In this document: in pieces, positions 1 to 64,000 of the stretch
Layout of the letters: every line of letters starts with the position of its first letter
Position numbering within the stretch: the first letter of the stretch is position 1
Source of the DNA: Hoyosella altamirensis
Lineage (GTDB): Bacteria; Actinomycetota; Actinomycetes; Mycobacteriales; Mycobacteriaceae
Direction: 5' to 3'
NCBI RefSeq assembly: GCF_014191505.1
Contig: NZ_JACHWS010000001.1
Coordinates: 496,001-560,000, forward strand
DNA: 64,000 bases
Notes under the pieces: model-generated
The model's input: the letters and a program-made list of their open reading frames with translations, nothing else
What the model was told of the DNA's origin: nothing
Database searches by the model: none
Made by a program: the position numbers and the translations under genes

Positions 1-521
1 GCATGCTTAAAGAACTTCACCTCCTGACGACCAAGCCGTTCCTGTACGTCTTCAACGCGGATGAGGGAGTGCTCACCGACGAGGAGCGCAAGAACGAGTT
101 ACGCGCGGCGGTGGCGCCTGCGGACGCGGTCTTCCTCGACGCGAAGGTCGAATCGGATTTGCAGGAACTGGACGAGGAATCGGCACTGGAGCTGCTTGAG
201 ACGATTGGGCAGACAGAGCCTGGCCTGTACTCACTGGCCCGCGCTGGATTCCACACACTTGGGTTGCAGACGTACCTCACGGCCGGCCCCAAAGAAGCCC
301 GTGCATGGACAATCCATAAAGGCGACACGGCACCGAAGGCTGCCGGTGTCATCCACACTGACTTCGAGCGGGGTTTCATTAAAGCTGAGGTCGTGTCCTA
401 CGAGGATCTCGTCGCCGCCGGTTCCATGGCCGCGGCGAAAGCCGCAGGCAAAGTCCGCATGGAGGGCAAGGATTACATCATGACCGACGGCGATGTCGTG
501 GAGTTCCGGTTTAACGTATAG
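1..521 (+). CDS. ychF: YchF/OLA1-family GTP/ATP-binding protein, 3' end (partial)
   Basis: About 172 C-terminal residues are present; the G domain lies left of the window and the first visible Met is internal. The segment starts in the helical domain and ends in a TGS domain, recognisable from the stretch TYLTAGPKEARAWTIHKGD, then HTDFERGFIKAEV and the terminal DGDVVEFRFNV. YchF proteins are ribosome-associated P-loop NTPases that prefer ATP and are linked to translation and redox stress. The stop codon at 519-521 lies inside an inverted repeat that probably belongs to the next operon. Identification is secure; the function in this organism is inferred from the family. Confidence 0.92.
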   Translation, partial: MLKELHLLTTKPFLYVFNADEGVLTDEERKNELRAAVAPADAVFLDAKVESDLQELDEESALELLETIGQTEPGLYSLARAGFHTLGLQTYLTAGPKEARAWTIHKGDTAPKAAGVIHTDFERGFIKAEVVSYEDLVAAGSMAAAKAAGKVRMEGKDYIMTDGDVVEFRFNV

Positions 522-546
522 CGTTAATGATGGTTTGCGTTATATT
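511..546 (+). promoter_or_regulatory. Candidate higBA operator and -10 element
   Basis: A perfect inverted repeat TTAACG-N5-CGTTAA lies at 511-527 and overlaps the ychF stop codon. The hexamer GCGTTA recurs as a direct repeat at 521-526 and 536-541. TATATT at 541-546 is a good -10 box ending eight bases before the higB GTG, so the message may be nearly leaderless. Antitoxins of the HigA type usually repress their own promoter by binding such repeats. The repeat is seen directly; the operator role is inferred. Confidence 0.5.
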
Positions 547-554
547 CTGGCCTC

Positions 555-836
555 GTGATCAGATCGTTCGGCAGCAAGGACACCGAGCGCATCTGGCATG
601 AGCAGTACGTCAAGCGAGTCGACCGAACGGTGCAGCGGGCGACCTTGCAGAAGCTCGAGCTGATCCATGCGGCGAAGGATGTCGAGGACCTCCGGGTCCC
701 GCCGGGCAACCGTCTGGAGCGTCTGGTGGGCGACCGGAGCGGGCAGCACAGTATCCGAGTCCACGCGCAATGGCGTCTCTGCTTCGTCTGGAAAGAAGGA
801 GGTGCGGACAATGTCGAACTCGTCGACTACCACTGA
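555..836 (+). CDS. higB: HigB-like toxin (RelE/ParE fold mRNA interferase)
   Basis: A 93-residue protein with the pattern of the HigB 'plasmid maintenance killer' family: N-terminal IRSFGSKDTERIW, central LRVPPGNRLERLVGDRSGQ and the C-terminal core HSIRVHAQWRLCFVW, ending in VELVDYH. HigB toxins cleave mRNA in the translating ribosome and are neutralised by HigA. The GTG start at 555 is the only start that keeps the conserved N-terminus; no clear ribosome-binding site precedes it, which fits a short or absent leader. The gene overlaps higA by 26 bases, toxin first, the usual hig order. Confidence 0.88.
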   Translation: MIRSFGSKDTERIWHEQYVKRVDRTVQRATLQKLELIHAAKDVEDLRVPPGNRLERLVGDRSGQHSIRVHAQWRLCFVWKEGGADNVELVDYH

Positions 837-1131
837 GGCCGACCTGATTGAGCCGATCCATCCGGGAGAGATTTTGATGGAGGACTTCATCAAGGGCTTC
901 GGGATCACGCAGAACAAGCTTGCTGTGTCGATCGGCGTGCCACCCCGACGGATCAACGAGATCGTGCACGGCAAGCGGGGCATCACCGCCGACACGGCGA
1001 TCCGTCTGGCGCGGTACTTCGGCACGTCGGAGGAGTTCTGGATGAACCTGCAGTCGAACTACGAGCTGCGGCTCGAACGCCGGGCGCTTCGCGAGGTTCT
1101 CGAGGCGATCACTCCGCTGTCGGTCGCATGA
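811..1131 (+). CDS. higA: HigA-like antitoxin, XRE-family HTH
   Basis: A 106-residue antitoxin. It carries the HigA signature: IHPGEILMEDFI near residue 17, then a helix-turn-helix ITQNKLAVSIGVPPRRINEIVHGKRGITADTA and the tail FGTSEEFWMNLQSNYEL. The ATG at 811 is chosen because GAAAGAAGGAGG lies at 791-802, inside the end of higB, giving strong coupled translation; an upstream in-frame extension has no family similarity. It should bind HigB and repress the operon through its HTH. The next gene starts inside its stop codon (ATGA), so three genes form one transcript. Confidence 0.9.
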   Translation: MSNSSTTTEADLIEPIHPGEILMEDFIKGFGITQNKLAVSIGVPPRRINEIVHGKRGITADTAIRLARYFGTSEEFWMNLQSNYELRLERRALREVLEAITPLSVA

Positions 1132-1421
1132 GCGCTGTCAAGCTCACGGGTCGACTCGTCTGTGTAGACGACGCCGAGGCAGAGACCGTGCTCCGCCACC
1201 TGCCTCGGCATATGGAACTCACCCGTGCCGAGGCAGGATGTCTTCACTTCGACGTCGAGCCGACGGGTGACCCGCGTGTGTGGAGTGTTTCTGAGCGGTT
1301 CGTGGATCAGGCGGCGTTTGACGCGCATCAAGCACGCGTTCGGACGAGTGAGTGGGGTCAAGCCACTTCAGGGATCGCGCGGGAGTACGTCATCGAGACG
1401 CATCGAGACGGTGGCCAATGA
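1128..1421 (+). CDS. Antibiotic-biosynthesis-monooxygenase (ABM) domain protein
   Basis: A 97-residue protein of the dimeric alpha-beta barrel ABM/YgiN type: GRLVCVDDAEAETVLRHLPRHMELTRAEAGCLHFDVEPTGDPRVWSVSERFVDQAAFDAHQ is a single ABM domain with the typical E-x-GCLHF and E-x-F-x-D-x-x-AFxxHQ segments. Family members oxidise quinols or polyketides without cofactor, or serve as haem-degrading or binding proteins; the substrate here is unknown. It overlaps higA by four bases (ATGA), so it is co-translated with the antitoxin, which is unusual cargo for a hig operon. About 200 bases without any convincing gene follow. Confidence 0.8.
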   Translation: MSAVKLTGRLVCVDDAEAETVLRHLPRHMELTRAEAGCLHFDVEPTGDPRVWSVSERFVDQAAFDAHQARVRTSEWGQATSGIAREYVIETHRDGGQ

Positions 1422-1624
1422 GTCGGGATGGTGATGCTGAGGGGGTCGAGCGCAAGAAGTTCCTCGTGGGCGCGTAGCGGATCGACGTAGACACCTACGG
1501 GAGGCCAGCAGGTTCTGGGCTGGCTGCGTGAGCACCCCTGAGTGCCGACTTCACTGCAGCGTTCAGTTCGTTCGGCGGCCAGATCGCCCACGCTCTGCAA
1601 CAGAGAAACCGAACAGGAGCAGGA

Positions 1625-2527
1625 TTGAACGAGTTCACCGGCCTCAGCGCCTTTCCTCTCACCCCGTTTAAGGATGACGCCGTCGACGAGCGCGCGTTCG
1701 TCGGCTTGGTCGAACGGCTCGCCGAAGCGGGCGTGGACTCGATCACCGCGCTCGGCTCGACCGGGTCATACGCCTACCTCGCTCCCGATGAGCGCGCTCG
1801 CGTCGCCCGCCTCGCAGTCGAGCATGCGGGCACGACGCCGGTGTTCGTCGGGGTCGGGGCGCTGCGTACCTCCCAGGTGCTGGCCAACGTCGCCAGCGCC
1901 GAGGAGGCCGGAGCCCGCGGGCTGCTGCTCGCGCCGATGACCTATCAGCCGCTCACCGAGGACGACGTGTTCGAGTTGTTTCACGCCGTCGCGGAACGCA
2001 CCGAGCTGCCGGTCATCGTCTACGACAATCCCGGGACCACGCACTTCACGTTCACCACCGACCTCTACGCGCGCATCGCGCAGCTGCCCGGCATCGCGTC
2101 GATCAAGATCCCCGGGGTGCCCGCCGATCCGACGAAGGCTCGCGAGCACGTCGCTACGATCCGCGCGGCCGTGCCGGAGCACGTCACCATCGGCGTCTCC
2201 GGTGACGCGTCCGCTGCGACCGGTCTGAACGCGGGGTGCGATGTCTGGTACTCGGTCATCGGCGGCACTCTGCCGGGTCCCGCACTGGCGATCATCCGCG
2301 CCGCGCAGCAGAGTCGGGCCGAGGACGCGGTCACGGAGTCGGAGCGGCTTGCGCCCCTGTGGTCGCTGTTCGCCGAGTTCGGCGGGAGCCTGCGCGTGGT
2401 CGCGGCTATCGCCGAGCAGTTGGGCCTCGCCCCGCGCCGGTGCCTGCCGCTGCCAATCCAGGGGCTAAGCGACGCGGAGTGGACGCGCGCCGCCGAGGTC
2501 GTCGCTGAGCTCGGCCTTGGCCAGTAG
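1625..2527 (+). CDS. DHDPS/N-acetylneuraminate-lyase family aldolase
   Basis: A 300-residue TIM-barrel class I aldolase. Visible motifs are SAFPLTPFKDD at the N-terminus, ALGSTGSYAYLAPDER (phosphate-side loop, normally G-T-T-G-E), VIVYDNPGTT with the catalytic Tyr, and SIKIPGVP with the Schiff-base Lys. The start is TTG at 1625 with AGGAGCAGG just upstream. The altered loop and a pathway-less neighbourhood suggest it is not the housekeeping dapA; related enzymes cleave or form keto-acids such as ketodeoxy-sugars. Substrate specificity cannot be read from the sequence. Confidence 0.82.
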   Translation: MNEFTGLSAFPLTPFKDDAVDERAFVGLVERLAEAGVDSITALGSTGSYAYLAPDERARVARLAVEHAGTTPVFVGVGALRTSQVLANVASAEEAGARGLLLAPMTYQPLTEDDVFELFHAVAERTELPVIVYDNPGTTHFTFTTDLYARIAQLPGIASIKIPGVPADPTKAREHVATIRAAVPEHVTIGVSGDASAATGLNAGCDVWYSVIGGTLPGPALAIIRAAQQSRAEDAVTESERLAPLWSLFAEFGGSLRVVAAIAEQLGLAPRRCLPLPIQGLSDAEWTRAAEVVAELGLGQ

Positions 2528-2710
2528 TTCTTTGCTGCGACCCTCGCGGCGCGCAGTGAGTACGCACGCGTCGAGTCGCGGGGGCAGGTGTTCATCTGGG
2601 TCGGGGCACCGAAGATCGCCGCAGGTTCTGCCGGAACGGTGACGGCCGGGGCCAAGTCCACGCGTAGTAGACGATTCCTGCTAACCATCGGGGAAGACCC
2701 TGACGATTTA

Positions 2711-2745
2711 GTGTGATTTGACGCGGTATCCGCGTCAAATCACAC
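2711..2745. repeat. Perfect 16-bp inverted repeat (3-nt loop)
   Basis: Left arm 2711-2726 and right arm 2730-2745 are exact reverse complements, separated by TAT. No T-run follows on either strand, so a classic terminator is possible but unproven. The sequence after the right arm repeats part of it (CAAATCACAC then CAAATCGCAC). It lies in a 275-base gap after the aldolase gene; that gap also holds a GTG-initiated 42-codon reading frame from 2588 that I do not recognise. Confidence 0.7.
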
Positions 2746-2802
2746 CAAATCGCACACCAGCACCACAACAGCACTCCCGAACCCGGCGCTACGCTGGTTC
2801 GC

Positions 2803-3231
2803 ATGGCGCTATCCGAAGAGGAACGCGAGCGTTTTCTCGCTGAACCGCATGTCGCAGCAGTCGCAGTCGCACGTGGAGATGGGCAAGGGCCAATGGTCGT
2901 GCCCATCTGGTATGGGTACGAGATCGGTGGTGAGGCCTGGATTGATACGGAAGCCGAGTCCCTGAAGGCCAGGAAGATCAAAGCCGCGGGGCGTTTCTCG
3001 CTCATGGTTGACCGTGTGGAGCCGACGCCGAAATATGTTTCGGTGGAAGGGCCGGTCACTGGAGTGTCGCCAGTCAGTAGCGCGGAGCACAAGGAGATGG
3101 CTGCGCGGTACCTTTCGGGTGCTGCCCTCGAGGAGTATGTGCAGTGGTTCGAGGGTGCCCTGGGCTCGATGGTCCGGATCCGGATGCGGCCAGAGCGGTG
3201 GCTTTCCGCTGATTTGGGCGTGCCTGCATAG
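2803..3231 (+). CDS. Pyridoxamine-5'-phosphate-oxidase-fold protein (possible F420/flavin binding)
   Basis: A 142-residue split-barrel protein. The order FLAEPHVAAVAVARGDGQGPMVVPIWYGYEIGGEAWIDTEAESLKARKI and later GRFSLMVDRVEPTPKYVSVEGPV is the pattern of PNPOx-like and F420-dependent small reductases: substrate-facing 'P-I-W-Y', then a cofactor-binding K/R cluster and the 'V-E-G' strand. An fbiC gene is elsewhere in the window, so F420 is probably available, but flavin is equally possible. It sits ten bases before the polymerase IV gene and may be co-transcribed. Confidence 0.75.
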   Translation: MALSEEERERFLAEPHVAAVAVARGDGQGPMVVPIWYGYEIGGEAWIDTEAESLKARKIKAAGRFSLMVDRVEPTPKYVSVEGPVTGVSPVSSAEHKEMAARYLSGAALEEYVQWFEGALGSMVRIRMRPERWLSADLGVPA

Positions 3232-3241
3232 TCCACATTGA

Positions 3242-4273
3242 GTGGCCTTGATGAACTACTGGATCATGCACGTCGATCTCGACCAGTTCCTCGCTGCTGT
3301 CGAGAAGCGCAGGGACCCTCTGCTCAGAGATGTCCCGGTCATTGTCGGCGGTGAGGGAGATCCTGAGCGTCCCCGCCAAGTCGTAGCGTGCGCATCGTAT
3401 GAGGCGCGGGGGTATGGCGTGCGTGCGGGGATGCCGTTGCGCACTGCGGCTAAGAAATGCCCTGACGCGGTTTTTCTCCCATCCGATACTGGGACGTACG
3501 AGGATGCGTCAGTCGAGGTGATGGGCACGATGCGTGACATGGGTTTGCCGGTGGAGGTGCTCGGCTGGGATGAGGCATTCGTCGGAGCTGAGTCTGACGA
3601 TCCGCTTGCTCTGGCGCAGCAGATCCGTCAGACGATCGCGGAGCGCACCCAGCTGTCTTCGTCGATTGGCGTGGGCGACAACAAGCTTCGAGCCAAGGTG
3701 GCTACCGGTTTCGCTAAGCCTGCCGGGGTTTACCAGTTGACCGTCGACAACTGGATGGCGGTCATGGGGAACAGGTCAACGGAGTCGCTGTGGGGGATAG
3801 GGCGAAAAACGTCGCAGAAGCTTGCTGAGGCCGGCTTGGTGACGGTCGCTGAACTCGCTGCCGCCGATCGGTTCGAACTCGCGAGTCGTTTCGGTCCGAC
3901 GACGGGTCCGTGGCTCGTGGCTCTGGGGCGCGGGCTCGGTGGCAGGGAGATCGTGACTCAGCCAGCACCTGCACGTTCCCATAGTCACTCGCGGACATTC
4001 CCGCAGGATCTGACTGACCGCGCGGATATCGCGGTGCGAACGGCTGAGCTTGCGCGCAGTGCGGGCGAGGCAGCGCTCGCGGAGGATCGGCGAATCATTC
4101 GTGTAGGGGTGACCGTCCGCACGTCGACGTTCTACACGAGGACCCATGCCCGTAAGCTGCCGCAGCCGACACGTGACTTGGGGGAGGTCGAGAAGGCTGC
4201 CCTAGCCGTACTCGACCTGTTTCCGCTTGACCGCCCGGTCCGGCTCCTTGGTGTGCGCGCAGAAATGGAATGA
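3242..4273 (+). CDS. dinB: DNA polymerase IV (Y-family, DinB-type)
   Basis: A 343-residue translesion polymerase. The catalytic carboxylates are in MHVDLDQF (residues 9-16) and in GWDEAF; the family 'YEARGYGVRAGMPL' fingers segment, the helix-hairpin-helix region 'LWGIGRKTSQKLAEAG', and a little-finger domain ending LLGVRAEME follow. Length agrees with mycobacterial DinB2 (about 346). No C-terminal beta-clamp peptide is evident, so clamp recruitment may be weak. The start may be the GTG at 3242, the ATG at 3251, or the ATG at 3266; the first is reported. Y-family polymerases copy past damaged template with low fidelity. Confidence 0.88.
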   Translation: MALMNYWIMHVDLDQFLAAVEKRRDPLLRDVPVIVGGEGDPERPRQVVACASYEARGYGVRAGMPLRTAAKKCPDAVFLPSDTGTYEDASVEVMGTMRDMGLPVEVLGWDEAFVGAESDDPLALAQQIRQTIAERTQLSSSIGVGDNKLRAKVATGFAKPAGVYQLTVDNWMAVMGNRSTESLWGIGRKTSQKLAEAGLVTVAELAAADRFELASRFGPTTGPWLVALGRGLGGREIVTQPAPARSHSHSRTFPQDLTDRADIAVRTAELARSAGEAALAEDRRIIRVGVTVRTSTFYTRTHARKLPQPTRDLGEVEKAALAVLDLFPLDRPVRLLGVRAEME

Positions 4274-4391
4274 GAAAATCTCGGGGTGCGGTTCGGGGTC
4301 TTTCCTGATGCGCTCGGGTGTCCTGGATGAGTACCTTCGAAGTAGAGATTAGGGCTACAGGTTCCTGAGGCCCCGGAAGAGGGAGAAATTC

Positions 4392-4601
4392 ATGGCACAG
4401 CTGACTCGTGCACGTGACGGCCGTTGGATTGGTGGTGTGTGCGCTGGGATTGCTCGGCACTACGGTTGGGACCCGAACATCGTGAGGCTGGTGTTCGTGC
4501 TTTCGATCTTGCTTCCAGGTCCGCAATTCATCATCTACCTCGTGTTGTGGCTCTTCATCCCATCAGAGCCGAAAGGCTTCGACCAGGGCTGGGCGGCCTA
4601 G
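4392..4601 (+). CDS. PspC-domain small membrane protein
   Basis: A 69-residue protein consisting almost only of a PspC domain: RARDGRWIGGVCAGIARHYGWDPNIVRLVFVLS followed by one hydrophobic segment ending VLWLFIPSE. In the family the conserved GVCAG-x-A-x-x-x-G region precedes the membrane helix. Such peptides are envelope-stress associated, but no other psp gene is nearby, so the role is open. AGAGGGAGA upstream is a good ribosome-binding site. Confidence 0.85.
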   Translation: MAQLTRARDGRWIGGVCAGIARHYGWDPNIVRLVFVLSILLPGPQFIIYLVLWLFIPSEPKGFDQGWAA

Positions 4602-4651
4602 TTCACGCTTCAACTGTGAAGTCTCTGAGAATTGCCACCTAACCCGCGATT

Positions 4652-4703
4652 GCCTGCACAGAGGTGCGTAACGTTGTCCGTGCGCCCCCGTGCAGGCTTT
4701 TTT
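4652..4703 (+). terminator. Candidate rho-independent terminator
   Basis: GCCTGCAC at 4652-4659 pairs with GTGCAGGC at 4690-4697, followed directly by six T. The 30-base loop is long, which lowers confidence. It sits downstream of the PspC gene and before the convergent cobB. Confidence 0.5.
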
Positions 4704-4752
4704 CACTCCTTGGTTTATGCGACACGGGGGCGTCCAAAATCTTCTGAATCCG

Positions 4753-5508
4753 TTAACGCGACCGGGCCAAAATTGGCAGCGCTGTTGCGGCGCTCATCCG
4801 AAGTGAAACGGTGCATTCCCGGCTTAGCGGCGTTTCATCTGGGTTGATTTCGATCGTAGGTATGCCCTTTTCGTGCGCGATTTGTGGGAGTCCAGCCGCC
4901 GGGTACACGAGGCCGGATGTTCCGACGACGAGCAGCACGTCGCACGAGTCAACGGCCTGTACACCGGCCTCCCACGGCTTGCTTGGAAGCATCTCACCGA
5001 ACCACACCACGTCGGGCCGGATCTGGCCGCCGCATCGCTGGCATCGTGGTGGGGGACGCGGAGATTCATGTGGTTCGGAGTCATCGACCTCGTCTGAATA
5101 AGCGAATGAGCACTGCGCACAGCGAAAATGGAACAAGCTGCCGTGGAGGTGGTGTACGTGAGAACTGCCAGCCCGTTCGTGAAGGTCATCAACGTTCTGG
5201 GTGACGATCGTGACGTCCGCGCTGTGCTCCCACTGCGCCAGTGCGAGGTGGCCGGCGTGCGGGGCGGTTGCCCGGACGAGATGATGCCTCCACATGTACC
5301 ACGACCAGACGAAATCAGGATCGCGGTTCCACGCCTCGGGCGTTGCGAGAGCAGCGGCATCGAAACGCTCCCAAAGGCCTGTTTGAGCGTCACGGAAAGT
5401 AGGCACACCGCTTTCCGCGGACATTCCAGCGCCGCTTAGGACGGTGATGCTGTCAGCCTTTTTCACCACCTCTAGCGCGAAGTCAGGAATCGATGAGGAG
5501 GCTGCCAC
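4753..5508 (-). CDS. cobB: NAD-dependent protein deacylase, sirtuin (CobB/Sir2)
   Basis: A 251-residue sirtuin. Seen are GAGMSAESGVPTFRD (NAD loop), TQNVDDLHERAGS with the catalytic region HGSLFHFRC, and two Cys pairs (RCAQC, RCQRC) for the structural zinc. The helix WSWYMWRHH carries the Y-x-x-R pair that in SIRT5-like class III sirtuins binds succinyl or malonyl groups, so desuccinylation as well as deacetylation is plausible. The start is GTG at 5508. In M. tuberculosis the homologue is Rv1151c, also near pimE. Confidence 0.92.
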   Translation of the reverse strand: MAASSSIPDFALEVVKKADSITVLSGAGMSAESGVPTFRDAQTGLWERFDAAALATPEAWNRDPDFVWSWYMWRHHLVRATAPHAGHLALAQWEHSADVTIVTQNVDDLHERAGSSHVHHLHGSLFHFRCAQCSFAYSDEVDDSEPHESPRPPPRCQRCGGQIRPDVVWFGEMLPSKPWEAGVQAVDSCDVLLVVGTSGLVYPAAGLPQIAHEKGIPTIEINPDETPLSRECTVSLRMSAATALPILARSR

Positions 5509-5679
5509 CGCATGTTCCTTTCATGGACGGTATTGCTGTCGCCCGTTTCGTTGCATACGTCGGAAATCGTCTTCGGTCACCGTGATCTCGCCAACTGCAT
5601 ACCCCAGATGACGGGCTGTCTCCGTTACCGTGGCAAGGACAGTACGACAAGTTTATGCAGCGAGTACAGCAGAAATGGA

Positions 5680-5701
5680 GCCGCACGGAGCATCGTGCGG
5701 C
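5680..5701 (+). promoter_or_regulatory. Hairpin in the pimE leader
   Basis: GCCGCACG at 5680-5687 pairs exactly with CGTGCGGC at 5694-5701, leaving a six-base loop. It ends 18 bases before the preferred GTG start of the next gene, so it could influence ribosome access. Confidence 0.4.
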
Positions 5702-5719
5702 CGAGCGCGGGGGTATGGG

Positions 5720-6961
5720 GTGACGAGTGCTGAGGTGCCGCGCCGGTCACTCCTCGCCCGTGCGCTCCGCTGGGCACCTTTGATTCTGGTTATCGCTGTC
5801 GCGGCGCGCCTAGCCTGGACGCTGCTTGTACCCAACGCGACCAACTTCCTCGATCTTCATGTGTACGTCGACGGGGCAAGTCAGCTGCTGACTGGTGACC
5901 TCTACTCGTTCAGGTACTCGGACAACACACCTGAGTTTCCGTTGCCGTTTACGTACCCGCCCTTCGCAGCGATCGTTTTCTTCCCGTTGAGCCTGGTGCC
6001 TTTCAGTGCCCTGGCGGTCGTGTGGCAGCTCGGAATCGCTGCCGCGCTGTACGCGATCGTGCGGCTTTCACAGCGAATGCTGCTCGGCGCCGGCCCTGCC
6101 GCTGACTCCGCGCGGGTGCGCGAAGCGATGCTGTGGACGGCGGTGGGTCTATGGACGGAACCTGTACGGACCACGCTCGACTACGGTCAGATCAATGTTT
6201 ACCTCGTGCTCCTGATCATGCTGGCTGCGGCGAGCCATCGCTGGTGGGTGAGCGGCGCACTCGTCGGAATCGCAGCAGGCATCAAACTCACACCTGCGAT
6301 CGCTGGTTTGTATTTTCTCGCTAGGCGGCGTTACGGTGCCGCGGCGTTTTCCGGCGTGGTGTTTTTCGGCACGGTTGGCCTGAGCTGGCTGCTTATCCCC
6401 GATGAGACCAGACAGTACTTCACGTCCTATTTCGGTGATGCGGACCGGATTGGACCAGTGGCGTCAGTATGGAACCAATCGTTGTTTGGAGCCGTGCACC
6501 GTTTCGGCGTGCCCGACGAGTGGGCGCGGGTGATCTGGGCGGTGCTCGTCGTTGCCTGCTTTGTCCTTGCGTTCATGGCGTGGCGTCAGCTGACCAAGGG
6601 CGACAGGCTCGGTACGTTGCTCATCGTTCAGATACTGGGGTTGCTCCTGTCTCCAGTTTCGTGGTCGCACCATTGGGTGTGGGTTATCCCGTTGGTGATG
6701 TGGCTGGTGTATGGCCCGCTCCGGGACCTCCGCCTCGCGCGGTTGCTGGCAGTGTTCTGGACAGGTGTGACGCTGATTGGTGTGCCCTGGGTGCTGAGCT
6801 TCGCGCAACCCACGATCTGGTCGACGGTCGAGCCTTATGCGCTGGTGTGGGTCGCTCTCGTCTACGTTGTTGGAGCGCTCGCGGTTTTCGCGACGGTGCT
6901 TTTCGCGGCGCGGCGCGCTCCGAAGCCACAGCACTCCGATCGGGATAGCCTTCCGGTGTGA
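5720..6961 (+). CDS. pimE: GT87-family polyprenol-P-mannose-dependent alpha-1,2-mannosyltransferase (PimE-like)
   Basis: An integral membrane glycosyltransferase of about 413 residues with roughly ten hydrophobic helices. The first large loop carries the GT-C pattern 'DLHVYVDGASQLLTGDLYSF' followed by FPLPFTYPPFAAI, typical of DUF2029/GT87. PimE adds the first alpha-1,2 mannose in making higher phosphatidylinositol mannosides, acting on the outer side of the membrane. Start GTG 5720 is chosen because the first helix then begins near residue 14; an in-frame extension to 5630 crosses a hairpin and looks non-coding. Neighbouring phhB, mutT2 and lpqW match the mycobacterial pimE locus. Confidence 0.82.
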   Translation: MTSAEVPRRSLLARALRWAPLILVIAVAARLAWTLLVPNATNFLDLHVYVDGASQLLTGDLYSFRYSDNTPEFPLPFTYPPFAAIVFFPLSLVPFSALAVVWQLGIAAALYAIVRLSQRMLLGAGPAADSARVREAMLWTAVGLWTEPVRTTLDYGQINVYLVLLIMLAAASHRWWVSGALVGIAAGIKLTPAIAGLYFLARRRYGAAAFSGVVFFGTVGLSWLLIPDETRQYFTSYFGDADRIGPVASVWNQSLFGAVHRFGVPDEWARVIWAVLVVACFVLAFMAWRQLTKGDRLGTLLIVQILGLLLSPVSWSHHWVWVIPLVMWLVYGPLRDLRLARLLAVFWTGVTLIGVPWVLSFAQPTIWSTVEPYALVWVALVYVVGALAVFATVLFAARRAPKPQHSDRDSLPV

Positions 6962-8076
6962 CGCTTGTGCTTCCGTATCCCGAGCTTGGTGACGCTTTCG
7001 CCGCTGACCGCATGCCACCAGACGTTATTCATCTGGACGCGGCTGCTGCTGGCAGGGCGAGTCGTTCCGTGCTCCGGGCGATGTCTGACCACCTCGATTC
7101 TGAAGCTCGCCTCGGCGGATACATCGCTCAGGCTGAGGCGGCGGACCTTATTGAGCAGGGACGGTCAGCGGCAGCTGAGTTGCTGGGGTTCCCGCCCACC
7201 GACATACAGTTCACGGAAAGCGCGACGGGCGCGCTCGCTGGACTGCTCACACGAATGCATGTGCCCAGGGGCTCCACTGTCCTTGTCGCCCCAGGTGAGT
7301 ACGGCCCGAATCTCGGCCTTTTCCGCATGTTCGGTCTGGTCGTCGACCAGTTGCCCGTCGCGGACGAGGCGGGTCATCTGGACGTTTCGGCGGTGGCCAC
7401 TCTCATCGAAACGACACGCCCCGCGATGGTGCATTTGTGTTTGCACCCGTCACATCGCGGTGTCGTGCTAGACGTGGCTCCGATCGCCTCGATCTGCCGC
7501 GCGTTCGGTGTACCTCTTGTGGTTGACGCGGCGCAGGGCATTGCTCACCTGCCGACCAATTTCGATGCGGATGCGGTCTATGCGACGAGCCGCAAGTGGC
7601 TGTGTGGCCCGCGCGGTGTCGGACTCATCGCGGTACGTCAAGGCTTGCTTCCTGATGGTATGCCAGCGCTGGAGTCGCACGAGGCAAACATAGCTGGCCG
7701 CGTTGGACTCGCAGTCGCGCTTTCCGAACACCTCAGTTTGGGTCCTGAGAAAGTTCGCGAAAGGCTCGGTGCGATCGGGAAACTCACACGTCACCGCCTC
7801 GACGGCATCAGCGGATGGTCGGTGATTGAGCAGACCAATGAGCCTTCCGCGGTAACGACGCTCCAACCGCCTGCCGGATGGTCCGATAGCGACCTGTTCG
7901 GTTTTCGGGAGTCCCTCGCCGCGGGAAGTGCGGCAGAGCGCCGTATCGTCACCACCTACGCAGGGGCTGAGCGTGCCCCGCTTCAAGCCAAAAGCGCTGT
8001 TTTGCGCATCAGTCCTCATCTCGATGTGCGCGCATCCGACCTTGACTGCCTGGCTGAGGCCCTGAGGCAGACGTAA
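6958..8076 (+). CDS. PLP-dependent class V aminotransferase-fold enzyme, EgtE-like
   Basis: A 372-residue fold-type I PLP enzyme. DVIHLDAAAAGRASRSV opens the N-terminal domain, PGEYGPNLGLFRMFG and VVDAAQGIAHL (PLP Asp) follow, and the Schiff-base Lys is in TSRKWLCGPRGVG. The pattern, including 'EARLGGYIAQAEAA', closely resembles remembered actinobacterial EgtE, the C-S lyase of ergothioneine synthesis, more than IscS/SufS; no active-site Cys loop typical of cysteine desulfurases is evident. It overlaps pimE by four bases (GTGA). The other egt genes are not in the window, so assignment stays tentative. Confidence 0.78.
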   Translation: MTLVLPYPELGDAFAADRMPPDVIHLDAAAAGRASRSVLRAMSDHLDSEARLGGYIAQAEAADLIEQGRSAAAELLGFPPTDIQFTESATGALAGLLTRMHVPRGSTVLVAPGEYGPNLGLFRMFGLVVDQLPVADEAGHLDVSAVATLIETTRPAMVHLCLHPSHRGVVLDVAPIASICRAFGVPLVVDAAQGIAHLPTNFDADAVYATSRKWLCGPRGVGLIAVRQGLLPDGMPALESHEANIAGRVGLAVALSEHLSLGPEKVRERLGAIGKLTRHRLDGISGWSVIEQTNEPSAVTTLQPPAGWSDSDLFGFRESLAAGSAAERRIVTTYAGAERAPLQAKSAVLRISPHLDVRASDLDCLAEALRQT

Positions 8077-8103
8077 AAGGGCGGCGCAATGGCGCCGCCC
8101 TTT
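8076..8103. terminator. Bidirectional hairpin terminator
   Basis: Twelve-base arms (8076-8087 and 8092-8103) pair perfectly around a four-base loop; the arm ends AAA/TTT give short U-runs on both strands. It overlaps the stop codon of the EgtE-like gene and separates it from the convergent metP-metS genes. Confidence 0.85.
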
Positions 8104-8114
8104 CAGGTTGTGCT

Positions 8115-8222
8115 TCACTCACCCTCGTCAGGATGAGTGAACAGGTGGAAGAGGCTGGCGGCAAGCCCGCCCCAGACGATTACGAGCGTGACGATCATCA
8201 TGATGATGGCGGACGCGTTCAT
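8115..8222 (-). CDS. metS: MetS-like small subunit of NSS methionine/alanine importer
   Basis: A 35-residue single-helix peptide. After MNASA a hydrophobic helix (IIMMIVTLVIVWGGLAASLFHLF) is followed by an acidic tail THPDEGE. This is the size and form of MetS, the small subunit that the MetP methionine/alanine transporter needs in corynebacteria. Its ATG overlaps the stop of the large subunit gene by the ATGA arrangement, so the two are translationally coupled. A GGGAGGTT Shine-Dalgarno sequence lies just upstream of the ATG. Confidence 0.85.
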   Translation of the reverse strand: MNASAIIMMIVTLVIVWGGLAASLFHLFTHPDEGE

Positions 8223-9751
8223 CGGGAACCTCCCTGTTTGATGAACTTAGTGGCGTCGGGCGCAGCAAGATCGGTTCCTTGCCGCCACGGTGTCAGCGAA
8301 AGCACAATCGCGACGACGATCAGGAGGCCTTGAACAGCCCAGCCGAGTCCGAGGACGAAGCTTGCCGGGTAGCCTTCGTAACCATCTTGCACCAGCGTGA
8401 TCATCTCGCTGACCAGCATGTATGCGAGTACTACCGGTGTCGCGACGCCGATGCAGATGCGCCAGACGATTCCTAGGCGGAACGAAGATACCGCGTTGAG
8501 GTGTTCAACGAATGCCGGTCCCTGCCGCAGGAACCAGATCACACTGACGATCGCTACGAGTGCCACGCCGACAATGCCGAGATTGTTGACGAACTTATCG
8601 ACTACGTCCAGCACACCGACGCCCGTGGTGGTGGGGAACAGTGCCATCGAGATGACGGTCATCGAACCTCCGACGATCGCGACAGCGGCAAGCCGGCTCA
8701 TGCCGAGTTTGTCTTCCACAGCGGCAATCACAACCTGGACGATCGAGATCAACGACGTGAAGCCTGCGAATACAAGACACGTGAAGAACACGGCACCGAA
8801 AATCGAGCCTCCGGGCATCGCGGAGATGATCTGGGGGAATGCGATGAACGCGAGGCCTATACCCCCTCCGACCACCTCGTCGATTGGAACGGCGGCAGCA
8901 GCGGCCATGTAGCCGAGAGCGGCGAAGACGCCGATACCAGCCAGGATTTCGAAGCTGCTGTTGGAGAAGGCGACGACCAGACCCGAACTGGTCATGTTGG
9001 TCTTCAGTCTCAGGTAGGACGCGTAGGTGATCATGATGCCGAACGCGATCGACAGTGAGAAGAAAATCTGACCGTATGCCGCGATCCACACGGTCGGATT
9101 CGTCAGGATGGACCAATCCGGCTGGAAGAACGCGTTGAGTCCCTCAACAGCGCCATCAAGGAAGAGGGCGCGGACGACGAGGGCGAGGAACAGGACAACC
9201 AGCAACGGAACGAAGATCCGTGCTGACGATCCGATGCCACGCTGTACACCGAATGCAAGAACTACCAGCGTCGCGATCCAAATGAGCAGCAGAGTGATTG
9301 CGACTCCGGGCACGAGGTCGAATCCGACTCGTGCGCTGTCTTCCTGTTGCAGGAAGGTGCCGAACAAGAAGCCTTCAGGGTCATCACCCCAGGCTTCGCC
9401 GATCGAGAAGATTGCATACCGGGCGGCCCACGCAATGATCACGGCGTAGTAGACCGCGATGACAAAGCAGATCCCGACTTGCCACCAGCCAAGTCCCTCG
9501 GCCCACCGGCTGATCCGGCGGAAGGCAAGTGGCGGTGAGGCCCGGAATTTGTGGCCGATCGCGTAGTCGAAGAACAGCAAGGGAATGCCAGCTGTCAGCA
9601 GTGCGACCAGGTAAGGAATGATAAATGCGCCACCACCATTGGTGTAGGCGACGTAGGGAAAACGCCAGATGTTTCCGAGTCCTACCGCTGAACCGATTGC
9701 GGCGAGGATGAAGACAGACCGTGCGCTCCACACTTCACGCTGTGCGTCCAT
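8219..9751 (-). CDS. metP: Neurotransmitter:sodium symporter family methionine/alanine importer (MetP-like)
   Basis: A 510-residue protein with about twelve membrane helices of the LeuT fold. The sodium/substrate site signature is clear at the N-terminus: AIGSAVGLGNIWRFPYVAYTNGGGAFIIPY. Further NSS landmarks include AAYGQIFFSLSIAFGIMITYASYL and a C-terminal twelfth helix. With the adjacent MetS peptide it is best read as the MetPS sodium-coupled importer of methionine and alanine. The ATG start at 9751 gives the standard short N-terminal tail DAQREVWSARSVF. It is transcribed away from a 200-base regulatory gap. Confidence 0.9.
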   Translation of the reverse strand: MDAQREVWSARSVFILAAIGSAVGLGNIWRFPYVAYTNGGGAFIIPYLVALLTAGIPLLFFDYAIGHKFRASPPLAFRRISRWAEGLGWWQVGICFVIAVYYAVIIAWAARYAIFSIGEAWGDDPEGFLFGTFLQQEDSARVGFDLVPGVAITLLLIWIATLVVLAFGVQRGIGSSARIFVPLLVVLFLALVVRALFLDGAVEGLNAFFQPDWSILTNPTVWIAAYGQIFFSLSIAFGIMITYASYLRLKTNMTSSGLVVAFSNSSFEILAGIGVFAALGYMAAAAAVPIDEVVGGGIGLAFIAFPQIISAMPGGSIFGAVFFTCLVFAGFTSLISIVQVVIAAVEDKLGMSRLAAVAIVGGSMTVISMALFPTTTGVGVLDVVDKFVNNLGIVGVALVAIVSVIWFLRQGPAFVEHLNAVSSFRLGIVWRICIGVATPVVLAYMLVSEMITLVQDGYEGYPASFVLGLGWAVQGLLIVVAIVLSLTPWRQGTDLAAPDATKFIKQGGSR

Positions 9752-9796
9752 GTCGGCTCTTTCCGTACTGCCCGTTAAGTGGACAATGTCATATCA

Positions 9797-9855
9797 ATTA
9801 CCGTAATGGACGGACGCTTCGAGCTATACCCGAAAGCAGCGAATTGTTAGCTGCT
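9797..9855. promoter_or_regulatory. Small inverted repeats upstream of metP
   Basis: ATTAC-C-GTAAT (9797-9807) and AGCAGC-N9-GCTGCT (9835-9840 with 9850-9855) lie between metP and the divergent small gene. Either could be a regulator site; no known methionine riboswitch is evident. Confidence 0.3.
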
Positions 9856-9953
9856 AGTAGCAATCTCCTGGTGGACCGAGTTCGAACGGCACTGAACCGA
9901 TCTTGCTGCCGCATGGTGTGGAATTGCGGCCGGAGAACGGGCATGATTGTGGT

Positions 9954-10109
9954 ATGGATCACGTGACGAGCACCAACGATATCCTCAAGGCCATCCGGGA
10001 GTTGCACGTCCGCGAGACTGAGGCCCGGAAAGAAGGCCGCGAGGCCGAAGCTGACGAGATCGCGGGCCGCATCCGCGACTATCAGCAGGAACTCGCTGAC
10101 CGCCCATAG
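9954..10109 (+). CDS. Small charged helical protein, unknown function
   Basis: A 51-residue protein: after MDHVTSTND the rest (ILKAIRELHVRETEARKEGREAEADEIAGRIRDY) is predicted as one long amphipathic, highly charged helix with a heptad-like pattern, suggesting a coiled coil or a partner-binding peptide. The ATG at 9954 is preferred; an upstream extension to 9903 looks non-coding. It ends 135 bases before the convergent secreted-protein gene. I do not recognise a named family. Confidence 0.55.
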   Translation: MDHVTSTNDILKAIRELHVRETEARKEGREAEADEIAGRIRDYQQELADRP

Positions 10110-10168
10110 CGCGGATCGGGAGGAAGCCGCCGGCCAAACCGGTGGCTAGTCCGCTGTGGCAAATGTGA

Positions 10169-10204
10169 GGTCCCTGTGAGGCGCTTGGCGCACCCACAGG
10201 GACC
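10169..10204. terminator. Hairpin between convergent genes
   Basis: GGTCCCTGTG at 10169-10178 pairs perfectly with CACAGGGACC at 10195-10204, and the loop contains a nested GCGC-TTG-GCGC hairpin. There is no U-run. It lies between a + strand and a - strand gene, as expected of a shared terminator. Confidence 0.55.
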
Positions 10205-10243
10205 ATCAGGGCAGCGGTTGTTCCGCGAGTTTATTGGGTTGCG

Positions 10244-10999
10244 CTACTCAACTGTCAGCAAGCCGACTGTTGGGGCAAATCCGCACGTCGTGTGCCCGTT
10301 GGGCCCGGCGTGGGTCATGCTCCCATGGACCGTCGCGATGACGCGCCCGCTACCGGTGCGCTCGATCGCGGTGAGAGTCGCCGGCCCGTCTGGGTTAATT
10401 CCGGCCGAGCGGTCGAGTTGGGCGGACCCTGCCCGGTTGGTGTCGAGGTTGAGCCACGAAACTGTCAGCGGGTCATGCGGCTTGTGGTCGGTGGCCCCAC
10501 CGGTGCCCAGCGCCGTGAAGACGAAGGCTGCCTCCCGGCGCTTCGGGCCGGGGAGCGGTAGCGCTTGGGGGCCGGATACTGCGAGCGCCGTCGCGATCGA
10601 ATGCTGGCCAGCGCCAAGGCAGTCAAATCCCATAGTGGGGTAAAGGAACTGGGAAATAGGAGGCCCGTCCGTTGGGATTGCGGGGCCTCCTGGTGAGCCG
10701 GGTTCAGGTGCGCTGATGAACGACACAATCCGCTCTGCGCCTAGGGCCATTTCTTTCGGTACGCCAGGCTGAGAGAGAAGACCGCCGAGAGTGTCGAGGA
10801 GTTCGTCGCGAGCTTCCACTCCAGATTTGGGGCCTTGTACAGCCGACCCGATGATGGCGGGCAGAATCTCTAGAAAATTGAGATCAGGCGGAACGGGCGG
10901 CGGATTCTGTGCCGTAACCGATCCCGGCATAGCCAGAACTGCGGCAACGGAGATGGTCAGCGCCGCCACTGCATTACGCACTTTGCGGGTTCGAAGCAC
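10244..10999 (-). CDS. Secreted Pro/Ala-rich protein, Rv1157c-like
   Basis: A 251-residue exported protein. GTG at 10999, preceded by TTGGAGGACGG, starts a classic Sec signal peptide: basic RTRKVR, a hydrophobic core and cleavage near VTA-QN. The mature part begins with a proline run (NPPPVPPD), has a low-complexity middle and two cysteines (DCLGAG and TTCGFAP) that may form a disulfide. Position and composition match the mycobacterial Pro/Ala-rich proteins Rv1157c/Rv1158c next to pimE. A longer in-frame reading frame to 11335 is not supported. Function is unknown. Confidence 0.7.
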   Translation of the reverse strand: MLRTRKVRNAVAALTISVAAVLAMPGSVTAQNPPPVPPDLNFLEILPAIIGSAVQGPKSGVEARDELLDTLGGLLSQPGVPKEMALGAERIVSFISAPEPGSPGGPAIPTDGPPISQFLYPTMGFDCLGAGQHSIATALAVSGPQALPLPGPKRREAAFVFTALGTGGATDHKPHDPLTVSWLNLDTNRAGSAQLDRSAGINPDGPATLTAIERTGSGRVIATVHGSMTHAGPNGHTTCGFAPTVGLLTVE

Positions 11000-11226
11000 T
11001 GTGGTTCCGTCCTCCAAGTCGGGATCGTCCCGCTGAATCTCCGTGATTGATCTAATTACCCACGGATTTGGGTCCAGCGGTCCATTTCGTGCTTCATGTT
11101 CACAGCTGTTGTGCGCTAGAGGAGTGGGGTTATCCGGAGCGTTATTAAGTCTTGGCTGTAGGGGTGCCGAATCATTTCTGATTCGCAACCTCAGCAGCCA
11201 CATATGTGACTTGCAGCACTTCTGTA

Positions 11227-11520
11227 TCAGCCGTGCTTGGCTGCGAGATCGTTGATGGCGCGCGCCAAATTGAGATCGAGTTGGGTAATCCCGCCTTCGG
11301 AGTGCGTGCTGCACATGAAAGTGACTTTGCGCCATCTGATGTCAATGTCTGGATGATGATTTCTTTCCTCCGCCACTTCCGCAACCGCGCTGACCAACGC
11401 GATGGCGCCGGGAAAGGTAGGAAGGGCAATGGTCCTGCTGATAGCTGTGCCGGAGCGACTCCACCCGTCCAGAGATTCCAGGGCAGTGTCAACGTCCTTG
11501 TCTTCGAGTACTTGTGCCAT
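11227..11520 (-). CDS. phhB: Pterin-4a-carbinolamine dehydratase
   Basis: A 97-residue PCD/DCoH-family protein. The diagnostic active-site motif appears as AEERNHHPDIDIRWRKVTF, with the conserved H-H-P and R-W, followed by THSEGGITQLDLNLA. The enzyme dehydrates 4a-hydroxytetrahydropterin, recycling pterin cofactor. In mycobacteria the same gene (Rv1159A) is next to pimE, supporting a conserved block interrupted here by metPS and other genes. The start is ATG at 11520. Confidence 0.9.
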   Translation of the reverse strand: MAQVLEDKDVDTALESLDGWSRSGTAISRTIALPTFPGAIALVSAVAEVAEERNHHPDIDIRWRKVTFMCSTHSEGGITQLDLNLARAINDLAAKHG

Positions 11521-11686
11521 GGTGTGACATTCTCTCAGCCAACTGGGGGTGCGTGTTGGTGATGGACAATATCCGGCCGATCCATTCCTGCAGGGTTGCT
11601 AACTGTTGCGGGTCGAGTGGTCGTTAGTGGTCTTTAACGCGCTTGAGCGATCAAACTTGTCAGTGGTGTGCGGTACAACCGGACAC

Positions 11687-12274
11687 ATGAACTTAGCGTC
11701 GTGGGCACAGCGCAACGGGGTTGCGCGTGTGACCGCGTATCGCTGGTTTCGCTCTGGCTCGCTCCCGGTCCCGGCCCGCGGGGTCGGCGGCCTGATCCTG
11801 GTCGGCGATCCCACCACCAACACGCAATCGCATGGCCGGACAGCGGTGTATGCGGGGGTGTCGTCAGCGGATCAGAAGGCCGGCCTCGATATTCAGGTCG
11901 CACGAGTGACAGCGTGGGCCGCGAGTGAGCGGATCGGCGTCGGCAAGGTCGTCACTGAGGTCGGATCAGCGCTGAACGGGCACCGTCGAAAGTTCCTCGC
12001 CTTGCTGCGAGACCCGATTGTCACACGGATCGTGGTCGAACACGGTGACCGGTTCTGCCGGTTCGGATCGGAGTACGTCCAGGCCGCGCTCGCAGCGAAC
12101 GGCCGCGCGCTGGTCGTGGTCGATTCGTGCGAGGTGGACGACGACCGTGTGCGGGATATGACCGAAATTCTGGCGTCGATGTGTGCGCGGTTGTATGGCA
12201 CACGCGCTGCCGCTCACCGCGCCAAGCGAGCGGTAGCGGCGACTGCTGACGACATTTCCCGCCGGGTGGCGTGA
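11687..12274 (+). CDS. tnpA: IS607-family serine recombinase TnpA, catalytic Arg replaced by Gly
   Basis: A 195-residue protein: residues 1-40 form a MerR-like HTH (SWAQRNGVARVTAYRWFRSG), then a resolvase/invertase catalytic domain. The usual Y-A-R-V-S-S motif reads YAGVSS at 55-60; Ser59 (nucleophile) is kept but the Arg equivalent to R8 of gamma-delta resolvase is Gly57 (GGG, 11855-11857), one base from CGG. The second motif, EHGDRFCRFGSEY, keeps the Asp, Arg and distal Arg. Start ATG 11687. The missing Arg makes an active recombinase doubtful. Confidence 0.85.
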   Translation: MNLASWAQRNGVARVTAYRWFRSGSLPVPARGVGGLILVGDPTTNTQSHGRTAVYAGVSSADQKAGLDIQVARVTAWAASERIGVGKVVTEVGSALNGHRRKFLALLRDPIVTRIVVEHGDRFCRFGSEYVQAALAANGRALVVVDSCEVDDDRVRDMTEILASMCARLYGTRAAAHRAKRAVAATADDISRRVA

Positions 12275-13710
12275 TGGCGGAGAAGTTCGAGGTTCCTGGC
12301 GGGTGGGTGTTGCAGGCGTACCAGTACGCGCTCGACCCGACCGATGCGCAGGCCGTTGCGTTGGAGTCGCACGCGGGTGGGGCCAGGTTTGCGTGGAACA
12401 CGATGCTGCGAGCAGTGAAAGCGAACCTGTCCCAGCGCGAGGCGGAGAAGTCGTACGGGATCACCGACGCTGATCTGACCCCGAGCATGGTCTGGTCGTT
12501 CCAATCGCTGCGCAACGACTTCAACAAACGCAAACACCAGGTAGCGGTCCGCGAGGACGGCACACCGTGGTGGGCAGAGAACTCGAAAGAGGCGTACGCC
12601 AACGCATGCAAGAACCTCGCGGAGGCGTTGAAGAACTGGAGCGACTCACGCAAAGGCACCCGTAAAGGCCCGAGAGCTGGGTTCCCGTCCTTCAAGTCGA
12701 AGCGTTCGGCCAGGGCTTTCGCGTTCACCACCGGCACGATCCGGGTCGAACCGGACCGGCATCACGTAACACTGCCGAGGCTCGGCACGCTGCGGGTGCA
12801 CGAGTCGGCCCGTAAACTCGCCCGCCGCCTCGAACACCGCACAGCCCGGATCTTGAAAGCGACGGTTCGGTTCGAACGTGGCAGGTGGCTGGTGAGTTTC
12901 ACCTGTGTGGTTGAGCGTGCCGCCAGCCGTCCGGAGCACGTCAAACGCCTGGCACCGGTGGTCGGGGTCGATGTTGGTGTGAAAGACCTGATCGTCGCGG
13001 CCACCCCCGACGGGCGGGAGGTTCTACGTGTGCAGGCTCCGAAAGAGTTCACACACGCGTCCCGGAAACTGCGGGCGCTGCAACGTAAAGCAGCGCGCCA
13101 GCAAGGCCCGTGGGACGCGGTAACCGAAACCAGGCGGGAGCCGTCGAACGCCTGGCAACGCACACAGCAGGCGATCGCGGACCAGCATGTGCGGGTGGCG
13201 AACCTGCGCCGGGACCGCCTCCACAAACTGACCACGCTGCTGGCGCAGTCGTTCGACGTGATCGGCACCGAGACGCTCGCGGTGAAGAACATGATGGCCG
13301 CCGGTGGTGCCCGCAAGAAAGGCTTGAATCGTTCGATCGCTGACGCGGGTCTGGGTGAGTTCTCCCGCCAGCTCGACTACAAAACCACCTGGTACAGCTC
13401 GGCACTAGTCAAGGCGGACCGGTGGTATCCCAGCTCGAAGACGTGTTCTGGTTGCGGTTCAGTGAAAGCCAAACTGAGCTTGTCAGACCGCTTGCACGTC
13501 TGCGACAACGAAGACTGCGGGTTGAACATCACCGGTATCGACCGGGACCTCAACGCCGCTATCAACCTCGCGCGCTATGCGCGGGCGGAGCAGAGTGCCT
13601 GCTTCGATAATGGTGGAGCCGACCGTAAGACGACCGCTCCGGCGGCGCTGGTGGCTATGAAACCTGAATCCAGCGATGGAAGCGCCTCACCCAAAACTGA
13701 GGCTGCATAG
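12274..13710 (+). CDS. tnpB: TnpB RNA-guided nuclease (RuvC-like) of IS607 element
   Basis: A 478-residue TnpB. The three RuvC carboxylates are intact: GVDVGVKDL, IGTETLAVKNM, and GIDRDLNAAINLA. The zinc finger is CSGCG ... CDNEDC, complete but with four rather than two residues between the second Cys pair. The N-terminal HTH-like part starts YQYALDPTDAQ. TnpB uses an RNA from its own 3' region to cut DNA and retain the element. A GTG at 12271 overlaps the tnpA end; the ATG at 12274 is equally good. It should still be active by motif. Confidence 0.92.
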   Translation: MAEKFEVPGGWVLQAYQYALDPTDAQAVALESHAGGARFAWNTMLRAVKANLSQREAEKSYGITDADLTPSMVWSFQSLRNDFNKRKHQVAVREDGTPWWAENSKEAYANACKNLAEALKNWSDSRKGTRKGPRAGFPSFKSKRSARAFAFTTGTIRVEPDRHHVTLPRLGTLRVHESARKLARRLEHRTARILKATVRFERGRWLVSFTCVVERAASRPEHVKRLAPVVGVDVGVKDLIVAATPDGREVLRVQAPKEFTHASRKLRALQRKAARQQGPWDAVTETRREPSNAWQRTQQAIADQHVRVANLRRDRLHKLTTLLAQSFDVIGTETLAVKNMMAAGGARKKGLNRSIADAGLGEFSRQLDYKTTWYSSALVKADRWYPSSKTCSGCGSVKAKLSLSDRLHVCDNEDCGLNITGIDRDLNAAINLARYARAEQSACFDNGGADRKTTAPAALVAMKPESSDGSASPKTEAA

Positions 13711-13772
13711 CGATGATCACCAAAGATCACTCAAATGCAACGGAAGCTAGAGTCCGAGCTATGGAGAAAGCA

Positions 13773-14840
13773 ATGACATCGTCTCGGTGCATCCGGGCGA
13801 GACGCAGATCGAACATCCTGGCACTGTTTGTGCTGGTGCCTGCGCTCTCTGGGTGTACGGTCCTCGGCGGCGGCGAGGATGAGCAAGGGGCCGACACCGT
13901 CGTCCTGCTCACTCACGACTCCTTTTCCCTCCCTGCTGAGTTGCTCGAGCAGTTCCGGGAGGACTCGGGTATCCGGATTGATCACCGCGCGCAAGGGGAC
14001 GCCGGTGAACTTGTGACGAGTCTGGTGCTGACCCAGGACAATCCACTTGGGGACGTCGTGTTTGGCGTCGACAACACCTTCGCCTCACGGGCTGTGGACG
14101 CCGGTGTTTTCGCCGACTACGAACCGTCGATCAGCGTGCCCGACGACCTGCGCTACCCCAATTCTCGCGCACTCACGCCAATCGATTATGGCGACGTCTG
14201 CCTGAACATCGACACTCGCTACTTCGCTGAACGGGGTATCGCAGAGCCCAAGACCCTTGATGACCTGCTGTCTGCTGAATACGAGAATATGACTGTCGTG
14301 CAAAATCCCGCGACATCCTCGCCGGGACTTGCTTTCCTTCTCGCGACCATCGAGGAGTACGGCGAGGATGGGTGGCAGGATTACTGGACCAGCCTGCGCG
14401 ACAACGGCGTCAGTGTCGCGGACGGCTGGACGCAGGCTTACTACGTGGACTTCTCTGGCTCCGAAGGGGCAGGTCCCCGGCCGATTGTCGTTTCCTATGC
14501 CTCATCTCCGCCCGCAGAAGCCGGACCAGATGGGGCCGCACCAACGACCAGTGCACTGGCAGAAACGTGCTTCCGGCAGGTCGAATATGCGGGGGTGCTT
14601 GAGGGCGCGAGCAACCCGGACGGTGCAGAACAAGTGATCGAGTTCCTGCTTAGCGCTGACGTGCAGAGCGCGTTTCCAGAGAACATGTACGTCTTTCCGG
14701 CGGTGGAGGGCACCCCGTTGCCGGAAGCGTTCGACCTATACGCGCCGAAACCCGATGCGCCCATAACGATGGACCCAGCAAAGATCGGAGCCAACCGGGA
14801 CGCATGGATCACGCAGTGGCGTGACATTGTGCTGGGATGA
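13773..14840 (+). CDS. thiB: ABC importer substrate-binding lipoprotein, thiamine type (ThiB-like)
   Basis: A 355-residue lipoprotein. After an Arg-rich N-terminus the lipobox is ALSGC with Cys28. The mature protein matches thiamine-binding proteins: THDSFSLPAELLEQF, GDVVFGVDNTFASRA, NPATSSPGLAFLLATI, and GPRPIVVSYASSPPAE. It captures thiamine (or a phosphate ester) outside the cell for the ThiP/ThiQ pair downstream. ATG 13773 is chosen for GGAGAAAG six bases upstream; an earlier start at 13713 lies right at the IS607 border. No TPP riboswitch is visible upstream. Confidence 0.87.
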   Translation: MTSSRCIRARRRSNILALFVLVPALSGCTVLGGGEDEQGADTVVLLTHDSFSLPAELLEQFREDSGIRIDHRAQGDAGELVTSLVLTQDNPLGDVVFGVDNTFASRAVDAGVFADYEPSISVPDDLRYPNSRALTPIDYGDVCLNIDTRYFAERGIAEPKTLDDLLSAEYENMTVVQNPATSSPGLAFLLATIEEYGEDGWQDYWTSLRDNGVSVADGWTQAYYVDFSGSEGAGPRPIVVSYASSPPAEAGPDGAAPTTSALAETCFRQVEYAGVLEGASNPDGAEQVIEFLLSADVQSAFPENMYVFPAVEGTPLPEAFDLYAPKPDAPITMDPAKIGANRDAWITQWRDIVLG

Positions 14841-16486
14841 CTGCAAGCACGAAGGAGCAGCGACGGCGCCGTGCCGTGCCGCCGGCGCTGCTCATCGGTG
14901 CGGGGCCGGTCATATTTCTTACCGTCTTCTTCGCCTGGCCGGTTTCTGCGATCGTGTACCGCGGTCTCGTCGACGAAAGCGGGCAATTTGACCCGTTCGG
15001 TACGGCGCGACTGCTGGGCCGCGCGACGGTCTGGGATATCGCCGCATTCACCATCGGTCAGGCTGCCGCGTCGACGGTGCTGACGCTCGCTGCTGGTCTG
15101 CCAGTCGCCTGGCTGCTCGCCCGGGTAGCCATCCCAGGGCGCACGCTCCTGCGTGTGGTGGTGACGGTGCCTTTCGTTTTGCCTACGGTCGTGGTTGGTA
15201 TCGCGTTCCGGGCACTTTTCTCTGACGGCGGCCTCCTCGGTTTCACTGGTCTGGATGGCACGGTGTGGGCGATCTTGCTTGCCCATGCGTTCTTCAACGT
15301 TGCAGTCGTCGCCCGCACTGTTGGTTCGGTGTGGGCTCATCTGGATCCCCGTACAGAGCAGGCAGCACGCAGTCTCGGGGCATCGCCCGCTCGCGCGTTC
15401 TGCACGGTCACCGTCCCCGCCCTTGCCCCAGCGATAGTGTCTGCGGCTGCGGTTGTGTTCCTCTTCTGCGCCACCAGTTTCGGTGTCGTTCTTGTGCTCG
15501 GAGGAACGCGGTACCGCACGTTGGAGACAGAAATCTACTTGCAAACGGTTCAAGTATTTGACTTACGCATGGCGGCGGTGCTCTCACTGCTGCAGATGCT
15601 GGCGATTGCGGGTGCGATCGCGGTCGCGACGCTCGCGCGGCGCGGCCGGGAGCGCGCGCTGTCGCTGCGCCCAATGGATTCGACGGCGCGCGCACCTCGA
15701 GGGCGTCAGTGGATCGGCGTGGGTGCGGTCCTCGCTCTGGTCGCGGGTCTCCTCATTGTTCCCCCCTGTGCGCTGCTCGTGCGGTCACTGCGCCCGCGCG
15801 GAGAATGGAGCCTCGAGGGCTACCGGTTGCTTGCCCAGACCAGAGGCGGCGTGAGTGGCGTGGATGCAACACTGCTGTCGCTGCGCACGGCGACGGACGC
15901 GGCGATTCTCTCCCTCGTCGTGGGAGTGCTGGCTGCGATTGCGATCGCGCAAGCACGCGGACGTTTCGCGTGGATTGCGGATGGCGCAATCCTCATTCCC
16001 CTCGGCATCAGCGCTGTCACAGTGGGGTTTGGTTTCCTGATCACACTGGGGCAACTCCCCGGGGACCTGCGAAGCTCGGCCATCCTCATTCCGATCGCAC
16101 AGGCTCTCGTGGCGATTCCCCTGGTAGTGCGTATTGTGCTGCCCGCAATGCGGGCGGTGAACGTCCGCCTGAGGGAGGGTGCGGCGGTGCTAGGCGCATC
16201 CCCGGTACGAGTGTGGTTCACCATCGATCTTCCTCTCGTCGCGCGCTCCATCGCGGCAGCGGCCGGTTTCGCGTTTGTTGTCACTGTCGGGGAATTCGGG
16301 GCAACATCGTTCTTAGCGCGCGCTGGTGATCCCACGCTCCCGGTTCTCATTGGGCGGCTGATTGCCCGCCCCGGAGCCGAGAACGCGTCGGTCGCACTAG
16401 CAGGCGCAGTGTTGTTGGTGGCCGTGACGGCCACCGTCGTCACGATCATCGAGATCGTCCGGATTCGCGATGTGGGGGAGTTTTAG
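14837..16486 (+). CDS. thiP: ABC importer permease, two fused domains, thiamine type (ThiP-like)
   Basis: A 549-residue permease with two MetI-like domains in tandem, about twelve helices. EAA-type ATPase-contact loops are visible as EQAARSLGASPARAFCTVTVP in the first half and LREGAAVLGASPVRVWFTIDLP in the second. It overlaps thiB by four bases (ATGA) and abuts the ATPase gene with no gap, so all three are co-translated. A fused permease is usual for the thiamine and ferric-type importers; the binding protein points to thiamine. Confidence 0.88.
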   Translation: MTASTKEQRRRRAVPPALLIGAGPVIFLTVFFAWPVSAIVYRGLVDESGQFDPFGTARLLGRATVWDIAAFTIGQAAASTVLTLAAGLPVAWLLARVAIPGRTLLRVVVTVPFVLPTVVVGIAFRALFSDGGLLGFTGLDGTVWAILLAHAFFNVAVVARTVGSVWAHLDPRTEQAARSLGASPARAFCTVTVPALAPAIVSAAAVVFLFCATSFGVVLVLGGTRYRTLETEIYLQTVQVFDLRMAAVLSLLQMLAIAGAIAVATLARRGRERALSLRPMDSTARAPRGRQWIGVGAVLALVAGLLIVPPCALLVRSLRPRGEWSLEGYRLLAQTRGGVSGVDATLLSLRTATDAAILSLVVGVLAAIAIAQARGRFAWIADGAILIPLGISAVTVGFGFLITLGQLPGDLRSSAILIPIAQALVAIPLVVRIVLPAMRAVNVRLREGAAVLGASPVRVWFTIDLPLVARSIAAAAGFAFVVTVGEFGATSFLARAGDPTLPVLIGRLIARPGAENASVALAGAVLLVAVTATVVTIIEIVRIRDVGEF

Positions 16487-17449
16487 ATGCTGGTTCTTGA
16501 CTCAGTGACGGTTCGCTACGGCGACGTCGCCGCTGTCGAGGACGTGAGCCTGACGTTCCCGGCGCAGCCATCGATCATGGCGCTGCTCGGTCCCTCAGGG
16601 TCGGGAAAGTCGACGATTCTGCGCGCCATCGCAGGGCTCGAGCCGCTGGCAAATGGACGAATTGAATTCGATGGCGCCGATCTCTCAGGACTGCCAGTCC
16701 ACCGCCGGAATATCGGCCTGGTGTTCCAGGACGGGCAACTGTTCCCGCACCGCACCGTCGCGGGCAATATCGAATACGGTCTGGCGATCCGCCGCCCCGG
16801 ACAGAACGCGGCGATGCCGCGAGATGCTCGGCGGCGGAGGGTGCACGAGCTGCTGGAAATGGTGGGTCTTGAAGGCTACGGGGGGAGAAGAGTCGATCAG
16901 CTCTCCGGCGGTGAAGCGCAGCGTGTCGCGCTGGCTCGCGCGCTTGCTCCGAGGCCGCGGCTTCTGCTCCTCGATGAGCCGTTGTCAGCGCTCGACAAGG
17001 GCCTGCGAGACCGTCTCGCCGCAGATATCCGGCGCGTGGTTGCGGAATCGTCGACTCCCGCTCTGGTGGTGACTCACGATCAAGCGGAAGCCGCTTTCCT
17101 CGCCGACCAGATTGCGGTGATCATCGGTGGAAACATCCGGCAGATCGCGCAGCCGCGTTCACTGTGGAGCGCTCCAGCGGACCGCGATGTAGCGGCTTTC
17201 CTCGGATACACGAGCCTCATTCCAGCGGATGTGGAGCATGGCGTCGCACGCTGTGCGCTTGGTGCGGTCGGTGTCGACGCCGCGGATGGGCCTGCGCAGC
17301 TTGCGCTCGGGAGCGATTTCGCTCGTCCTCGCCCGGCACGGCCCGATCAGCGCCACGGTGAGTTCCGTGGTTGTCCTTCCCGATGGGCTGCGACTGCGTG
17401 TCGTGATCGAGGGGCAGGGCGAGTTCTCTGCGAAGGGGACGTTGCATGA
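16487..17449 (+). CDS. thiQ: ABC importer ATPase, thiamine type, C-terminus frameshifted
   Basis: A 320-residue reading frame. The ATPase core is complete: GPSGSGKST (Walker A), QLSGGEAQRVALARAL (signature), RLLLLDEPLSALD (Walker B) and VTHDQAEA (switch His). After about residue 273 the frame becomes Arg/Pro-rich, while another frame continues a domain-like sequence (ISLVLARHGPISATVSSV ... GVISDVRAGSHV) to a stop at 17540, eight bases into mutT2. Dropping one G of the GGG at 17309-17311 would join the two and give about 350 residues. Thus the C-terminal domain is disrupted, or the base is an assembly error. Confidence 0.85.
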   Translation: MLVLDSVTVRYGDVAAVEDVSLTFPAQPSIMALLGPSGSGKSTILRAIAGLEPLANGRIEFDGADLSGLPVHRRNIGLVFQDGQLFPHRTVAGNIEYGLAIRRPGQNAAMPRDARRRRVHELLEMVGLEGYGGRRVDQLSGGEAQRVALARALAPRPRLLLLDEPLSALDKGLRDRLAADIRRVVAESSTPALVVTHDQAEAAFLADQIAVIIGGNIRQIAQPRSLWSAPADRDVAAFLGYTSLIPADVEHGVARCALGAVGVDAADGPAQLALGSDFARPRPARPDQRHGEFRGCPSRWAATACRDRGAGRVLCEGDVA

Positions 17450-17532
17450 TTCCGTTACGGCCGGAGAGTCGGTCAGGCTCGGTCTGGATGGCCGTCGTGC
17501 CGGTGTCATATCCGACGTCCGTGCAGGCAGCC

Positions 17533-17982
17533 ATGTCTGATGAACGGTTCGCCGGACACGAAGGTGAGGATCACGCCCAGGAGGTCGCGGCGGCGGCCAT
17601 CATCTCGGCGGGATCAATCCTGCTGGCACAACGTACCTACCCGGAGGAACTCGCCGGTCTGTGGGAGCTTCCCGGAGGCAAAGTCCATGATGGGGAGCTG
17701 CCAGCTGAAGCGCTGAGACGGGAACTGGAGGAGGAACTTGGAGTAACCACCGCGATCGGCCCGCGCATCGGTGTGGACGTCGACCTCGCGGGAGCGGGCT
17801 CAGACAGCGAAAGGTACGTGTTGCGCGCATACCTGGTTCAGCTGATCGCGGGTGAGCCGCAACCTCTAGAGCATGCCGAGATCCGGTGGTTCACCGTAGC
17901 GGAACTGCGTGACGCTGATCTCGTGCCGAACGATCGGGTCTGGGTCGATGATCTGGTCAGATCGATGAGGGAGCATGTGTGA
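17533..17982 (+). CDS. mutT2: NUDIX hydrolase, MutT2-like
   Basis: A 149-residue Nudix protein. The box is complete: G-G-K-V-x3-E-x7-R-E-L-x-E-E-L-G-V, at about residues 51-73. Actinobacterial MutT2 hydrolyses oxidised or methylated nucleotides such as 8-oxo-dGTP and dCTP. ATG 17533 is chosen since it gives a normal N-terminus and lies in the end of the ancestral ABC ATPase frame, suggesting coupling. In M. tuberculosis mutT2 (Rv1160) lies in the same pimE-typA block. Confidence 0.88.
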   Translation: MSDERFAGHEGEDHAQEVAAAAIISAGSILLAQRTYPEELAGLWELPGGKVHDGELPAEALRRELEEELGVTTAIGPRIGVDVDLAGAGSDSERYVLRAYLVQLIAGEPQPLEHAEIRWFTVAELRDADLVPNDRVWVDDLVRSMREHV

Positions 17983-17992
17983 GCCCGGAATC

Positions 17993-18169
17993 TCAGGCAG
18001 CGCGAGCCTTCTTCAGGCACTTCTTCAGTTCGCCGCCTGAGACACCGGCGGCTTCGTATTTCTTCATCTTCGCGACGACATAAGGGCAGCGCAGGCAGCG
18101 TGTTTTGCTGCGGCAGCACTTTTTCTTAGGTTTGAGGCTGCTCACCTTCGAGGCCTTCACCTTGCCCAT
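17993..18169 (-). CDS. Small Lys/Cys-rich protein, possible zinc-binding
   Basis: A 58-residue, very basic protein. Six Cys are present, five of them in the run CCRSKTRCLRCP and its approach, and one near the C-terminus (KKCLKKA), giving a CC-x5-C-x2-C cluster that could bind zinc. ATG 18169 has GGAGAG seven bases upstream; a TTG two codons earlier is less likely. It converges with mutT2. The Lys/Arg content suggests nucleic acid contact. I do not recognise a named family. Confidence 0.7.
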   Translation of the reverse strand: MGKVKASKVSSLKPKKKCCRSKTRCLRCPYVVAKMKKYEAAGVSGGELKKCLKKARAA

Positions 18170-18283
18170 ACGCAAACTCTCCAGGGGGTTGACTGCGTCG
18201 CAACGTCGTAGTGAGGTCAGGGTAACCCAATTAGCGAAGGATCACCTAACTAGATCAACTCTATCAGGACCAACGAGGTACGC

Positions 18284-18299
18284 CGATTCCGCGGAATCG
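18284..18299. promoter_or_regulatory. 16-bp perfect palindrome upstream of typA
   Basis: CGATTCCGCGGAATCG is a perfect 16-base palindrome in the gap between the small basic-protein gene and typA. A dyad of this form could be a dimeric regulator site; none is known to me for typA. Confidence 0.45.
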
Positions 18300-18423
18300 C
18301 CGAAGTCCGGCTATCCTTGCTGGGTTCGCTTGGTTTATGACTCTCGCGTCGTTCCGGGACGTGTCGGTGGTCCCGACGCTCGTACTGCCGGGACAGGCCA
18401 GCCCACCACGTACAGGAGCTTTT

Positions 18424-20346
18424 GTGTCGTCGTCTAGTGCGGATTTCCGCAACGCCGCCTTCCGGAACATCGCTATCGTCGCCCACGTCGACCATGGCAA
18501 GACGACACTCGTCGACGCGATGCTGCGCCAGTCCGGCGCTTTCGCCGAACGTGCCGAACTCGTGGAACGGGTCATGGACTCGGGCGATCTGGAGCGCGAG
18601 AAGGGCATCACCATTCTCGCGAAGAACACTGCGGTGCGACGGACAAACCCCGATGGCTCTGAGGTCATCATCAACGTCATCGACACCCCAGGCCACGCGG
18701 ATTTCGGCGGCGAGGTCGAGCGTGGGCTCTCGATGGTGGACGCGGTCGTGCTGCTCGTCGATGCGAGTGAAGGCCCCCTGCCCCAGACTCGATTCGTTTT
18801 GCGGAAGGCCCTCGAAGCGGCACTTCCAGTCATCCTCGTGGTGAACAAGACTGACCGTCCTGACGCGCGCATCGCTGAGGTTGTGGACGAGGTCCACGAC
18901 CTGCTGCTCGATCTCGCCAGCGATCTTGAGAACGAGCAAGCTGCGGCTGCGGCGGAGCACGCGCTTGAGCTTCCCGTTGTGTACGCGTGCGCACGCAGTG
19001 GCAAGGCAAGCATGACTGCTCCCGCGGACGGTGAAGAACCGGATTCCCCGGATATTCAGCCGCTGTTCGACCTCCTCCTTAACTACGTTCCGGCGCCACA
19101 GGCGGATCCTGAGGCACCGCTGCAGGCACACGTCACCAACCTCGATGCGTCCTCATTCCTGGGCCGCATCGCGCTCGTCCGTATCCACAACGGCCGCATG
19201 CGCAAGGGGCAGACTGTCGCTTGGCTGCGCGGTAACGGTGACGTCAAACAGGTGCGGCTGACGGAACTGCTGCGCACCGAAGGCGTGACACGCGTGTCCG
19301 CCGAGGTTGCTGAGGCGGGTGACATCGTCGCCGTTGCCGGCATCGAAGACATCATGATCGGCGACACGCTCGCTGCACCTGACAACCCGGTGGCGCTACC
19401 GCGCATCACGGTCGACGAACCGGCGATCTCGGTGACAATGGGCACCAATACCTCACCGCTATCGGGCCGCAATGGCGGCACCAAGCTGACTGCCCGGATG
19501 CTGAAGGCACGCCTCGACCAGGAGCTCATCGGTAACGTCTCGCTCCGTGTTCTGCCGACTGAGCGGCCCGACACGTGGGAGGTGCAGGGGCGGGGAGAAC
19601 TCGCTCTCGCCATCCTCGTCGAACAAATGCGCCGCGAAGGTTACGAGATGACGGTCGGCAAGCCGCAGGTCGTCACGCGCGTTGTCGACGGTAAGCTGCA
19701 CGAGCCGTATGAGGCGCTCACTACTGACGCGCCCGAAGAGTATCTCGGTGCTATCACCCAGTTGATGGCCGCGCGCAAGGGCCGCATGGAGCACATGACC
19801 AACCATGGCCAGGGCTGGGTGCGGATGGAATTCATCGTGCCAGCACGTGGCCTTATCGGATTCCGTACCGCGTTCCTCACCGAAACACGGGGTACAGGAA
19901 TAGCGAACAGCCATTCATCTGGGTACGCGCCGTGGGCGGGCGAAATCCGCAGCCGCCACACTGGTTCGCTCGTCTCGGATCGTGCGGGCGCCGTGACGTC
20001 CTACGCGCTGCTTCAGTTGCAGGACCGCGGCACCTTCTTCGTCGAACCTGGCGACGCCTGCTATGAGGGCATGGTTATTGGCGAGAACCCCCGCGCCGAA
20101 GATCTCGATGTGAACATCACCAAGGAAAAGAAGCTCACCAACATGCGTTCGTCGACTGGAGACGAACTCGAGCGGCTCCAGCGTGCTACGAGGCTTGACC
20201 TCGAGGGAGCGCTCGAGTTCTGCGCCGGTGACGAGTGCGTCGAGGTCGGACCCGATGTAGTCCGGGTGCGCAAGGTCGTCCTCGGTGGTACCGAACGCGC
20301 TCGTGAACGTTCTCGCGCGAAGGCCCGCGACAACGCCGTCACCTGA
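18424..20346 (+). CDS. typA: Ribosome-associated translational GTPase TypA/BipA
   Basis: A 640-residue EF-G-like GTPase. The G motifs are AHVDHGKTTLVDAML, DTPGHADFGGEVERG and NKTD; GRGELALAILVEQMRREGYEM marks domain V and VPARGLIGFRTAFLTETRG the BipA-specific C-terminal part. It binds the ribosome under stress and helps assembly of the large subunit. GTG 18424 is chosen for AGGAG five bases upstream and because it gives a normal N-terminus; an in-frame start at 18337 adds unrelated sequence. The next gene, lpqW, follows in the mycobacterial order. Confidence 0.95.
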   Translation: MSSSSADFRNAAFRNIAIVAHVDHGKTTLVDAMLRQSGAFAERAELVERVMDSGDLEREKGITILAKNTAVRRTNPDGSEVIINVIDTPGHADFGGEVERGLSMVDAVVLLVDASEGPLPQTRFVLRKALEAALPVILVVNKTDRPDARIAEVVDEVHDLLLDLASDLENEQAAAAAEHALELPVVYACARSGKASMTAPADGEEPDSPDIQPLFDLLLNYVPAPQADPEAPLQAHVTNLDASSFLGRIALVRIHNGRMRKGQTVAWLRGNGDVKQVRLTELLRTEGVTRVSAEVAEAGDIVAVAGIEDIMIGDTLAAPDNPVALPRITVDEPAISVTMGTNTSPLSGRNGGTKLTARMLKARLDQELIGNVSLRVLPTERPDTWEVQGRGELALAILVEQMRREGYEMTVGKPQVVTRVVDGKLHEPYEALTTDAPEEYLGAITQLMAARKGRMEHMTNHGQGWVRMEFIVPARGLIGFRTAFLTETRGTGIANSHSSGYAPWAGEIRSRHTGSLVSDRAGAVTSYALLQLQDRGTFFVEPGDACYEGMVIGENPRAEDLDVNITKEKKLTNMRSSTGDELERLQRATRLDLEGALEFCAGDECVEVGPDVVRVRKVVLGGTERARERSRAKARDNAVT

Positions 20347-20454
20347 TTCGCGCCCCGCGCCACGCTGCACGCAGTGAGGTTGCCGGGTTGCGTGCCGCTC
20401 CATGTGACGCATGGCACGATTGCAGGGAGACGTGCAGGGGGCAGGGGAGGTTCA

Positions 20455-22275
20455 GTGCTGAGATCCCGGAAGGCGGGTGGCGCGCCGCGGCGGGGCAGAT
20501 ACACATCGGTTCTAGCTGCCGGTGGTGCTGCCGTGGTGGTCGCGATCACGAGTTGTACCGCGAGCCCGCCGCCGCCGATCGAGAGTACTGGCACCGTCAC
20601 TCCCACCGCGGCGCCTCCGGCCGAGATGACCAACGAGGTTGTCGTGGCTATCGACGACATCGGCCTCGGGTTCAACCCACATCTGCTGTCACACCTTTCC
20701 CCGGTGAGCCGCGCGGTCGCTGACTTGGTGCTCCCGAGTCCATTCCGGCCGGTGCACGATCCCGCGATGTCTGGGGGAGTGGCGTGGGAGCCGGATCCGT
20801 CGCTGATCGTTTCGGCCGACGTCATCGACGACGGGACTGGCGAGTTGCCCTTCACGGTCGAGTACGTGCTCCGCAACGAGGCGCAGTGGTCCGATGCGGC
20901 ACCTATTGCCGCGGAAGACTTTCAGTACCTATGGCGCCAGATGACCACCCAGCCGGGCGTCGTTGACCCCGCCGGATACGACCTGATCGAGGCGATCACC
21001 TCGTCTTCCGGCGGAAAAACGGTCAACGTCCGCTTCAGGGAGCCGTACCCTGCCTGGCGCGAACTTTTCACGCACCTTCTGCCGGCGCATCTGATCAAGG
21101 ATTCGCCGGGTGGTTTTGACGCAGGCCTCACCGATACCATCCCGGTGTCTGGGTCACGCTTCCACATTGACCGAGTCGATCGAGGGCGCGACGACATCCG
21201 ATTGGAGCGCAACGACCGCTTCTGGGGTGTTCCTGCTCAACTCGATCAGATTCAGTTGCGGCGCGGCGGAACGTCGGCGCAGATCGCCGATACGCTTCGC
21301 AGCCAGGACGCGCAGATCGCCGACGTTCATGGGGGCGGCGCACTCCAGGCGCAGCTTTCCGCGATTGCCGGTCTCGAGACGGCTCGCAGCTACCAGACCC
21401 GGTCGCTGCAGCTCGTGCTGAATACGCGCGTCACGCCGTTAGACAGCGCTGATGTCCGCACCGCACTTCTCAGCTTCCTGGATCCCGATGTGCTTGCCAC
21501 TGTTGGTGGAGGCGGAGCGGCGACCGTGGCGCCAGATCGGGCGCAGATTCTGCCGCCTTCCTCGCCCGAATACGTTTCCACCGCACCGGCGCGGCCTCGC
21601 TACGAAGATGCACTCTTTGCGCTGAATAGTGCTGGATACGAAATGGTCGACGGGGTACTCCGGGAAGGCGGAATCCCTACCGGGTCTGCGCTGACGATCG
21701 TCATTGGGGTACCTGCCGGTGATGAAGCAGCACGTGCAGTCGCCAACACGGCTGCCGATCAGCTCCGGCAGGTCGGTGTGCGGCCGCGCGTGACACAGAT
21801 GGCACCAGCTCGGCTGTACGGGGAAGCGCTCAGCGGCGGTGAAGTTGACGCCGTTGTCGGCTGGGTGCAGGCGGGATACGATCCGGCGACAGTCCTGGCC
21901 TCCCGGTGGGCGTGCCCGCCGCCCAGGCCAGACGCTGATGCGCCCGACCTGGATGGCGAGGAATCTGACGACCCCGCTGAAAGGGACGGCAGTAGATCGT
22001 TGCGGGACGTGATGCGCGCACCGAGCAACCTCTCGGGCGCATGTGTCCCTGAGCTTGCCGACCTGATCGAGTCAGTCCTGACCGGCCGTCAGGATCTCCG
22101 TGACGTTCTGCCGGGCATTGAATCTCAGCTGTGGCAGCTTGGCGCAGTACTGCCGATATTGCAGGACGTCACACTGCTCGCAGTGACCGATTCGGTTGCG
22201 GGAGTGCAACTCGATGTGCCGGTGCCTGTTGGAATGTTCACTTCCGCTTCAGAATGGGTCAGGCTTCCTGAATGA
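20455..22275 (+). CDS. lpqW: Peptide-binding-like lipoprotein (LpqW-like)
   Basis: A 606-residue family 5 extracellular solute-binding protein without an ABC partner. The signal peptide ends at Cys34 (AITSC, a slightly weak lipobox). The domain shows VEYVLRNEAQWSDAAPIAAEDFQYLWRQM, the usual family 5 pattern. In mycobacteria, LpqW regulates the branch from PIM to lipomannan/lipoarabinomannan, and its loss is compensated by pimE mutations. GTG 20455 has GGGGAGG upstream; the frame from 20374 is longer but has no support. It overlaps mshB by four bases. Confidence 0.82.
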   Translation: MLRSRKAGGAPRRGRYTSVLAAGGAAVVVAITSCTASPPPPIESTGTVTPTAAPPAEMTNEVVVAIDDIGLGFNPHLLSHLSPVSRAVADLVLPSPFRPVHDPAMSGGVAWEPDPSLIVSADVIDDGTGELPFTVEYVLRNEAQWSDAAPIAAEDFQYLWRQMTTQPGVVDPAGYDLIEAITSSSGGKTVNVRFREPYPAWRELFTHLLPAHLIKDSPGGFDAGLTDTIPVSGSRFHIDRVDRGRDDIRLERNDRFWGVPAQLDQIQLRRGGTSAQIADTLRSQDAQIADVHGGGALQAQLSAIAGLETARSYQTRSLQLVLNTRVTPLDSADVRTALLSFLDPDVLATVGGGGAATVAPDRAQILPPSSPEYVSTAPARPRYEDALFALNSAGYEMVDGVLREGGIPTGSALTIVIGVPAGDEAARAVANTAADQLRQVGVRPRVTQMAPARLYGEALSGGEVDAVVGWVQAGYDPATVLASRWACPPPRPDADAPDLDGEESDDPAERDGSRSLRDVMRAPSNLSGACVPELADLIESVLTGRQDLRDVLPGIESQLWQLGAVLPILQDVTLLAVTDSVAGVQLDVPVPVGMFTSASEWVRLPE

Positions 22276-23159
22276 GCATAGAGACCCGGCGTGTCATGTT
22301 CGTGCATGCGCATCCCGATGACGAAACCCTTATTACCGGAGGAACGATCGCGCGCTGCCTTCGGGACGGTGCAGAGGTAAGGGTGGTGACCTGCACTCTC
22401 GGTGAGGAGGGCGAGGTGATCGGCGATGAATACGCGTTGCTCTGCTCCGGCGAAGCCGATCAGCTCGGCGGCTACCGCATCCTCGAACTGACAAGGGCTC
22501 TTGAAGCGCTGAGCGCGGCGGCACCTGGCCCCACGGTGAGACCGATTTTTCTGGGCGGCGCTGGAAGGTTCAGGGATTCGGGGATGGCCGATATGCCGTC
22601 AAGTGAGAATCCGCGAGCCTTCGTGAATGCCGACATCGCCCGTGTCGCGGCCGAACTCTCTGAGTTGATCTGCACGTTCAGGCCCCATGTTGTGGTCACA
22701 TACGACCCTGACGGGACGTATGGGCACCCCGACCACATTCGGGTACACGCTGTAACCCACGCGGCGATTGACCACGCAGCCGCGACGAAATGGGATGTCC
22801 CCAAGCTGTACTGGGCAGTGGTCGGCAGGGAGTATGCGCGGAGCTCCATCGAAGCTCTGCACGACATCCCAGCTGGCTGGGGAGACTCCCCGGAAGAGGG
22901 CCTCGGCAGATACCCAGACGGGGCGATCACAACCCGAATCGACGTCACCGATGTATTGGAGGAGAAACGCAGCGCTATGCGCGCACATGCGACGCAGGTA
23001 TCGGTGAGCCGGGACGGCCGGTGTTTCGCGTTGTCCAACAATATCGCTCAGCCGGTACTGGCAGAAGAGCAGTTTGTGCTGGTCAGAACGAGTTCACAGG
23101 CTGCTCAGTCGACTCACGCCGGTGGCAGGGACGAAACGGACCTGTTCGCCGGACTGTGA
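22272..23159 (+). CDS. mshB: GlcNAc-Ins deacetylase MshB (mycothiol synthesis)
   Basis: A 295-residue LmbE-like zinc deacetylase. AHPDDET near residue 13 supplies the first zinc ligands, and YDPDGTYGHPDHIRVH the second His. MshB deacetylates N-acetyl-glucosaminyl-inositol, the second step of mycothiol synthesis. The ATG at 22272 overlaps lpqW by four bases, so the two are co-translated. The same order (lpqW, mshB) is found in M. tuberculosis. The C-terminal tail (QAAQSTHAGGRDETD) is poorly conserved. Confidence 0.92.
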   Translation: MSIETRRVMFVHAHPDDETLITGGTIARCLRDGAEVRVVTCTLGEEGEVIGDEYALLCSGEADQLGGYRILELTRALEALSAAAPGPTVRPIFLGGAGRFRDSGMADMPSSENPRAFVNADIARVAAELSELICTFRPHVVVTYDPDGTYGHPDHIRVHAVTHAAIDHAAATKWDVPKLYWAVVGREYARSSIEALHDIPAGWGDSPEEGLGRYPDGAITTRIDVTDVLEEKRSAMRAHATQVSVSRDGRCFALSNNIAQPVLAEEQFVLVRTSSQAAQSTHAGGRDETDLFAGL

Positions 23160-23209
23160 CTGCTTATCAAGCGCTACTCTGTGCATAACATCGTGGGAGG
23201 TTGGAAAGC

Positions 23210-23347
23210 ATGGACATTATCGCCTGGATCATGGATCCGGTTCGCTACGAGGCGGAAATTTCCGCAGCGTATTGGGATGCGATTTACGCGTGGGTCGACT
23301 CGGTGAGCGCGTACCTGACGCAGATGGGATACCCACCGGTTGGATGA
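23210..23347 (+). CDS. 45-residue aromatic-rich small protein, unknown
   Basis: A 45-codon frame starting ATG 23210 with GGGAGGTTGGAAAG upstream, a good ribosome-binding site. It is rich in Tyr/Trp and in acidic residues (MDPVRYEAEISAAYWDAIYAW, then VDSVSAYLTQMGYPPVG) and looks like one amphipathic helix plus a Pro-Gly tail. It lies in a 230-base space between mshB and the next membrane-protein gene, all on the same strand. It is too short to be recognised by family, but the start signal and composition favour a real gene. Confidence 0.55.
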   Translation: MDIIAWIMDPVRYEAEISAAYWDAIYAWVDSVSAYLTQMGYPPVG

Positions 23348-23390
23348 GGCTCAATCGAGCCGGCAACCGAGTGACGGCCGAGAGAATGCT

Positions 23391-23903
23391 GTGAACCGAA
23401 CTTTCGCAGATACCGAGCCCGGGCGTACATCTCCGCAGACCAGGACGCTCAGCGTGAGGGGAGTCGCGGATGCTGCTCGCGCTGCTCGCCTGCCGTTAGG
23501 CGATCCAGCAGATCTTGCCAGGATTGACTACATCATCCTGGGGGTCCTGTGCGTCGACGGGTTCGTTCTTGGGCTTATTTCCGTGTTTTACCTGCCCAGT
23601 TACCTCGGCGGCGTGCCTTTCCCATTCTCTGTGTTCCTGGCGGCGGTCGGCAACATACTGCTGGTGGAGGCCGCGCGCAGGCTGGGGTTCCGCCGCTCGC
23701 TCGCGGCATTGCCCGTTGTTGGCTGGGTGATAGCGGTCCTGCTTGCGTTCGCGGGCGGGCCTGGTGGTGACATCGTGGTTCCCGCAGCCGACGCTCGTGG
23801 CTTGTTCCTCGTTGTCGGCGGACTGGTTCCCGTCGGATTCTGGCTCTTTCGCGATGTGGTGCAGCGCGACCCGTCGCAGGCGTCTTCGGAGCGAAAGCTC
23901 TGA
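23391..23903 (+). CDS. Four-helix membrane protein, Rv1171-like
   Basis: A 170-residue protein with four hydrophobic segments: IILGVLCVDGFVLGLISVFY, FPFSVFLAAVGNILLVEA, VVGWVIAVLLAFAG and LFLVVGGLVPVGFWLF. The position, immediately after mshB, matches the mycobacterial membrane protein Rv1171. GTG 23391 is preferred; the frame runs up to 23340 but that overlaps the small gene. Function is unknown. It converges with the PH-domain genes, four bases apart. Confidence 0.75.
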   Translation: MNRTFADTEPGRTSPQTRTLSVRGVADAARAARLPLGDPADLARIDYIILGVLCVDGFVLGLISVFYLPSYLGGVPFPFSVFLAAVGNILLVEAARRLGFRRSLAALPVVGWVIAVLLAFAGGPGGDIVVPAADARGLFLVVGGLVPVGFWLFRDVVQRDPSQASSERKL

Positions 23904-23907
23904 CCTT

Positions 23908-25551
23908 CTAGTGCTGGAAGGTGCGGCTCATTCCAGGCGTTACGGCCTCAATCAGGTCCCACGCGTCCTTGGCGGGCATGTCCTCCACGAAGTAGCCGCC
24001 GCTGCCCGCAGGCGTCGCGGCGGTGACAGTTGCGAGACCCGCGCGTCGCTGAAAGAACGTCTGCGTCACGGTCCAGCCGATAATGCCCTGTGCTGCCACA
24101 CAATCGCGCGCGCGAGTGAGCGACCCGCTCTGGCAGATCAGCCAGCCCGGAACTGTCGCATGGCCTAGCCCGCGGTACCGGTCGATTCCCAGGATCACGG
24201 AGAGGACGACGACAGCCGCTGCGAGGAACCACACCCAGCGCGGCAGATCAGCGACGGTGGCGTCAACGACGACAAGCGCTGCGACGGCCACGACAGGCAG
24301 CGCGAGGGCGCGGAAAAGCCTGCGCTGGAGTGCTTTCGGTCCGTGGCGCCGTAAAGACACCTGAGCGAGTGTGTCGTCATGCAGTACGGCCCCGAACACT
24401 TCCAGTGCTCGCTGGTGCGGTGCGTCGGGAAGGATCAGCGACGACTCACCTGAGCCCTCGCGGAGCCCGGTCATGATTGCCCGTGCCCGCGCGCCGCCCA
24501 CGAAGCGCAGAAGTATCGGATTCTCTACCGTCACCCCGCGAAGGCGACGACGATCGAGCGTGCTTTCACGGGTGTTGAGTAACCCGTGGCGGACCCGCAA
24601 GGTCCGCCCGTCATCGTGGAGTGTGAACCCCGAGTAGGTCACAAAGTAGCGCGTCATAGCAATGAGGCTCGCAAGCACAATCAGCAGCACCACGGCCACC
24701 GCGCCCGCAAGGATCGGATCCAGATCCCTTACAGTGTTGGCGCTTTCGGTGATGAACTCTGAGTCGAGCAGCCGCTCGTACACCGCACCTGACTGGAAGA
24801 TCAGACCCAGGCCAGCAAGGATGATCAGCACTCCGGTGAAGCCGAATGGTGCATACCACGTCCACTTAGGCGACCAGCGCGCGAGCTCCGGACCCGGATC
24901 GCGGGGCGTGGGCAGACCGTCGCGACTGGTGTCCGGTGACTCTCCGGGCTCTTGCGGAGCGCCCTCGATCTGCGCCTCATCACCCCGTACGCCAGCGAGC
25001 AATTGTTCGCGCAATGCGTCGACGTCGCTTGCTGCGATCGCATCGAGTTCGAAGCTGGAAGTACCTGCTCCCGAACCCTGCCCAGTGCCGATTCTCAGGA
25101 CGGCGAGCCTCAGCAGCCGGTGCATCACGGTGGCGCGGACATCGACGGAGCGGATGCGTGAGCGCGGGATCGAAAGCACGTTGCGGCTGATCAATCCGGT
25201 TTTCAGTTGTACATGAACGGGGCCCACCCGGTAACGCGTCATGAGCCAGTCGATGCCAGCGACGTAGACGAATGCGGCAGCGCCAACCAGGATCCATGTT
25301 GGGTTGCCGGTTTGGGCGCCGACGAACAGGGGGACGATAATCGCTGGCAGCGCGCGCACTCCCTGCGTGATGGGCTTGACCAGAAGCATTCTGGGGTCGA
25401 GTTGCTTCCAGGGCACAGCCTCATCTGCTGGCGTGGTTTTTTCCGCCCCGGACACTGGCTGGTCAGGGGGTTCGCCGTTCGGGCCCGCGGGGGGTGGGGG
25501 TGCCCACACGTCACGCGGCTCATCCTGGCGCCCCAAATGTGGGCTGCTCAC
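23908..25551 (-). CDS. Membrane-flanked PH-domain protein (YdbT-like)
   Basis: A 547-residue protein with several membrane helices alternating with bacterial PH (bPH2, DUF304) domains. One domain is visible as ...RVGPVHVQLKTGLISRNVLSIPRSRIRSVDVRAT, another as YFVTYSGFTLHDDGRTLRVRHGLLNTRESTLDRRRLRGVTVENP, and a third near GWLICQSGSLTRARDCVA. The proline-rich N-terminus (PPPAGPNGEPP) is disordered. It overlaps its upstream partner by four bases. YdbT/YdbS pairs are implicated in membrane or cell-envelope protection, but the exact role is uncertain. Confidence 0.8.
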   Translation of the reverse strand: MSSPHLGRQDEPRDVWAPPPPAGPNGEPPDQPVSGAEKTTPADEAVPWKQLDPRMLLVKPITQGVRALPAIIVPLFVGAQTGNPTWILVGAAAFVYVAGIDWLMTRYRVGPVHVQLKTGLISRNVLSIPRSRIRSVDVRATVMHRLLRLAVLRIGTGQGSGAGTSSFELDAIAASDVDALREQLLAGVRGDEAQIEGAPQEPGESPDTSRDGLPTPRDPGPELARWSPKWTWYAPFGFTGVLIILAGLGLIFQSGAVYERLLDSEFITESANTVRDLDPILAGAVAVVLLIVLASLIAMTRYFVTYSGFTLHDDGRTLRVRHGLLNTRESTLDRRRLRGVTVENPILLRFVGGARARAIMTGLREGSGESSLILPDAPHQRALEVFGAVLHDDTLAQVSLRRHGPKALQRRLFRALALPVVAVAALVVVDATVADLPRWVWFLAAAVVVLSVILGIDRYRGLGHATVPGWLICQSGSLTRARDCVAAQGIIGWTVTQTFFQRRAGLATVTAATPAGSGGYFVEDMPAKDAWDLIEAVTPGMSRTFQH

Positions 25552-26027
25552 GTCGCATCCCCCCGCGTGCGTGCCGCAATCTCGGTCAGGTCCCGGACAG
25601 TCCGATCGGCGATTTCCTCGTCGAGCGCCGTGATCGTCACAGCCCCGGCTGATGACGCGGTGGTTACTGTCACTGTGGCGAGGCCGAGGAGCCGGTCGAT
25701 CGGCCCGCGTGTGGTGTCGACGGTCTGGACACGCGAAATCGGTGCGATGCGCCGTTCCTGAACAAACCAGCCCTGCCTCGTGTAGACGGCTTCGTCACTG
25801 ATCTCCCAACGGTGGACGTGATACCGCCAGATGGGGACGCCGATGATGTGCATCGGTGCGAGAACCAGTGTTGCGGTGAGAGCGGCGATGTGCGGCCAGC
25901 TTGTCGGGTCGCTATCCGCCAGCGCCCAGATGAACTGGGCAATCAGGACGAATGCCCAGCCCAGCGCCGCGTTGAAGGCCCACAGCAGGGGCGCTTTCTT
26001 ACTCGGACGCCAGGCTGGATCAGCCAT
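25548..26027 (-). CDS. Membrane-flanked PH-domain protein (YdbS-like)
   Basis: A 159-residue partner of the YdbT-like protein: two helices ([16 protein letters not shown] and [16 protein letters not shown]) then one bPH2 domain, [28 protein letters not shown] 26027 is preferred, with GGGAAG seven bases upstream; GTG 26063 and 26057 are alternatives. The four-base ATGA overlap with ydbT indicates one operon, expressed divergently from fbiC. Confidence 0.8.
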
Positions 26028-26210
26028 TCGTACGCTTCCCTGCTGCTGCAGCGACACAGTCACTCACTTCCTCGCCGACAATTTTGGCGGCCTGGATTGC
26101 CCGTCGTATTGACGTTGACGTGCTCAAATCCATCGTTTGTCAGTTCAACTCTACGGGTTTGTGGCCGCTGGCCGCTGGTCGCAGCCCCACGTATGGAGCA
26201 TGATCGAGGG

Positions 26211-28763
26211 GTGACGTTTCCCATGCCGGACCTGCCCTCACCCTCCGCTGTTCGTCGGGTACTGCGGCGTGCACGTGACGGGGTGACCTTCAACCGCGAC
26301 GAGGCGGCGGTAGCCCTGCGGATGCGGGGTGACGATCTCAAGGCGCTGTGTCAGGCGGCTGCGAATGTGCGTGACGCGGGGCTGCGAGAGGCGTATGGCG
26401 GCGACGGGCCGCTGCCGATCACCTACTCGAGGAAGGTGTTCATCCCGCTGACGCGCCTGTGCCGTGATCGGTGTCACTACTGCACTTTCGTCACTGTTCC
26501 TGGCAAGTTACGAGCCGCCGGGCACTCACTGTTCCTTGACCCGGACGAGGTCATCGAGATTGCGCGCCAGGGTGCGCAGCTCGGCTGCAAGGAGGCGCTG
26601 TTCACACTCGGGGACCGCCCTGAAGACAGGTGGCCCGAGGCGCGGGAGTGGCTTGAATCGCGTGGGTATCACTCCACCCTTGAATACGTGCGGGCGATGG
26701 CGATTCGTGTTCTCGAAGAGACTGGGCTGCTGCCGCACGCGAACCCTGGTGTGATGTCGTGGGACGAGATCGCGGCCCTCAAGCCGGTGTCGCCTTCGAT
26801 GGGAATGATGCTGGAGACCAGTTCACGCAGACTCTTCGAAACCCCTGGCGAGTGCCACTATGGGAGTCCGGATAAGGACCCTGACGTGCGATTACGGGTG
26901 CTGACAGACGCGGGCCGTCACTCTGTCCCGTTCACTACGGGCATTTTGGTGGGAATCGGTGAGACAGTCGAGGAGCGCGCCGATTCAATTTTCGCTATTC
27001 GCCAGGTGAACAAGCAGTTTGGCCACATTCAGGAAGTCATTGTTCAGAACTTCCGCGCTAAGCCTGATACCGCAATGCGAGCGGTTCCCGACGCGGATAT
27101 CGAGGAGTTCATCGCCGCTGTAGCGGTGAGTCGTCTGGTTCTGGGACCCGCAATGCGGGTGCAGGCTCCGCCGAATCTCGTCTCGCCCGAAGAGTGTCAC
27201 GCCCTTCTCGCCGCCGGTGTTGACGACTGGGGTGGTGTGTCACCACTTACCCCTGACCACGTCAACCCGGAACGGCCATGGCCGCAGCTTGATGCTCTCG
27301 CCGGGCTGACATCGGCTGCGGGTTATGCGCTGACCGAGAGGCTCACCGCCCACGCACCGTTCGTGCGTCAGGGCAGTCCCTGGATTGATCCGCGCGTCGC
27401 CCGACATGTCAGCGCGCTCGCGGATCCCGCAACCGGGCTTGCGCGTGACGTTCACCCGTCCGGACTTCCCTGGCAAGAGCCGGACCCGGCGTGGGAATCG
27501 CGCGGCCGCACCGGCCTTCACGAGGAAATCGACATCTCGGGCCGCGCGTCCGAGCACCGCAGCGACCTTGCCAGCGCATTCGGCGACTGGGATTCAATCC
27601 GCGAACAGGCGTTAGCGTCGCGGGCGCCAGAGCGGATCGAACGTGATGTGGCTGGACCGCTTCGCCGAGCGGAAACCGACCCCGCTGGACTTTCGGATGC
27701 GGACTACGTCGCGCTCGCGAGCGCTGAGGGTCCTGCGCTAGATGCACTGGCTGGGCTGGCCGACAGCATTCGCCGTGACGTTGTCGGCGACGACGTCACC
27801 TACGTCGTCAACCGCAACATCAACTTCACGAACATCTGCTACACCGGGTGTCGTTTCTGTGCGTTTGCACAGCGCAAAGGCGATGCCGACGCATTTACCT
27901 TGTCAGCGGATGACGTGGGGGACCGCGCCTGGGAAGCGCACGTCGCCGGCGCTACCGAGGTGTGTATGCAGGGCGGTATCGATCCGGAGCTTCCGGTCAC
28001 CGGGTATGCGGACCTCGTGCGAGCCGTGAAAGCGCGAGTGCCTTCTATGCACGTGCACGCTTTCAGTCCCATGGAAGTGGTCAACGGCGCATCTCGGTCG
28101 GGCGTCAGTATCCGGGAGTGGCTTGGCGGTCTGCGGGAGGCAGGTCTCGATACGATTCCCGGCACCGCTGCGGAGATTCTCGACGACGAAATCCGCTGGA
28201 TCCTGACGAAGGGCAAGTTGCCCGCGAGCACATGGATCGAGGTGGTCACCACCGCCCACCAGGTGGGGCTGCGTTCAAGCTCGACAATGATGTACGGCCA
28301 TGTAGATCAGCCACGCCACTGGGTGGGGCACTTGCGAGTGTTGCAGCGAATCCAGGATGAGACGGGCGGCTTCACCGAATTCGTACCGCTCCCGTTCGTC
28401 CACCAGAGTTCCCCGCTATACCTAGCCGGTGCCGCTCGGCCGGGACCGACGATCCGCGACAACCGCGCTGTGCATGCTCTCGCTAGGATCATGCTGCACG
28501 GCCGCATCGCGAATATTCAGACAAGCTGGGTGAAGCTCGGGGTGGCCGGCACTCGTGTGATGCTGCAGGGCGGCGCAAACGACCTGGGCGGCACGTTGAT
28601 GGAAGAGACGATCTCGCGGATGGCAGGGTCCCAGCATGGCTCCGCGAAAACGATAGGTGAACTGCGTGATATCGCGGAGGGGATCGGCCGCACTGCCCGC
28701 CAGCGCACAACAACCTATGACGCGGTAGCTCCGGCCGCTGCGGCGACCATCGCGGTCAGGTGA
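26211..28763 (+). CDS. fbiC: 7,8-didemethyl-8-hydroxy-5-deazariboflavin synthase FbiC (CofG-CofH fusion)
   Basis: An 850-residue fused radical-SAM protein. CofG half: C84-x3-C88-x2-C91 (CRDRCHYC). CofH half: C543-x3-C547-x2-C550 (CYTGCRFC). Between them are the two SAM domains with [13 protein letters not shown] and [10 protein letters not shown]. FbiC makes the deazaflavin core of coenzyme F420 from tyrosine and the 5-amino-6-ribitylamino-uracil intermediate. Start GTG 26211 gives the family length of about 856; the frame runs to 25812 but that crosses the ydbS gene. F420-dependent enzymes are expected. Confidence 0.95.
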
Positions 28764-28839
28764 CCGCCCTTATCGGCGCCCAGATTATGGGCTCCCAGAG
28801 GCACGACGGTAGGCTTGGGTTTGCTTCAGCAATGAGGGG

Positions 28840-28888
28840 CGATCGTAACGATCGAGCTTGAGCGAGACGCACTTCAGACGCTGAAGTG
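28840..28888. promoter_or_regulatory. Inverted repeats in the fbiC-fdxA intergenic gap
   Basis: CGATCG-TAA-CGATCG at 28840-28854 and CACTTCAG-ACG-CTGAAGTG at 28870-28888 are perfect hairpin-forming repeats, roughly 95-140 bases before the fdxA start. They could be the fbiC terminator region or operator sites for fdxA. Confidence 0.4.
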
Positions 28889-28981
28889 AAGACAACACCA
28901 CGTACCGCACAGCCCGCGGTTCGTGTTAGCCGACAGGTGGCCAGATCGCGAGGGCCTGGTGAGAAGGACAGGAGAGCTGCT

Positions 28982-29305
28982 GTGACGTACGTCATCGCAG
29001 AGCCGTGTGTCGATGTGCTGGACAAGGCATGCATTGAAGAATGCCCTGTCGACTGCATCTACGAGGGGGAGCGGATGCTCTACATCCACCCCGACGAGTG
29101 TGTGGACTGCGGCGCGTGCGAACCTGTCTGTCCGGTCGAAGCGATCTTCTACGAGGATGACGTTCCCGACGAATGGGACGCCTATGTGGCAGCCAACGTC
29201 GACTTCTTCGATGAGCTTGGTTCGCCCGGTGGCGCCGCGAAGGTCGGGCAGAAGCCGTTCGATCCACCGTTCATCAAAGAACTCCCGCCGATGAACGAGG
29301 AGTGA
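28982..29305 (+). CDS. fdxA: Ferredoxin, 7Fe-8S type (FdxA/FdxC-like)
   Basis: A 107-residue, acidic ferredoxin, the same length as mycobacterial FdxC. Cluster ligands include [17 protein letters not shown] and, in the second motif, [15 protein letters not shown]. The C-terminal half has no further Cys and is acidic (DVPDEWDAY), typical of the family. It carries low-potential electrons, partner unknown. GTG 28982 is chosen from ACAGGAGAGC upstream and from the family N-terminus. It is one base from the dapC start, so the two are coupled. Confidence 0.92.
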
Positions 29306-29306
29306 C

Positions 29307-30410
29307 GTGCACCGTACTCCGGTCGCGCGCACACTCCCCGACTTTCCGTGGGATTCACTCCTCGAGGCGAAGGCCCGCGCCCAAGCGCATCCAGATGGCA
29401 TCGTCGACCTCTCGGTTGGTACGCCGGTTGATCCCGTAGCGCCCCATATTCGTGAGGCGCTGTTGTCGGTCGCTGACCAGCCGGGTTACCCGACGACGCA
29501 CGGCACCCTGGCTTTGCGGACAGCGGCCGCGGAGGCGCTCCACCGCCGCTACGGAGTGACTGGGATCGACCAGGCCACGGTGCTTCCCGCTATCGGCACC
29601 AAAGAGCTGATCGCCTGGCTGCCCCGGCTTCTCGCGCTAGGGCCGGGCGACACAGTGGTTATTCCGGAGTTCGCCTACCCGACCTACGAAGTCGGTGCCC
29701 TGCTCGCGGGTGCTGAGGTAATCCGCTCCGATGGTGTCTTCGCGCTCGGTCCGCAGCGAGTGGGAATGATCTATCTGAATTCCCCATCCAACCCGACTGG
29801 GCGCGTACTGGGGGTTGAGCACCTGCGGAAGGTCGTCGAATGGGCGCGGGAACGTGGCGTGATTGTGGTCTCGGATGAGTGCTACCTCGGCCTCGGGTGG
29901 GACACCGATCCAGTGTCGCTGCTGGACCCGCGGGTGTGCGAGGGCGTGTTCGATGGGTTGCTCGCTGTGCATTCGCTGTCCAAGACGTCGAACCTGGCGA
30001 GCTATCGGGCGGGGTTTGTGACGGGTGACCCTGAACTGATCAGCGATCTCCTCGAAGTGCGTAAGCACGCAGGCATGATGGTGCCGCTGCCGATTCAGGC
30101 CGCTGCAGCGGCGGCACTTTCGAGCGACCAGCACGAAGCCGAACAGAAGCAGCGGTACCGGCATCGGCGTGACGTCCTGCGTAGCGCTGTCGAAGCGGCC
30201 GACTTCCGGGTTGACCATTCGGAGGCGGGGCTGTACTTGTGGGCAAGTCGCGGCGAACCGGCGTCCGACACTGTCGCATGGCTGGCCGAGCGCGGAATTC
30301 TCGTGGCACCAGGTCACTTCTATGGTCCACGTGGTGCTGAGCACGTCCGGATCGCGCTCACGGCAACCGATGAACGTATCGAGGCGGCCGCGAAGCGACT
30401 GGCCGCATAA
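29307..30410 (+). CDS. dapC: N-succinyl-diaminopimelate aminotransferase, DapC
   Basis: A 367-residue fold-type I PLP aminotransferase of class I/II. YLNSPSNPTGRVL is the substrate/PLP region, VVSDECYLGLGWD follows, and the Schiff-base Lys is in HSLSKTSNLASYRAGF. It converts N-succinyl-2-amino-6-ketopimelate to N-succinyl-LL-diaminopimelate for peptidoglycan and lysine. GTG 29307 starts one base after fdxA ends. The M. tuberculosis pair fdxC-dapC (Rv1177-Rv1178) has the same order, and dapD and dapE follow 3-5 kb downstream. Confidence 0.9.
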   Translation: MHRTPVARTLPDFPWDSLLEAKARAQAHPDGIVDLSVGTPVDPVAPHIREALLSVADQPGYPTTHGTLALRTAAAEALHRRYGVTGIDQATVLPAIGTKELIAWLPRLLALGPGDTVVIPEFAYPTYEVGALLAGAEVIRSDGVFALGPQRVGMIYLNSPSNPTGRVLGVEHLRKVVEWARERGVIVVSDECYLGLGWDTDPVSLLDPRVCEGVFDGLLAVHSLSKTSNLASYRAGFVTGDPELISDLLEVRKHAGMMVPLPIQAAAAAALSSDQHEAEQKQRYRHRRDVLRSAVEAADFRVDHSEAGLYLWASRGEPASDTVAWLAERGILVAPGHFYGPRGAEHVRIALTATDERIEAAAKRLAA

Positions 30411-30523
30411 TTCCTGACCCGTCTGATTTACGGCACCGTAACCACTGATACCGTTTCGTTTCCGCAGGCAGGGTGCATGTTGTCCGGGTTCGCGGTACCG
30501 TTTGGTGTCGAGAGGAGAGCGAG

Positions 30524-30889
30524 ATGGCATTGCCACTGATCCCCATTGCTATCGGGGTGGGTGTTGCCGCGTTCGGTGCTGGGCGAAAACTGCTCAAGAG
30601 CATGGAGACGACCCGCCTGGCTGATGAGTCAAAGGCGAAGGCGCGGGGCGCGTACCTGCAGCTCGCATTCGCTGTTGACACGATCCGTGCGGATGATGAC
30701 CCCATAGCCAGCGAACACCTCGGTCGTGCGAAGGACTTCCTGGACAGCGCTCGGGTGATGCTCGACGTGGCGACCACACCCGAGGCCGCCGACGCGGCAG
30801 GTGAGGTTGTGTCTGAAGGGTTTGAGCAGGTTGAGATGGCCTGCGCAGCATTGGGAATCGAGCCCCCCAGGCGGCTGAGCGAGCTGTGA
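30524..30889 (+). CDS. Small alpha-helical protein with N-terminal hydrophobic segment, unknown
   Basis: A 121-residue protein. Residues 1-20 (ALPLIPIAIGVGVAAFGAG) could be a membrane anchor, followed by a charged helical domain (ESKAKARGAYLQLAFAVDTI ... AKDFLDSARVMLDVA). ATG 30524 has AGAGGAGAG upstream; an in-frame extension to 30473 has no support. It lies between dapC and an acyl-CoA ligase on the same strand, with a 30-base gap to the next gene. I do not recognise it. Confidence 0.7.
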   Translation: MALPLIPIAIGVGVAAFGAGRKLLKSMETTRLADESKAKARGAYLQLAFAVDTIRADDDPIASEHLGRAKDFLDSARVMLDVATTPEAADAAGEVVSEGFEQVEMACAALGIEPPRRLSEL

Positions 30890-30919
30890 CGGCTGCCGCC
30901 AGCCCACTATGCTGGCGGT

Positions 30920-32329
30920 GTGCTTCTTACCTCACTGCACGACGCGGCCATCAGTGATGACACTTCGCCTGCCTTCACGATCGGCGGTGAGTCCCTAACT
31001 CGGCAAGCGCTGATTGGCGCAGCGACGGCTGCTGCGGCGCGTGTCCAGGGTGCGGCGGCGGTAGCGGTGCTGGCCAGTCCTACGGCGAAAACCATTGTCG
31101 CAGTGACTGGGGCGCTCCTCGCTGGCGTGCCCGTGGTACCTGTGCCGCCGGATTCAGGGCCAGCAGAAGTAGGCCATATTCTCCGTGACTCCGGTGCGCA
31201 GGCATGGCTCGGCTCCGCACCGGACTTGCCTGGAATTCCGCAACTGCGCGCAATCCCTGTGCGCATACACGCCCGCGATTGGCATCAACTGTTCGAGCCG
31301 CTCCCGGACACTCCGGCCTTCATTATGTACACGTCCGGAACTACTGGACCGCCAAAAGGAGCGGTACTCAGCCGGGGTGCCATCGCAGCGGGCCTCGACG
31401 CACTTGCTGAAGCCTGGGCATGGACCGCGGAAGATACTCTCGTGCACGGTTTGCCGCTGTTCCACGTTCACGGTCTGGTTCTAGGGCTGCTCGGCCCGCT
31501 TCGCACGGGCTCACGTTTGATCCATACCGGTAAACCCTCGCCCGAGAGCTACGCGGGGGCGAAGGGCTCCCTGTACTTCGGTGTGCCAACTGTGTGGTCA
31601 CGGATAGCGGCAGATCCCTCAGCGGCTAAAGAGCTTTCGGGAGCCCGTCTCCTGGTGTCAGGAAGCGCCGGCCTGCCAGCGCCGGTTTTCGAGAGTATGA
31701 AGTCGTTGAGCGGGCATCGGCTTGTGGAGCGTTACGGGATGACCGAGACGCTGATCACCGTGAGTGCACGGTCCGATGGTGAGCGCCGTCCGGGCTGGGT
31801 GGGACAACCCCTTCGGGGAGTGAGTACGCGGATTGTCGGCGAGGATGGCAGTGAAGTCAGTCATGACGGGGAGTCCATCGGACAATTGCATGTCCGCGGC
31901 CCCATGATGTTCAGCGGCTACACCGGCCAGCCAGAGGTGACTGCCGCTGCGTTCGCTGCGGACGGGTGGTTCCGCACGGGCGATATTGCCGCGATCGACG
32001 AAGGCGGATTCCACCGGATTGTGGGGCGAGAGTCCACGGACCTGATCAAATCAGGCGGCTACCGGATAGGCGCAGGCGAGGTGGAGTCCGCGTTGCTCGC
32101 TCATCCAGGAATCACTGAGGCCGCGGTCATCGGCGTGGCTGATGACGATCTCGGGCAGAAGCCAGTCGCGTACGTGGTGGGCGATGTCGACAGTTCCGAC
32201 AATGGCGCTGCCGTCATCGAGTTCGTGGCGAAGTACCTGTCAGCGCACAAGCGGCCCAGGGAAGTCCGAGTCGTCGATGCGTTACCCCGCAACGCGATGG
32301 GGAAGGTGCAGAAGAGGCAGCTCAGCTAA
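30920..32329 (+). CDS. fadD36: Acyl-CoA/malonyl-CoA synthetase family ligase (FadD36-like)
   Basis: A 469-residue ANL-superfamily ligase. The P-loop is YTSGTTGPPKGAV (A3), the A5 region ERYGMTET, A7 WFRTGDIA, A8 GRESTDLIKSGGYRIGAGEVE and the C-terminal Lys in NAMGKVQKRQ. It should adenylate a carboxylate and transfer it to CoA. Length and order resemble mycobacterial FadD36 (Rv1193, 473 residues) and malonyl-CoA synthetases such as MatB. Start GTG 30920. It overlaps the convergent permease gene by eight bases. Confidence 0.85.
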   Translation: MLLTSLHDAAISDDTSPAFTIGGESLTRQALIGAATAAAARVQGAAAVAVLASPTAKTIVAVTGALLAGVPVVPVPPDSGPAEVGHILRDSGAQAWLGSAPDLPGIPQLRAIPVRIHARDWHQLFEPLPDTPAFIMYTSGTTGPPKGAVLSRGAIAAGLDALAEAWAWTAEDTLVHGLPLFHVHGLVLGLLGPLRTGSRLIHTGKPSPESYAGAKGSLYFGVPTVWSRIAADPSAAKELSGARLLVSGSAGLPAPVFESMKSLSGHRLVERYGMTETLITVSARSDGERRPGWVGQPLRGVSTRIVGEDGSEVSHDGESIGQLHVRGPMMFSGYTGQPEVTAAAFAADGWFRTGDIAAIDEGGFHRIVGRESTDLIKSGGYRIGAGEVESALLAHPGITEAAVIGVADDDLGQKPVAYVVGDVDSSDNGAAVIEFVAKYLSAHKRPREVRVVDALPRNAMGKVQKRQLS

Positions 32330-33713
32330 ATTCGAGTTCACCCCGGCGTAGGCCTCGCCGCCGTTCGTTCAGGAACGCGAGAGCGGTCAGTATGAGGCAC
32401 AGGATTGCCGTCGAGATCAACTGTTCGCGTGCAGCGGTGTCTGTAAGCATCAGCATGATGAGACCACCGAGAAGCACCAGCGTGAACCACGTCAGATAGG
32501 GAAATGCCCACATGCGCAGGGGCAAGTTCCCTTCCCGTTCGAGGCGCGGACGCAAACGCAACTGGGAGACAGCGATAAAGATCCAGATGACCAGGAGCGA
32601 TGCGCCGACGGCATTGAGCAGGATGCCGAGCAGGGTGTCAGGAAGCCACCAGATGAGCACGACACTGACGAGGCTGAAGAAAACGGAAAGCGATACCCCA
32701 TAGATCGGCACGTCATTCGCGGAGAGCCGTGTGAGGATCCGCGGCCCGTCGCCGCGGCTTGATAGCGAGTACGCCATCCGTGAGGTGGCATAGATCTGGG
32801 CGTTGTAGGCGGACAGCAGCGCCACGACGACGACGAACTCCATGAAACCCGCCACGCCGGGTACGTTCGCGAGGCTCAGCACGGAAACGAAGGGGCTTTG
32901 CGCGAGGCTTTCCGAGTTCCACGGCAACAGAAACACCATGACAGCGACAGAGCCTATGTAGAAGACGCTGATCCGCCAGATCACGCTGCGTACCGCGATT
33001 CCGATGCTGCGCTCCGGGTCGCGGGATTCGGCTGCAGCGATTGTCACGATCTCAATCCCGCCGAATGCGAAAGCGACGATCAGCAGCCCGGCAGCAATGC
33101 CCGCGATGCCGTTGGGCAGGAAACCTTCATGACCGAGCAGGTTCGTGAAGCCAACGGGATCGGTGCCGGGCATAAGGCCGAAGATCAGCAACACTCCGAG
33201 AATCAGGAAGCCGATGATGACTGCGACCTTGATGAGCGCGAACCAGAACTCGAACTCACCGAAGTTGGCGACGCGGGCAAGGTTTACCGCGGCGAAGAAA
33301 CCGACGATTATCAGCGCAATGACCCACTGGGGGACCGCAGGAAGCCAGGTGTGCATGATCGCGGACGCGCCGGTGATCTCCGCGCCGATGACCATGATGA
33401 GCAGCGCCCAGTACAGCCAGCCCATGACGAAACCCGCCCAGGGGCCAATTCCGATGCGAGCATAGTGCGAGAACGATCCGCTGGCCGGGATTGCTGAGCC
33501 CATTTCGCCCAGCATGCGCATCACGAGGACAACAACAATCCCTGCGATGCAGTAGGAGATGAGGATTGCGGGGCCCGCGGTGGCGATTCCCGCTCCGGTG
33601 CCGAGAAATAACCCGGCGCCGATAGCTGATCCAAGTCCCATCATGGTGAGATGGCGGACCCTGAGGCCATGCCCGAGGTGTGCGGGCCGTGGCGTCTGAG
33701 TAGATGTTGTCAA
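32322..33713 (-). CDS. Amino-acid permease, APC superfamily
   Basis: A transporter of about 463 residues and twelve helices. The APC signature is MMGLGSAIGAGLFLGTGAGIATAGPA followed by LGEMGSAIPASGSFSHYA, and mid-protein EIVTIAAAESRDPERSI, as in GabP/CycA/AnsP-like permeases. The substrate is not decided. The start is uncertain: the frame runs open to 33878, through the dapD 3' end, and TTG 33713 is the first start after dapD; it has a weak Shine-Dalgarno (GCAGAG). It runs downstream of dapD on the same strand. Confidence 0.82.
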   Translation of the reverse strand: MTTSTQTPRPAHLGHGLRVRHLTMMGLGSAIGAGLFLGTGAGIATAGPAILISYCIAGIVVVLVMRMLGEMGSAIPASGSFSHYARIGIGPWAGFVMGWLYWALLIMVIGAEITGASAIMHTWLPAVPQWVIALIIVGFFAAVNLARVANFGEFEFWFALIKVAVIIGFLILGVLLIFGLMPGTDPVGFTNLLGHEGFLPNGIAGIAAGLLIVAFAFGGIEIVTIAAAESRDPERSIGIAVRSVIWRISVFYIGSVAVMVFLLPWNSESLAQSPFVSVLSLANVPGVAGFMEFVVVVALLSAYNAQIYATSRMAYSLSSRGDGPRILTRLSANDVPIYGVSLSVFFSLVSVVLIWWLPDTLLGILLNAVGASLLVIWIFIAVSQLRLRPRLEREGNLPLRMWAFPYLTWFTLVLLGGLIMLMLTDTAAREQLISTAILCLILTALAFLNERRRGLRRGELEFS

Positions 33714-33756
33714 TTTCTCTGCGGTCTCTGTGTTTCCGTGTGCTTCGGGCTTTTCG

Positions 33757-34734
33757 TTAGTCGTTAGCGTGCAGTGCGGCGTTGAGTTCGATTCCTGTGC
33801 CTTCCCGTGCAACGACTTCCACAGCGCCGGACTGCGAGTTGCGCCGGAATAGGAGGCCGCTGGCGCCGCTGAGTTCACGCGCTTTGACCGTCTGGGTCTC
33901 GTCCGGCGTGATGACCGTTACTTTGGTTCCTGCGGTGACGTACAGTCCGGCTTCAACAACACAGTCGTCGCCCAGGGATATTCCCACTCCAGCGTTGGCG
34001 CCGAGAAGACAGCGCTTGCCGACCGAAATCACTTCTTTGCCGCCACCAGAGAGCGTGCCCATGATCGATGCGCCGCCACCAACGTCTGAACCGTCATCGA
34101 TCACCACTCCGGCCGAGATCCGGCCCTCCACCATCGACGTGCCAAGCGTGCCGGCGTTGAAGTTCACGAAACCCTCGTGCATGACGGTGGTTCCAGAAGC
34201 AAGATGAGCGCCGAGTCGTACCCGGTCGGCGTCGGCGATGCGAACACCAGAAGGAATGACATAGTCGACCAGGCGCGGGAACTTGTCGATGCTGTAAACC
34301 GTCACGGGGCCATGCCTGCGCAGAAGGGCGCGCACCTTCTCGAAGCCCTCGACAGCGCACGGGCCGTAGTTGGTCCACACCACGTTGGACAATTTGCCGA
34401 AGACACCATCAAGGTTGAGTCCGTGCGGCTGAACCAGGCGGTGCGAGACGAGGTGCAGGCGCAAGTATGCGTCGTGAGCATCGACAGGAGGCTCATCGAG
34501 GGACGAGATAGTCGTTCTCACGGCGACTTTCTGGACACCGCGCTCATCGTCATTGCCGACCAGACTTATCAGGTCCGACGGGGTGTCCGCCATGTTCAGA
34601 GTTTCCGTGCCGGCCGCCCCGAACGTCCCAAGTTCCGGTTCCGGATACCACGTGTCGAGGACGGTGCCGTCGGTCGTAATGTTGGCGATGCCGATCGCTT
34701 GTGCACCCGTTGCTGCAGTACTGTTTGTGCTCAC
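33757..34734 (-). CDS. dapD: 2,3,4,5-tetrahydropyridine-2,6-dicarboxylate N-succinyltransferase, DapD
   Basis: A 325-residue hexapeptide-repeat acyltransferase. The N-terminus [24 protein letters not shown] matches actinobacterial DapD; the left-handed beta helix carries [27 protein letters not shown] and ends in the IGKR-like [19 protein letters not shown]. It transfers succinyl from succinyl-CoA in the lysine/DAP pathway. GTG 34734 is chosen (SG-rich N-terminus as in M. tuberculosis, 317 residues). It is divergent from dapE, 110 bases away, so the two probably share a promoter region. Confidence 0.9.
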
Positions 34735-34844
34735 GGGCAGACAGGTTACCGCCCCGCTCTGACACATGGGGAAATCTCGGCGTCATGAGGGTGACTGGAA
34801 CCCCTGCGGCCTAGCGGACCGGAGCGGCCGATAGCCTGGGACCT

Positions 34845-35909
34845 GTGACTCTCGACCTTCGTGCAGACCCCATCGCGCTCACTGCGGCGCTCGTCGACAT
34901 TCCGAGCGTCTCTCACGATGAAGCATTGATTGCTGGGGAAGTTGAAGCAGCGCTGCGGGAGCAGACCACAGGATACGAGATCGTCCGTAACGGAAACGCG
35001 GTGCTCGCCCGGACCAGCAGGGGAATGCCGAGGCGGGTGATACTCGCTGGACATCTGGATACAGTGCCGATCGCGGACAATGTCCCATCGAAGCTTGACG
35101 GCGACATCCTTCACGGTTGTGGCACGGTGGACATGAAGTCAGGGGACGCGGTCTTCCTCCACCTCGCCGCCACTCTGGAGAATCCGCGCTTCGATGTCAC
35201 GTTGATCTTCTACGACTGTGAGGAAATCGCGGCTGTTCACAATGGTTTGGGCCGCATTGAACGTGAATTGCCGGAGTGGCTTGAAGCCGACGTTGCGATC
35301 CTCGGTGAACCTACGGCCGGTGTAATTGAGGCGGGCTGTCAGGGCACGCTCCGCGCTCGGCTGACTGCGAACGGCGTGCGGTCCCACTCCGCGCGATCGT
35401 GGATGGGCGAGAACGCAGTCCACAAGCTCGGACCGGCTTTGACTCGCCTGGCTGAGTACATCCCACGCTCAGTCGACATTGACGGGTGTGTCTATCGGGA
35501 GGGCCTGTCCGCGGTGAATATTCGCGGAGGAATAGCGGGCAACGTCATCCCCGATGACGCATCGCTAGATGTCAACTTCCGATTCGCTCCCGATCGGTCC
35601 GTGGAGGACGCGGTGGCGCACGTGGCCGGTGTCTTTGACGGCCTCAGCCTGAACTTCGAGATCACAGACAGCTCGCCCGGAGCCTTGCCGGGCTTGTCGA
35701 ATCCGGCAGCTGCGGAGCTGGTCGCCGCAGCCGGAGCGGTGCGTGCGAAGTACGGCTGGACGGACGTGTCGCGTTTCGCTGCCCGTGGCGTGCCGGCGGT
35801 GAACCTGGGGCCGGGCGATCCGAATCTGGCTCACCGCCGTGACGAGCACCTTCCCGTTGAGCAGATCACCTCGGTGACGGCACTGCTGCGGTCTTATCTG
35901 GCGGACTAA
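34845..35909 (+). CDS. dapE: Succinyl-diaminopimelate desuccinylase, DapE
   Basis: A 354-residue M20-family metalloenzyme, the same length as M. tuberculosis Rv1202. Metal and catalytic residues are seen in [12 protein letters not shown] (first His, Asp), [21 protein letters not shown] (catalytic Glu) and [14 protein letters not shown]. It removes succinate to give LL-diaminopimelate. The ORF starts at GTG 34845 and ends inside the convergent MMPL gene, the two overlapping by 44 bases at their 3' ends. Confidence 0.92.
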
Positions 35910-37980
35910 CGGCTTCTCGCGAGAGGCTTCCTGGCCACCAGATAATCGGTCCCGCTTCGCGCACGACTGCGGGCACTATGAGGGAACGCATGATGAGGGC
36001 GTCGAGTAGCACGCCGAAGGCGACGATAAACGCGATCTGCACCATGAAGATCAGCGGTATCACCGAGAGTGCAGCGAAGGTCGCCGCGAGGACGATCCCC
36101 GCGGAGGTGATCACACCGCCAGTGACGACCAAGGAGCGCAGAACCCCGTCTCGCGTGCCGATCTGCAGTGCCTCCTCTCGCGCACGCGTCATCAGGAAGA
36201 TGTTGTAGTCGATGCCGAGTGCGACTAGGAACACGAAAGCGAACAGCGGAATCACCGGATCGGCCCCAGGGAATCCCAGCGCGTAATTGAACACCAGCGC
36301 GCTCACACCCAGGGTCGCGGCGAAGGATACGACGACGGTGCCAATCAGGAAAAGCGGTGCGAGCAGGGCGCGAAGGAGAACTGCGAGAATCGTGAAGACA
36401 ACCAGTAGCACCAGCGGCATGATGAGCGCACGGTCCCGCTTGGAGGTGTCGTTAGTGTCGATCTGGACGGCCGTTGGGCCGCCCACTTTGGCCTCTGCGC
36501 CCTCAACTCCGGCCACGGCGCTGCGCAGTTCTCGCAGGACATCTTCGGCTTCAGCTGAATCAGCGGGCGCTGCGAAGGTGGCTTCGATCTGGACAAGACC
36601 GTCCCGAACGAGCGGTTCGCCACTTGCGCGGTCCCGCAGGAGAACCACATCGGCAACCCCTTCGATCTGTGCCGCAGCGAGGACCTCGTCGCCGGCGGTT
36701 TCGTTGGCGATGATGATGGCCGGTGATCCGGCGCCCGCGTCGAAATGCCGTTCGAGGGCTTGCTGGCCTTCCTGCGACTCAACTTGCAGCAGGAATATTT
36801 CGGACTGGGCCACGCCATCGGCACGCAGCAGCGGCAGGAAAGCGGCGAAGGCAAGAACCACAATGAGCGGGACAGTCCAGTATCTGCGCGGATGCGCCTC
36901 GATCCGCTTTGCCAGCGCTGCCCAGAAGCGGTAGTTACGGAAGGTTTCGCTCTCCGCATTCGGTGAGAAACGCGGACGTGAGGGCCAGTAGGCGCTGCGC
37001 CCGAGCAGGGTGAGAATCGCGGCCAGAAAAGTCATGGTCGCGATGAATGACGCGGTGATGCCGATGGCCGCGATAGGCCCGAGGCTCCGGTTGGAGTTCA
37101 GGTCGGAGAGAAGGAGGCATAGCACGCCCGCAACGACGGTTCCGGCGGAAGCGGCAATGGGAGGCAGAGCGGCACGCCATGCGCGCAGCATCGCGCCGAA
37201 CCGGTCAGTCGAGGTCCGTAGCTCTTCCCGGAACCGTGCGACGAGTAATAGTGCGTAGTCGGTTGCCGCGCCAAAGACGAGGATGAAGAGGATGCCCTGG
37301 CTTTGCCCGTTGAGCGTTACGGTCCCCGCGTCCGCGAGCAGGTAGACAACGAGGCTGGCCAGTGTAAGGGCAAGGATTGCACTGAGAACGACGATGAAGG
37401 GGAGCAGTGGGCTGCGATAGACGATGACCAGGATGATGATCACGACTACAGCGGCAACGATCAGGAGCAGGCCATCGATACCGGCGAAGGCCGCTCCAAG
37501 GTCGGCGCTTGATCCGGCTGGACCCGTCACGAACACGTTGAGGCCGTCAGGGGCACCGACAAACCCGTTGCGCAGTTCATCGACCGCATCGGCGACTGAT
37601 CCGTTGGCGTCGACAGGCACAACGATCTGGATGGCCTGACCGTCGCTCGAGGGTATGGGCGGCGAGGGGGGTCCTGCGAATCGCTCACTCTGGGCGACGT
37701 CCTCGACCGTGCCGGCGAGGTAGGCAAAGTCAGCGTCCTCGGTGCCGCCCTCGCGCTCGGCGATTACGATCGCAGGGATGGCGGTGGTGTCCGAGAACAG
37801 GCGCTGCAAGTCTTGTACCTCAGTCGACTCAGCCGATTGAGGCAAGAAGGCGGCAGCGTCGTTGACCTGTACTTCGCCGAGCTTGCCAGCGAACGGCCCA
37901 GCAACTCCTCCGAGGGCGAGCCACGCGACGAGGAGCAATGCGGGCAGGAGCCAGCGGATGGTTCGGGTACTGGTGTTCAT
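35866..37980 (-). CDS. MMPL-family (RND) exporter
   Basis: A 704-residue transporter with twelve helices in two repeats, each with a large extracellular loop. MMPL signatures [20 protein letters not shown] and [16 protein letters not shown], containing the proton-relay Asp-Tyr pair, are in place. The first helix begins right after the start ([24 protein letters not shown]). Relatives export lipids, siderophores or drugs; the cargo here is unknown. It is divergent from a MarR regulator with an operator-like repeat between, suggesting inducible efflux. Confidence 0.87.
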
Positions 37981-37982
37981 GA

Positions 37983-38008
37983 TTCAGCCAATTATTCAGC
38001 AAGCTGAA
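37983..38008. promoter_or_regulatory. Candidate MarR operator
   Basis: TTCAGC-AA-GCTGAA (37995-38008) is a perfect dyad, with a third half-site TTCAGC at 37983-37988, in the 50-base gap between the MMPL gene and marR. This fits a dimeric MarR regulator binding site. Confidence 0.5.
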
Positions 38009-38031
38009 CATTTTGCAACTGGGTGGGGTAA

Positions 38032-38499
38032 ATGAGCAAAGAAATCAGCGATGAACTTGCAGCATGGCCGACTGGCAGGCTCCTGTCCGTCGCGGCACGA
38101 AAGCTTGAGCACGCGTGGGAGCGAATTCTGGACGAACGCGGTCTGACCCACGCGGGACTGGTCGCCCTTCACTGTGTCGCGCGGGGCGCTCAGTATCAGA
38201 GAGAGATCGCAAAGCAGTGTCGCGTGACCGACCAGACGATGAGCCGGACAGTCGAGCGGCTAAGTCAGCTCGGATACATCACCAAAAGCCGCGACGCGCA
38301 CGATGCGCGCCGGAGCACTATCAAGATCACCGATGGTGGGTACCGGATTTACCGGGAACTGCACGCCCTCGAGCGCGACGATCCACGTCTGGTAGCGGGC
38401 CTGCCGGAACACGGCGAGCTCCGCAGGCTCCTTCTGCAACTGCTCGCACATCTAGACACTCTCACTACCGGTGAGGCCGGAGCGGCGCAGATTCGATAG
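38032..38499 (+). CDS. MarR-family transcription regulator
   Basis: A 155-residue winged-helix protein. The DNA-recognition helix region is YQREIAKQCRVTDQTMSRTVERLSQLGYITKSRDAHDARRSTIKIT, the usual MarR pattern with the wing. It sits divergently beside the MMPL exporter, so it most likely represses that gene and itself, with a ligand that may be the cargo. The ATG at 38032 has GGGTGGGGT upstream. The stop codon is 10 bases before the LOG gene. Confidence 0.87.
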   Translation: MSKEISDELAAWPTGRLLSVAARKLEHAWERILDERGLTHAGLVALHCVARGAQYQREIAKQCRVTDQTMSRTVERLSQLGYITKSRDAHDARRSTIKITDGGYRIYRELHALERDDPRLVAGLPEHGELRRLLLQLLAHLDTLTTGEAGAAQIR

Positions 38500-38509
38500 T
38501 CTTCGCCGC

Positions 38510-39316
38510 ATGGCGTCAGAGAAGATCCCATCGCAGAGTCCCGATGATTCGATGGGTAAATGGTGGGATCAATATTGCGGTCCGGTTGTCCAGCGGCGAG
38601 ATGGTACGTCAGCTGTGACAACTATGGATCAGCAACTGCTTGATAGCCGCGGGCCCAATGACTGGGTGCGTACGGACCCCTGGCGCGTCCTGCGGATCCA
38701 GGCAGAGTTTGTGGAAGGCTTCGGCGCGCTTGCTGAGGTGCCCCGGGCGGTGTCCGTATTCGGATCCGCGCGATTGCAACCAGGCAGCGAGGATTACGAA
38801 GCAGCGCGGAACATCGGCGCAGCACTCGTGCGCGCCGGGTACGCCGTCATCACCGGCGGTGGGCCAGGAGCCATGGAGGCTGCGAATCGAGGGGCCCGCG
38901 AGTCCGGCGGCTACTCCATCGGGCTCGGCATCGAATTGCCATTTGAACAGGGACTCAACGAGTGGGTGGACCTCGGTATCAACTTTCGGTACTTCTTCGT
39001 TCGCAAGACAATGTTCGTGAAATATGCACAGGCTTTCGTGTGTGTGCCAGGAGGGTTCGGCACGCTGGATGAACTTTTCGAAGCGCTGACCCTGGTGCAG
39101 ACCAACAAGATCACGAGGTTTCCGGTAATCCTGTTCGGCTCGTCTTTTTGGGGCGGCCTGGTGGACTGGATCCGCGAGCAACTCGCCGGCACGGAGAAGA
39201 TCGGCGCAACCGACGTCGGTCTCATCCATGTCACGGACAGCGTGGACGAAGTCGTCGAACTCATCGACGCCGCCCAGCAGTTGCTTCACCAGCAAATATC
39301 GACAGATAGGCAGTGA
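38510..39316 (+). CDS. LOG-family (TIGR00730) Rossmann-fold protein, long form
   Basis: A 268-residue protein with the LOG motifs GGGPGAMEAANRGA and PGGFGTLDELFEALT; the conserved Arg of the nucleotide-binding loop is in RYFFVRKTMFVKYA. Members hydrolyse cytokinin riboside monophosphates or other nucleoside monophosphates, releasing ribose 5-phosphate. The first 70 residues are extra and charged. ATG 38510 is preferred over the start at 38471. It overlaps the second LOG gene by four bases, an arrangement common next to dapE in actinobacteria. Confidence 0.85.
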   Translation: MASEKIPSQSPDDSMGKWWDQYCGPVVQRRDGTSAVTTMDQQLLDSRGPNDWVRTDPWRVLRIQAEFVEGFGALAEVPRAVSVFGSARLQPGSEDYEAARNIGAALVRAGYAVITGGGPGAMEAANRGARESGGYSIGLGIELPFEQGLNEWVDLGINFRYFFVRKTMFVKYAQAFVCVPGGFGTLDELFEALTLVQTNKITRFPVILFGSSFWGGLVDWIREQLAGTEKIGATDVGLIHVTDSVDEVVELIDAAQQLLHQQISTDRQ

Positions 39317-39888
39317 CAAAGATGAAACGGCGAGGCCAGCTCATGGTGGCCGTGTACTGTGCCTCCGGCCCCGTTCCAGCTGAATACCTCGAACTCGCGG
39401 CTGAAGTAGGCGAGGCAATCGGCGATCGGGGATGGGGACTCGTATCGGGCGGCGGCAATATCTCGATGATGGGTGCGGTCGCCACCGCGGCGCGCTCAGC
39501 CGGCGCCTGGACCGTCGGTGTGATCCCCAAGGCGCTCGTACACCGTGAGGTCGCCGATACGGATTCCGACGAACTGATCGTCACCGACACCATGCGACAG
39601 CGAAAGAAGCACATGGAAGAACGCGCGGACGCGTTCCTGACACTGCCTGGCGGGATCGGAACGCTGGAGGAGTTTACCGAGGCGTGGACCGCCGGGTACA
39701 TCGGTATGCATCGAAAGCCGCTGGTCGTCCTCGACCCGATGGACCATTTTGCAGGCTTCTTCGACTGGATCAAGTCGCTCGTGCCGAGCGGGTTCGTGAG
39801 TCAGCATTCGCTCGACAGGATCCAGATAGCGACGTCAGTTGGGGCCGCGCTTGACCTGTGCGCCACGGACTCTGGTGTGGGACCGTAA
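39313..39888 (+). CDS. LOG-family (TIGR00730) phosphoribohydrolase, short form
   Basis: A 191-residue protein, close in size to M. tuberculosis Rv1205, the cytokinin-producing LOG protein. Motifs SGGGNISMMGAVA, MRQRKKHM (substrate Arg) and PGGIGTLEEFTEAWT are intact. It should release a free base and ribose 5-phosphate from a nucleoside monophosphate. The start is GTG 39313, overlapping the long LOG gene by four bases. Paired LOG copies suggest separate substrates or a heteromer. Confidence 0.87.
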   Translation: MTKMKRRGQLMVAVYCASGPVPAEYLELAAEVGEAIGDRGWGLVSGGGNISMMGAVATAARSAGAWTVGVIPKALVHREVADTDSDELIVTDTMRQRKKHMEERADAFLTLPGGIGTLEEFTEAWTAGYIGMHRKPLVVLDPMDHFAGFFDWIKSLVPSGFVSQHSLDRIQIATSVGAALDLCATDSGVGP

Positions 39889-39916
39889 GCCGCTAGTCGC
39901 TGGATAAGGTCAATAG

Positions 39917-40780
39917 ATGGATTGGGCGATAACTGCAGTCGGTGCACTGCTGGTGTGCACGGTGCTTTGGGACATATTCCATACCTTGTGGCACACAAGC
40001 GGCCAGGGGCGGATTGCGCATGTGGTGTTGCTCGCGGTCTGGAAGGCCACCGCGGCGCTGGGCGGGCGCGGGCGCAGGCTCAGTGGCCCGCTAGCCATGT
40101 TCGGTGTCATCGGTACGTGGGGCGCGCTTGTGGTACTCGGCTGGGCGCTCATCTACTACCCGCATATGCCGGACAGCTTCAGCTACGAGCTGGGACTGGA
40201 TCCAGAACGTCCCGGGCAAGCTCTCGACGCCCTGTATATGTCGCTTGTCACTCTTGCGACACTCGGATACGGCGACATCGTTCCGACAGCGGAATGGCTG
40301 CGCATCGTGACCCCGCTCCAGGCGCTCGTCGGCTTCGCGCTGCTCACTGCGGCTGTTTCGTGGGTGTTGCAGGTTTATCCAGCGCTCTCGCGGCGGCGAG
40401 TGCTTGCGCGGCGGTTGGAGATGCTAGCTGTGGGAGGTCTCGCGGACAATCTCAATGAGATGCATGCGTGTACGGCCGCAAGGGTGCTCGATGAAGTCGC
40501 GGCCGGTCTCGCGCAGGTCCGGATCGATCTGGATCAGTATGCGGAGACGTACTACTTCCGCGATGGCGGCGCTCAATCGACCCTTGCCACGAAGCTCGAC
40601 TTCGTCGCATCGCTCGCCCGTGAGGCGCAACGGGCGGAACTGGCTGACGTGCGGATCTTGGGCCGTGTCCTCGAAGACGCGCTAGACAGGCTGGCTGACC
40701 TCATTGATCACCGATTCGTCCGGTCTGGGGGCGATACTGCCGCGGTCCTCGACATCTACGCAGCGCAGCAGCGGGTCTGA
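39917..40780 (+). CDS. Two-pore-helix potassium channel-like protein
   Basis: A 287-residue membrane protein: an N-terminal helix, then paired helices around the selectivity filter TLATLGYGDIVP. The filter T-x-G-Y-G-D is canonical for K+ channels. A helical cytoplasmic domain of about 120 residues follows (MLAVGGLADNLNEMHACTAARVLDEVAAGLA), without an evident RCK domain. K+ conductance is supported by the filter, gating is unknown. It is 28 bases after the LOG pair. Confidence 0.85.
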   Translation: MDWAITAVGALLVCTVLWDIFHTLWHTSGQGRIAHVVLLAVWKATAALGGRGRRLSGPLAMFGVIGTWGALVVLGWALIYYPHMPDSFSYELGLDPERPGQALDALYMSLVTLATLGYGDIVPTAEWLRIVTPLQALVGFALLTAAVSWVLQVYPALSRRRVLARRLEMLAVGGLADNLNEMHACTAARVLDEVAAGLAQVRIDLDQYAETYYFRDGGAQSTLATKLDFVASLAREAQRAELADVRILGRVLEDALDRLADLIDHRFVRSGGDTAAVLDIYAAQQRV

Positions 40781-40806
40781 GATCACCACCGTGACACGAT
40801 GGGAGT

Positions 40807-41691
40807 ATGCACTCCCGATGCCCCGCGTTGTCGCCAACACTGTGCGGCAAGCCCGTACCCGTGAACCGGGCTCTCGTGATGGCCATAGTCAACCGCACGC
40901 CGGACTCCTTTTATGACCGCGGCTCCACTTTCAGAGACGAGGCAGCCATGGAGGCGGTCCGTCGCGCGGTCGATGAGGGCGCCGATGTCATCGACATAGG
41001 CGGCGTGAAGGCAGGCCCCGGACGGGAAGTCGACGAAGCGGAGGAGATGCGCCGCGTAGTGCCGTTTGTCGCTGCGGTCAGGAGCACATTTCCAGACGTC
41101 GTCATCAGCGTCGACACATGGCGCGCGAACATTGCCCGCAGGGCATGCGCGGAGGGCGCGGATCTGATAAATGACACGTGGGCGGGCGCTGATCCAGAAC
41201 TGGCGGCCGTTGCTGCTGAGCTTGGTGCGGGAATAGTGTGCTCGCACACTGGAGGCGCCGAACCGCGTACGAGACCCCACCGCGTGCGCTATGCCGACGT
41301 TGCGGCCGCAGTGGCTGAGGAAGTGACCCGAGCTGCCGATCGAGCGTTGTCGGCTGGCGTGCGTGCAGACGGTATCCTGATCGATCCGACACATGATTTC
41401 GGCAAAAACACTTTTCACGGGCTCGATTTGTTGCGGCGATTGGACGTTCTTGTGAATTCCGGATGGCCAGTCTTGATGGCGCTGAGCAATAAGGATTTCA
41501 TCGGGGAGACTCTAGATGTGGGTCTGACCGAAAGATTGGAGGGCACCTTGGCAGCGACAGCTGTAGCAGCCTGGTCTGGTGCGCGAATGTTCCGGGTGCA
41601 TGAGGTGGCCCAGACGCGGAGGGTTCTCGACATGGTGGCTGCAATAGCCGGAACACGCCCGCCCGCCCGAACAGTGAGGGGTCTCGCATGA
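40807..41691 (+). CDS. folP2: Dihydropteroate synthase-like protein FolP2
   Basis: A 294-residue pterin-binding TIM barrel. ALVMAIVNRTPDSFYD, GADVIDIGGVKAGPG, ISVDTWRANIARRAC, HTGGAEPRTRP and IDPTHDFGKNTFHG match FolP2, including the terminal RMFRVHEVAQTRRVLDMV and TVRGLA. In mycobacteria FolP2 lacks detectable dihydropteroate synthase activity and lies upstream of gpgS. The start is at 40807; the first 20 residues vary between species. Stop and the gpgS start overlap (ATGA). Confidence 0.92.
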   Translation: MHSRCPALSPTLCGKPVPVNRALVMAIVNRTPDSFYDRGSTFRDEAAMEAVRRAVDEGADVIDIGGVKAGPGREVDEAEEMRRVVPFVAAVRSTFPDVVISVDTWRANIARRACAEGADLINDTWAGADPELAAVAAELGAGIVCSHTGGAEPRTRPHRVRYADVAAAVAEEVTRAADRALSAGVRADGILIDPTHDFGKNTFHGLDLLRRLDVLVNSGWPVLMALSNKDFIGETLDVGLTERLEGTLAATAVAAWSGARMFRVHEVAQTRRVLDMVAAIAGTRPPARTVRGLA

Positions 41692-42641
41692 CAATCACAC
41701 CGCTGCGCCATGATTGGATGCAGACCAACAGCTGGACTGAGCCGGAGTGGACAGTAGCTGAACTCGTCGCCGCGAAACGCGGCCGGACGGTTTCCGTGGT
41801 GCTGCCTGCGCTCAATGAGGAGGACTCAGTTGCTGGTGTGCTCGATACCATCCGCCCGCTGACTGCCGGTCTTGTCGACGAACTCATCGTCCTCGATTCT
41901 GGGTCGGAAGATCGCACTGCTGACGTAGCTCGCGCTGCAGGCGCCACCGTGTTCTCACGCGAGGAAGCGCTTCCCGATCTCGATCCGCTTCCAGGCAAAG
42001 GTGAAGCGCTGTGGCGCGGTGTGGCTGCAAGCACCGGTGACATCATTGTGTTCATCGACTCTGACCTCATTGAGCCGGACCCCATGTTCGTACCGCGATT
42101 GCTGGGACCGCTGCTGACGAGTCGTGGAATACACCTCGTCAAAGGCTTCTACCGGCGGCCACTGCTCGATGGAGGTGCGGAGCACTTTCACGGTGGCGGC
42201 CGTGTTACCGAGCTCGTCGCACGACCGATGCTCACCGCGCTGCGCCCGGAGCTTTCGGCGGTATTTCAGCCTCTTGGCGGGGAATACGCGGGCACACGTG
42301 AGCTTCTCGAGTCGGTACCCTTTGCCCCCGGTTACGGCGTGGAAATTGGGCTCCTGCTTGACACCTACCATCAATGGGGAATCGATGCGATAGCTCAGGT
42401 GAACCTGGGTGTCCGTAAGCATCGCAACCGGCCGCTGACCGATCTCGGCTTCATGAGCCGTCAGATACTGGCGACGATGCTCGAGCGGGTGGGTGTCACG
42501 GATTCAGGAGTGGGGCTCACCCAGTACCTGCCGGCCGGAGAGTCGTTTTCCTCAGTGACGTCGACCGTGGCCCTCCAGGACAGGCCCCCTCTCGTGCGCC
42601 TTGCGCATGAGCTCCATGATCGGGGCAAGATGAGAGCGTGA
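41688..42641 (+). CDS. gpgS: Glucosyl-3-phosphoglycerate synthase GpgS
   Basis: A 317-residue retaining glycosyltransferase of the GT81 type. VVLPALNEEDSV starts the nucleotide-sugar fold and FIDSDLIEPDP carries the metal-binding D-S-D motif. It joins UDP-glucose to 3-phosphoglycerate, the first step of methylglucose lipopolysaccharide synthesis, which in mycobacteria modulates fatty-acid length. The four genes folP2, gpgS, DivIVA-like and tagA overlap or nearly so, hence are one transcript. Length agrees with Rv1208 (324). Confidence 0.93.
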   Translation: MTITPLRHDWMQTNSWTEPEWTVAELVAAKRGRTVSVVLPALNEEDSVAGVLDTIRPLTAGLVDELIVLDSGSEDRTADVARAAGATVFSREEALPDLDPLPGKGEALWRGVAASTGDIIVFIDSDLIEPDPMFVPRLLGPLLTSRGIHLVKGFYRRPLLDGGAEHFHGGGRVTELVARPMLTALRPELSAVFQPLGGEYAGTRELLESVPFAPGYGVEIGLLLDTYHQWGIDAIAQVNLGVRKHRNRPLTDLGFMSRQILATMLERVGVTDSGVGLTQYLPAGESFSSVTSTVALQDRPPLVRLAHELHDRGKMRA

Positions 42642-42934
42642 CAACCGCTCTGCTTTATGTCCTGATTCTCGCCGGGGTCGCGGGTGTGTTCTTCTTGCTC
42701 GCCGCGCTCGTTTTCGGGCGCGGCGAAGCGCTGCCACCGCTACCACCGGGCACTACACCAACGGCGCTACCGTTGACCGACATTCGCGGAGATGACGTCC
42801 GCGAGCTGACGTTTCAGCAAGCGCTCCGCGGCTATAAGACATCGGAGGTGGACTGGGCGCTCGACCGTCTCGCAGCGGAGATCGACCACCTGCGCGCTGA
42901 GCTTGACGAGGCGCGGGAGTCGCGATGTCGCTGA
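42638..42934 (+). CDS. Small membrane protein with DivIVA-like segment (Rv1209-like)
   Basis: A 98-residue protein with one N-terminal helix (ALLYVLILAGVAGVFFLLAALVF), then RGDDVRELTFQQALRGYKTSEVDWALDRLAAEIDHL, which matches the DivIVA/Wag31 N-terminal segment, which binds membranes or partner proteins. The gene overlaps gpgS by four bases and the start of tagA by ten. Context suggests it works with the glycan or cell-pole machinery, but this is inferred. Confidence 0.8.
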   Translation: MTTALLYVLILAGVAGVFFLLAALVFGRGEALPPLPPGTTPTALPLTDIRGDDVRELTFQQALRGYKTSEVDWALDRLAAEIDHLRAELDEARESRCR

Positions 42935-43503
42935 TAAACGGGCAAAACCCCGGGCTGCGCTGCCCTTGGGCCCGGGGAGATCCGCTCTATGAGCAGTACC
43001 ACGATGAAGAATGGGGCAGGCCGCTGCACGGGCGCGATGCGCTCTTCGAACGACTTTGTCTCGAAGCATTCCAGTCGGGGCTGTCCTGGATCACCATCCT
43101 CCGCAAACGTGAGGCATTTCGCGCGGCATTCGCTCAGTTTCACGTTGAGACAGTTGCGCAATTCGGTCCGGACGACATCGAACGCCTGCTCAGTGACTCA
43201 GGCATTGTCAGGAACAAACGAAAAATTGACGCGTGTGTGAACAATGCCTCCCGTGTTCTTGACCTTGATTGCGATCTCGACGAGTTGTTGTGGTCATTTG
43301 CGCCACCAGCGCGTCCGCGCCGTTTGCGCGAAATTGCAGAAATTCCCGCGATAACCGCTGAATCGACGGCAATGGCCAAAGAACTCAAGAGCCGTGGTTT
43401 CGCATTCATTGGGCCGACCACCGCGTACGCACTTATGCAAGCGACCGGAATGGTCGACGACCATCTAGAAACGTGCCCGGTACGGGTGAATAGCCCTGCC
43501 TGA
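42925..43503 (+). CDS. tagA: DNA-3-methyladenine glycosylase I
   Basis: A 192-residue TAG-family enzyme. RCPWARGDPLYEQYHDEEWGRPLHGRDALFERL is the N-terminal signature, with the first zinc Cys and His, and DDHLETCPVR near the C-terminus provides the other zinc ligands. LEAFQSGLSWITILRKREAFRAAF covers the helix-hairpin and catalytic-pocket region. It removes 3-methyladenine from alkylated DNA. It overlaps the upstream membrane-protein gene by ten bases. Confidence 0.93.
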   Translation: MSLINGQNPGLRCPWARGDPLYEQYHDEEWGRPLHGRDALFERLCLEAFQSGLSWITILRKREAFRAAFAQFHVETVAQFGPDDIERLLSDSGIVRNKRKIDACVNNASRVLDLDCDLDELLWSFAPPARPRRLREIAEIPAITAESTAMAKELKSRGFAFIGPTTAYALMQATGMVDDHLETCPVRVNSPA

Positions 43504-43696
43504 GCGATTAAGCGCGGCCGGATGTGCGGTGTCGTGCTGCTCGGAACTAAGCTGTTCAGGGGAGAATGAGGAGCGTACAGCGCCAGCGCCCGCGCGGGAC
43601 AGGTTCCCGGGCACGGCGGCGGCACGATTAGACTAAGTGTCTGACTCGGCTATTCCGCCGTCAGCGGAATGTGCACAGATTTTGGAGGGAGCAGAG

Positions 43697-43864
43697 ATGG
43701 CGGCGATGAAGCCCCGGACTGGTGACGGTCCTCTCGAGGCAACCAAGGAGGGGCGCGGGATCGTAATGCGTGTGCCGCTTGAGGGTGGTGGGCGACTAGT
43801 CGTCGAGCTAACGCCAGACGAAGCCGCTAATCTGGGAGAGGCGCTGAAGACTGTGACCAGCTGA
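43697..43864 (+). CDS. DUF3117 peptide
   Basis: A 55-residue protein of a strongly conserved actinobacterial family: MAAMKPRTGDGPLEATKEGRGIVMRVPLEGGGRLVVELTPDEA. ATG 43697 with GGAGGGAGC upstream is the family start; the in-frame extension to 43637 is not. Function is unknown. Location after tagA matches Rv1211. Confidence 0.92.
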   Translation: MAAMKPRTGDGPLEATKEGRGIVMRVPLEGGGRLVVELTPDEAANLGEALKTVTS

Positions 43865-43950
43865 ATTGCTGATCGCCAGCCCCGATCATCTGGGCCCTGT
43901 GTTCCGCTGGTTCACCCACTGGTTCACGGGGCCCTGGCATGCGAGGTGAA

Positions 43951-45435
43951 ATGACCGAAGGTCCCGCAATTCCGACGCCGCTCGCTGCAGTGACGTGGAT
44001 ATCGTCTGCCGATACCAAGGAAAGCGCAGCGGCGGAAATAGTCGTTGAGTTCGTGTCGCCCGCGTCGAATCGTCCTGAAGTCGAGATCCCAGGAGATGCG
44101 GGCGGCCGCTGGCAGGTGCGTGTCGACCGGCACGCCGGAGACGCCTGCGCTGGTGACGGTATTGAAGACCGGGGCAAGCCCTGGCGTGCGGCGGGCGCCA
44201 CGCTGATCCGTGCTCTGCGTGAGCGCGCTGCGCGGCGGTCCTCAGGCGGAGTCGACATCGTGCTTACCGTTGATATCGACGACCTATCCATTGAGGCACT
44301 GGTGATCGGGCTTGTTGCGGGTTCACATGAGTTGCGCCTCAGCGGGAGTGGGGAGGAAAGGCACCTTCCTCACGTGCGGCTAGTCAGCGAACGTGACGTC
44401 AGCAGCGCTGTGCGTCGCGGCAACCTATTGGGCCGTGCCACCGCATTTGCACGGGACCTCGCGAACCTTCCCTCAAATCTGAAAAGCCCCCAAGGGCTCG
44501 CCGAATACGCGCGACGCGCACTCGCATCCGCGAATGTCGACTTTCGCGTCAGGGATGAACGCTGGCTGCTGGACCGCGGATTCGGTGGAGTGCTCGCGGT
44601 GGGAGGCGGCTCGTCCGAGCCACCGAGGTTCATGGAAATCTCCTGGGCGCCGCCGGAATCGGCTGGTGAAGCACTCCCGCATGTCGTCCTTGTGGGCAAA
44701 GGGATTACCTTCGACACCGGCGGAATATCTGTGAAACCGCCCGCGAACATGCACTTGATGAAAACCGACATGGCCGGGGGCGCGGCGGTTCTCGCTGCAG
44801 TAAGCGCGATAGCTGACCTCGCTCCGCGCGTACGTGTCACCGCGCTGGTCCCGAGCGCGGAGAACATGCTCTCCGGGAGTGCGTACCGGCCTGGAGATGT
44901 GGTGACGCATTACGGGGGACTGACGACAGAGGTGTCGAATACCGACGCGGAGGGCCGCATGGTGCTCGCCGACGCGCTTGCCTACGCGGTTGAGGACCTG
45001 GCCCCTGACGTCCTGATCGATATCGCAACACTGACCGGGGCCATGAAAGTTGCACTCGGCATGCGGACTGGTGCTGTATTCACAGCCGACGCCGCACTCG
45101 ATGCGGCGATTCGCAACAGCGGCAGCGCAGTTGGTGAGCGGTGGTGGCGACTACCGCTATCTGAAGAGCACGCCGAAGCAGTGCGTTCGACGATTGCCGA
45201 CCTCCGGCAGGCGCCAGGCGGCCCAGGCGCGATCACCGCTGCCCTGTTCCTGAAAGAGTTCGCTGGCGACGCGCGCTGGGTACACCTCGACATCGCAGGC
45301 CCAGCGCGGTCTGAGGACGCGTACGACGAAGTGAATCCAGTTGCGAGCGGATTCGGGGCGCGGACCCTCGCAACGTTCGTCGAATGGTGTGCGGAAAACG
45401 TGGAACCAGCACGGACCCCACCCAGCCAGCCGTGA
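43951..45435 (+). CDS. Leucyl aminopeptidase, M17 family
   Basis: A 494-residue aminopeptidase. Metal and catalytic residues are in VLVGKGITFDTGGISVKP, HLMKTDMAGGAAV and the diagnostic NTDAEGRMVLADAL. M17 enzymes are hexameric, two-metal exopeptidases trimming N-terminal Leu and others. ATG 43951 is preferred over 43939 (both in frame, 12 bases apart). In M. tuberculosis the corresponding position carries glgA; here this peptidase and the RlmA-like gene occupy the space before glgC. Confidence 0.88.
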   Translation: MTEGPAIPTPLAAVTWISSADTKESAAAEIVVEFVSPASNRPEVEIPGDAGGRWQVRVDRHAGDACAGDGIEDRGKPWRAAGATLIRALRERAARRSSGGVDIVLTVDIDDLSIEALVIGLVAGSHELRLSGSGEERHLPHVRLVSERDVSSAVRRGNLLGRATAFARDLANLPSNLKSPQGLAEYARRALASANVDFRVRDERWLLDRGFGGVLAVGGGSSEPPRFMEISWAPPESAGEALPHVVLVGKGITFDTGGISVKPPANMHLMKTDMAGGAAVLAAVSAIADLAPRVRVTALVPSAENMLSGSAYRPGDVVTHYGGLTTEVSNTDAEGRMVLADALAYAVEDLAPDVLIDIATLTGAMKVALGMRTGAVFTADAALDAAIRNSGSAVGERWWRLPLSEEHAEAVRSTIADLRQAPGGPGAITAALFLKEFAGDARWVHLDIAGPARSEDAYDEVNPVASGFGARTLATFVEWCAENVEPARTPPSQP

Positions 45436-45441
45436 GACATC

Positions 45442-46329
45442 GTGCTTGATACTGCGGTCGAATTACTGATGTGCCCGCACTGCAGCGGGCCACTGCGGAA
45501 GTGTGAACGCCAGTTGAAATGCCCGGCCAGCCATTCGTTCGATATCGCGCGCCAGGGCTATGTCACGCTACTCAAGGGGCCGCTGCACGGCATAACTGGG
45601 GATACCAGTGGGATGCTCGCGGCCCGGCATGAGTTTTTGAGCGGGGGTCATTATCAGCCAATCCAGGATCACGTCACACAGATCGTCACCGCGCGACACT
45701 GTCGAGGTTCCTCATCGCTCGAAGCGTCGCCCGTTGTGGTGGACGTCGGTGCCGGTGCGGGGGATTATCTTTCGGCAGTCCTCGCCGCTTGTCCGAGCGC
45801 CCAGGGGATAGGACTCGACGTCTCGAAGTTCGCCGCACGCCGTCTCGCGCGCCACCATGTGAGAAGCTGCGGGGTCGTTGCGGACACGTGGCGACAGATC
45901 CCGCTACGTGATGGAACTGCGGACGTCGTCTTGTCTGTTTTTGCGCCGCGCAACGTTCCGGAGATCGCGCGGGTTTTGCAGGAAGAGGGCACCTGGATTG
46001 TTGTCACACCCACGCCACAGCACCTGCGCGAGCTAACTTCCGTGCCGGGCGTCGTGAGCGTTCATGAAGATAAGGCGGGCAAGCTTGCCAGCCTTGCAGC
46101 GGCGAGATTCGCGCTGGATGAGCGGCGCCGCATCGAATTCCAGTGCGCGCTTACCACCGCCGCCGCTGAACTGCTGCTCGCAATGGGTCCAACAGCGCAT
46201 CATCTCAACGACGCCGAGCGGCACCGCGTCATTGTGTCCGCCGCTGAGGCGGCGAATAGCGGCCGGGACGCGGATGCGGCCTTCTCCGTGACAGTTTCAG
46301 TTGACGTGTCCGTATTCACGCAGACGTGA
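45442..46329 (+). CDS. 23S rRNA (guanine-N1) methyltransferase, RlmA family
   Basis: A 295-residue SAM-dependent methyltransferase. The N-terminal zinc-finger motif [25 protein letters not shown] is diagnostic of RlmA/TlrB enzymes; [18 protein letters not shown] is the SAM loop. RlmA(I) modifies G745 and RlmA(II) G748 in 23S rRNA helix 35, the latter in macrolide producers conferring resistance. Which position is modified is not decided. GTG 45442 is six bases after the aminopeptidase stop. Confidence 0.87.
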
Positions 46330-46387
46330 CCTAGCCTCGCCGTGCCGAAGGTTGGCAAGCTCTGCACGCGACGATAGGTTGAGAAGC

Positions 46388-47602
46388 GTGAGGAGTCAGC
46401 CGCACGTTCTCGGGATCGTTCTCGCTGGCGGTGAAGGCAAGCGCCTCTATCCGCTGACCGCAGACAGGGCTAAACCTGCCGTGCCTTTCGGCGGTGCGTA
46501 CAGGCTCATCGATTTTGTGTTGAGCAACCTAGTTAACGCCGGCTATCTGAAGATTTGTGTCCTCACGCAGTACAAGTCCCACTCCCTCGATCGCCATATT
46601 TCGCAGAACTGGCGCCTGTCTGGGCTGGCGGGCGAGTACATCACTCCTGTCCCCGCCCAGCAGCGGCTCGGTCCTCGCTGGTACACGGGAAGTGCGGACG
46701 CGATCTTTCAGTCGATGAACCTCGTATTCGATGAAGACCCGGAGTACATCGTGGTGTTCGGCGCTGACCACGTATACCGCATGGACCCGGAACAGATGGT
46801 GGCGCAGCACATCGAATCTGGTGCCGGAGTCACCGTCGCGGGCATTCGCGTGCCGCGAGCCGAAGCGCGGGCTTTCGGCTGCATCGAAGCGGACAGTTCA
46901 GGCCAGATCACCCAGTTTCTCGAGAAACCGGCTGACCCGCCAGGTACACCGGACGACCCGAGCGTCACCTTCGCCTCGATGGGCAATTACGTCTTCAGTA
47001 CGAAGGCGCTCGTCGACGCGCTGCGAAGCGACGCGGAAGATTCGGACTCCGACCATGACATGGGTGGCGACATCATCCCGATGCTCGTGTCGCGGGGCGA
47101 AGCTGCGGTCTACGACTTCAACGACAACCACGTGCCAGGTGCGACAGAACGCGACCGTGGCTACTGGCGGGACGTCGGCACCATCGATGCCTTTTACGAC
47201 GCTCATATGGATCTGGTATCGCCGCAGCCCGTGTTCAACCTCTACAACCGTCGCTGGCCTATTCGCGGCGCAGCCGAGAACCTCGCTCCAGCCAAGTTCG
47301 TCGAGGGTGGGATTGCCCAGGAGTCCGTTGTCGGTGCGGGTAGCGTGATCTCCGCGTCGGTTGTCCGGCAATCAGTCGTGAGCTCGAATGTCATCGTTGA
47401 CGCTGGCGCCACCGTTGAAGGCAGCGTGCTCATGCCAGGAGTGAGGATCGGGCGTGGAGCTATCGTGCGCCACGCAATACTCGACAAGAACGTCGTCGTC
47501 GGTGAAGGCGCAATTATCGGGGTGGATCAAGAGAAGGACCGCGAACGATTTGCCGTCAGCCAGGGCGGCGTCGTCGCAGTCGGAAAAGGCGTCTGGGTCT
47601 AG
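46388..47602 (+). CDS. glgC: Glucose-1-phosphate adenylyltransferase, GlgC
   Basis: A 404-residue protein, identical in length to M. tuberculosis Glg[43 protein letters not shown] and the left-handed helix end [14 protein letters not shown] are all clear. It makes ADP-glucose for glycogen and, in mycobacteria, alpha-glucan and trehalose. GTG 46388 is chosen; a longer frame to 46301 has no support. No glgA is adjacent in the window. Confidence 0.95.
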
Positions 47603-47603
47603 C

Positions 47604-47632
47604 GCCTGAGCTTCGTCGAGGCTCGCGCAGGC
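47604..47632. terminator. Candidate terminator between convergent glgC and methyltransferase genes
   Basis: GCCTG (47604-47608) pairs with CAGGC (47628-47632), enclosing a nested GAGC-GCTC stem. No T-run follows. It lies in the 34-base space between converging genes. Confidence 0.4.
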
Positions 47633-47636
47633 TTGG

Positions 47637-48269
47637 TTACTTTCGCGCCGCGCAGAGCAGGCCTTCGCCAAGCGGAATGAGGACGCTAGTCAGGGTCTCA
47701 TCGTCCGCTATCAGTTGTGCTGCCTCCCGGGCACTGAGTGCCGCCGCGTCCTGCTGGCTAGGATCACCAACACGCCCACCGAGCATGGAGGCATTGACGA
47801 CGAGAGCCCCACCTGGCCTGAGCAGCCTGGTGCTTGCAGCAACATACTGCGGCTGATCGACGACATTTGCGTCGATGAAGACAAGATCGTACGACGCGTC
47901 CGCGAGCCGTGGGAGCACGTCGAGTGCTCTGCCGTTGATCAGACGGGTTCGCGTGGACGAAATGCCCGCTTCCTGAAATGCGCGGCGTGCGGCCCGGAGA
48001 TGCTCCGTGTCGGTGTCGATCGTCGTCAGGACGCCGTCGGCGCGCATGCCACGCATCAGGCACAAGCCACTCACGCCAGCGCCCGTGCCGATTTCGACGA
48101 CAGCGCGAGCATCCGACAGTCGCGCAAGAAGGGCAAGCGTCGCGCCGATCGCAGGCGTGACCGCGCGTGCACCGAGATCGTCGGCTCGCTCGCGGACCGC
48201 GCGGAGGACGTCGTCCTCGATCGTTGACGATTCGGCGTGGGAGAGCATGAGGTCGGCATTTGCAAGCAC
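47637..48269 (-). CDS. O-methyltransferase, Rv1220c-like
   Basis: A 210-residue SAM-dependent methyltransferase of the class 3 O-methyltransferase type. [19 protein letters not shown] is the SAM loop, TIDTDTEHL the acidic ribose-binding strand, and [10 protein letters not shown] the metal/substrate motif. It starts GTG 48269. Position, next to sigE, equals Rv1220c in M. tuberculosis. The physiological substrate is unknown. Confidence 0.88.
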
Positions 48270-48467
48270 GGCTTCGAGGTTATCGCCAGATCAGCAGGTA
48301 ATTGTGGCAGGCGCGCGGAAAAAGGTTTCTCAGGCTGTACTCAGGGCACTCATAGTACGTGCACATTCGGGCCGGCGAGAGTGACAGATCAGAGTAGGAC
48401 CGGTGCGACTGCACAACGCGATGCGCAGGCGTTCAGGCGACTGGACGTTTCCGGCATCGCCCGAGCG

Positions 48468-48495
48468 GGAATAATCTCGGCGAAGCCGGAGGTTG
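48468..48495 (+). promoter_or_regulatory. Candidate SigE-type (ECF) promoter of sigE
   Basis: GGAATA at 48468-48473 and GTTG at 48492-48495 are separated by 18 bases, the spacing and elements reported for mycobacterial SigE promoters. Transcription would begin around 48502-48505, at or just before the ATG at 48505, suggesting autoregulation and a near-leaderless message. Confidence 0.5.
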
Positions 48496-48504
48496 ACACT
48501 GACA

Positions 48505-49218
48505 ATGATGTCGCGTGACAGTGGTCTTGACGGGGAGGCGGCACAAAGCTTGATGCGCGTACTGGGCTCGGGAGCGAGCAAAAAGAGAGCCTCATCGACG
48601 GGTGAGGAAGCCGAAGTTCACAACACTGATATGGACCCGGACCTGTCAGGCACGGGCGCATTCGACGCGTCCGACGGGCAGGTCCCCTTGCCGAGCTGGG
48701 ATGAACTCGTCCGCGAACATGCCGACCGCGTGTACCGGCTCGCCTACCGACTTTCCGGTAATGCTCACGACGCCGAAGACCTGACCCAAGAAACCTTCAT
48801 CCGGGTTTTCCGCTCATTGTCGAGTTATCAGCCGGGCACGTTTGAAGGCTGGCTGCACCGAATCACCACTAACTTGTTCCTCGATATGGTGCGCAGGCGA
48901 AGCCGGATCCGGATGGAAGCGCTGCCCGAAGACTACGAACGCGTGCCCTCGGGCGGTCCTGATCCGGAGCAGATTTACCACGACTCGCGACTCGACCCGC
49001 ACCTGCAGCGGGCGCTTGACGGACTCGCTCCGGACTACCGTGCCGCAGTGGTCTTGTGTGACATCGAAGGGCTGTCCTATGAGGAGATCGCCGCAACACT
49101 CGGTGTGAAGCTCGGAACTGTCCGCAGCCGGATTCACCGCGGACGCCAGGCGTTGCGTGAAAACCTCAGGCAGATGGGTGTGCTGGGCACTCAGGGGCTG
49201 GCACCTACCTCTGTGTGA
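48505..49218 (+). CDS. sigE: ECF sigma factor SigE
   Basis: A 237-residue group 4 sigma factor. Region 2 is [43 protein letters not shown], with [41 protein letters not shown] following, then region 4 [29 protein letters not shown]. This is nearly identical to mycobacterial SigE, which directs envelope and surface stress genes. The start may be ATG 48505 or 48508, TTG 48493, or a later Met; the first 60 residues are variable. The anti-sigma gene and htrA follow. Confidence 0.92.
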
Positions 49219-49313
49219 CGGGATGGCGGGAGCAACTTTCGGTACTGTGGAGAAGCGCGCGACCAAGTATTCTGGCGTACCTTGGATAGAGCAGAAGTGA
49301 TCGAGGAGGTGTG

Positions 49314-49766
49314 ATGGTGTCACCAGGCGGCGTGCCGCGCCGAATGTTTGGCTGGAGGCTTCCGTCCTTCTCCGCTTGGAGTGCAGGTTCGGGGTTTCCG
49401 GCGTCTATGTCTCCGATCTCCCCAGCATCGACCCAGCGTGCTCCACGTCAGCGCGCGTTTCGGGCTACCGAGCACCTCGCTCACGAAGCGATCGCCGCGT
49501 ATGTCGACGGGGAACTGCCGATGTCTGCCTATCTCAGGGCTGGCGCGCACCTGTCGATGTGTGATGAGTGCCGCGATCAGGTGAGCGCGCAGATACAAGC
49601 CAGGTCCGCACTGCGGCAATCCGGACCCGTAGGAGTTCCCGAGTCATTGCTGAGTGTGCTCTCGCAGATTCCTGCCAGTGCTGCACTGCGCTCGGAATTT
49701 CCGGGCTCCGAATTTCCTGTGGCGTCACCCACCGAATCCGCGCAAGCTCGGCGGAAGCGCCGGTAA
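49314..49766 (+). CDS. rseA: Anti-sigma factor RseA (ZAS type)
   Basis: A 150-residue protein with the zinc anti-sigma motif H-x3-C-x2-C seen as HLSMCDECRDQ within LAHEAIAAYVDGELPMSAYLRAGAHLSMC. No membrane helix is present, as in M. tuberculosis RseA, so it is a cytoplasmic inhibitor. In mycobacteria it binds SigE and is degraded by ClpC1P2 after phosphorylation. ATG 49314 has GAGGAGGTG upstream. It ends 110 bases before the htrA GTG. Confidence 0.87.
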   Translation: MVSPGGVPRRMFGWRLPSFSAWSAGSGFPASMSPISPASTQRAPRQRAFRATEHLAHEAIAAYVDGELPMSAYLRAGAHLSMCDECRDQVSAQIQARSALRQSGPVGVPESLLSVLSQIPASAALRSEFPGSEFPVASPTESAQARRKRR

Positions 49767-49875
49767 GGGTGCCAGCGCCAGTGAGAGTGGCAGCGCTCGC
49801 CGTTGCCCGCCCCGCCGAAAGTGCTGCCGCGCCGCTAGTGGGGCGTGGCGAAAGATCGAGAAGACTGGGTGGCTA

Positions 49876-51357
49876 GTGGACGACGGTGATATCGGGCGGT
49901 CCCGCGATCGCAGCGATCGCCCCCGGCTGGAGCCCCGCCCGATCTCGAGTCCGGAGGTTGACCCCCAAACGCAGCGGGTGTTCCGGCGGCCGGACGGAGT
50001 GTCTGGTTCGTTTACTCCTGCGAACGCCCGCGAACGCGAGACTCCTGAGATTCAGATTCAACCGGCCGATCCAGTGCTCGCTGAAGCATTCGGCCGCCCG
50101 CCTGACACTTCTGAGCAGTTGCAGCGCCCACCCGAGCAGCACGCTAGCCCGCACGAGGAGCTGACTCAGTCAGATCCCTGGCGGGATCCAGACTCCGCTG
50201 TGCAACTGGGGTCCCCGGCGCGCGAGACGGTGGCAACGGATCCAGCGGATCAGCCTCCGGCACCACGGCTCACCGCACGCGATGTCTTGTTCGGTCGCCG
50301 GGTATCAGTGCGCGGGCTCGCTCTACTCGGAGCGATCGCATTAGTCATCGGCCTGTCTGGCGGCCTGCTCGGCAGGTTGACGGCTGAAGTCTACGAAGCG
50401 CGGACCAGTTCACGCGTGACGATCGCGCAGCAATCATCGGACGGGGACAACCCACTAGGTCCGATCTCTGCGGTCGCGCGAGCTGTCACCCCGGCGGTGG
50501 TCTCCATCCGTGTCCGGGCAGGAAATCAGTCAGCCACGGGTTCCGGTGTCGTGATTGACGGAGACGGATACATCGTCACGAACAACCACGTGATTTCGAT
50601 GGCTGCGCGCGGTGGTGACACCGAAATCGAAGTCCTCTTCTTCGATGGCAGCAGAGCGCCGGCAGACATCGTTGGCCGTGACACTCGCACAGATCTTGCT
50701 GTCATCCGGACCTCAGCGGACAACCTCACCGTCGCTGACTTCGGCACATCCGAGTCCGTGCAGGTGGGGGAAGAAGTTCTCGCAATAGGTGCACCGCTCG
50801 GACTTGATCGCACGGTGACCAGGGGAATTGTCAGCGCACTCAACCGTCCAGTTCCTCTCATTGGGGAGGGGACTGACACAGACGGCGTGATCGACGCAAT
50901 ACAGACGGATGCCTCAATCAACCCAGGCAACTCCGGTGGACCGCTCGTCGACCTTGAGGGACGAGTGATAGGAATCAACACGGCCATTCGATCCGCGACG
51001 GGCGGTTCGATTGGCCTGGGCTTCGCGATCCCGTCTGACATTGCCGTAGCCGTAAGCGAGCAGCTCATTCGCGACGGACGGGCAGAACACCCGAGTATCG
51101 GGGTTACCGCTCGAACTGTGGCAAATGAGGCCGCAACGGGCGCCGAGATCGCCAATGTCAACAGCAACAGCCCTGCCGAACGTGCCGGAATCAGGGAGGG
51201 CGATGTCATTGTCCGAGTCGGCGAGCGCGAGGTATTCAGCGCCGACGAGCTTTCAGTCGCGGTGAACAGTCTCGCGATCGGTGAGACGGTCACGTTGCAG
51301 CTGATCAGAACCGGCAGACTGATCGATGTGGAGATCACCCCCGAGGCTCTGCCGTGA
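49876..51357 (+). CDS. htrA: Membrane-anchored HtrA/DegP-like serine protease
   Basis: A 493-residue protein: a Pro/Gln-rich cytoplasmic N-terminus of about 140 residues, one helix (GLALLGAIALVIGLSGGLLG), a trypsin-like domain, and a C-terminal PDZ domain starting near IGVTARTV. Catalytic residues are His238 (NNHVIS), Asp273 (RTDLAV) and Ser353 (GNSGGP). HtrA cleaves misfolded envelope proteins and in mycobacteria is SigE-dependent. GTG 49876 is preferred; the frame extends left but into rseA. It ends 60 bases before tatB. Confidence 0.92.
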   Translation: MDDGDIGRSRDRSDRPRLEPRPISSPEVDPQTQRVFRRPDGVSGSFTPANARERETPEIQIQPADPVLAEAFGRPPDTSEQLQRPPEQHASPHEELTQSDPWRDPDSAVQLGSPARETVATDPADQPPAPRLTARDVLFGRRVSVRGLALLGAIALVIGLSGGLLGRLTAEVYEARTSSRVTIAQQSSDGDNPLGPISAVARAVTPAVVSIRVRAGNQSATGSGVVIDGDGYIVTNNHVISMAARGGDTEIEVLFFDGSRAPADIVGRDTRTDLAVIRTSADNLTVADFGTSESVQVGEEVLAIGAPLGLDRTVTRGIVSALNRPVPLIGEGTDTDGVIDAIQTDASINPGNSGGPLVDLEGRVIGINTAIRSATGGSIGLGFAIPSDIAVAVSEQLIRDGRAEHPSIGVTARTVANEAATGAEIANVNSNSPAERAGIREGDVIVRVGEREVFSADELSVAVNSLAIGETVTLQLIRTGRLIDVEITPEALP

Positions 51358-51419
51358 GGAACGGGGCAAGCTCTCTCACATGGCGTTCGTTCCTCTTGCG
51401 AAGCAAGTAAGCTAGCAAC

Positions 51420-51839
51420 GTGTTCAGCAACATCGGTTGGGGCGAGATCTTCATTCTCATGGTCGCTGCCCTTGTCATCCTGGGACCTGAGCGGCTTCCT
51501 GGCGCCATGACCTGGACCGCTCGCGCGTTGCGTCAAGGACGCGATTACGTTGCCGGTGCGAGTAAACAGATCCGTGACGAGATGGGCACCGATTTCGATG
51601 ATTTCCGTGAGCCTCTCAACGAGTTGCGCAACCTTCGCAACATGTCGCCGCGGGCAGCAGTGACGAAACATCTACTCGACGGTGACGACTCGATTTTCAC
51701 AGGGAACTTCGACTCCCCAGACCAGGCCTCTTCTGGTGCGGCGGGCCGAAAACCTGGCGGCAGCAAGCCTCAGATGAATCCAGAGAAAGCGCCTCTCAGC
51801 ATGAATGAACAGCCACCCATCGACACGGATGCGACGTGA
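51420..51839 (+). CDS. tatB: Twin-arginine translocase subunit TatB
   Basis: A 139-residue protein: N-terminal helix [27 protein letters not shown], then an amphipathic helix and an acidic disordered tail. The G-P-E-R-L-P hinge is the TatA/B signature; the position after htrA and the longer tail favour TatB. It forms with TatC the receptor for twin-arginine signal peptides. GTG 51420 is the only plausible start. A 29-codon hydrophobic frame begins one base past its stop. Confidence 0.92.
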
Positions 51840-51840
51840 T

Positions 51841-51930
51841 ATGCAGAACAACCGGCTGCTCATGGTGTGGGCTGTGCTCGTGTCACTCGTGGTAGTGCTC
51901 TCTGTCCTGTCGTTCCTGATCAACAATTGA
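51841..51930 (+). CDS. Possible 29-residue single-helix membrane peptide
   Basis: ATG 51841 lies one base after the tatB stop and opens a 29-codon frame: MQNNR then an uninterrupted hydrophobic stretch LLMVWAVLVSLVVVLSVLSFLI and NN. It resembles a single-pass membrane peptide, but the last 48 bases overlap the 3' end of the opposite-strand hydrolase gene, and antisense of a charged tail can look hydrophobic, so this may be chance. No strong ribosome-binding site is visible. Confidence 0.4.
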   Translation: MQNNRLLMVWAVLVSLVVVLSVLSFLINN

Positions 51931-52932
51931 CCTGATAAAGGCTGCGGTTTCGCCGACGGCCTGCTGAGCCTCGGGTACCAGATATACCATGGCCGGAAAA
52001 GCATGGAGCTGCTGAGTCCATGCATGAACCTCTACGCGCACCCCGCGGCGGTGAAGTTCACGCCCGAACTCGTAGATATCCGCGGCGAGAAGCTCATTGT
52101 GCGCAGCGGTGAGGAACACCGGCGAGGTGATGAGGTCAGACGCATGAAGCGGGGACAGGACGCCCTCGACGGGAACCTCCCCAGACAGCCAATGCCGCCG
52201 GACCCGCACGACCCGCCTGGCTGGGAGGTACGCGTCCTTCGCTGGCCGGGCCACGTGGTAGCGCTCAGGGAACATCGACAGCAGCGGAGAAAAGCCGATG
52301 AGTCCGTCCGGGACTTGCAGGTCCCGCCGCGCGGCCAGTTCACCTACCTTCATTGTCAGGTACCCGCCTGCCGAGTCACCCGCTACGAAGATCTTGCGCG
52401 ACGGCCGCACTGTCTCGGTTAACTCCTCGTACGCTTTGATGGCGTCAGCTATCGACGTGCCTACGCCGCCGTCCGGCAGTTGCCGGTACGCGACCGACAC
52501 GACATCGGCATCAACAGTCAGTGCGAGCGCGGTACAGATCGGGCGGTGCGTCCCGAGACCGCCGAAATAGAATCCGCCGCCATGGAGGTAGAGGATGACC
52601 GGCCGGTTTGCTTTGGGCGGGGAGTTCCGGGGCGACACCCATTCCGCCGGGCAGCCGCCCAGTTCAGCTGGCGTGTACGTGCACCGGGAGGATTTTCCGC
52701 GCGCAGTCAGACGACGATCAACGCGTCCCGATAGCGCGACGATCAGCGAGAAGCCGAGCACCCCGAGCGGCCACAAAAGGAAGAGGGGCCGGACGAACAA
52801 CCAAGTGCACCACCAGATCACCCGTGATCGCGCACTCGGCGGACCATGGTGCACGGTGAAGGCGCTGCCGTCCTCATCCGCAGTAGAGGCAGCGTCGGAA
52901 GGATCATCATAGGAGATTCTGTCGGCCTGCAC
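51883..52932 (-). CDS. Alpha/beta hydrolase, hormone-sensitive-lipase type, membrane-linked
   Basis: A 349-residue hydrolase. The oxyanion-hole motif LYLHGGGFYFGG (HGGG) and the nucleophile elbow GDSAGGYL place it in the HSL/carboxylesterase group. An N-terminal hydrophobic stretch, LFVRPLFLLWPLGVLGFSLIVAL, could anchor it in the membrane. The catalytic His is probably in EVHAWTQQLHAFP. Ester or lipid substrates are likely, exact ones unknown. GTG 52932 is used as start. Confidence 0.82.
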   Translation of the reverse strand: MQADRISYDDPSDAASTADEDGSAFTVHHGPPSARSRVIWWCTWLFVRPLFLLWPLGVLGFSLIVALSGRVDRRLTARGKSSRCTYTPAELGGCPAEWVSPRNSPPKANRPVILYLHGGGFYFGGLGTHRPICTALALTVDADVVSVAYRQLPDGGVGTSIADAIKAYEELTETVRPSRKIFVAGDSAGGYLTMKVGELAARRDLQVPDGLIGFSPLLSMFPERYHVARPAKDAYLPARRVVRVRRHWLSGEVPVEGVLSPLHASDLITSPVFLTAAHNELLAADIYEFGRELHRRGVRVEVHAWTQQLHAFPAMVYLVPEAQQAVGETAAFIRSIVDQERQDREHYHE

Positions 52933-52969
52933 CGTGCCTCTCCCTTCTCGCTGCCCGAGTGGTGCTGGG

Positions 52970-54109
52970 TCAGCTCAGATGCCGCGTGGTGTCGATGCCC
53001 AGCGACATCCCAGCGAGCCCGCGCTGCCTTACGGCGAGCTTCTCAGCGATAGCGAGCAAAGCCTCGCCGGCCGCGGAGTCAGGGTGGCTCAGCACGATCG
53101 GCATTCCGGCATCGCCGCCTTCCCGGATCGCGGGATCGAGGGGCACCTGGCCGAGTAGCGGCACGCTCGCACCGATGGATTGAGTCAGCCGGTCCGCCAC
53201 CACCTGGCCGCCGCCGGAGCCGAAAATATCCATGCGCGTGCCGTCAGCTAGTTCGAGCCACGACATGTTCTCGATGACGCCAGCGACGCGTTGCCGCGTC
53301 TGCAAAGCGATAGCGCCCGCGCGTTCCGCCACTTCCGCGGCCGCCTGCTGCGGAGTAGTGACAACGAGGATCTCAGCGCCAGGAATCAGCTGTGCGACAG
53401 AAATCGCGATGTCCCCTGTGCCGGGCGGCAAGTCGAGCAGGAGGACGTCCAGATCACCCCAGAAGACGTCGGCAAGGAACTGCTGCAGAGCACGATGCAG
53501 CATTGGCCCCCGCCAGACCACTGGAACGTTGCCAGTGGTGAACTGGGCAATCGAGATGAGCTTCACCTCATGCGAAATGGGCGGCAGGATCATCCGCTCG
53601 ACTTGTGTTGGTTTCGCGTCAGTCCCAAGCATGCGCGGGATCGAATGCCCGTAGATATCGGCGTCTAGGACGCCCACGGAAAGTCCCCGTGCCGCGAGGG
53701 CAGCGGCGAGGTTGACGGTGACGCTGGACTTTCCGACGCCACCCTTTCCGGAAGCGACCGCGTACACGCGCGTAAGTGAGTTCGGCTGAGCGAAGGGAAT
53801 GACCGGCTCCGCGGAGTCACCGCGGAGCTTCTTTCGCAGCTCGCTGCGCTGCTCATCGTCCATGACGTCAAGGGTGACGCTCACATCGCGTACCCCAGGA
53901 ACGTCCGCTGCAGCCGACGACACGCGGTTCTCGATTTCAGAACGCATGGGGCACCCGGACACCGTGAGGTATATGCCGATCGCGACATCACCATCGCCGG
54001 TGATGTCGATGCTTTTCACCATGCCAAGTTCAGTTATGGGCTTGCGGATCTCGGGGTCTTGCACCCGGGCAAGCGCTGACCGGATGGCCGATTCAGTAAG
54101 TTGGGACAT
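52970..54109 (-). CDS. mrp: Mrp/ApbC-family P-loop ATPase, lacking CxxC
   Basis: A 379-residue protein: an N-terminal MIP18/DUF59 domain (LARVQDPEIRKPITELGMVKSIDI ... SGCPMRS) and a deviant P-loop domain, VASGKGGVGKSSVTVN, with DADIYGHS. In ApbC-type proteins a C-x-x-C near ENM binds the Fe-S cluster; here that place reads ENMSWLELADGTRMDIFGSGG with no Cys, as in M. tuberculosis Mrp. It may still be an Fe-S carrier by another site, or have a different job. Start ATG 54109 or 54115. Confidence 0.88.
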   Translation of the reverse strand: MSQLTESAIRSALARVQDPEIRKPITELGMVKSIDITGDGDVAIGIYLTVSGCPMRSEIENRVSSAAADVPGVRDVSVTLDVMDDEQRSELRKKLRGDSAEPVIPFAQPNSLTRVYAVASGKGGVGKSSVTVNLAAALAARGLSVGVLDADIYGHSIPRMLGTDAKPTQVERMILPPISHEVKLISIAQFTTGNVPVVWRGPMLHRALQQFLADVFWGDLDVLLLDLPPGTGDIAISVAQLIPGAEILVVTTPQQAAAEVAERAGAIALQTRQRVAGVIENMSWLELADGTRMDIFGSGGGQVVADRLTQSIGASVPLLGQVPLDPAIREGGDAGMPIVLSHPDSAAGEALLAIAEKLAVRQRGLAGMSLGIDTTRHLS

Positions 54110-54127
54110 CACCATCGATCATAGGCG

Positions 54128-54169
54128 CCGCCCCCAGCGTGCGGCGACTTGCCCGTCAGCTGGGGGCGG
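54128..54169 (-). terminator. Strong hairpin after the transglycosylase gene
   Basis: CCGCCCCCAGC (54128-54138) pairs exactly with GCTGGGGGCGG (54159-54169), an 11-base arm with a 20-base loop. It lies just past the transglycosylase stop on the minus strand and before mrp. There is no U-run. Confidence 0.6.
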
Positions 54170-54176
54170 ATTCCTA

Positions 54177-55394
54177 TCACGGGAATGGGAGCCGGAGGTC
54201 GGGGAGACCGGGAATTTCAGGCAGCGACGGTGGCGGCGGAGGCGGTGCCCCCTCGTCACCCTGACCTGGCCCGGGCTGCGGAGCGCAGAAGATCACGCAG
54301 GGGACCTGAGGCGGCGGTGGAAGCATCTCGGCCAGCTCGTCGAGTGGGTTCCGTGGGCGGTCCTCATCGCGGGTCTCATCCTCGTCCCCGTCGTCGAGTT
54401 CGCCATCCTCACCGCGTCGCAACTCGTCGATCAGCGAGGACATCGGGTCCCTAGCTGCGTCCGCGGAAGGATCTGGCAACTCCCAGGGAAGTGCGCCGGC
54501 TGGCGGCAGATCGGTCGGGGTGGGAAGTACACCGGTCGCGTAGGCGGTTGCCCAGTTCCGCACGTTATTCAGGTAGCTGCGCGATGCGTTGTAACGCAGG
54601 ATGGCTCGCTCCTGGTTGCCGGCCACGGTGAGATCCCCGCCGGCGTCGCACAGGTACTTCGCCGCCGCGACCGTCGCGTCGTAGACATTGTGAGGATCCG
54701 CCTGGCCGTCACCGTTGCCGTCGGTGGCGTACATCCGCCACGTGCTCGGTATGAACTGCATCGGGCCGACAGCACGGTCGAACTGGCTGTCGCCGTCAAG
54801 TGCGCCGCCGTCGGTATCACGGATCACGGCAGTATTCGGTGTGGTCCCATCCAGCCGCGGACCCAGGATCGGACGCAGTGTGCGCCCGTTTACGTCAACC
54901 GCGCCCCCAGATGCGTGCCCCGACTCAACGTGTCCAATGCCTGCAAGGAGGGTCCAGGAGATGCCGCACGAGGGGCGCAGTGCCTCCATCTGGGCTGCAG
55001 CTTTCTTGTAAGCCTCGAGCATGACAGCGGGAATCGCGAACGCCCCCAGGTTCACTGTCACATTGTTCAGAGCTTCACCCACGGCAAGGTTGAGGCCCTC
55101 AAGCAGGTCTTCCCCTGCCTGCTGGGCAATCGCGTCGGCTGCGACCGTCTGCTGGCTGCGCAACACTGTCGGATTGCGCAGTACGGGCGTCACCATGCCA
55201 ACAGACGAGTCGTTGTAGGCGGCTGCTGCGGCGTGGCTGATCTCGACCTCATGCACGGCCTGCGCGGCCGTGTCGGACGATTCAAGGTCTGATGCTGCTG
55301 CAACCCCGAACAGCCCGGCCGGGAGCAGACCGGCCATCGCGAGAACGCTGCTGCGGCGGTTGCGTGACGTGTCGCGGCGCTTCTTCGTCGGCAC
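54177..55394 (-). CDS. Secreted lytic murein transglycosylase-like protein
   Basis: A 405-residue exported protein. A Sec-type signal (basic TKKRRDTSRNRRSS, then SVLAMAGLLPAGLFGVAAA) precedes a long Ala-rich linker and an SLT_2 catalytic domain: GIGHVESGHASGGAV carries the catalytic Glu, and DSQFDRAVGPMQFIPSTWRMYATDGNGDGQADPHNVYDATVAAAKYL the substrate groove. The Pro/acidic C-terminal tail is disordered (DDGDEDETRDEDRP). It cleaves peptidoglycan glycan strands. GTG 55394 has AGGTGAGG upstream. It resembles Rv1230c. Confidence 0.88.
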   Translation of the reverse strand: MPTKKRRDTSRNRRSSVLAMAGLLPAGLFGVAAASDLESSDTAAQAVHEVEISHAAAAAYNDSSVGMVTPVLRNPTVLRSQQTVAADAIAQQAGEDLLEGLNLAVGEALNNVTVNLGAFAIPAVMLEAYKKAAAQMEALRPSCGISWTLLAGIGHVESGHASGGAVDVNGRTLRPILGPRLDGTTPNTAVIRDTDGGALDGDSQFDRAVGPMQFIPSTWRMYATDGNGDGQADPHNVYDATVAAAKYLCDAGGDLTVAGNQERAILRYNASRSYLNNVRNWATAYATGVLPTPTDLPPAGALPWELPDPSADAARDPMSSLIDELRRGEDGELDDGDEDETRDEDRPRNPLDELAEMLPPPPQVPCVIFCAPQPGPGQGDEGAPPPPPPSLPEIPGLPDLRLPFP

Positions 55395-55705
55395 TGGCGA
55401 ATTCCTCACCTTCGTTGTCAAAACGTGACTAACTTTACATACACGTTGCCGAGTTGCGCGCATCGATTGACCAAGTTGATCCGCGGTCCGGTCAACTCTC
55501 AGGAACTAGGCCGTACCATTGGTCTGGATCTGTCGGTTTTGCGCCGAAGATCCGGATGTCACGCGTGGGATTAGAGTCACAGTTGAGCACTGGCTGGCAC
55601 TTCCCGCGTGCGCTGTGCGTTATCGGGAAAGAAGCAACTATTCGGGACGGCAGGCCGTGCTGCGCAGACCGGCCGAAAGCCTCATCACCCTCGAGGAGAG
55701 TGACG
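55395..55705. other. Divergent intergenic region, 311 bases, with an inverted repeat
   Basis: Between the divergent transglycosylase and stress-protein genes. GGTCAA and TTGACC... dyads (TTGACC-N17-GGTCAA, on the minus strand) are seen near 55467-55495, plus a short GTTGA/TCAAC pair in the same place. No open frame there has a believable start or family; the frame from 55454 joined to the + strand gene is an extension without support. Confidence 0.4.
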
Positions 55706-56194
55706 ATGACAAGTCCGCTTAGCGGGGCGAAGAAGTTTGGGCTGCCCACCCCGCCAACTGGATGGCCTATTGGCGCGTACCCGACCTACGCTGAGGCACA
55801 ACGTGCGGTTGATTATTTGTCTGACCAGCAGTTCCCGGTGCAGGACGTCACCATTGTCGGAGTCGACCTCATGCAGGTCGAGCGGGTCACCGGTCGGCTG
55901 AACTGGCCACGCGTGATCGGTGGGGCGGTGGTCACCGGTGCATGGATCGGCGTTTTCATTGGTCTGCTCATCGGAATCTTCACTGGGCAGTTGCTCGAGC
56001 CACTCGTCACCGGAATCTTCTTCGGCGTCCTGTTCTGGGTAGTCATGCAGGCCGTCCAATATGCCGCCTCGCGCGGACAGCGCGATTTCCAGTCGACGAT
56101 GCAACTTGTAGCAGGCCGATACGACGTGTTATGCAATCCGACGAATGCGGAGCGGGGGCGTGACTTGCTCGCGCGCCTAGCGGGGGGCCACTGA
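55706..56194 (+). CDS. General-stress-protein-17M-like membrane protein (Rv1234-like)
   Basis: A 162-residue protein. An N-terminal domain (PIGAYPTYAEAQRAVDYLSDQQFPVQDVTIVGVDLMQVERVTG) has the form of a GSP17M-type alpha/beta domain; two membrane helices follow, with GGAVVTGAWIGVFIGLLIGIF and LVTGIFFGVLFWVVMQAV. ATG 55706 has GAGGAGAG upstream. Homologues are common in actinobacteria; molecular role unknown. It precedes the SUFU-domain gene by three bases. Confidence 0.82.
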   Translation: MTSPLSGAKKFGLPTPPTGWPIGAYPTYAEAQRAVDYLSDQQFPVQDVTIVGVDLMQVERVTGRLNWPRVIGGAVVTGAWIGVFIGLLIGIFTGQLLEPLVTGIFFGVLFWVVMQAVQYAASRGQRDFQSTMQLVAGRYDVLCNPTNAERGRDLLARLAGGH

Positions 56195-56197
56195 ACC

Positions 56198-56782
56198 ATG
56201 TCCGCGCGTGATCTGCCAGCCCGAGTGCGGGCTCACATCACAACTGAACTTGCGATCGGCGAACCCGCGGCCGCGTCGGTGACCTTCCTGGGCGTGGAAC
56301 CCATCGAAGTCTTGCGTTTCGGCCCCGCGCCCGGCGGCCTCGTCTACTACGCGACGTGCGGCTGCAGCCAGCAACCCATGGGCGATCCCGCGGATATCAT
56401 GGCCGACCCGGTGCGTGGCCCGCGCGCGGAGGTTGTCATGCGACTGCGCGGCGGAGTCGACCAAGTCCTTCGCCCGCTCGCCGTGATCGCCGCTTCGCCC
56501 GGTGTTGAAGGATTGATCCTCGCGGAAGATTCCCTCATCGACCTGAGTGAGCCGTTGTGGCCCGGTGCAGCGTTCACCGCAGTGGTCCTGGGGCGCAGTG
56601 AGGTGCAACCGCTCACTCTGTCGGATCCCATGTCACCTATCGAGTTCTTCGATGCGGTGCCGATTACCTCGACGGAAGCGGCGTGGGTGCGCCTGCGTGG
56701 CGTTCCAGCGCTGCGGGAAGCCTGGGCAGAGGCGTCGATCGACACGACTGACCCCGCTCGATCTGCAGTTCGGATGACGTGA
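56198..56782 (+). CDS. Suppressor-of-fused (SUFU)-domain protein
   Basis: A 194-residue protein with a single SUFU-like domain: FGPAPGGLVYYATCGCSQQPMGDPADIM is followed by PLTLSDPMSPIEFFDAVPITSTEAAWVRLRGVPALREAW, the typical bacterial SUFU C-terminal motif. Bacterial SUFU proteins have been linked to toxin or effector immunity and to unknown housekeeping roles. It lies 3 bases after the membrane stress protein and 25 before the PHP gene, so the three probably form one operon. Confidence 0.82.
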   Translation: MSARDLPARVRAHITTELAIGEPAAASVTFLGVEPIEVLRFGPAPGGLVYYATCGCSQQPMGDPADIMADPVRGPRAEVVMRLRGGVDQVLRPLAVIAASPGVEGLILAEDSLIDLSEPLWPGAAFTAVVLGRSEVQPLTLSDPMSPIEFFDAVPITSTEAAWVRLRGVPALREAWAEASIDTTDPARSAVRMT

Positions 56783-56807
56783 CGATGTGGAGTGGGATGA
56801 TGCGGAG

Positions 56808-57671
56808 ATGACGCGCATCGATCTGCACACTCATACGACAGCGTCGGATGGCACAGACTCCCCGGCACAGCTGATCGAGAATGCTGCTGCTGCCGGAATC
56901 GACGTGCTCGCCCTGACTGACCACGACACGACGTCGGGATGGGATGAGGCTGCCGCGGCCTTGCCTGCGGGAATGGTGCTGATCAGGGGCATGGAGATGT
57001 CGTGCGTCGGCAGGGGAGAAGACGGATATCCCGTTTCCGTCCACTTGCTGGCGTATCTATTCGACCCGAACCATTCTTCGCTTGCTGCCGAGCGGAAACG
57101 GCTACGTGAAGCGCGGCGCGCACGCATCGCAACCATGGCGGAACGGATGCAGGCGGACGGACTCCCCATCGATGCCGAACGGATTCTCGCGGAAGCGGGG
57201 CCAGCGGTTGGGCGTCCACACCTGGCCAGAGCCCTCACAGAAGCGGGCGTCGTCTCATCGGTGCAGGAGTCCTTTCAGCACTTGCTTTCGCCGCGCGGTC
57301 CTTACTACGTGCCGATGCGGAACACCGATCTCGGCTCTGCGGTCGCAATGGTGCGAGAAGCAGGTGGAGTGCCTGTCCTCGCCCACGCCCGAGCAAGTGC
57401 GCGGGGCCGGCTTGTCGACCTCGAGCACATTGAAAACCTCGCGGAGAGCGGCGCGCTCGCCGGGCTCGAGATCGACCATCCAGATCATTCGGCGCCTGAC
57501 CGTGAGCTCCTGCTTAAGATCGCGCACCGCTACTCGCTGATCATGACGGGCTCGTCGGACTATCACGGAGCGAACAAGCACATCAGGCTGGGCGCCTTCA
57601 CGACGGCCCCCGCTCAACTCGATGCCATTGTCGCCGCGGGCACCGGCGTCGAGGTCGTAGTGGGAGAGTGA
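56808..57671 (+). CDS. PHP-domain phosphoesterase (YciV/RNase AM-like)
   Basis: A 287-residue metal-dependent phosphoesterase. IDLHTHTTASDGT, ALTDHDTTSGWDEA, an extended middle, and the C-terminal GSSDYHG are the four PHP metal motifs. E. coli YciV (RNase AM) and its relatives hydrolyse 3',5'-nucleotide bisphosphates and short 5' ends. ATG 56808 is chosen because IDLHTHT should start near the N-terminus. It overlaps the following gene by four bases (GTGA). Confidence 0.88.
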   Translation: MTRIDLHTHTTASDGTDSPAQLIENAAAAGIDVLALTDHDTTSGWDEAAAALPAGMVLIRGMEMSCVGRGEDGYPVSVHLLAYLFDPNHSSLAAERKRLREARRARIATMAERMQADGLPIDAERILAEAGPAVGRPHLARALTEAGVVSSVQESFQHLLSPRGPYYVPMRNTDLGSAVAMVREAGGVPVLAHARASARGRLVDLEHIENLAESGALAGLEIDHPDHSAPDRELLLKIAHRYSLIMTGSSDYHGANKHIRLGAFTTAPAQLDAIVAAGTGVEVVVGE

Positions 57672-58015
57672 GAGTGGTGTACGAGAACACGCAGAGCTTG
57701 CATGGGTACGGCCAGCAGGGTGCGGTCGCCGCGCGCGACGGAATGGCTGTGCGGGCGTTCCGTGGTCTGTCCGGGGCCCTGGCCGCTGGGCTCGCGGTGC
57801 TGACGATCGTGGTGGTTGTCGTGAGCCACTACGCTCCCGAGCGGGGCCTTGCCGGGCCGGGATCGGCGTCGGTTTTCTGGCACGTTACTGGCGGTGTGGT
57901 TGCTGTGGCGGCGCAAATCGTCGCTGACCGGACTCGTGGTCTGCTCGCTTTCCTCTGGAGCGTGATCGTTATCACTACAGTGGGTGTTGTTCTCTTCGCG
58001 CAATGGTGGAGCTGA
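57668..58015 (+). CDS. Small membrane protein with two or three helices, unknown
   Basis: A 115-residue protein: N-terminal hydrophilic segment, then hydrophobic segments LSGALAAGLAVLTIVVVVV, SVFWHVTGGVVAVAAQIV and LLAFLWSVIVITTVGVVLFA. The GTG at 57668 overlaps the PHP gene. Function unknown; co-transcription with the PHP gene is likely. Confidence 0.7.
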   Translation: MRVVYENTQSLHGYGQQGAVAARDGMAVRAFRGLSGALAAGLAVLTIVVVVVSHYAPERGLAGPGSASVFWHVTGGVVAVAAQIVADRTRGLLAFLWSVIVITTVGVVLFAQWWS

Positions 58016-58465
58016 CGGCGTCCCCTGTTCAGCGCCCGCTCACCACGGACGAGGTATGGCTGTGAGGCGCGCAACCTGTTGTGCTGGCGAGTTGCCAGGT
58101 TGATCCGGCGCTGGCGGCGGTGGCAGACTGTGAATGCTTGCGCCACAGCTACCGCCGTGGTGAAGCGGCAAACACACGTAGAGTGGCGGCCCGGGGTTGA
58201 TCCCTCATCTGGCACGGCGTCACTCATCGAGGCCCGTCCTGATTTTTTGTGCTGCGCCGCAACTCGACTAGGCCCCGACTTGGCCCAGCGAAGACTCAGT
58301 GAAGAGGCGGCGAAACAGCCATCGGGCAGGCCAGTGCGCGCCCGTGAAGTAACGCGGGTAGGGTCAAATGATCGCAATATGCCCTAAACCGGTCTGCCGG
58401 TTCGGGTTGGAGAGACCACTAACCGCTGCGGTTGTGCTGGTCGTAATTGTGCAGGAGTAGCTGAC
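58016..58465 (+). other. 450-base gap upstream of the malic enzyme, hairpin-rich
   Basis: No convincing gene here; the one open frame has odd codons and no family. Several short perfect stems are visible: CAACCTG/CAGGTTG near 58072-58102, CGCCAC/GTGGCG near 58141-58189, AACCGG-TCTG-CCGGTT at 58387-58402, and AACCG-CTG-CGGTT near 58420. A T6 run lies near 58243. The region may be a leader, or a small RNA; it is too ambiguous to call. Confidence 0.4.
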
Positions 58466-59689
58466 GTGTCCACCGTTTCGGAAGCGGACCGCCCCGGCGG
58501 GGGTGAGGCGGGTAACCAGGGAGCAGCAGGCCCAGGCCCGATCACCGAACAGGAGATCTTCTCGAGCCACGAGGGGGGCAAGCTTTCAGTAGAAATCACA
58601 GCGCCGCTCGATAGCCAGCGCGCGCTTTCTATCGCTTACACGCCGGGCGTCGCACAGGTTTCCCGCGCAATCGCCGCTGACGAGACTCTGGCTGCTCGGT
58701 ACACGTGGACCAGCCGGCTCGTGGTGGTGGTCAGCGATGGCAGCGCTGTGCTTGGTCTCGGCGACATCGGGCCCAAAGCGTCTTTGCCGGTGATGGAAGG
58801 CAAAGCGGCGCTATTCAAGTCTTTCGCAGGACTCAACTCGATTCCGCTTGTTCTCGACACGAAGGATCCCGACGAAATCGTCGAGACGCTGGTCCGTTTG
58901 CGCCCCTCGTTCGGCGCGGTCAACCTCGAGGACATCTCAGCGCCACGATGCTTCGAGATCGAGCAGCGAGTGATCGAGGCGCTCGATTGCCCGGTCATGC
59001 ACGATGACCAGCATGGAACCGCCATTGTCGTGCTTGCCGCGCTGACGGGCGCAGCGCGAGCACTCGGCCGTGAGCTTGCGCCCATGCGTATTGTCATCGC
59101 GGGCGCGGGAGCAGCCGGCGTCGCATGCGCGAACATCCTGCTCGCAGCCGGAATCAACGACGTAATCGTGGTGGACTCAAAAGGCATCGTCGAGCCGGGG
59201 CGTTCAGACCTCAACGGGGTAAAACAGGATCTCGCGGCGCGGACGAATCCAACTGGCCGCAGGGGCGGAGTCGCAGAAGCGCTCGATGGTGCAGACGTGT
59301 TTCTCGGTGTGTCAGCCGGAAAAGTTCCCGAGCCGCTCATTGCGACTATGGCACCGAATTCGATCGTCTTCGCGCTGTCGAACCCTGATCCGGAGATTCA
59401 CCCCGAAATCGCTCGAAAGTACGCGGCCGTTGTTGCAACTGGACGCAGCGACTACCCGAACCAGATCAACAACGTGCTCGCATTCCCGGGCGTGTTCAAG
59501 GGTGCACTCGATACAGGTGCGCGGCGAATCACTGAAAAGATGAAAATCGCTGCGGCAGAGGCGATTCTGTCAGTTCTCGGTGATGAACTCTCGGCGGAGA
59601 AGATCGTGCCGAGCCCACTTGATCCACGTGTAGCTCCAGCGGTAGCAGAGGCTGTCGCACGTGTGGCCAAAGAAGAGGGCGTCGCGTAA
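58466..59689 (+). CDS. NAD(P)-dependent malic enzyme (short, MaeB-like)
   Basis: A 407-residue oxidative decarboxylase of malate. YTPGVAQVSRAIA has the catalytic Tyr; KAALFKSFAGL the Lys; LEDISAPRCFEIEQR the metal-binding Glu/Asp and VMHDDQHGTAIVV the rest; GAGAAGVACANILL is the nucleotide-binding loop. It makes pyruvate and NAD(P)H from malate. The length is that of single-domain malic enzymes without the acetyltransferase tail. GTG 58466 is chosen with CAGGAGTAG upstream. A strong terminator follows. Confidence 0.9.
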   Translation: MSTVSEADRPGGGEAGNQGAAGPGPITEQEIFSSHEGGKLSVEITAPLDSQRALSIAYTPGVAQVSRAIAADETLAARYTWTSRLVVVVSDGSAVLGLGDIGPKASLPVMEGKAALFKSFAGLNSIPLVLDTKDPDEIVETLVRLRPSFGAVNLEDISAPRCFEIEQRVIEALDCPVMHDDQHGTAIVVLAALTGAARALGRELAPMRIVIAGAGAAGVACANILLAAGINDVIVVDSKGIVEPGRSDLNGVKQDLAARTNPTGRRGGVAEALDGADVFLGVSAGKVPEPLIATMAPNSIVFALSNPDPEIHPEIARKYAAVVATGRSDYPNQINNVLAFPGVFKGALDTGARRITEKMKIAAAEAILSVLGDELSAEKIVPSPLDPRVAPAVAEAVARVAKEEGVA

Positions 59690-59698
59690 CAGAAGAAA

Positions 59699-59747
59699 AA
59701 TCGTGGAGCCTTTTTCCCTCGTGCAGAGGGAAAAAGGCTCCACGATT
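59699..59747. terminator. Strong bidirectional terminator
   Basis: A perfect 22-base inverted repeat (59699-59720 with 59726-59747) around a five-base loop, directly after the malic-enzyme gene. The stem includes a T5/A5 block and ends in AAT/ATT. It separates convergent malic enzyme and SDR genes. Confidence 0.9.
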
Positions 59748-59762
59748 AGTTTGTGCTGACCG

Positions 59763-60605
59763 TCAGACTGCGGACTGTCCGGCCTTCTTCATCACGCGGC
59801 CAGCCGTTGCGGCGAAGATCCGCTGATAGCCCGAGCCGGTTGCCCGCTGGAAAAGATCCAGTGCGCGTGCATCAAGCCCGATCAGGCAGCGTGCGCGATT
59901 GCGGCGAACGTCAGTGAGAATTCGCTGGGCCGCCGCTTCCGGACTAGTGCGGGCGAGGTGCTTGTCGAAGAACTCGCCGAGAGACGAGGCGTCGGTACCT
60001 TCCGCAGCCGTCGCGGTACGCGCGATTGCGGTCTTGATGCCCCCGGGGTGAACGCATGTCACCTTGACGGGATGGCCGTTGGTGATCATCTCCATCCGCA
60101 GCGCCTCAGTGAAACCACGCACTGCGAACTTCGCGGCGTTGTATGCCGACTGCGACGGAATGGCGACGAGACCAAACAAACTCGAGATGTTCACGACGTG
60201 TCCGTCACCCGACGCAATCAGGTGTGGGAGGAAAGCCTTCGTACCATTCACCACGCCCCAGAAATCGACGTCCATGATGCGCTCGATGTCTTTGAACTCG
60301 CTGACTTCCACGTCACCGGTGAACGCAATACCCGCATTATTGAAGATCAGGTTCACCTTGCCGAAATGTGCAGCGACTTCGTCCGCGTATGCGAGGACCG
60401 CTTCGCGCTCAGCAACGTTGAGGGCCGCGGTGTGCACCTCGGCGCCAAGCGCGCGCGCCGCCTGTGCGGTCTCATCGAGGCCGATCGTGTTGACGTCGGA
60501 AAGGGCGAGCCTTGCGCCCTCCTTGGCAAGCTGCAGAGCGAGGGCGCGTCCGATACCGGATCCGGCGCCAGTGATGACGGCGACCTTTCCTTGGAACTTG
60601 GTCAT
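59763..60605 (-). CDS. Short-chain dehydrogenase/reductase (SDR)
   Basis: A 280-residue classical SDR. TGAGSGIGRALALQLAK is the cofactor loop, NNAGIAF the structural Asn, and SAYNAAKFAVRG the Tyr-x3-Lys catalytic pair. It oxidises or reduces an alcohol/carbonyl with NAD(P). It starts at 60605, four bases into the upstream monooxygenase gene, so the two are translated together; substrates may be consecutive steps (alcohol-ketone then ketone-ester). Confidence 0.88.
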   Translation of the reverse strand: MTKFQGKVAVITGAGSGIGRALALQLAKEGARLALSDVNTIGLDETAQAARALGAEVHTAALNVAEREAVLAYADEVAAHFGKVNLIFNNAGIAFTGDVEVSEFKDIERIMDVDFWGVVNGTKAFLPHLIASGDGHVVNISSLFGLVAIPSQSAYNAAKFAVRGFTEALRMEMITNGHPVKVTCVHPGGIKTAIARTATAAEGTDASSLGEFFDKHLARTSPEAAAQRILTDVRRNRARCLIGLDARALDLFQRATGSGYQRIFAATAGRVMKKAGQSAV

Positions 60606-62179
60606 CGGCGGGCCTTCTTTCCGGTAGAGGTAGCTTCGACAGGCTCGCTGTCAGCAGGGGTGGCGGTCGGGTCTGGGTTTTCGGCCATGACGGTGATGCC
60701 GTAGTTTTCCGCATCAAACTTCTTAAGCATGTTGCGGAAGGAGAACGTGAAACCTGGCCAGAGCGTGGTGTTGTTCCCGTGCTTGTCGAGGTACCAGCTC
60801 GCGCAGCCGCCGGTCATCCACACGGTGGGCGCCAGTTGCGCCTGCAACTCGCTGTTGAATGCGGCTTGAGCTTCCTTGTGGACCTCGAATGTCGCGATGT
60901 TGTCGCGCTCGATTGTCTTGAGTGCGTCGACAACGTAGTTGAGCTGCGATTCGATCATGAAAACCATGGAGGTGTGACCGAGGCCCGTATTAGGCCCGAC
61001 AAGGAAGAAGAGGTTCGGGAATCCCGCTACGGTAGTGCCCTTGTATCCCTGCATGCCGGACTCGTCAAAGACCTCGGCGAGGGAGCGGCCCTCGCGGCCG
61101 TAGATGCCTTTGAACGTCGGGGAGTCGGTGACATGGAAACCAGTGGCGATGATCAGTGCATCGATTTCACGCTCGGTTCCATCCGCGGTCACGATGGAGT
61201 TCTCACGGACCTCCGTGATCCCGTCGGTGACCAGATCAACGTTGTCCCGGTCGAGAGCAGGGTAGTAGGCGTTCGAGATCAGCATCCGCTTGCAGCCGAT
61301 GCGGAAGTCGGGTGTGACCTTCTTGCGTAGCTCGGGGTCGCGGATCTGCGCGAAGATCATGCCTTGGGCGAGAGCTTGGAGCCCCGCCATGAGTTTCGGT
61401 GCCTTTGCGAGACCCACAACCTGGGTTTCACGCGCAGCGTATACACCGGCGCGGGCGAGGCGCTGCAGACCTGGAATATTGCGGAATGCCCACCGCTCGA
61501 TACCGAAATAGGGCCGGTCGAAACGGGGCAGCACCCACGGCGCTGTCCGCTGATAAACATCGAGCTGTGCGACTTCGGGAGCTATCGAAGGCACGATCTG
61601 GATTGCGGAAGCGCCGGTGCCGATGATTGCGACGCGCTTGCCCTTAAGGTCTGACGAATGATCCCAGCGTGCAGAGTGGAACATCTGCCCGGTGAAAGAT
61701 TCGATGCCCGGGATGGCGGGGAGTGCAGGTTCGCACAAGGCTCCGACACCGGAGACTAAGAACCGCGCGGTGACGCGCCCCGCTGAGGTTTCGATAACCC
61801 ACTGGCCAGATGCGGTGTCCCAGCGTGCCTCTTGTACCTCACAGCCGAAAAGGTGGTTCTCGACGACGCCAGCGTCCTCGGCGACCTTGCGAAGGTATGC
61901 CTGGATCTCGGGCTGGCGGGAGAACGACCGGGACCAGTCACCCAGTGCGAATGAGTAGGAGTACAGCTGCGAGGGGACGTCGCAGGCGGCACCAGGATAG
62001 GTGTTGTCACGCCACGTGCCGCCGACTTCGCTGCCACGCTCTAGGACGACGAAGGAGTGGGTACCGAGCTCCTTCAGTTTGATTGCTGCGCCAAGGCCGG
62101 AGAAGCCGCTGCCGATCACGGCAACGTCGACATGGCGCGCAGCGGTTTTTGTACCCGAATCTTCAGACCTCACTGTCAT
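60602..62179 (-). CDS. Baeyer-Villiger-type flavin monooxygenase
   Basis: A 525-residue FAD-dependent monooxygenase. VAVIGSGFSGLGAAIKL is the first Rossmann motif; FTGQMFHSARWDHS is the Baeyer-Villiger fingerprint F-x-G-x3-H-x3-W-D; IIGTGASAIQIVPSI the second, NADPH-binding, Rossmann loop. It inserts oxygen next to a carbonyl, e.g. in ketone degradation. It is divergent from a TetR regulator and coupled to an SDR, a catabolic arrangement. Substrate is not decided. Confidence 0.9.
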   Translation of the reverse strand: MTVRSEDSGTKTAARHVDVAVIGSGFSGLGAAIKLKELGTHSFVVLERGSEVGGTWRDNTYPGAACDVPSQLYSYSFALGDWSRSFSRQPEIQAYLRKVAEDAGVVENHLFGCEVQEARWDTASGQWVIETSAGRVTARFLVSGVGALCEPALPAIPGIESFTGQMFHSARWDHSSDLKGKRVAIIGTGASAIQIVPSIAPEVAQLDVYQRTAPWVLPRFDRPYFGIERWAFRNIPGLQRLARAGVYAARETQVVGLAKAPKLMAGLQALAQGMIFAQIRDPELRKKVTPDFRIGCKRMLISNAYYPALDRDNVDLVTDGITEVRENSIVTADGTEREIDALIIATGFHVTDSPTFKGIYGREGRSLAEVFDESGMQGYKGTTVAGFPNLFFLVGPNTGLGHTSMVFMIESQLNYVVDALKTIERDNIATFEVHKEAQAAFNSELQAQLAPTVWMTGGCASWYLDKHGNNTTLWPGFTFSFRNMLKKFDAENYGITVMAENPDPTATPADSEPVEATSTGKKARR

Positions 62180-62186
62180 GCCAATG

Positions 62187-62215
62187 ACGATAGCCCGCTA
62201 CTGAGTATGAGTCAA
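62187..62215 (-). promoter_or_regulatory. Candidate promoter of the monooxygenase gene
   Basis: On the minus strand TTGACT (62215-62210) and TATCGT (62192-62187) are 17 bases apart; the expected start site is next to the ATG at 62179. GTCAATA recurs twice in the gap, about 30 bases apart, a possible TetR site. Confidence 0.35.
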
Positions 62216-62256
62216 TAGCCTTGCTGAATTCCGGTCAATAACTACAATGGGTGACT

Positions 62257-62928
62257 ATGGCAGGTTCAAAACGCACACGACTATCGCCTGAGCAACGGCG
62301 CGCACAGCTCATTGAGCTGGGCATGGACCTGCTGGCACGCAAGCCGATCGAGGAAATTTCGGTCGAGGACATCGCCGACGAAGCCGGTGTTTCCAAGGGG
62401 TTACTCTTCCACTACTTCGGATCGAAACTCGAGTTCCAGGCTGCACTTGTCCGAAACGCTGGGGAACAGCTCGTGGCCGCGACCGCGCCGGACCTCTCCC
62501 TAGCTCCCGTCGATGCTCTGCGCGGTTCGCTTAACCGGTACATCGATTTTGTCGAGCAAGCTCCAAACCTCTATGTTTCGATGTTGCGTGGCGCGTTGAG
62601 CGACGTACCTGGAATGTCAGGGGCAGTCGAAAAGTCCCGCGGGCAGATCGCCGGCCGAATACTGACCATCATGCCCGCGCTTGGGATTGAGCACAGCCCA
62701 CTGCTCGACTTCGCGGTCCGCGGCTGGATCGCGCTCGTCGAGGAGACCGTCATTCGATGGCTGCACGAGCGCACCGTCAACCGTGAAGAGATTCTGGAAC
62801 TGCTTACGGGCGCACTGCCCGGCGTCGTACTCGCGCCGATGCTGGGCAGCCACGAGGTGCTGGAACAATTCTTCCCAGGATTTTCCGGTGCGATGGAGCC
62901 ACCCGTTCCGGACGCCGCCGCCGGATAA
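62257..62928 (+). CDS. TetR-family transcription regulator
   Basis: A 223-residue regulator. The HTH is ISVEDIADEAGVSKGLLFHYFGSKLEFQAAL near residues 33-63, followed by a helical ligand domain that is variable. It is divergent from the monooxygenase-SDR operon by 77 bases, so it probably represses it, with the substrate as inducer. ATG 62257 or GTG 62251. It converges with kgd. Confidence 0.88.
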   Translation: MAGSKRTRLSPEQRRAQLIELGMDLLARKPIEEISVEDIADEAGVSKGLLFHYFGSKLEFQAALVRNAGEQLVAATAPDLSLAPVDALRGSLNRYIDFVEQAPNLYVSMLRGALSDVPGMSGAVEKSRGQIAGRILTIMPALGIEHSPLLDFAVRGWIALVEETVIRWLHERTVNREEILELLTGALPGVVLAPMLGSHEVLEQFFPGFSGAMEPPVPDAAAG

Positions 62929-62944
62929 CCCACCGTGACACAGT

Positions 62945-62975
62945 TAGAGCCGGGCGATAGCATCGCCCGGCTCTA
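62945..62975. terminator. Hairpin terminator between tetR and kgd
   Basis: Fourteen-base arms (62945-62958, 62962-62975) pair perfectly around a three-base loop. It serves the converging tetR and kgd genes. No long T-run follows on either side. Confidence 0.75.
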
Positions 62976-62987
62976 CCTGTCTGTCGG

Positions 62988-64000
62988 CTACTCGAATGCA
63001 GTATCGATGAGGTGCTGCTGCTCCACCGCGTGAACCTTGCTGGAACCCGAGGACGGTGCAGACATCGACCGGCGCGAAACTCTTCTGAGCTTCGGGAAAA
63101 CGTCGGGAAGAACCTCGGGCAGGTTCAGGCCGAAGAAAGGCCACGCACCCTGGTTCGCAGGCTCTTCCTGGACCCACCGGAACTCTTTGACATTGGGGTA
63201 GTTGGCAATCGCCTCACGCAAACGGTGCCGCGGAACCGGGTAGAGCTGCTCGATCCGGATCACCGCGACATCCTCACGGTTTTCCTTCTTCTGATGGGCC
63301 GCAAGCTCGTAGTACAGCTTTCCGCTGCATAGCAGAATCTTGGTGACCTTCGACCGCCGCTCTTCTGACTCACCAGCCAGCGTGGGATCGTCGATAACAC
63401 TGCGGAACTTGCCTGTCGTGAAGTCCTCGACGGGGCTCACAACAGCCTTGTTGCGCAGCATCGACTTCGGTGTGAAGACCACCAGCGGACGGTGCACGCC
63501 AGCCTTCGCGTGGCGACGCAGCAGGTGGAAATAGTTCGCTGGGGTCGATGGCACCGACACGGTCATCGAACCTTCGGCGCACAGCTGCAGGAACCGCTCG
63601 ATTCGGCCAGAGGTGTGGTCCGGGCCCTGACCTTCGTGGCCATGCGGCAAGAGCAGTACGACGTTCGAGAGCTGCCCCCATTTCGCTTCACCAGATGAAA
63701 TGAATTCGTCAATGATCGTCTGTGCGCCATTGACGAAGTCCCCGAACTGGCCTTCCCACAGCACAAGTGCCTGTGGGTTTCCGACGGAATAGCCATACTC
63801 GAAGCCGAGACCGGCGAACTCCGTAAGAGCAGAGTCATACACCATGAACTTGCCCTCGCCGTCATCGGCGAGCGTCGTAATTGGGCAGTACTCAGATTCG
63901 GTCTTGCGGTCGATGATCACGGAATGGCGCTGAGTGAACGTTCCGCGCCGAGTGTCCTGTCCTGTCAGACGGACAGTCCGCCCTTCGGCGACGAGGGATC
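62988..64000 (-). CDS. kgd: Multifunctional 2-oxoglutarate decarboxylase/dehydrogenase E1, C-terminal part (partial)
   Basis: The 337 C-terminal residues of an approximately 1,200-residue thiamine-diphosphate enzyme; the 5' end lies beyond the window. Segments [81 protein letters not shown] and [20 protein letters not shown] match M. tuberculosis Kgd (Rv1248c). It decarboxylates 2-oxoglutarate, acting as the E1 of the TCA-cycle complex. The GarA-regulated acyltransferase and ThDP-binding parts are outside. Confidence 0.95.

What the first reader, a model, noticed from the sequence alone, without database searches (positions are those of the whole stretch)
11847..11866. IS607 recombinase lacks the catalytic arginine
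TnpA reads YAGVSS where family members have YARVSS. The Arg matches R8 of gamma-delta resolvase, a residue used in catalysis. The GGG codon is one base from CGG. The nucleophile Ser59 and second-motif residues remain. The element may now be immobile, or the change may be tolerated, while TnpB remains motif-complete.
Basis: partly seen in the sequence, partly recalled or inferred. Interest (0 to 1): 0.6.

Follow-up and report, generated by a model that had tools for sequence, protein, structure and literature searches.

The report
Transposon moved despite damaged transposase
A small bacterial jumping gene has lost an amino acid that its cutting enzyme normally needs, yet copies with the same loss sit at three different places in two related species, so it has kept moving, most likely by borrowing a relative's enzyme, while its RNA-guided nuclease gene stays intact.

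Summary
TnpA (window 11687-12274) has Gly57 (GGG, 11855-11857) at the position of gamma-delta resolvase Arg8. The seven other aligned catalytic positions are intact. Arg57 is ancestral: 73 of 80 unique intact homologous ORFs have it, and the tree needs at least five losses.

"May now be immobile" does not describe this lineage. Two more Gly57 copies (98% identical) lie at different loci of a sister species (G050). All three sites have clean reciprocal empty sites carrying one GG. The copies are far younger (dS 0.02-0.03) than the host split (dS 0.31-0.38). So the Gly57 element inserted at least twice after the mutation.

Inside the Gly57 clade tnpA drifts at about the neutral rate (17 nonsynonymous : 5 synonymous), while tnpB is constrained (10:9). 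G050 also carries a divergent Arg57 copy with similar ends. Best reading: a non-autonomous IS607 element mobilised in trans by Arg57 relatives, with decaying tnpA and retained tnpB. No other IS607 TnpA was found in the window genome, so this copy is probably stuck now. A Gly57 TnpA with residual activity is not excluded; nothing was tested biochemically. It is an ordinary kind of element with an unusually clean natural history.

The parts
11593..13743 (+). IS607-family element, 2151 bp, from left GG to right GG; exactly one GG remains in the empty sites
   Evidence: Sharp ends shared by copies at different loci; reciprocal empty sites
11593..11686 (+). Left end, GGGTTGCTAACTGTTGCGGGT...; the outer 21 bases are identical in the Arg57 copy of G050
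11687..12274 (+). tnpA, IS607-family serine transposase, 195 aa, intact ORF
   Evidence: NF033518 185.6 bits, cut-off 110; PF00239; best solved relative IS1535 TnpA 6DGB
11855..11857 (+). Gly57 codon GGG at the gamma-delta Arg8 position
11861..11863 (+). Ser59 codon, nucleophile position (gamma-delta Ser10), intact
12044..12046 (+). Gly120, a second rare change of this copy (family R 69, K 10, G 1 of 80); consistent with decay
12274..13710 (+). tnpB, RNA-guided nuclease, 478 aa, intact; D233, E333, D423 at the RuvC positions, CSGC and CDNEDC cysteines present
   Evidence: NF038280 457.5 bits, cut-off 350; alignment to TnpB 8bf8; positions
13711..13743 (+). Right end, ...CTCAAATGCAACGG
13744..13763 (+). 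Host flank that would supply the guide of the TnpB RNA (inferred from TnpB biology; no RNA family matched)
   Evidence: inference; one search found no Rfam match up to E 1 in 11400-14000

Best explanation
This is an IS607-family insertion sequence whose transposase lost the active-site Arg (R8 equivalent) by one C-to-G change in the common ancestor of three known copies. The element has become non-autonomous. Its ends and tnpB are kept, and it has since been inserted at new GG sites by an intact Arg57 TnpA supplied in trans by related copies. Freed of selection, tnpA is drifting at about the neutral rate. TnpB stays under purifying selection, probably because RNA-guided cutting of empty sites keeps the element in place. 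Shown: the residue loss, its single origin in this clade, three precisely bounded copies with empty sites, young element age, relaxed tnpA versus constrained tnpB, and similar ends in an Arg57 copy of G050. Inferred: that Gly57 abolishes catalysis, that a helper acted in trans, and why TnpB is kept.
For: Among 80 unique intact ORFs Gly57 occurs only in this clade and one unrelated copy. The Gly57 clade is one branch with 100/95 support, nested among Arg57 copies. Copies L115 and L116 in G050 are 98.2% and 98.1% identical to the window element and 99.6% to each other, with no flank similarity found. The window site is empty in G050 (flanks 91.8% over 3539 bp); the L115 and L116 sites are empty in the window genome (90.8% and 92.2%); each has one aGG. 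The outgroup G024 has no 2.15-kb insert at two of the three sites, judged from match spacing. Host genes at the window site have dS 0.31 and 0.38, the element 0.023-0.032. Inside the clade tnpA has N:S 17:5 (neutral expectation 2.68) and tnpB 10:9. dN per site is 17/426 versus 10/1081, Fisher p 0.0003, with equal dS (p 0.77). The Arg57 pair L119-L118 has tnpA N:S 12:25, p 0.001 against 17:5. The Arg57 copy L117 in G050 is 79.8% identical to L115 overall and 84-88% at the ends, with the first 21 bases identical. The other Arg57 losses are single tips of the tree. In Tn3 resolvase R8 contacts the scissile phosphate (PMC4499144, passages). In IS607, OrfA with Ser72 changed to Gly gave no transposition (PMC6188088, section 5).
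Against: The direct N:S comparison of tnpA with tnpB inside the clade is not significant (Fisher p 0.11). The L115-L116 pair alone has tnpA omega 0.74 on 3 changes. Changes in the clade do not avoid conserved columns (p 0.24), but neither does the short Arg57 pair L083-L084 (p 0.23), so that test has little power. The Arg57 control L118 has itself lost its right end. One Arg57 pair in another genome, L042-L044, also reaches omega 0.96. No Gly57 enzyme has been assayed. Seven other catalytic positions remain intact. No helper was found in the window genome, so it must have been lost or have acted elsewhere, and no plasmid or phage record carrying this element was found. The spread of this clade could equally be read as a sign of activity.
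Confidence: 0.62

Rival explanations
1. The Gly57 TnpA is still active, at full or reduced rate: the remaining Args of the active site or the special IS607 tetramer make up for the missing one, and the three copies moved by their own enzyme.
For: Three copies at three sites in two species all carry Gly57. Seven of eight aligned catalytic positions are intact. No other IS607 TnpA was found in the window genome to help.
Against: About neutral drift of tnpA in the clade against constrained tnpB. Further changes at well conserved columns (0.87-1.0 among the other sequences): R140G in the G050 copies, R69I, R120G, L154R, T163A in the window copy. Arg57 in 73 of 80 and 24 of 24 in the phylum sample. 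The other Arg57 losses are single tips.
Confidence: 0.23
2. Arg57 copies inserted first and the Gly57 form later spread between them by gene conversion or horizontal recombination.
For: The element family is mosaic: tnpA and tnpB distances between L118, L119 and the clade disagree. L115 and L116 lie in one genome at 99.6% identity.
Against: The clade is 98% identical over the whole 2151 bp, including both ends, not only near codon 57. It would have to happen in two species at three sites. All three copies share several other changes across tnpA.
Confidence: 0.1
3. The damaged TnpA is kept as a repressor that binds the ends but cannot cut.
For: The tnpA ORF is open in all three copies. IS1535 TnpA forms filaments on the left end (PMC6188088, abstract).
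Against: The N-terminal 50 residues take 4 of the 15 changed positions inside the clade, about the share expected by length. tnpA shows no purifying selection in the clade.
Confidence: 0.05

Closest known systems
IS1535 (Mycobacterium tuberculosis), IS607 family; TnpA catalytic domain solved as 6DGB
   Same: Same family; TnpA alignable over the catalytic domain (E 1.4e-40)
   Different: IS1535 TnpA has Arg at the R8 position (alignment); the window copy has Gly
IS607 (Helicobacter pylori)
   Same: GG ends and GG target without duplication, OrfA a serine recombinase (PMC6188088 section 5)
   Different: Shown to move by its own OrfA; the window element probably cannot
Arg57 element of Hoyosella rhizosphaerae (L119; same place as L002, NZ_BMJH01000002.1)
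   Same: 95.9% identical over 2151 bp, same ends
   Different: All eight aligned catalytic residues intact; sits in other flanks
Non-autonomous TnpB-only elements (IS1341 type, recalled)
   Same: Kept with TnpB but without a working transposase of its own, if the best explanation holds
   Different: Here the tnpA frame is still open and one catalytic residue is gone: an early stage
Motif-altered copies in Mycobacterium sp. SM1 (L021, L024, L029, YARGSW)
   Same: Three copies, 94.7-96.0% identical over about 2040 bp, at different places of one genome, all with the same altered motif; copies with the normal motif in the same genome
   Different: Arg kept; the altered residues flank the nucleophile and their effect is unknown

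Membership tests
IS607-family insertion sequence | TnpA is a serine recombinase with the catalytic domain after an N-terminal DNA-binding domain | tested here: met
   NF033518 over its cut-off over residues 5-177; resolvase domain from residue 53 on
IS607-family insertion sequence | Accessory tnpB of the IS607 type | tested here: met
   NF038280 457.5 bits against cut-off 350
IS607-family insertion sequence | GG at both termini, insertion at GG, no target duplication | tested here: met
   Three occupied/empty pairs, one GG each
Autonomous (self-moving) IS607 element | All catalytic residues of the serine recombinase present in its TnpA | tested here: not met
   Seven of eight aligned positions intact, Arg57 lost; so it is filed under the family by descent, not as an autonomous element
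Autonomous (self-moving) IS607 element | Its TnpA alone promotes transposition | not testable with these tools
   Needs an in vivo assay
Non-autonomous element mobilised in trans | Own transposase inactive | tested here: inconclusive
   Residue lost and tnpA relaxed, no assay
Non-autonomous element mobilised in trans | Ends kept and shared with an element that has an intact transposase in the same cell | tested here: inconclusive
   Such an element is present in G050 (L117, ends 84-88% identical; catalytic residues intact); none found in the window genome
Non-autonomous element mobilised in trans | New insertions after the transposase was damaged | tested here: met
   At least two insertions after the Gly57 change

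The most novel reading that the evidence does not exclude
The Gly57 TnpA is catalytically competent: IS607-type serine transposases can cut and rejoin DNA without the R8-equivalent Arg that contacts the scissile phosphate in resolvases, which would make the active-site chemistry of serine transposases differ from that of resolvases.
Probability: 0.2. Interest if true: 0.6.

Novelty: new member of a known kind. Interest (0 to 1): 0.36.

Why it matters
The case separates two things that are usually tied together: movement of an IS607 element and the state of its own transposase. Within one young clade, new insertions followed the loss of a catalytic residue, tnpA drifted and tnpB did not. If trans mobilisation is confirmed, it shows a first step towards elements that carry only TnpB, and supports the view that TnpB has its own reason to be kept. 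If instead the Gly57 enzyme works, the role of Arg8 in serine transposases must be rethought. Both are testable with natural alleles in E. coli.

Tried and rejected
R101G in the G050 copies first looked like a second catalytic loss (the R45 position, by hand alignment; my notebook entry still says so). The MAFFT alignment with gamma-delta resolvase puts R45 on residue 100, which is intact, and column 101 is variable (R 41, P 13, K 9 among 80). The idea was dropped.

Sequencing error was rejected: the same GGG occurs in an independent assembly.

Excess of catalytic losses as a sign of selection for silencing: 23 of 80 unique intact ORFs lack at least one of eight catalytic residues, but 4 of 24 in the phylum sample. 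The larger set was drawn largely with this TnpA as query and includes genomes with many broken copies, so no claim is made.

Column-conservation test of the clade changes: little power, as told under evidence against.

Rfam search for the TnpB guide RNA: no match up to E 1 in 11400-14000. Phage records: no match at E 1e-5. Plasmid records: 22 with a match, none with one place covering 80% of the element, best 79.7% over 67%. Structure prediction and fold search were not run.

The original mutagenesis papers on Tn3 resolvase (NAR 2009) and on arginine as general acid (JBC 2013) are not held. That R8 mutants of resolvase are defective is therefore recalled, not read. Other paper searches were seen as listings with the start of each abstract; nothing on an R8-type change in an IS607 TnpA showed in them.

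Rows dropped before the counts: in 162 loci searched (the F plasmid locus left out) 154 TnpA-like places were found; 51 were truncated, open-ended or without a start; the 103 others gave 89 unique DNA sequences, of which 9 with internal stops were dropped, leaving 80. The 80 include the window copy and its two G050 sisters.

Full report
Observation. TnpA lies at 11687-12274 on the + strand and is 195 aa long. Residues 55-60 are YAGVSS and the Gly57 codon GGG is 11855-11857. It belongs to the IS607 transposases (NF033518, 185.6 bits, cut-off 110), and its best solved relative is IS1535 TnpA, 6DGB, which has Arg at this place. I aligned 80 unique intact ORFs with gamma-delta resolvase from the F plasmid. 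Resolvase R8 aligns with residue 57. The other seven catalytic positions (S10, Q14, Q19, R45, D67, R68, R71) align with S59, Q63, Q70, R100, D121, R122 and R125, all intact in the window copy. Which resolvase residues count as catalytic is partly recalled.

How unusual. Column 57 is R in 73 of 80, G in 4, C in 2 and H in 1. In the phylum-wide sample 24 of 24 unique intact non-window ORFs have R (drawn, where 22 of 396 genomes had a match and 30 of 37 places were fetched as loci). On a maximum-likelihood tree column 57 needs at least five changes: one at the base of the clade of the window copy, and four at single tips (Micromonospora sicca L023, Micromonospora sp. MP36 L041, Streptosporangium sandarakinum L040 and an actinobacterial MAG L036). 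Much of the larger set was fetched with this TnpA as query, so it is not an unbiased sample. In it 23 of 80 intact ORFs lack at least one of eight catalytic residues, so damage of this sort in open frames is not rare.

The same Gly at other sites. The genus has three genomes in the held set. G050 holds two copies, L115 and L116, with the same GGG codon. They are 98.2% and 98.1% identical to the window element over its whole length and 99.6% identical to each other, and their flanks do not match. The related Arg57 elements are in Hoyosella rhizosphaerae (95.9%), G024 (94.2%, right end missing) and G050 itself (L117, 79.7%). The Gly57 clade is one branch with support 100/95, and the three copies also share other changes.

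Empty sites. I joined the flanks of each copy across one GG and looked for the site in the other species. The window site is empty in G050 (91.8% identity over 3539 bp). The L115 and L116 sites are empty in the window genome (90.8% over 3479 bp and 92.2% over 3753 bp). Each empty site has a single aGG where the occupied site has the element between two GGs. The more distant G024 also has no 2.15-kb insert at the window and L115 sites, judged from the spacing of its matches, and neither has Hoyosella (G079) at the L115 site. At the L116 site both matched on one side only. The element is therefore 11593-13743, and the events are best read as insertions with the normal IS607 signature (GG target, no duplication; PMC6188088 section 5).

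Timing. Two host genes at the window site have dS 0.31 and 0.38 between the window species and G050. tnpB and tnpA of the window copy and L115 have dS 0.023 and 0.032. If rates are alike, the common ancestor of the Gly57 copies is about ten times younger than the species split. The Gly57 element must then have been exchanged between the lineages and inserted in each. At least two insertions followed the loss of Arg57.

Selection. Inside the Gly57 clade tnpA took 17 nonsynonymous and 5 synonymous changes (ratio 3.4; neutral expectation 2.68; p 0.81), and tnpB 10 and 9 (expectation 3.06; p 0.03 against neutrality). Per site, dN is 17/426 in tnpA and 10/1081 in tnpB (Fisher p 0.0003), with dS equal (5/159 and 9/353, p 0.77). 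The direct N:S contrast of the two genes is not significant (p 0.11). The Arg57 pair L119-L118 has tnpA N:S 12:25 (p 0.001 against 17:5), although L118 has lost its right end. Among TnpA pairs with dS under 0.08 and at least five changes, the two pairs inside the clade have omega 1.12 and 1.60, the Gly57 copies against the Hoyosella copy 0.86-1.05, and the other pairs 0.22-0.96, the highest of these being L042-L044. The third pair inside the clade, L115-L116, has three changes and omega 0.74. The changed positions include well conserved columns: R140 in the G050 copies; R69, R120, L154 and T163 in the window copy. A test of column conservation had little power.

TnpB. All three Gly57 copies have a full-length tnpB. 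The window protein has D233, E333 and D423 in line with the RuvC positions of TnpB 8bf8 (recalled to be ISDra2 TnpB), and its CSGC and CDNEDC cysteines. No known RNA family matches the element.

Who moved it. [quoted passage not shown] In IS607, OrfA with the active-site Ser changed to Gly gave no transposition (PMC6188088 section 5). No report of an R8-type mutant of an IS607 enzyme showed in the listings. G050 holds the Arg57 copy L117 with all eight catalytic residues (its TnpA is row L112). Its ends are 84-88% identical to those of L115, with the first 21 bases the same, against 79.8% for the whole element. That makes help in trans the simplest account of continued movement together with a drifting tnpA. 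In the window genome the searches found one IS607 TnpA, one TnpB and one such left end, so there the copy is probably immobile now.

A possible parallel. In Mycobacterium sp. SM1 three copies (L021, L024, L029), 94.7-96.0% identical over about 2040 bp at different places, share the altered motif YARGSW, beside copies with a normal motif in the same genome. Whether that motif is inactive is unknown.

Verdict. Its main inference, an immobile element, fails for the lineage but may hold for this copy today. It is a new member of a known kind: an IS607 element on the way to being non-autonomous. The unusual part is how cleanly mobility, transposase decay and TnpB retention can be told apart.

Noticed in passing
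11521-11592 and 13744-13760: The element sits in the short region between a pterin-4a-carbinolamine dehydratase gene (11227-11520, -) and a solute-binding protein gene of an ABC transporter (likely from 13761, +; families), 17 bases before the likely start codon of the latter. It may have displaced that operon's promoter, and the inferred TnpB guide would match its leader.
   Followed up: partly
L021, L024, L029 (Mycobacterium sp. SM1): Three IS607 copies at different places share the altered motif YARGSW around the nucleophile, beside normal copies.
   Followed up: partly
L118 (G024) around 6056: The G024 copy lacks the right terminus of the element, and its tnpB frame runs on into other DNA (830 codons; right-end comparison).
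   Followed up: no
L040 3001-3513 and L041 3001-3513: Cys replaces Arg57 in two separate lineages (Streptosporangium and Micromonospora). L040 against its Arg57 neighbour L035 has omega 0.15, so that loss may be recent.
   Followed up: partly
tnpA of the Gly57 clade: 6 of the 22 clade-internal tnpA changes are C to G, four of them Arg to Gly, as is the older Arg57 change itself; an odd spectrum.
   Followed up: no
L050, L053, L054, L063, L072 and others (unidentified bacterium isolate 18, CADDZO contigs): This genome holds many broken or frameshifted IS607 TnpA copies.
   Followed up: no
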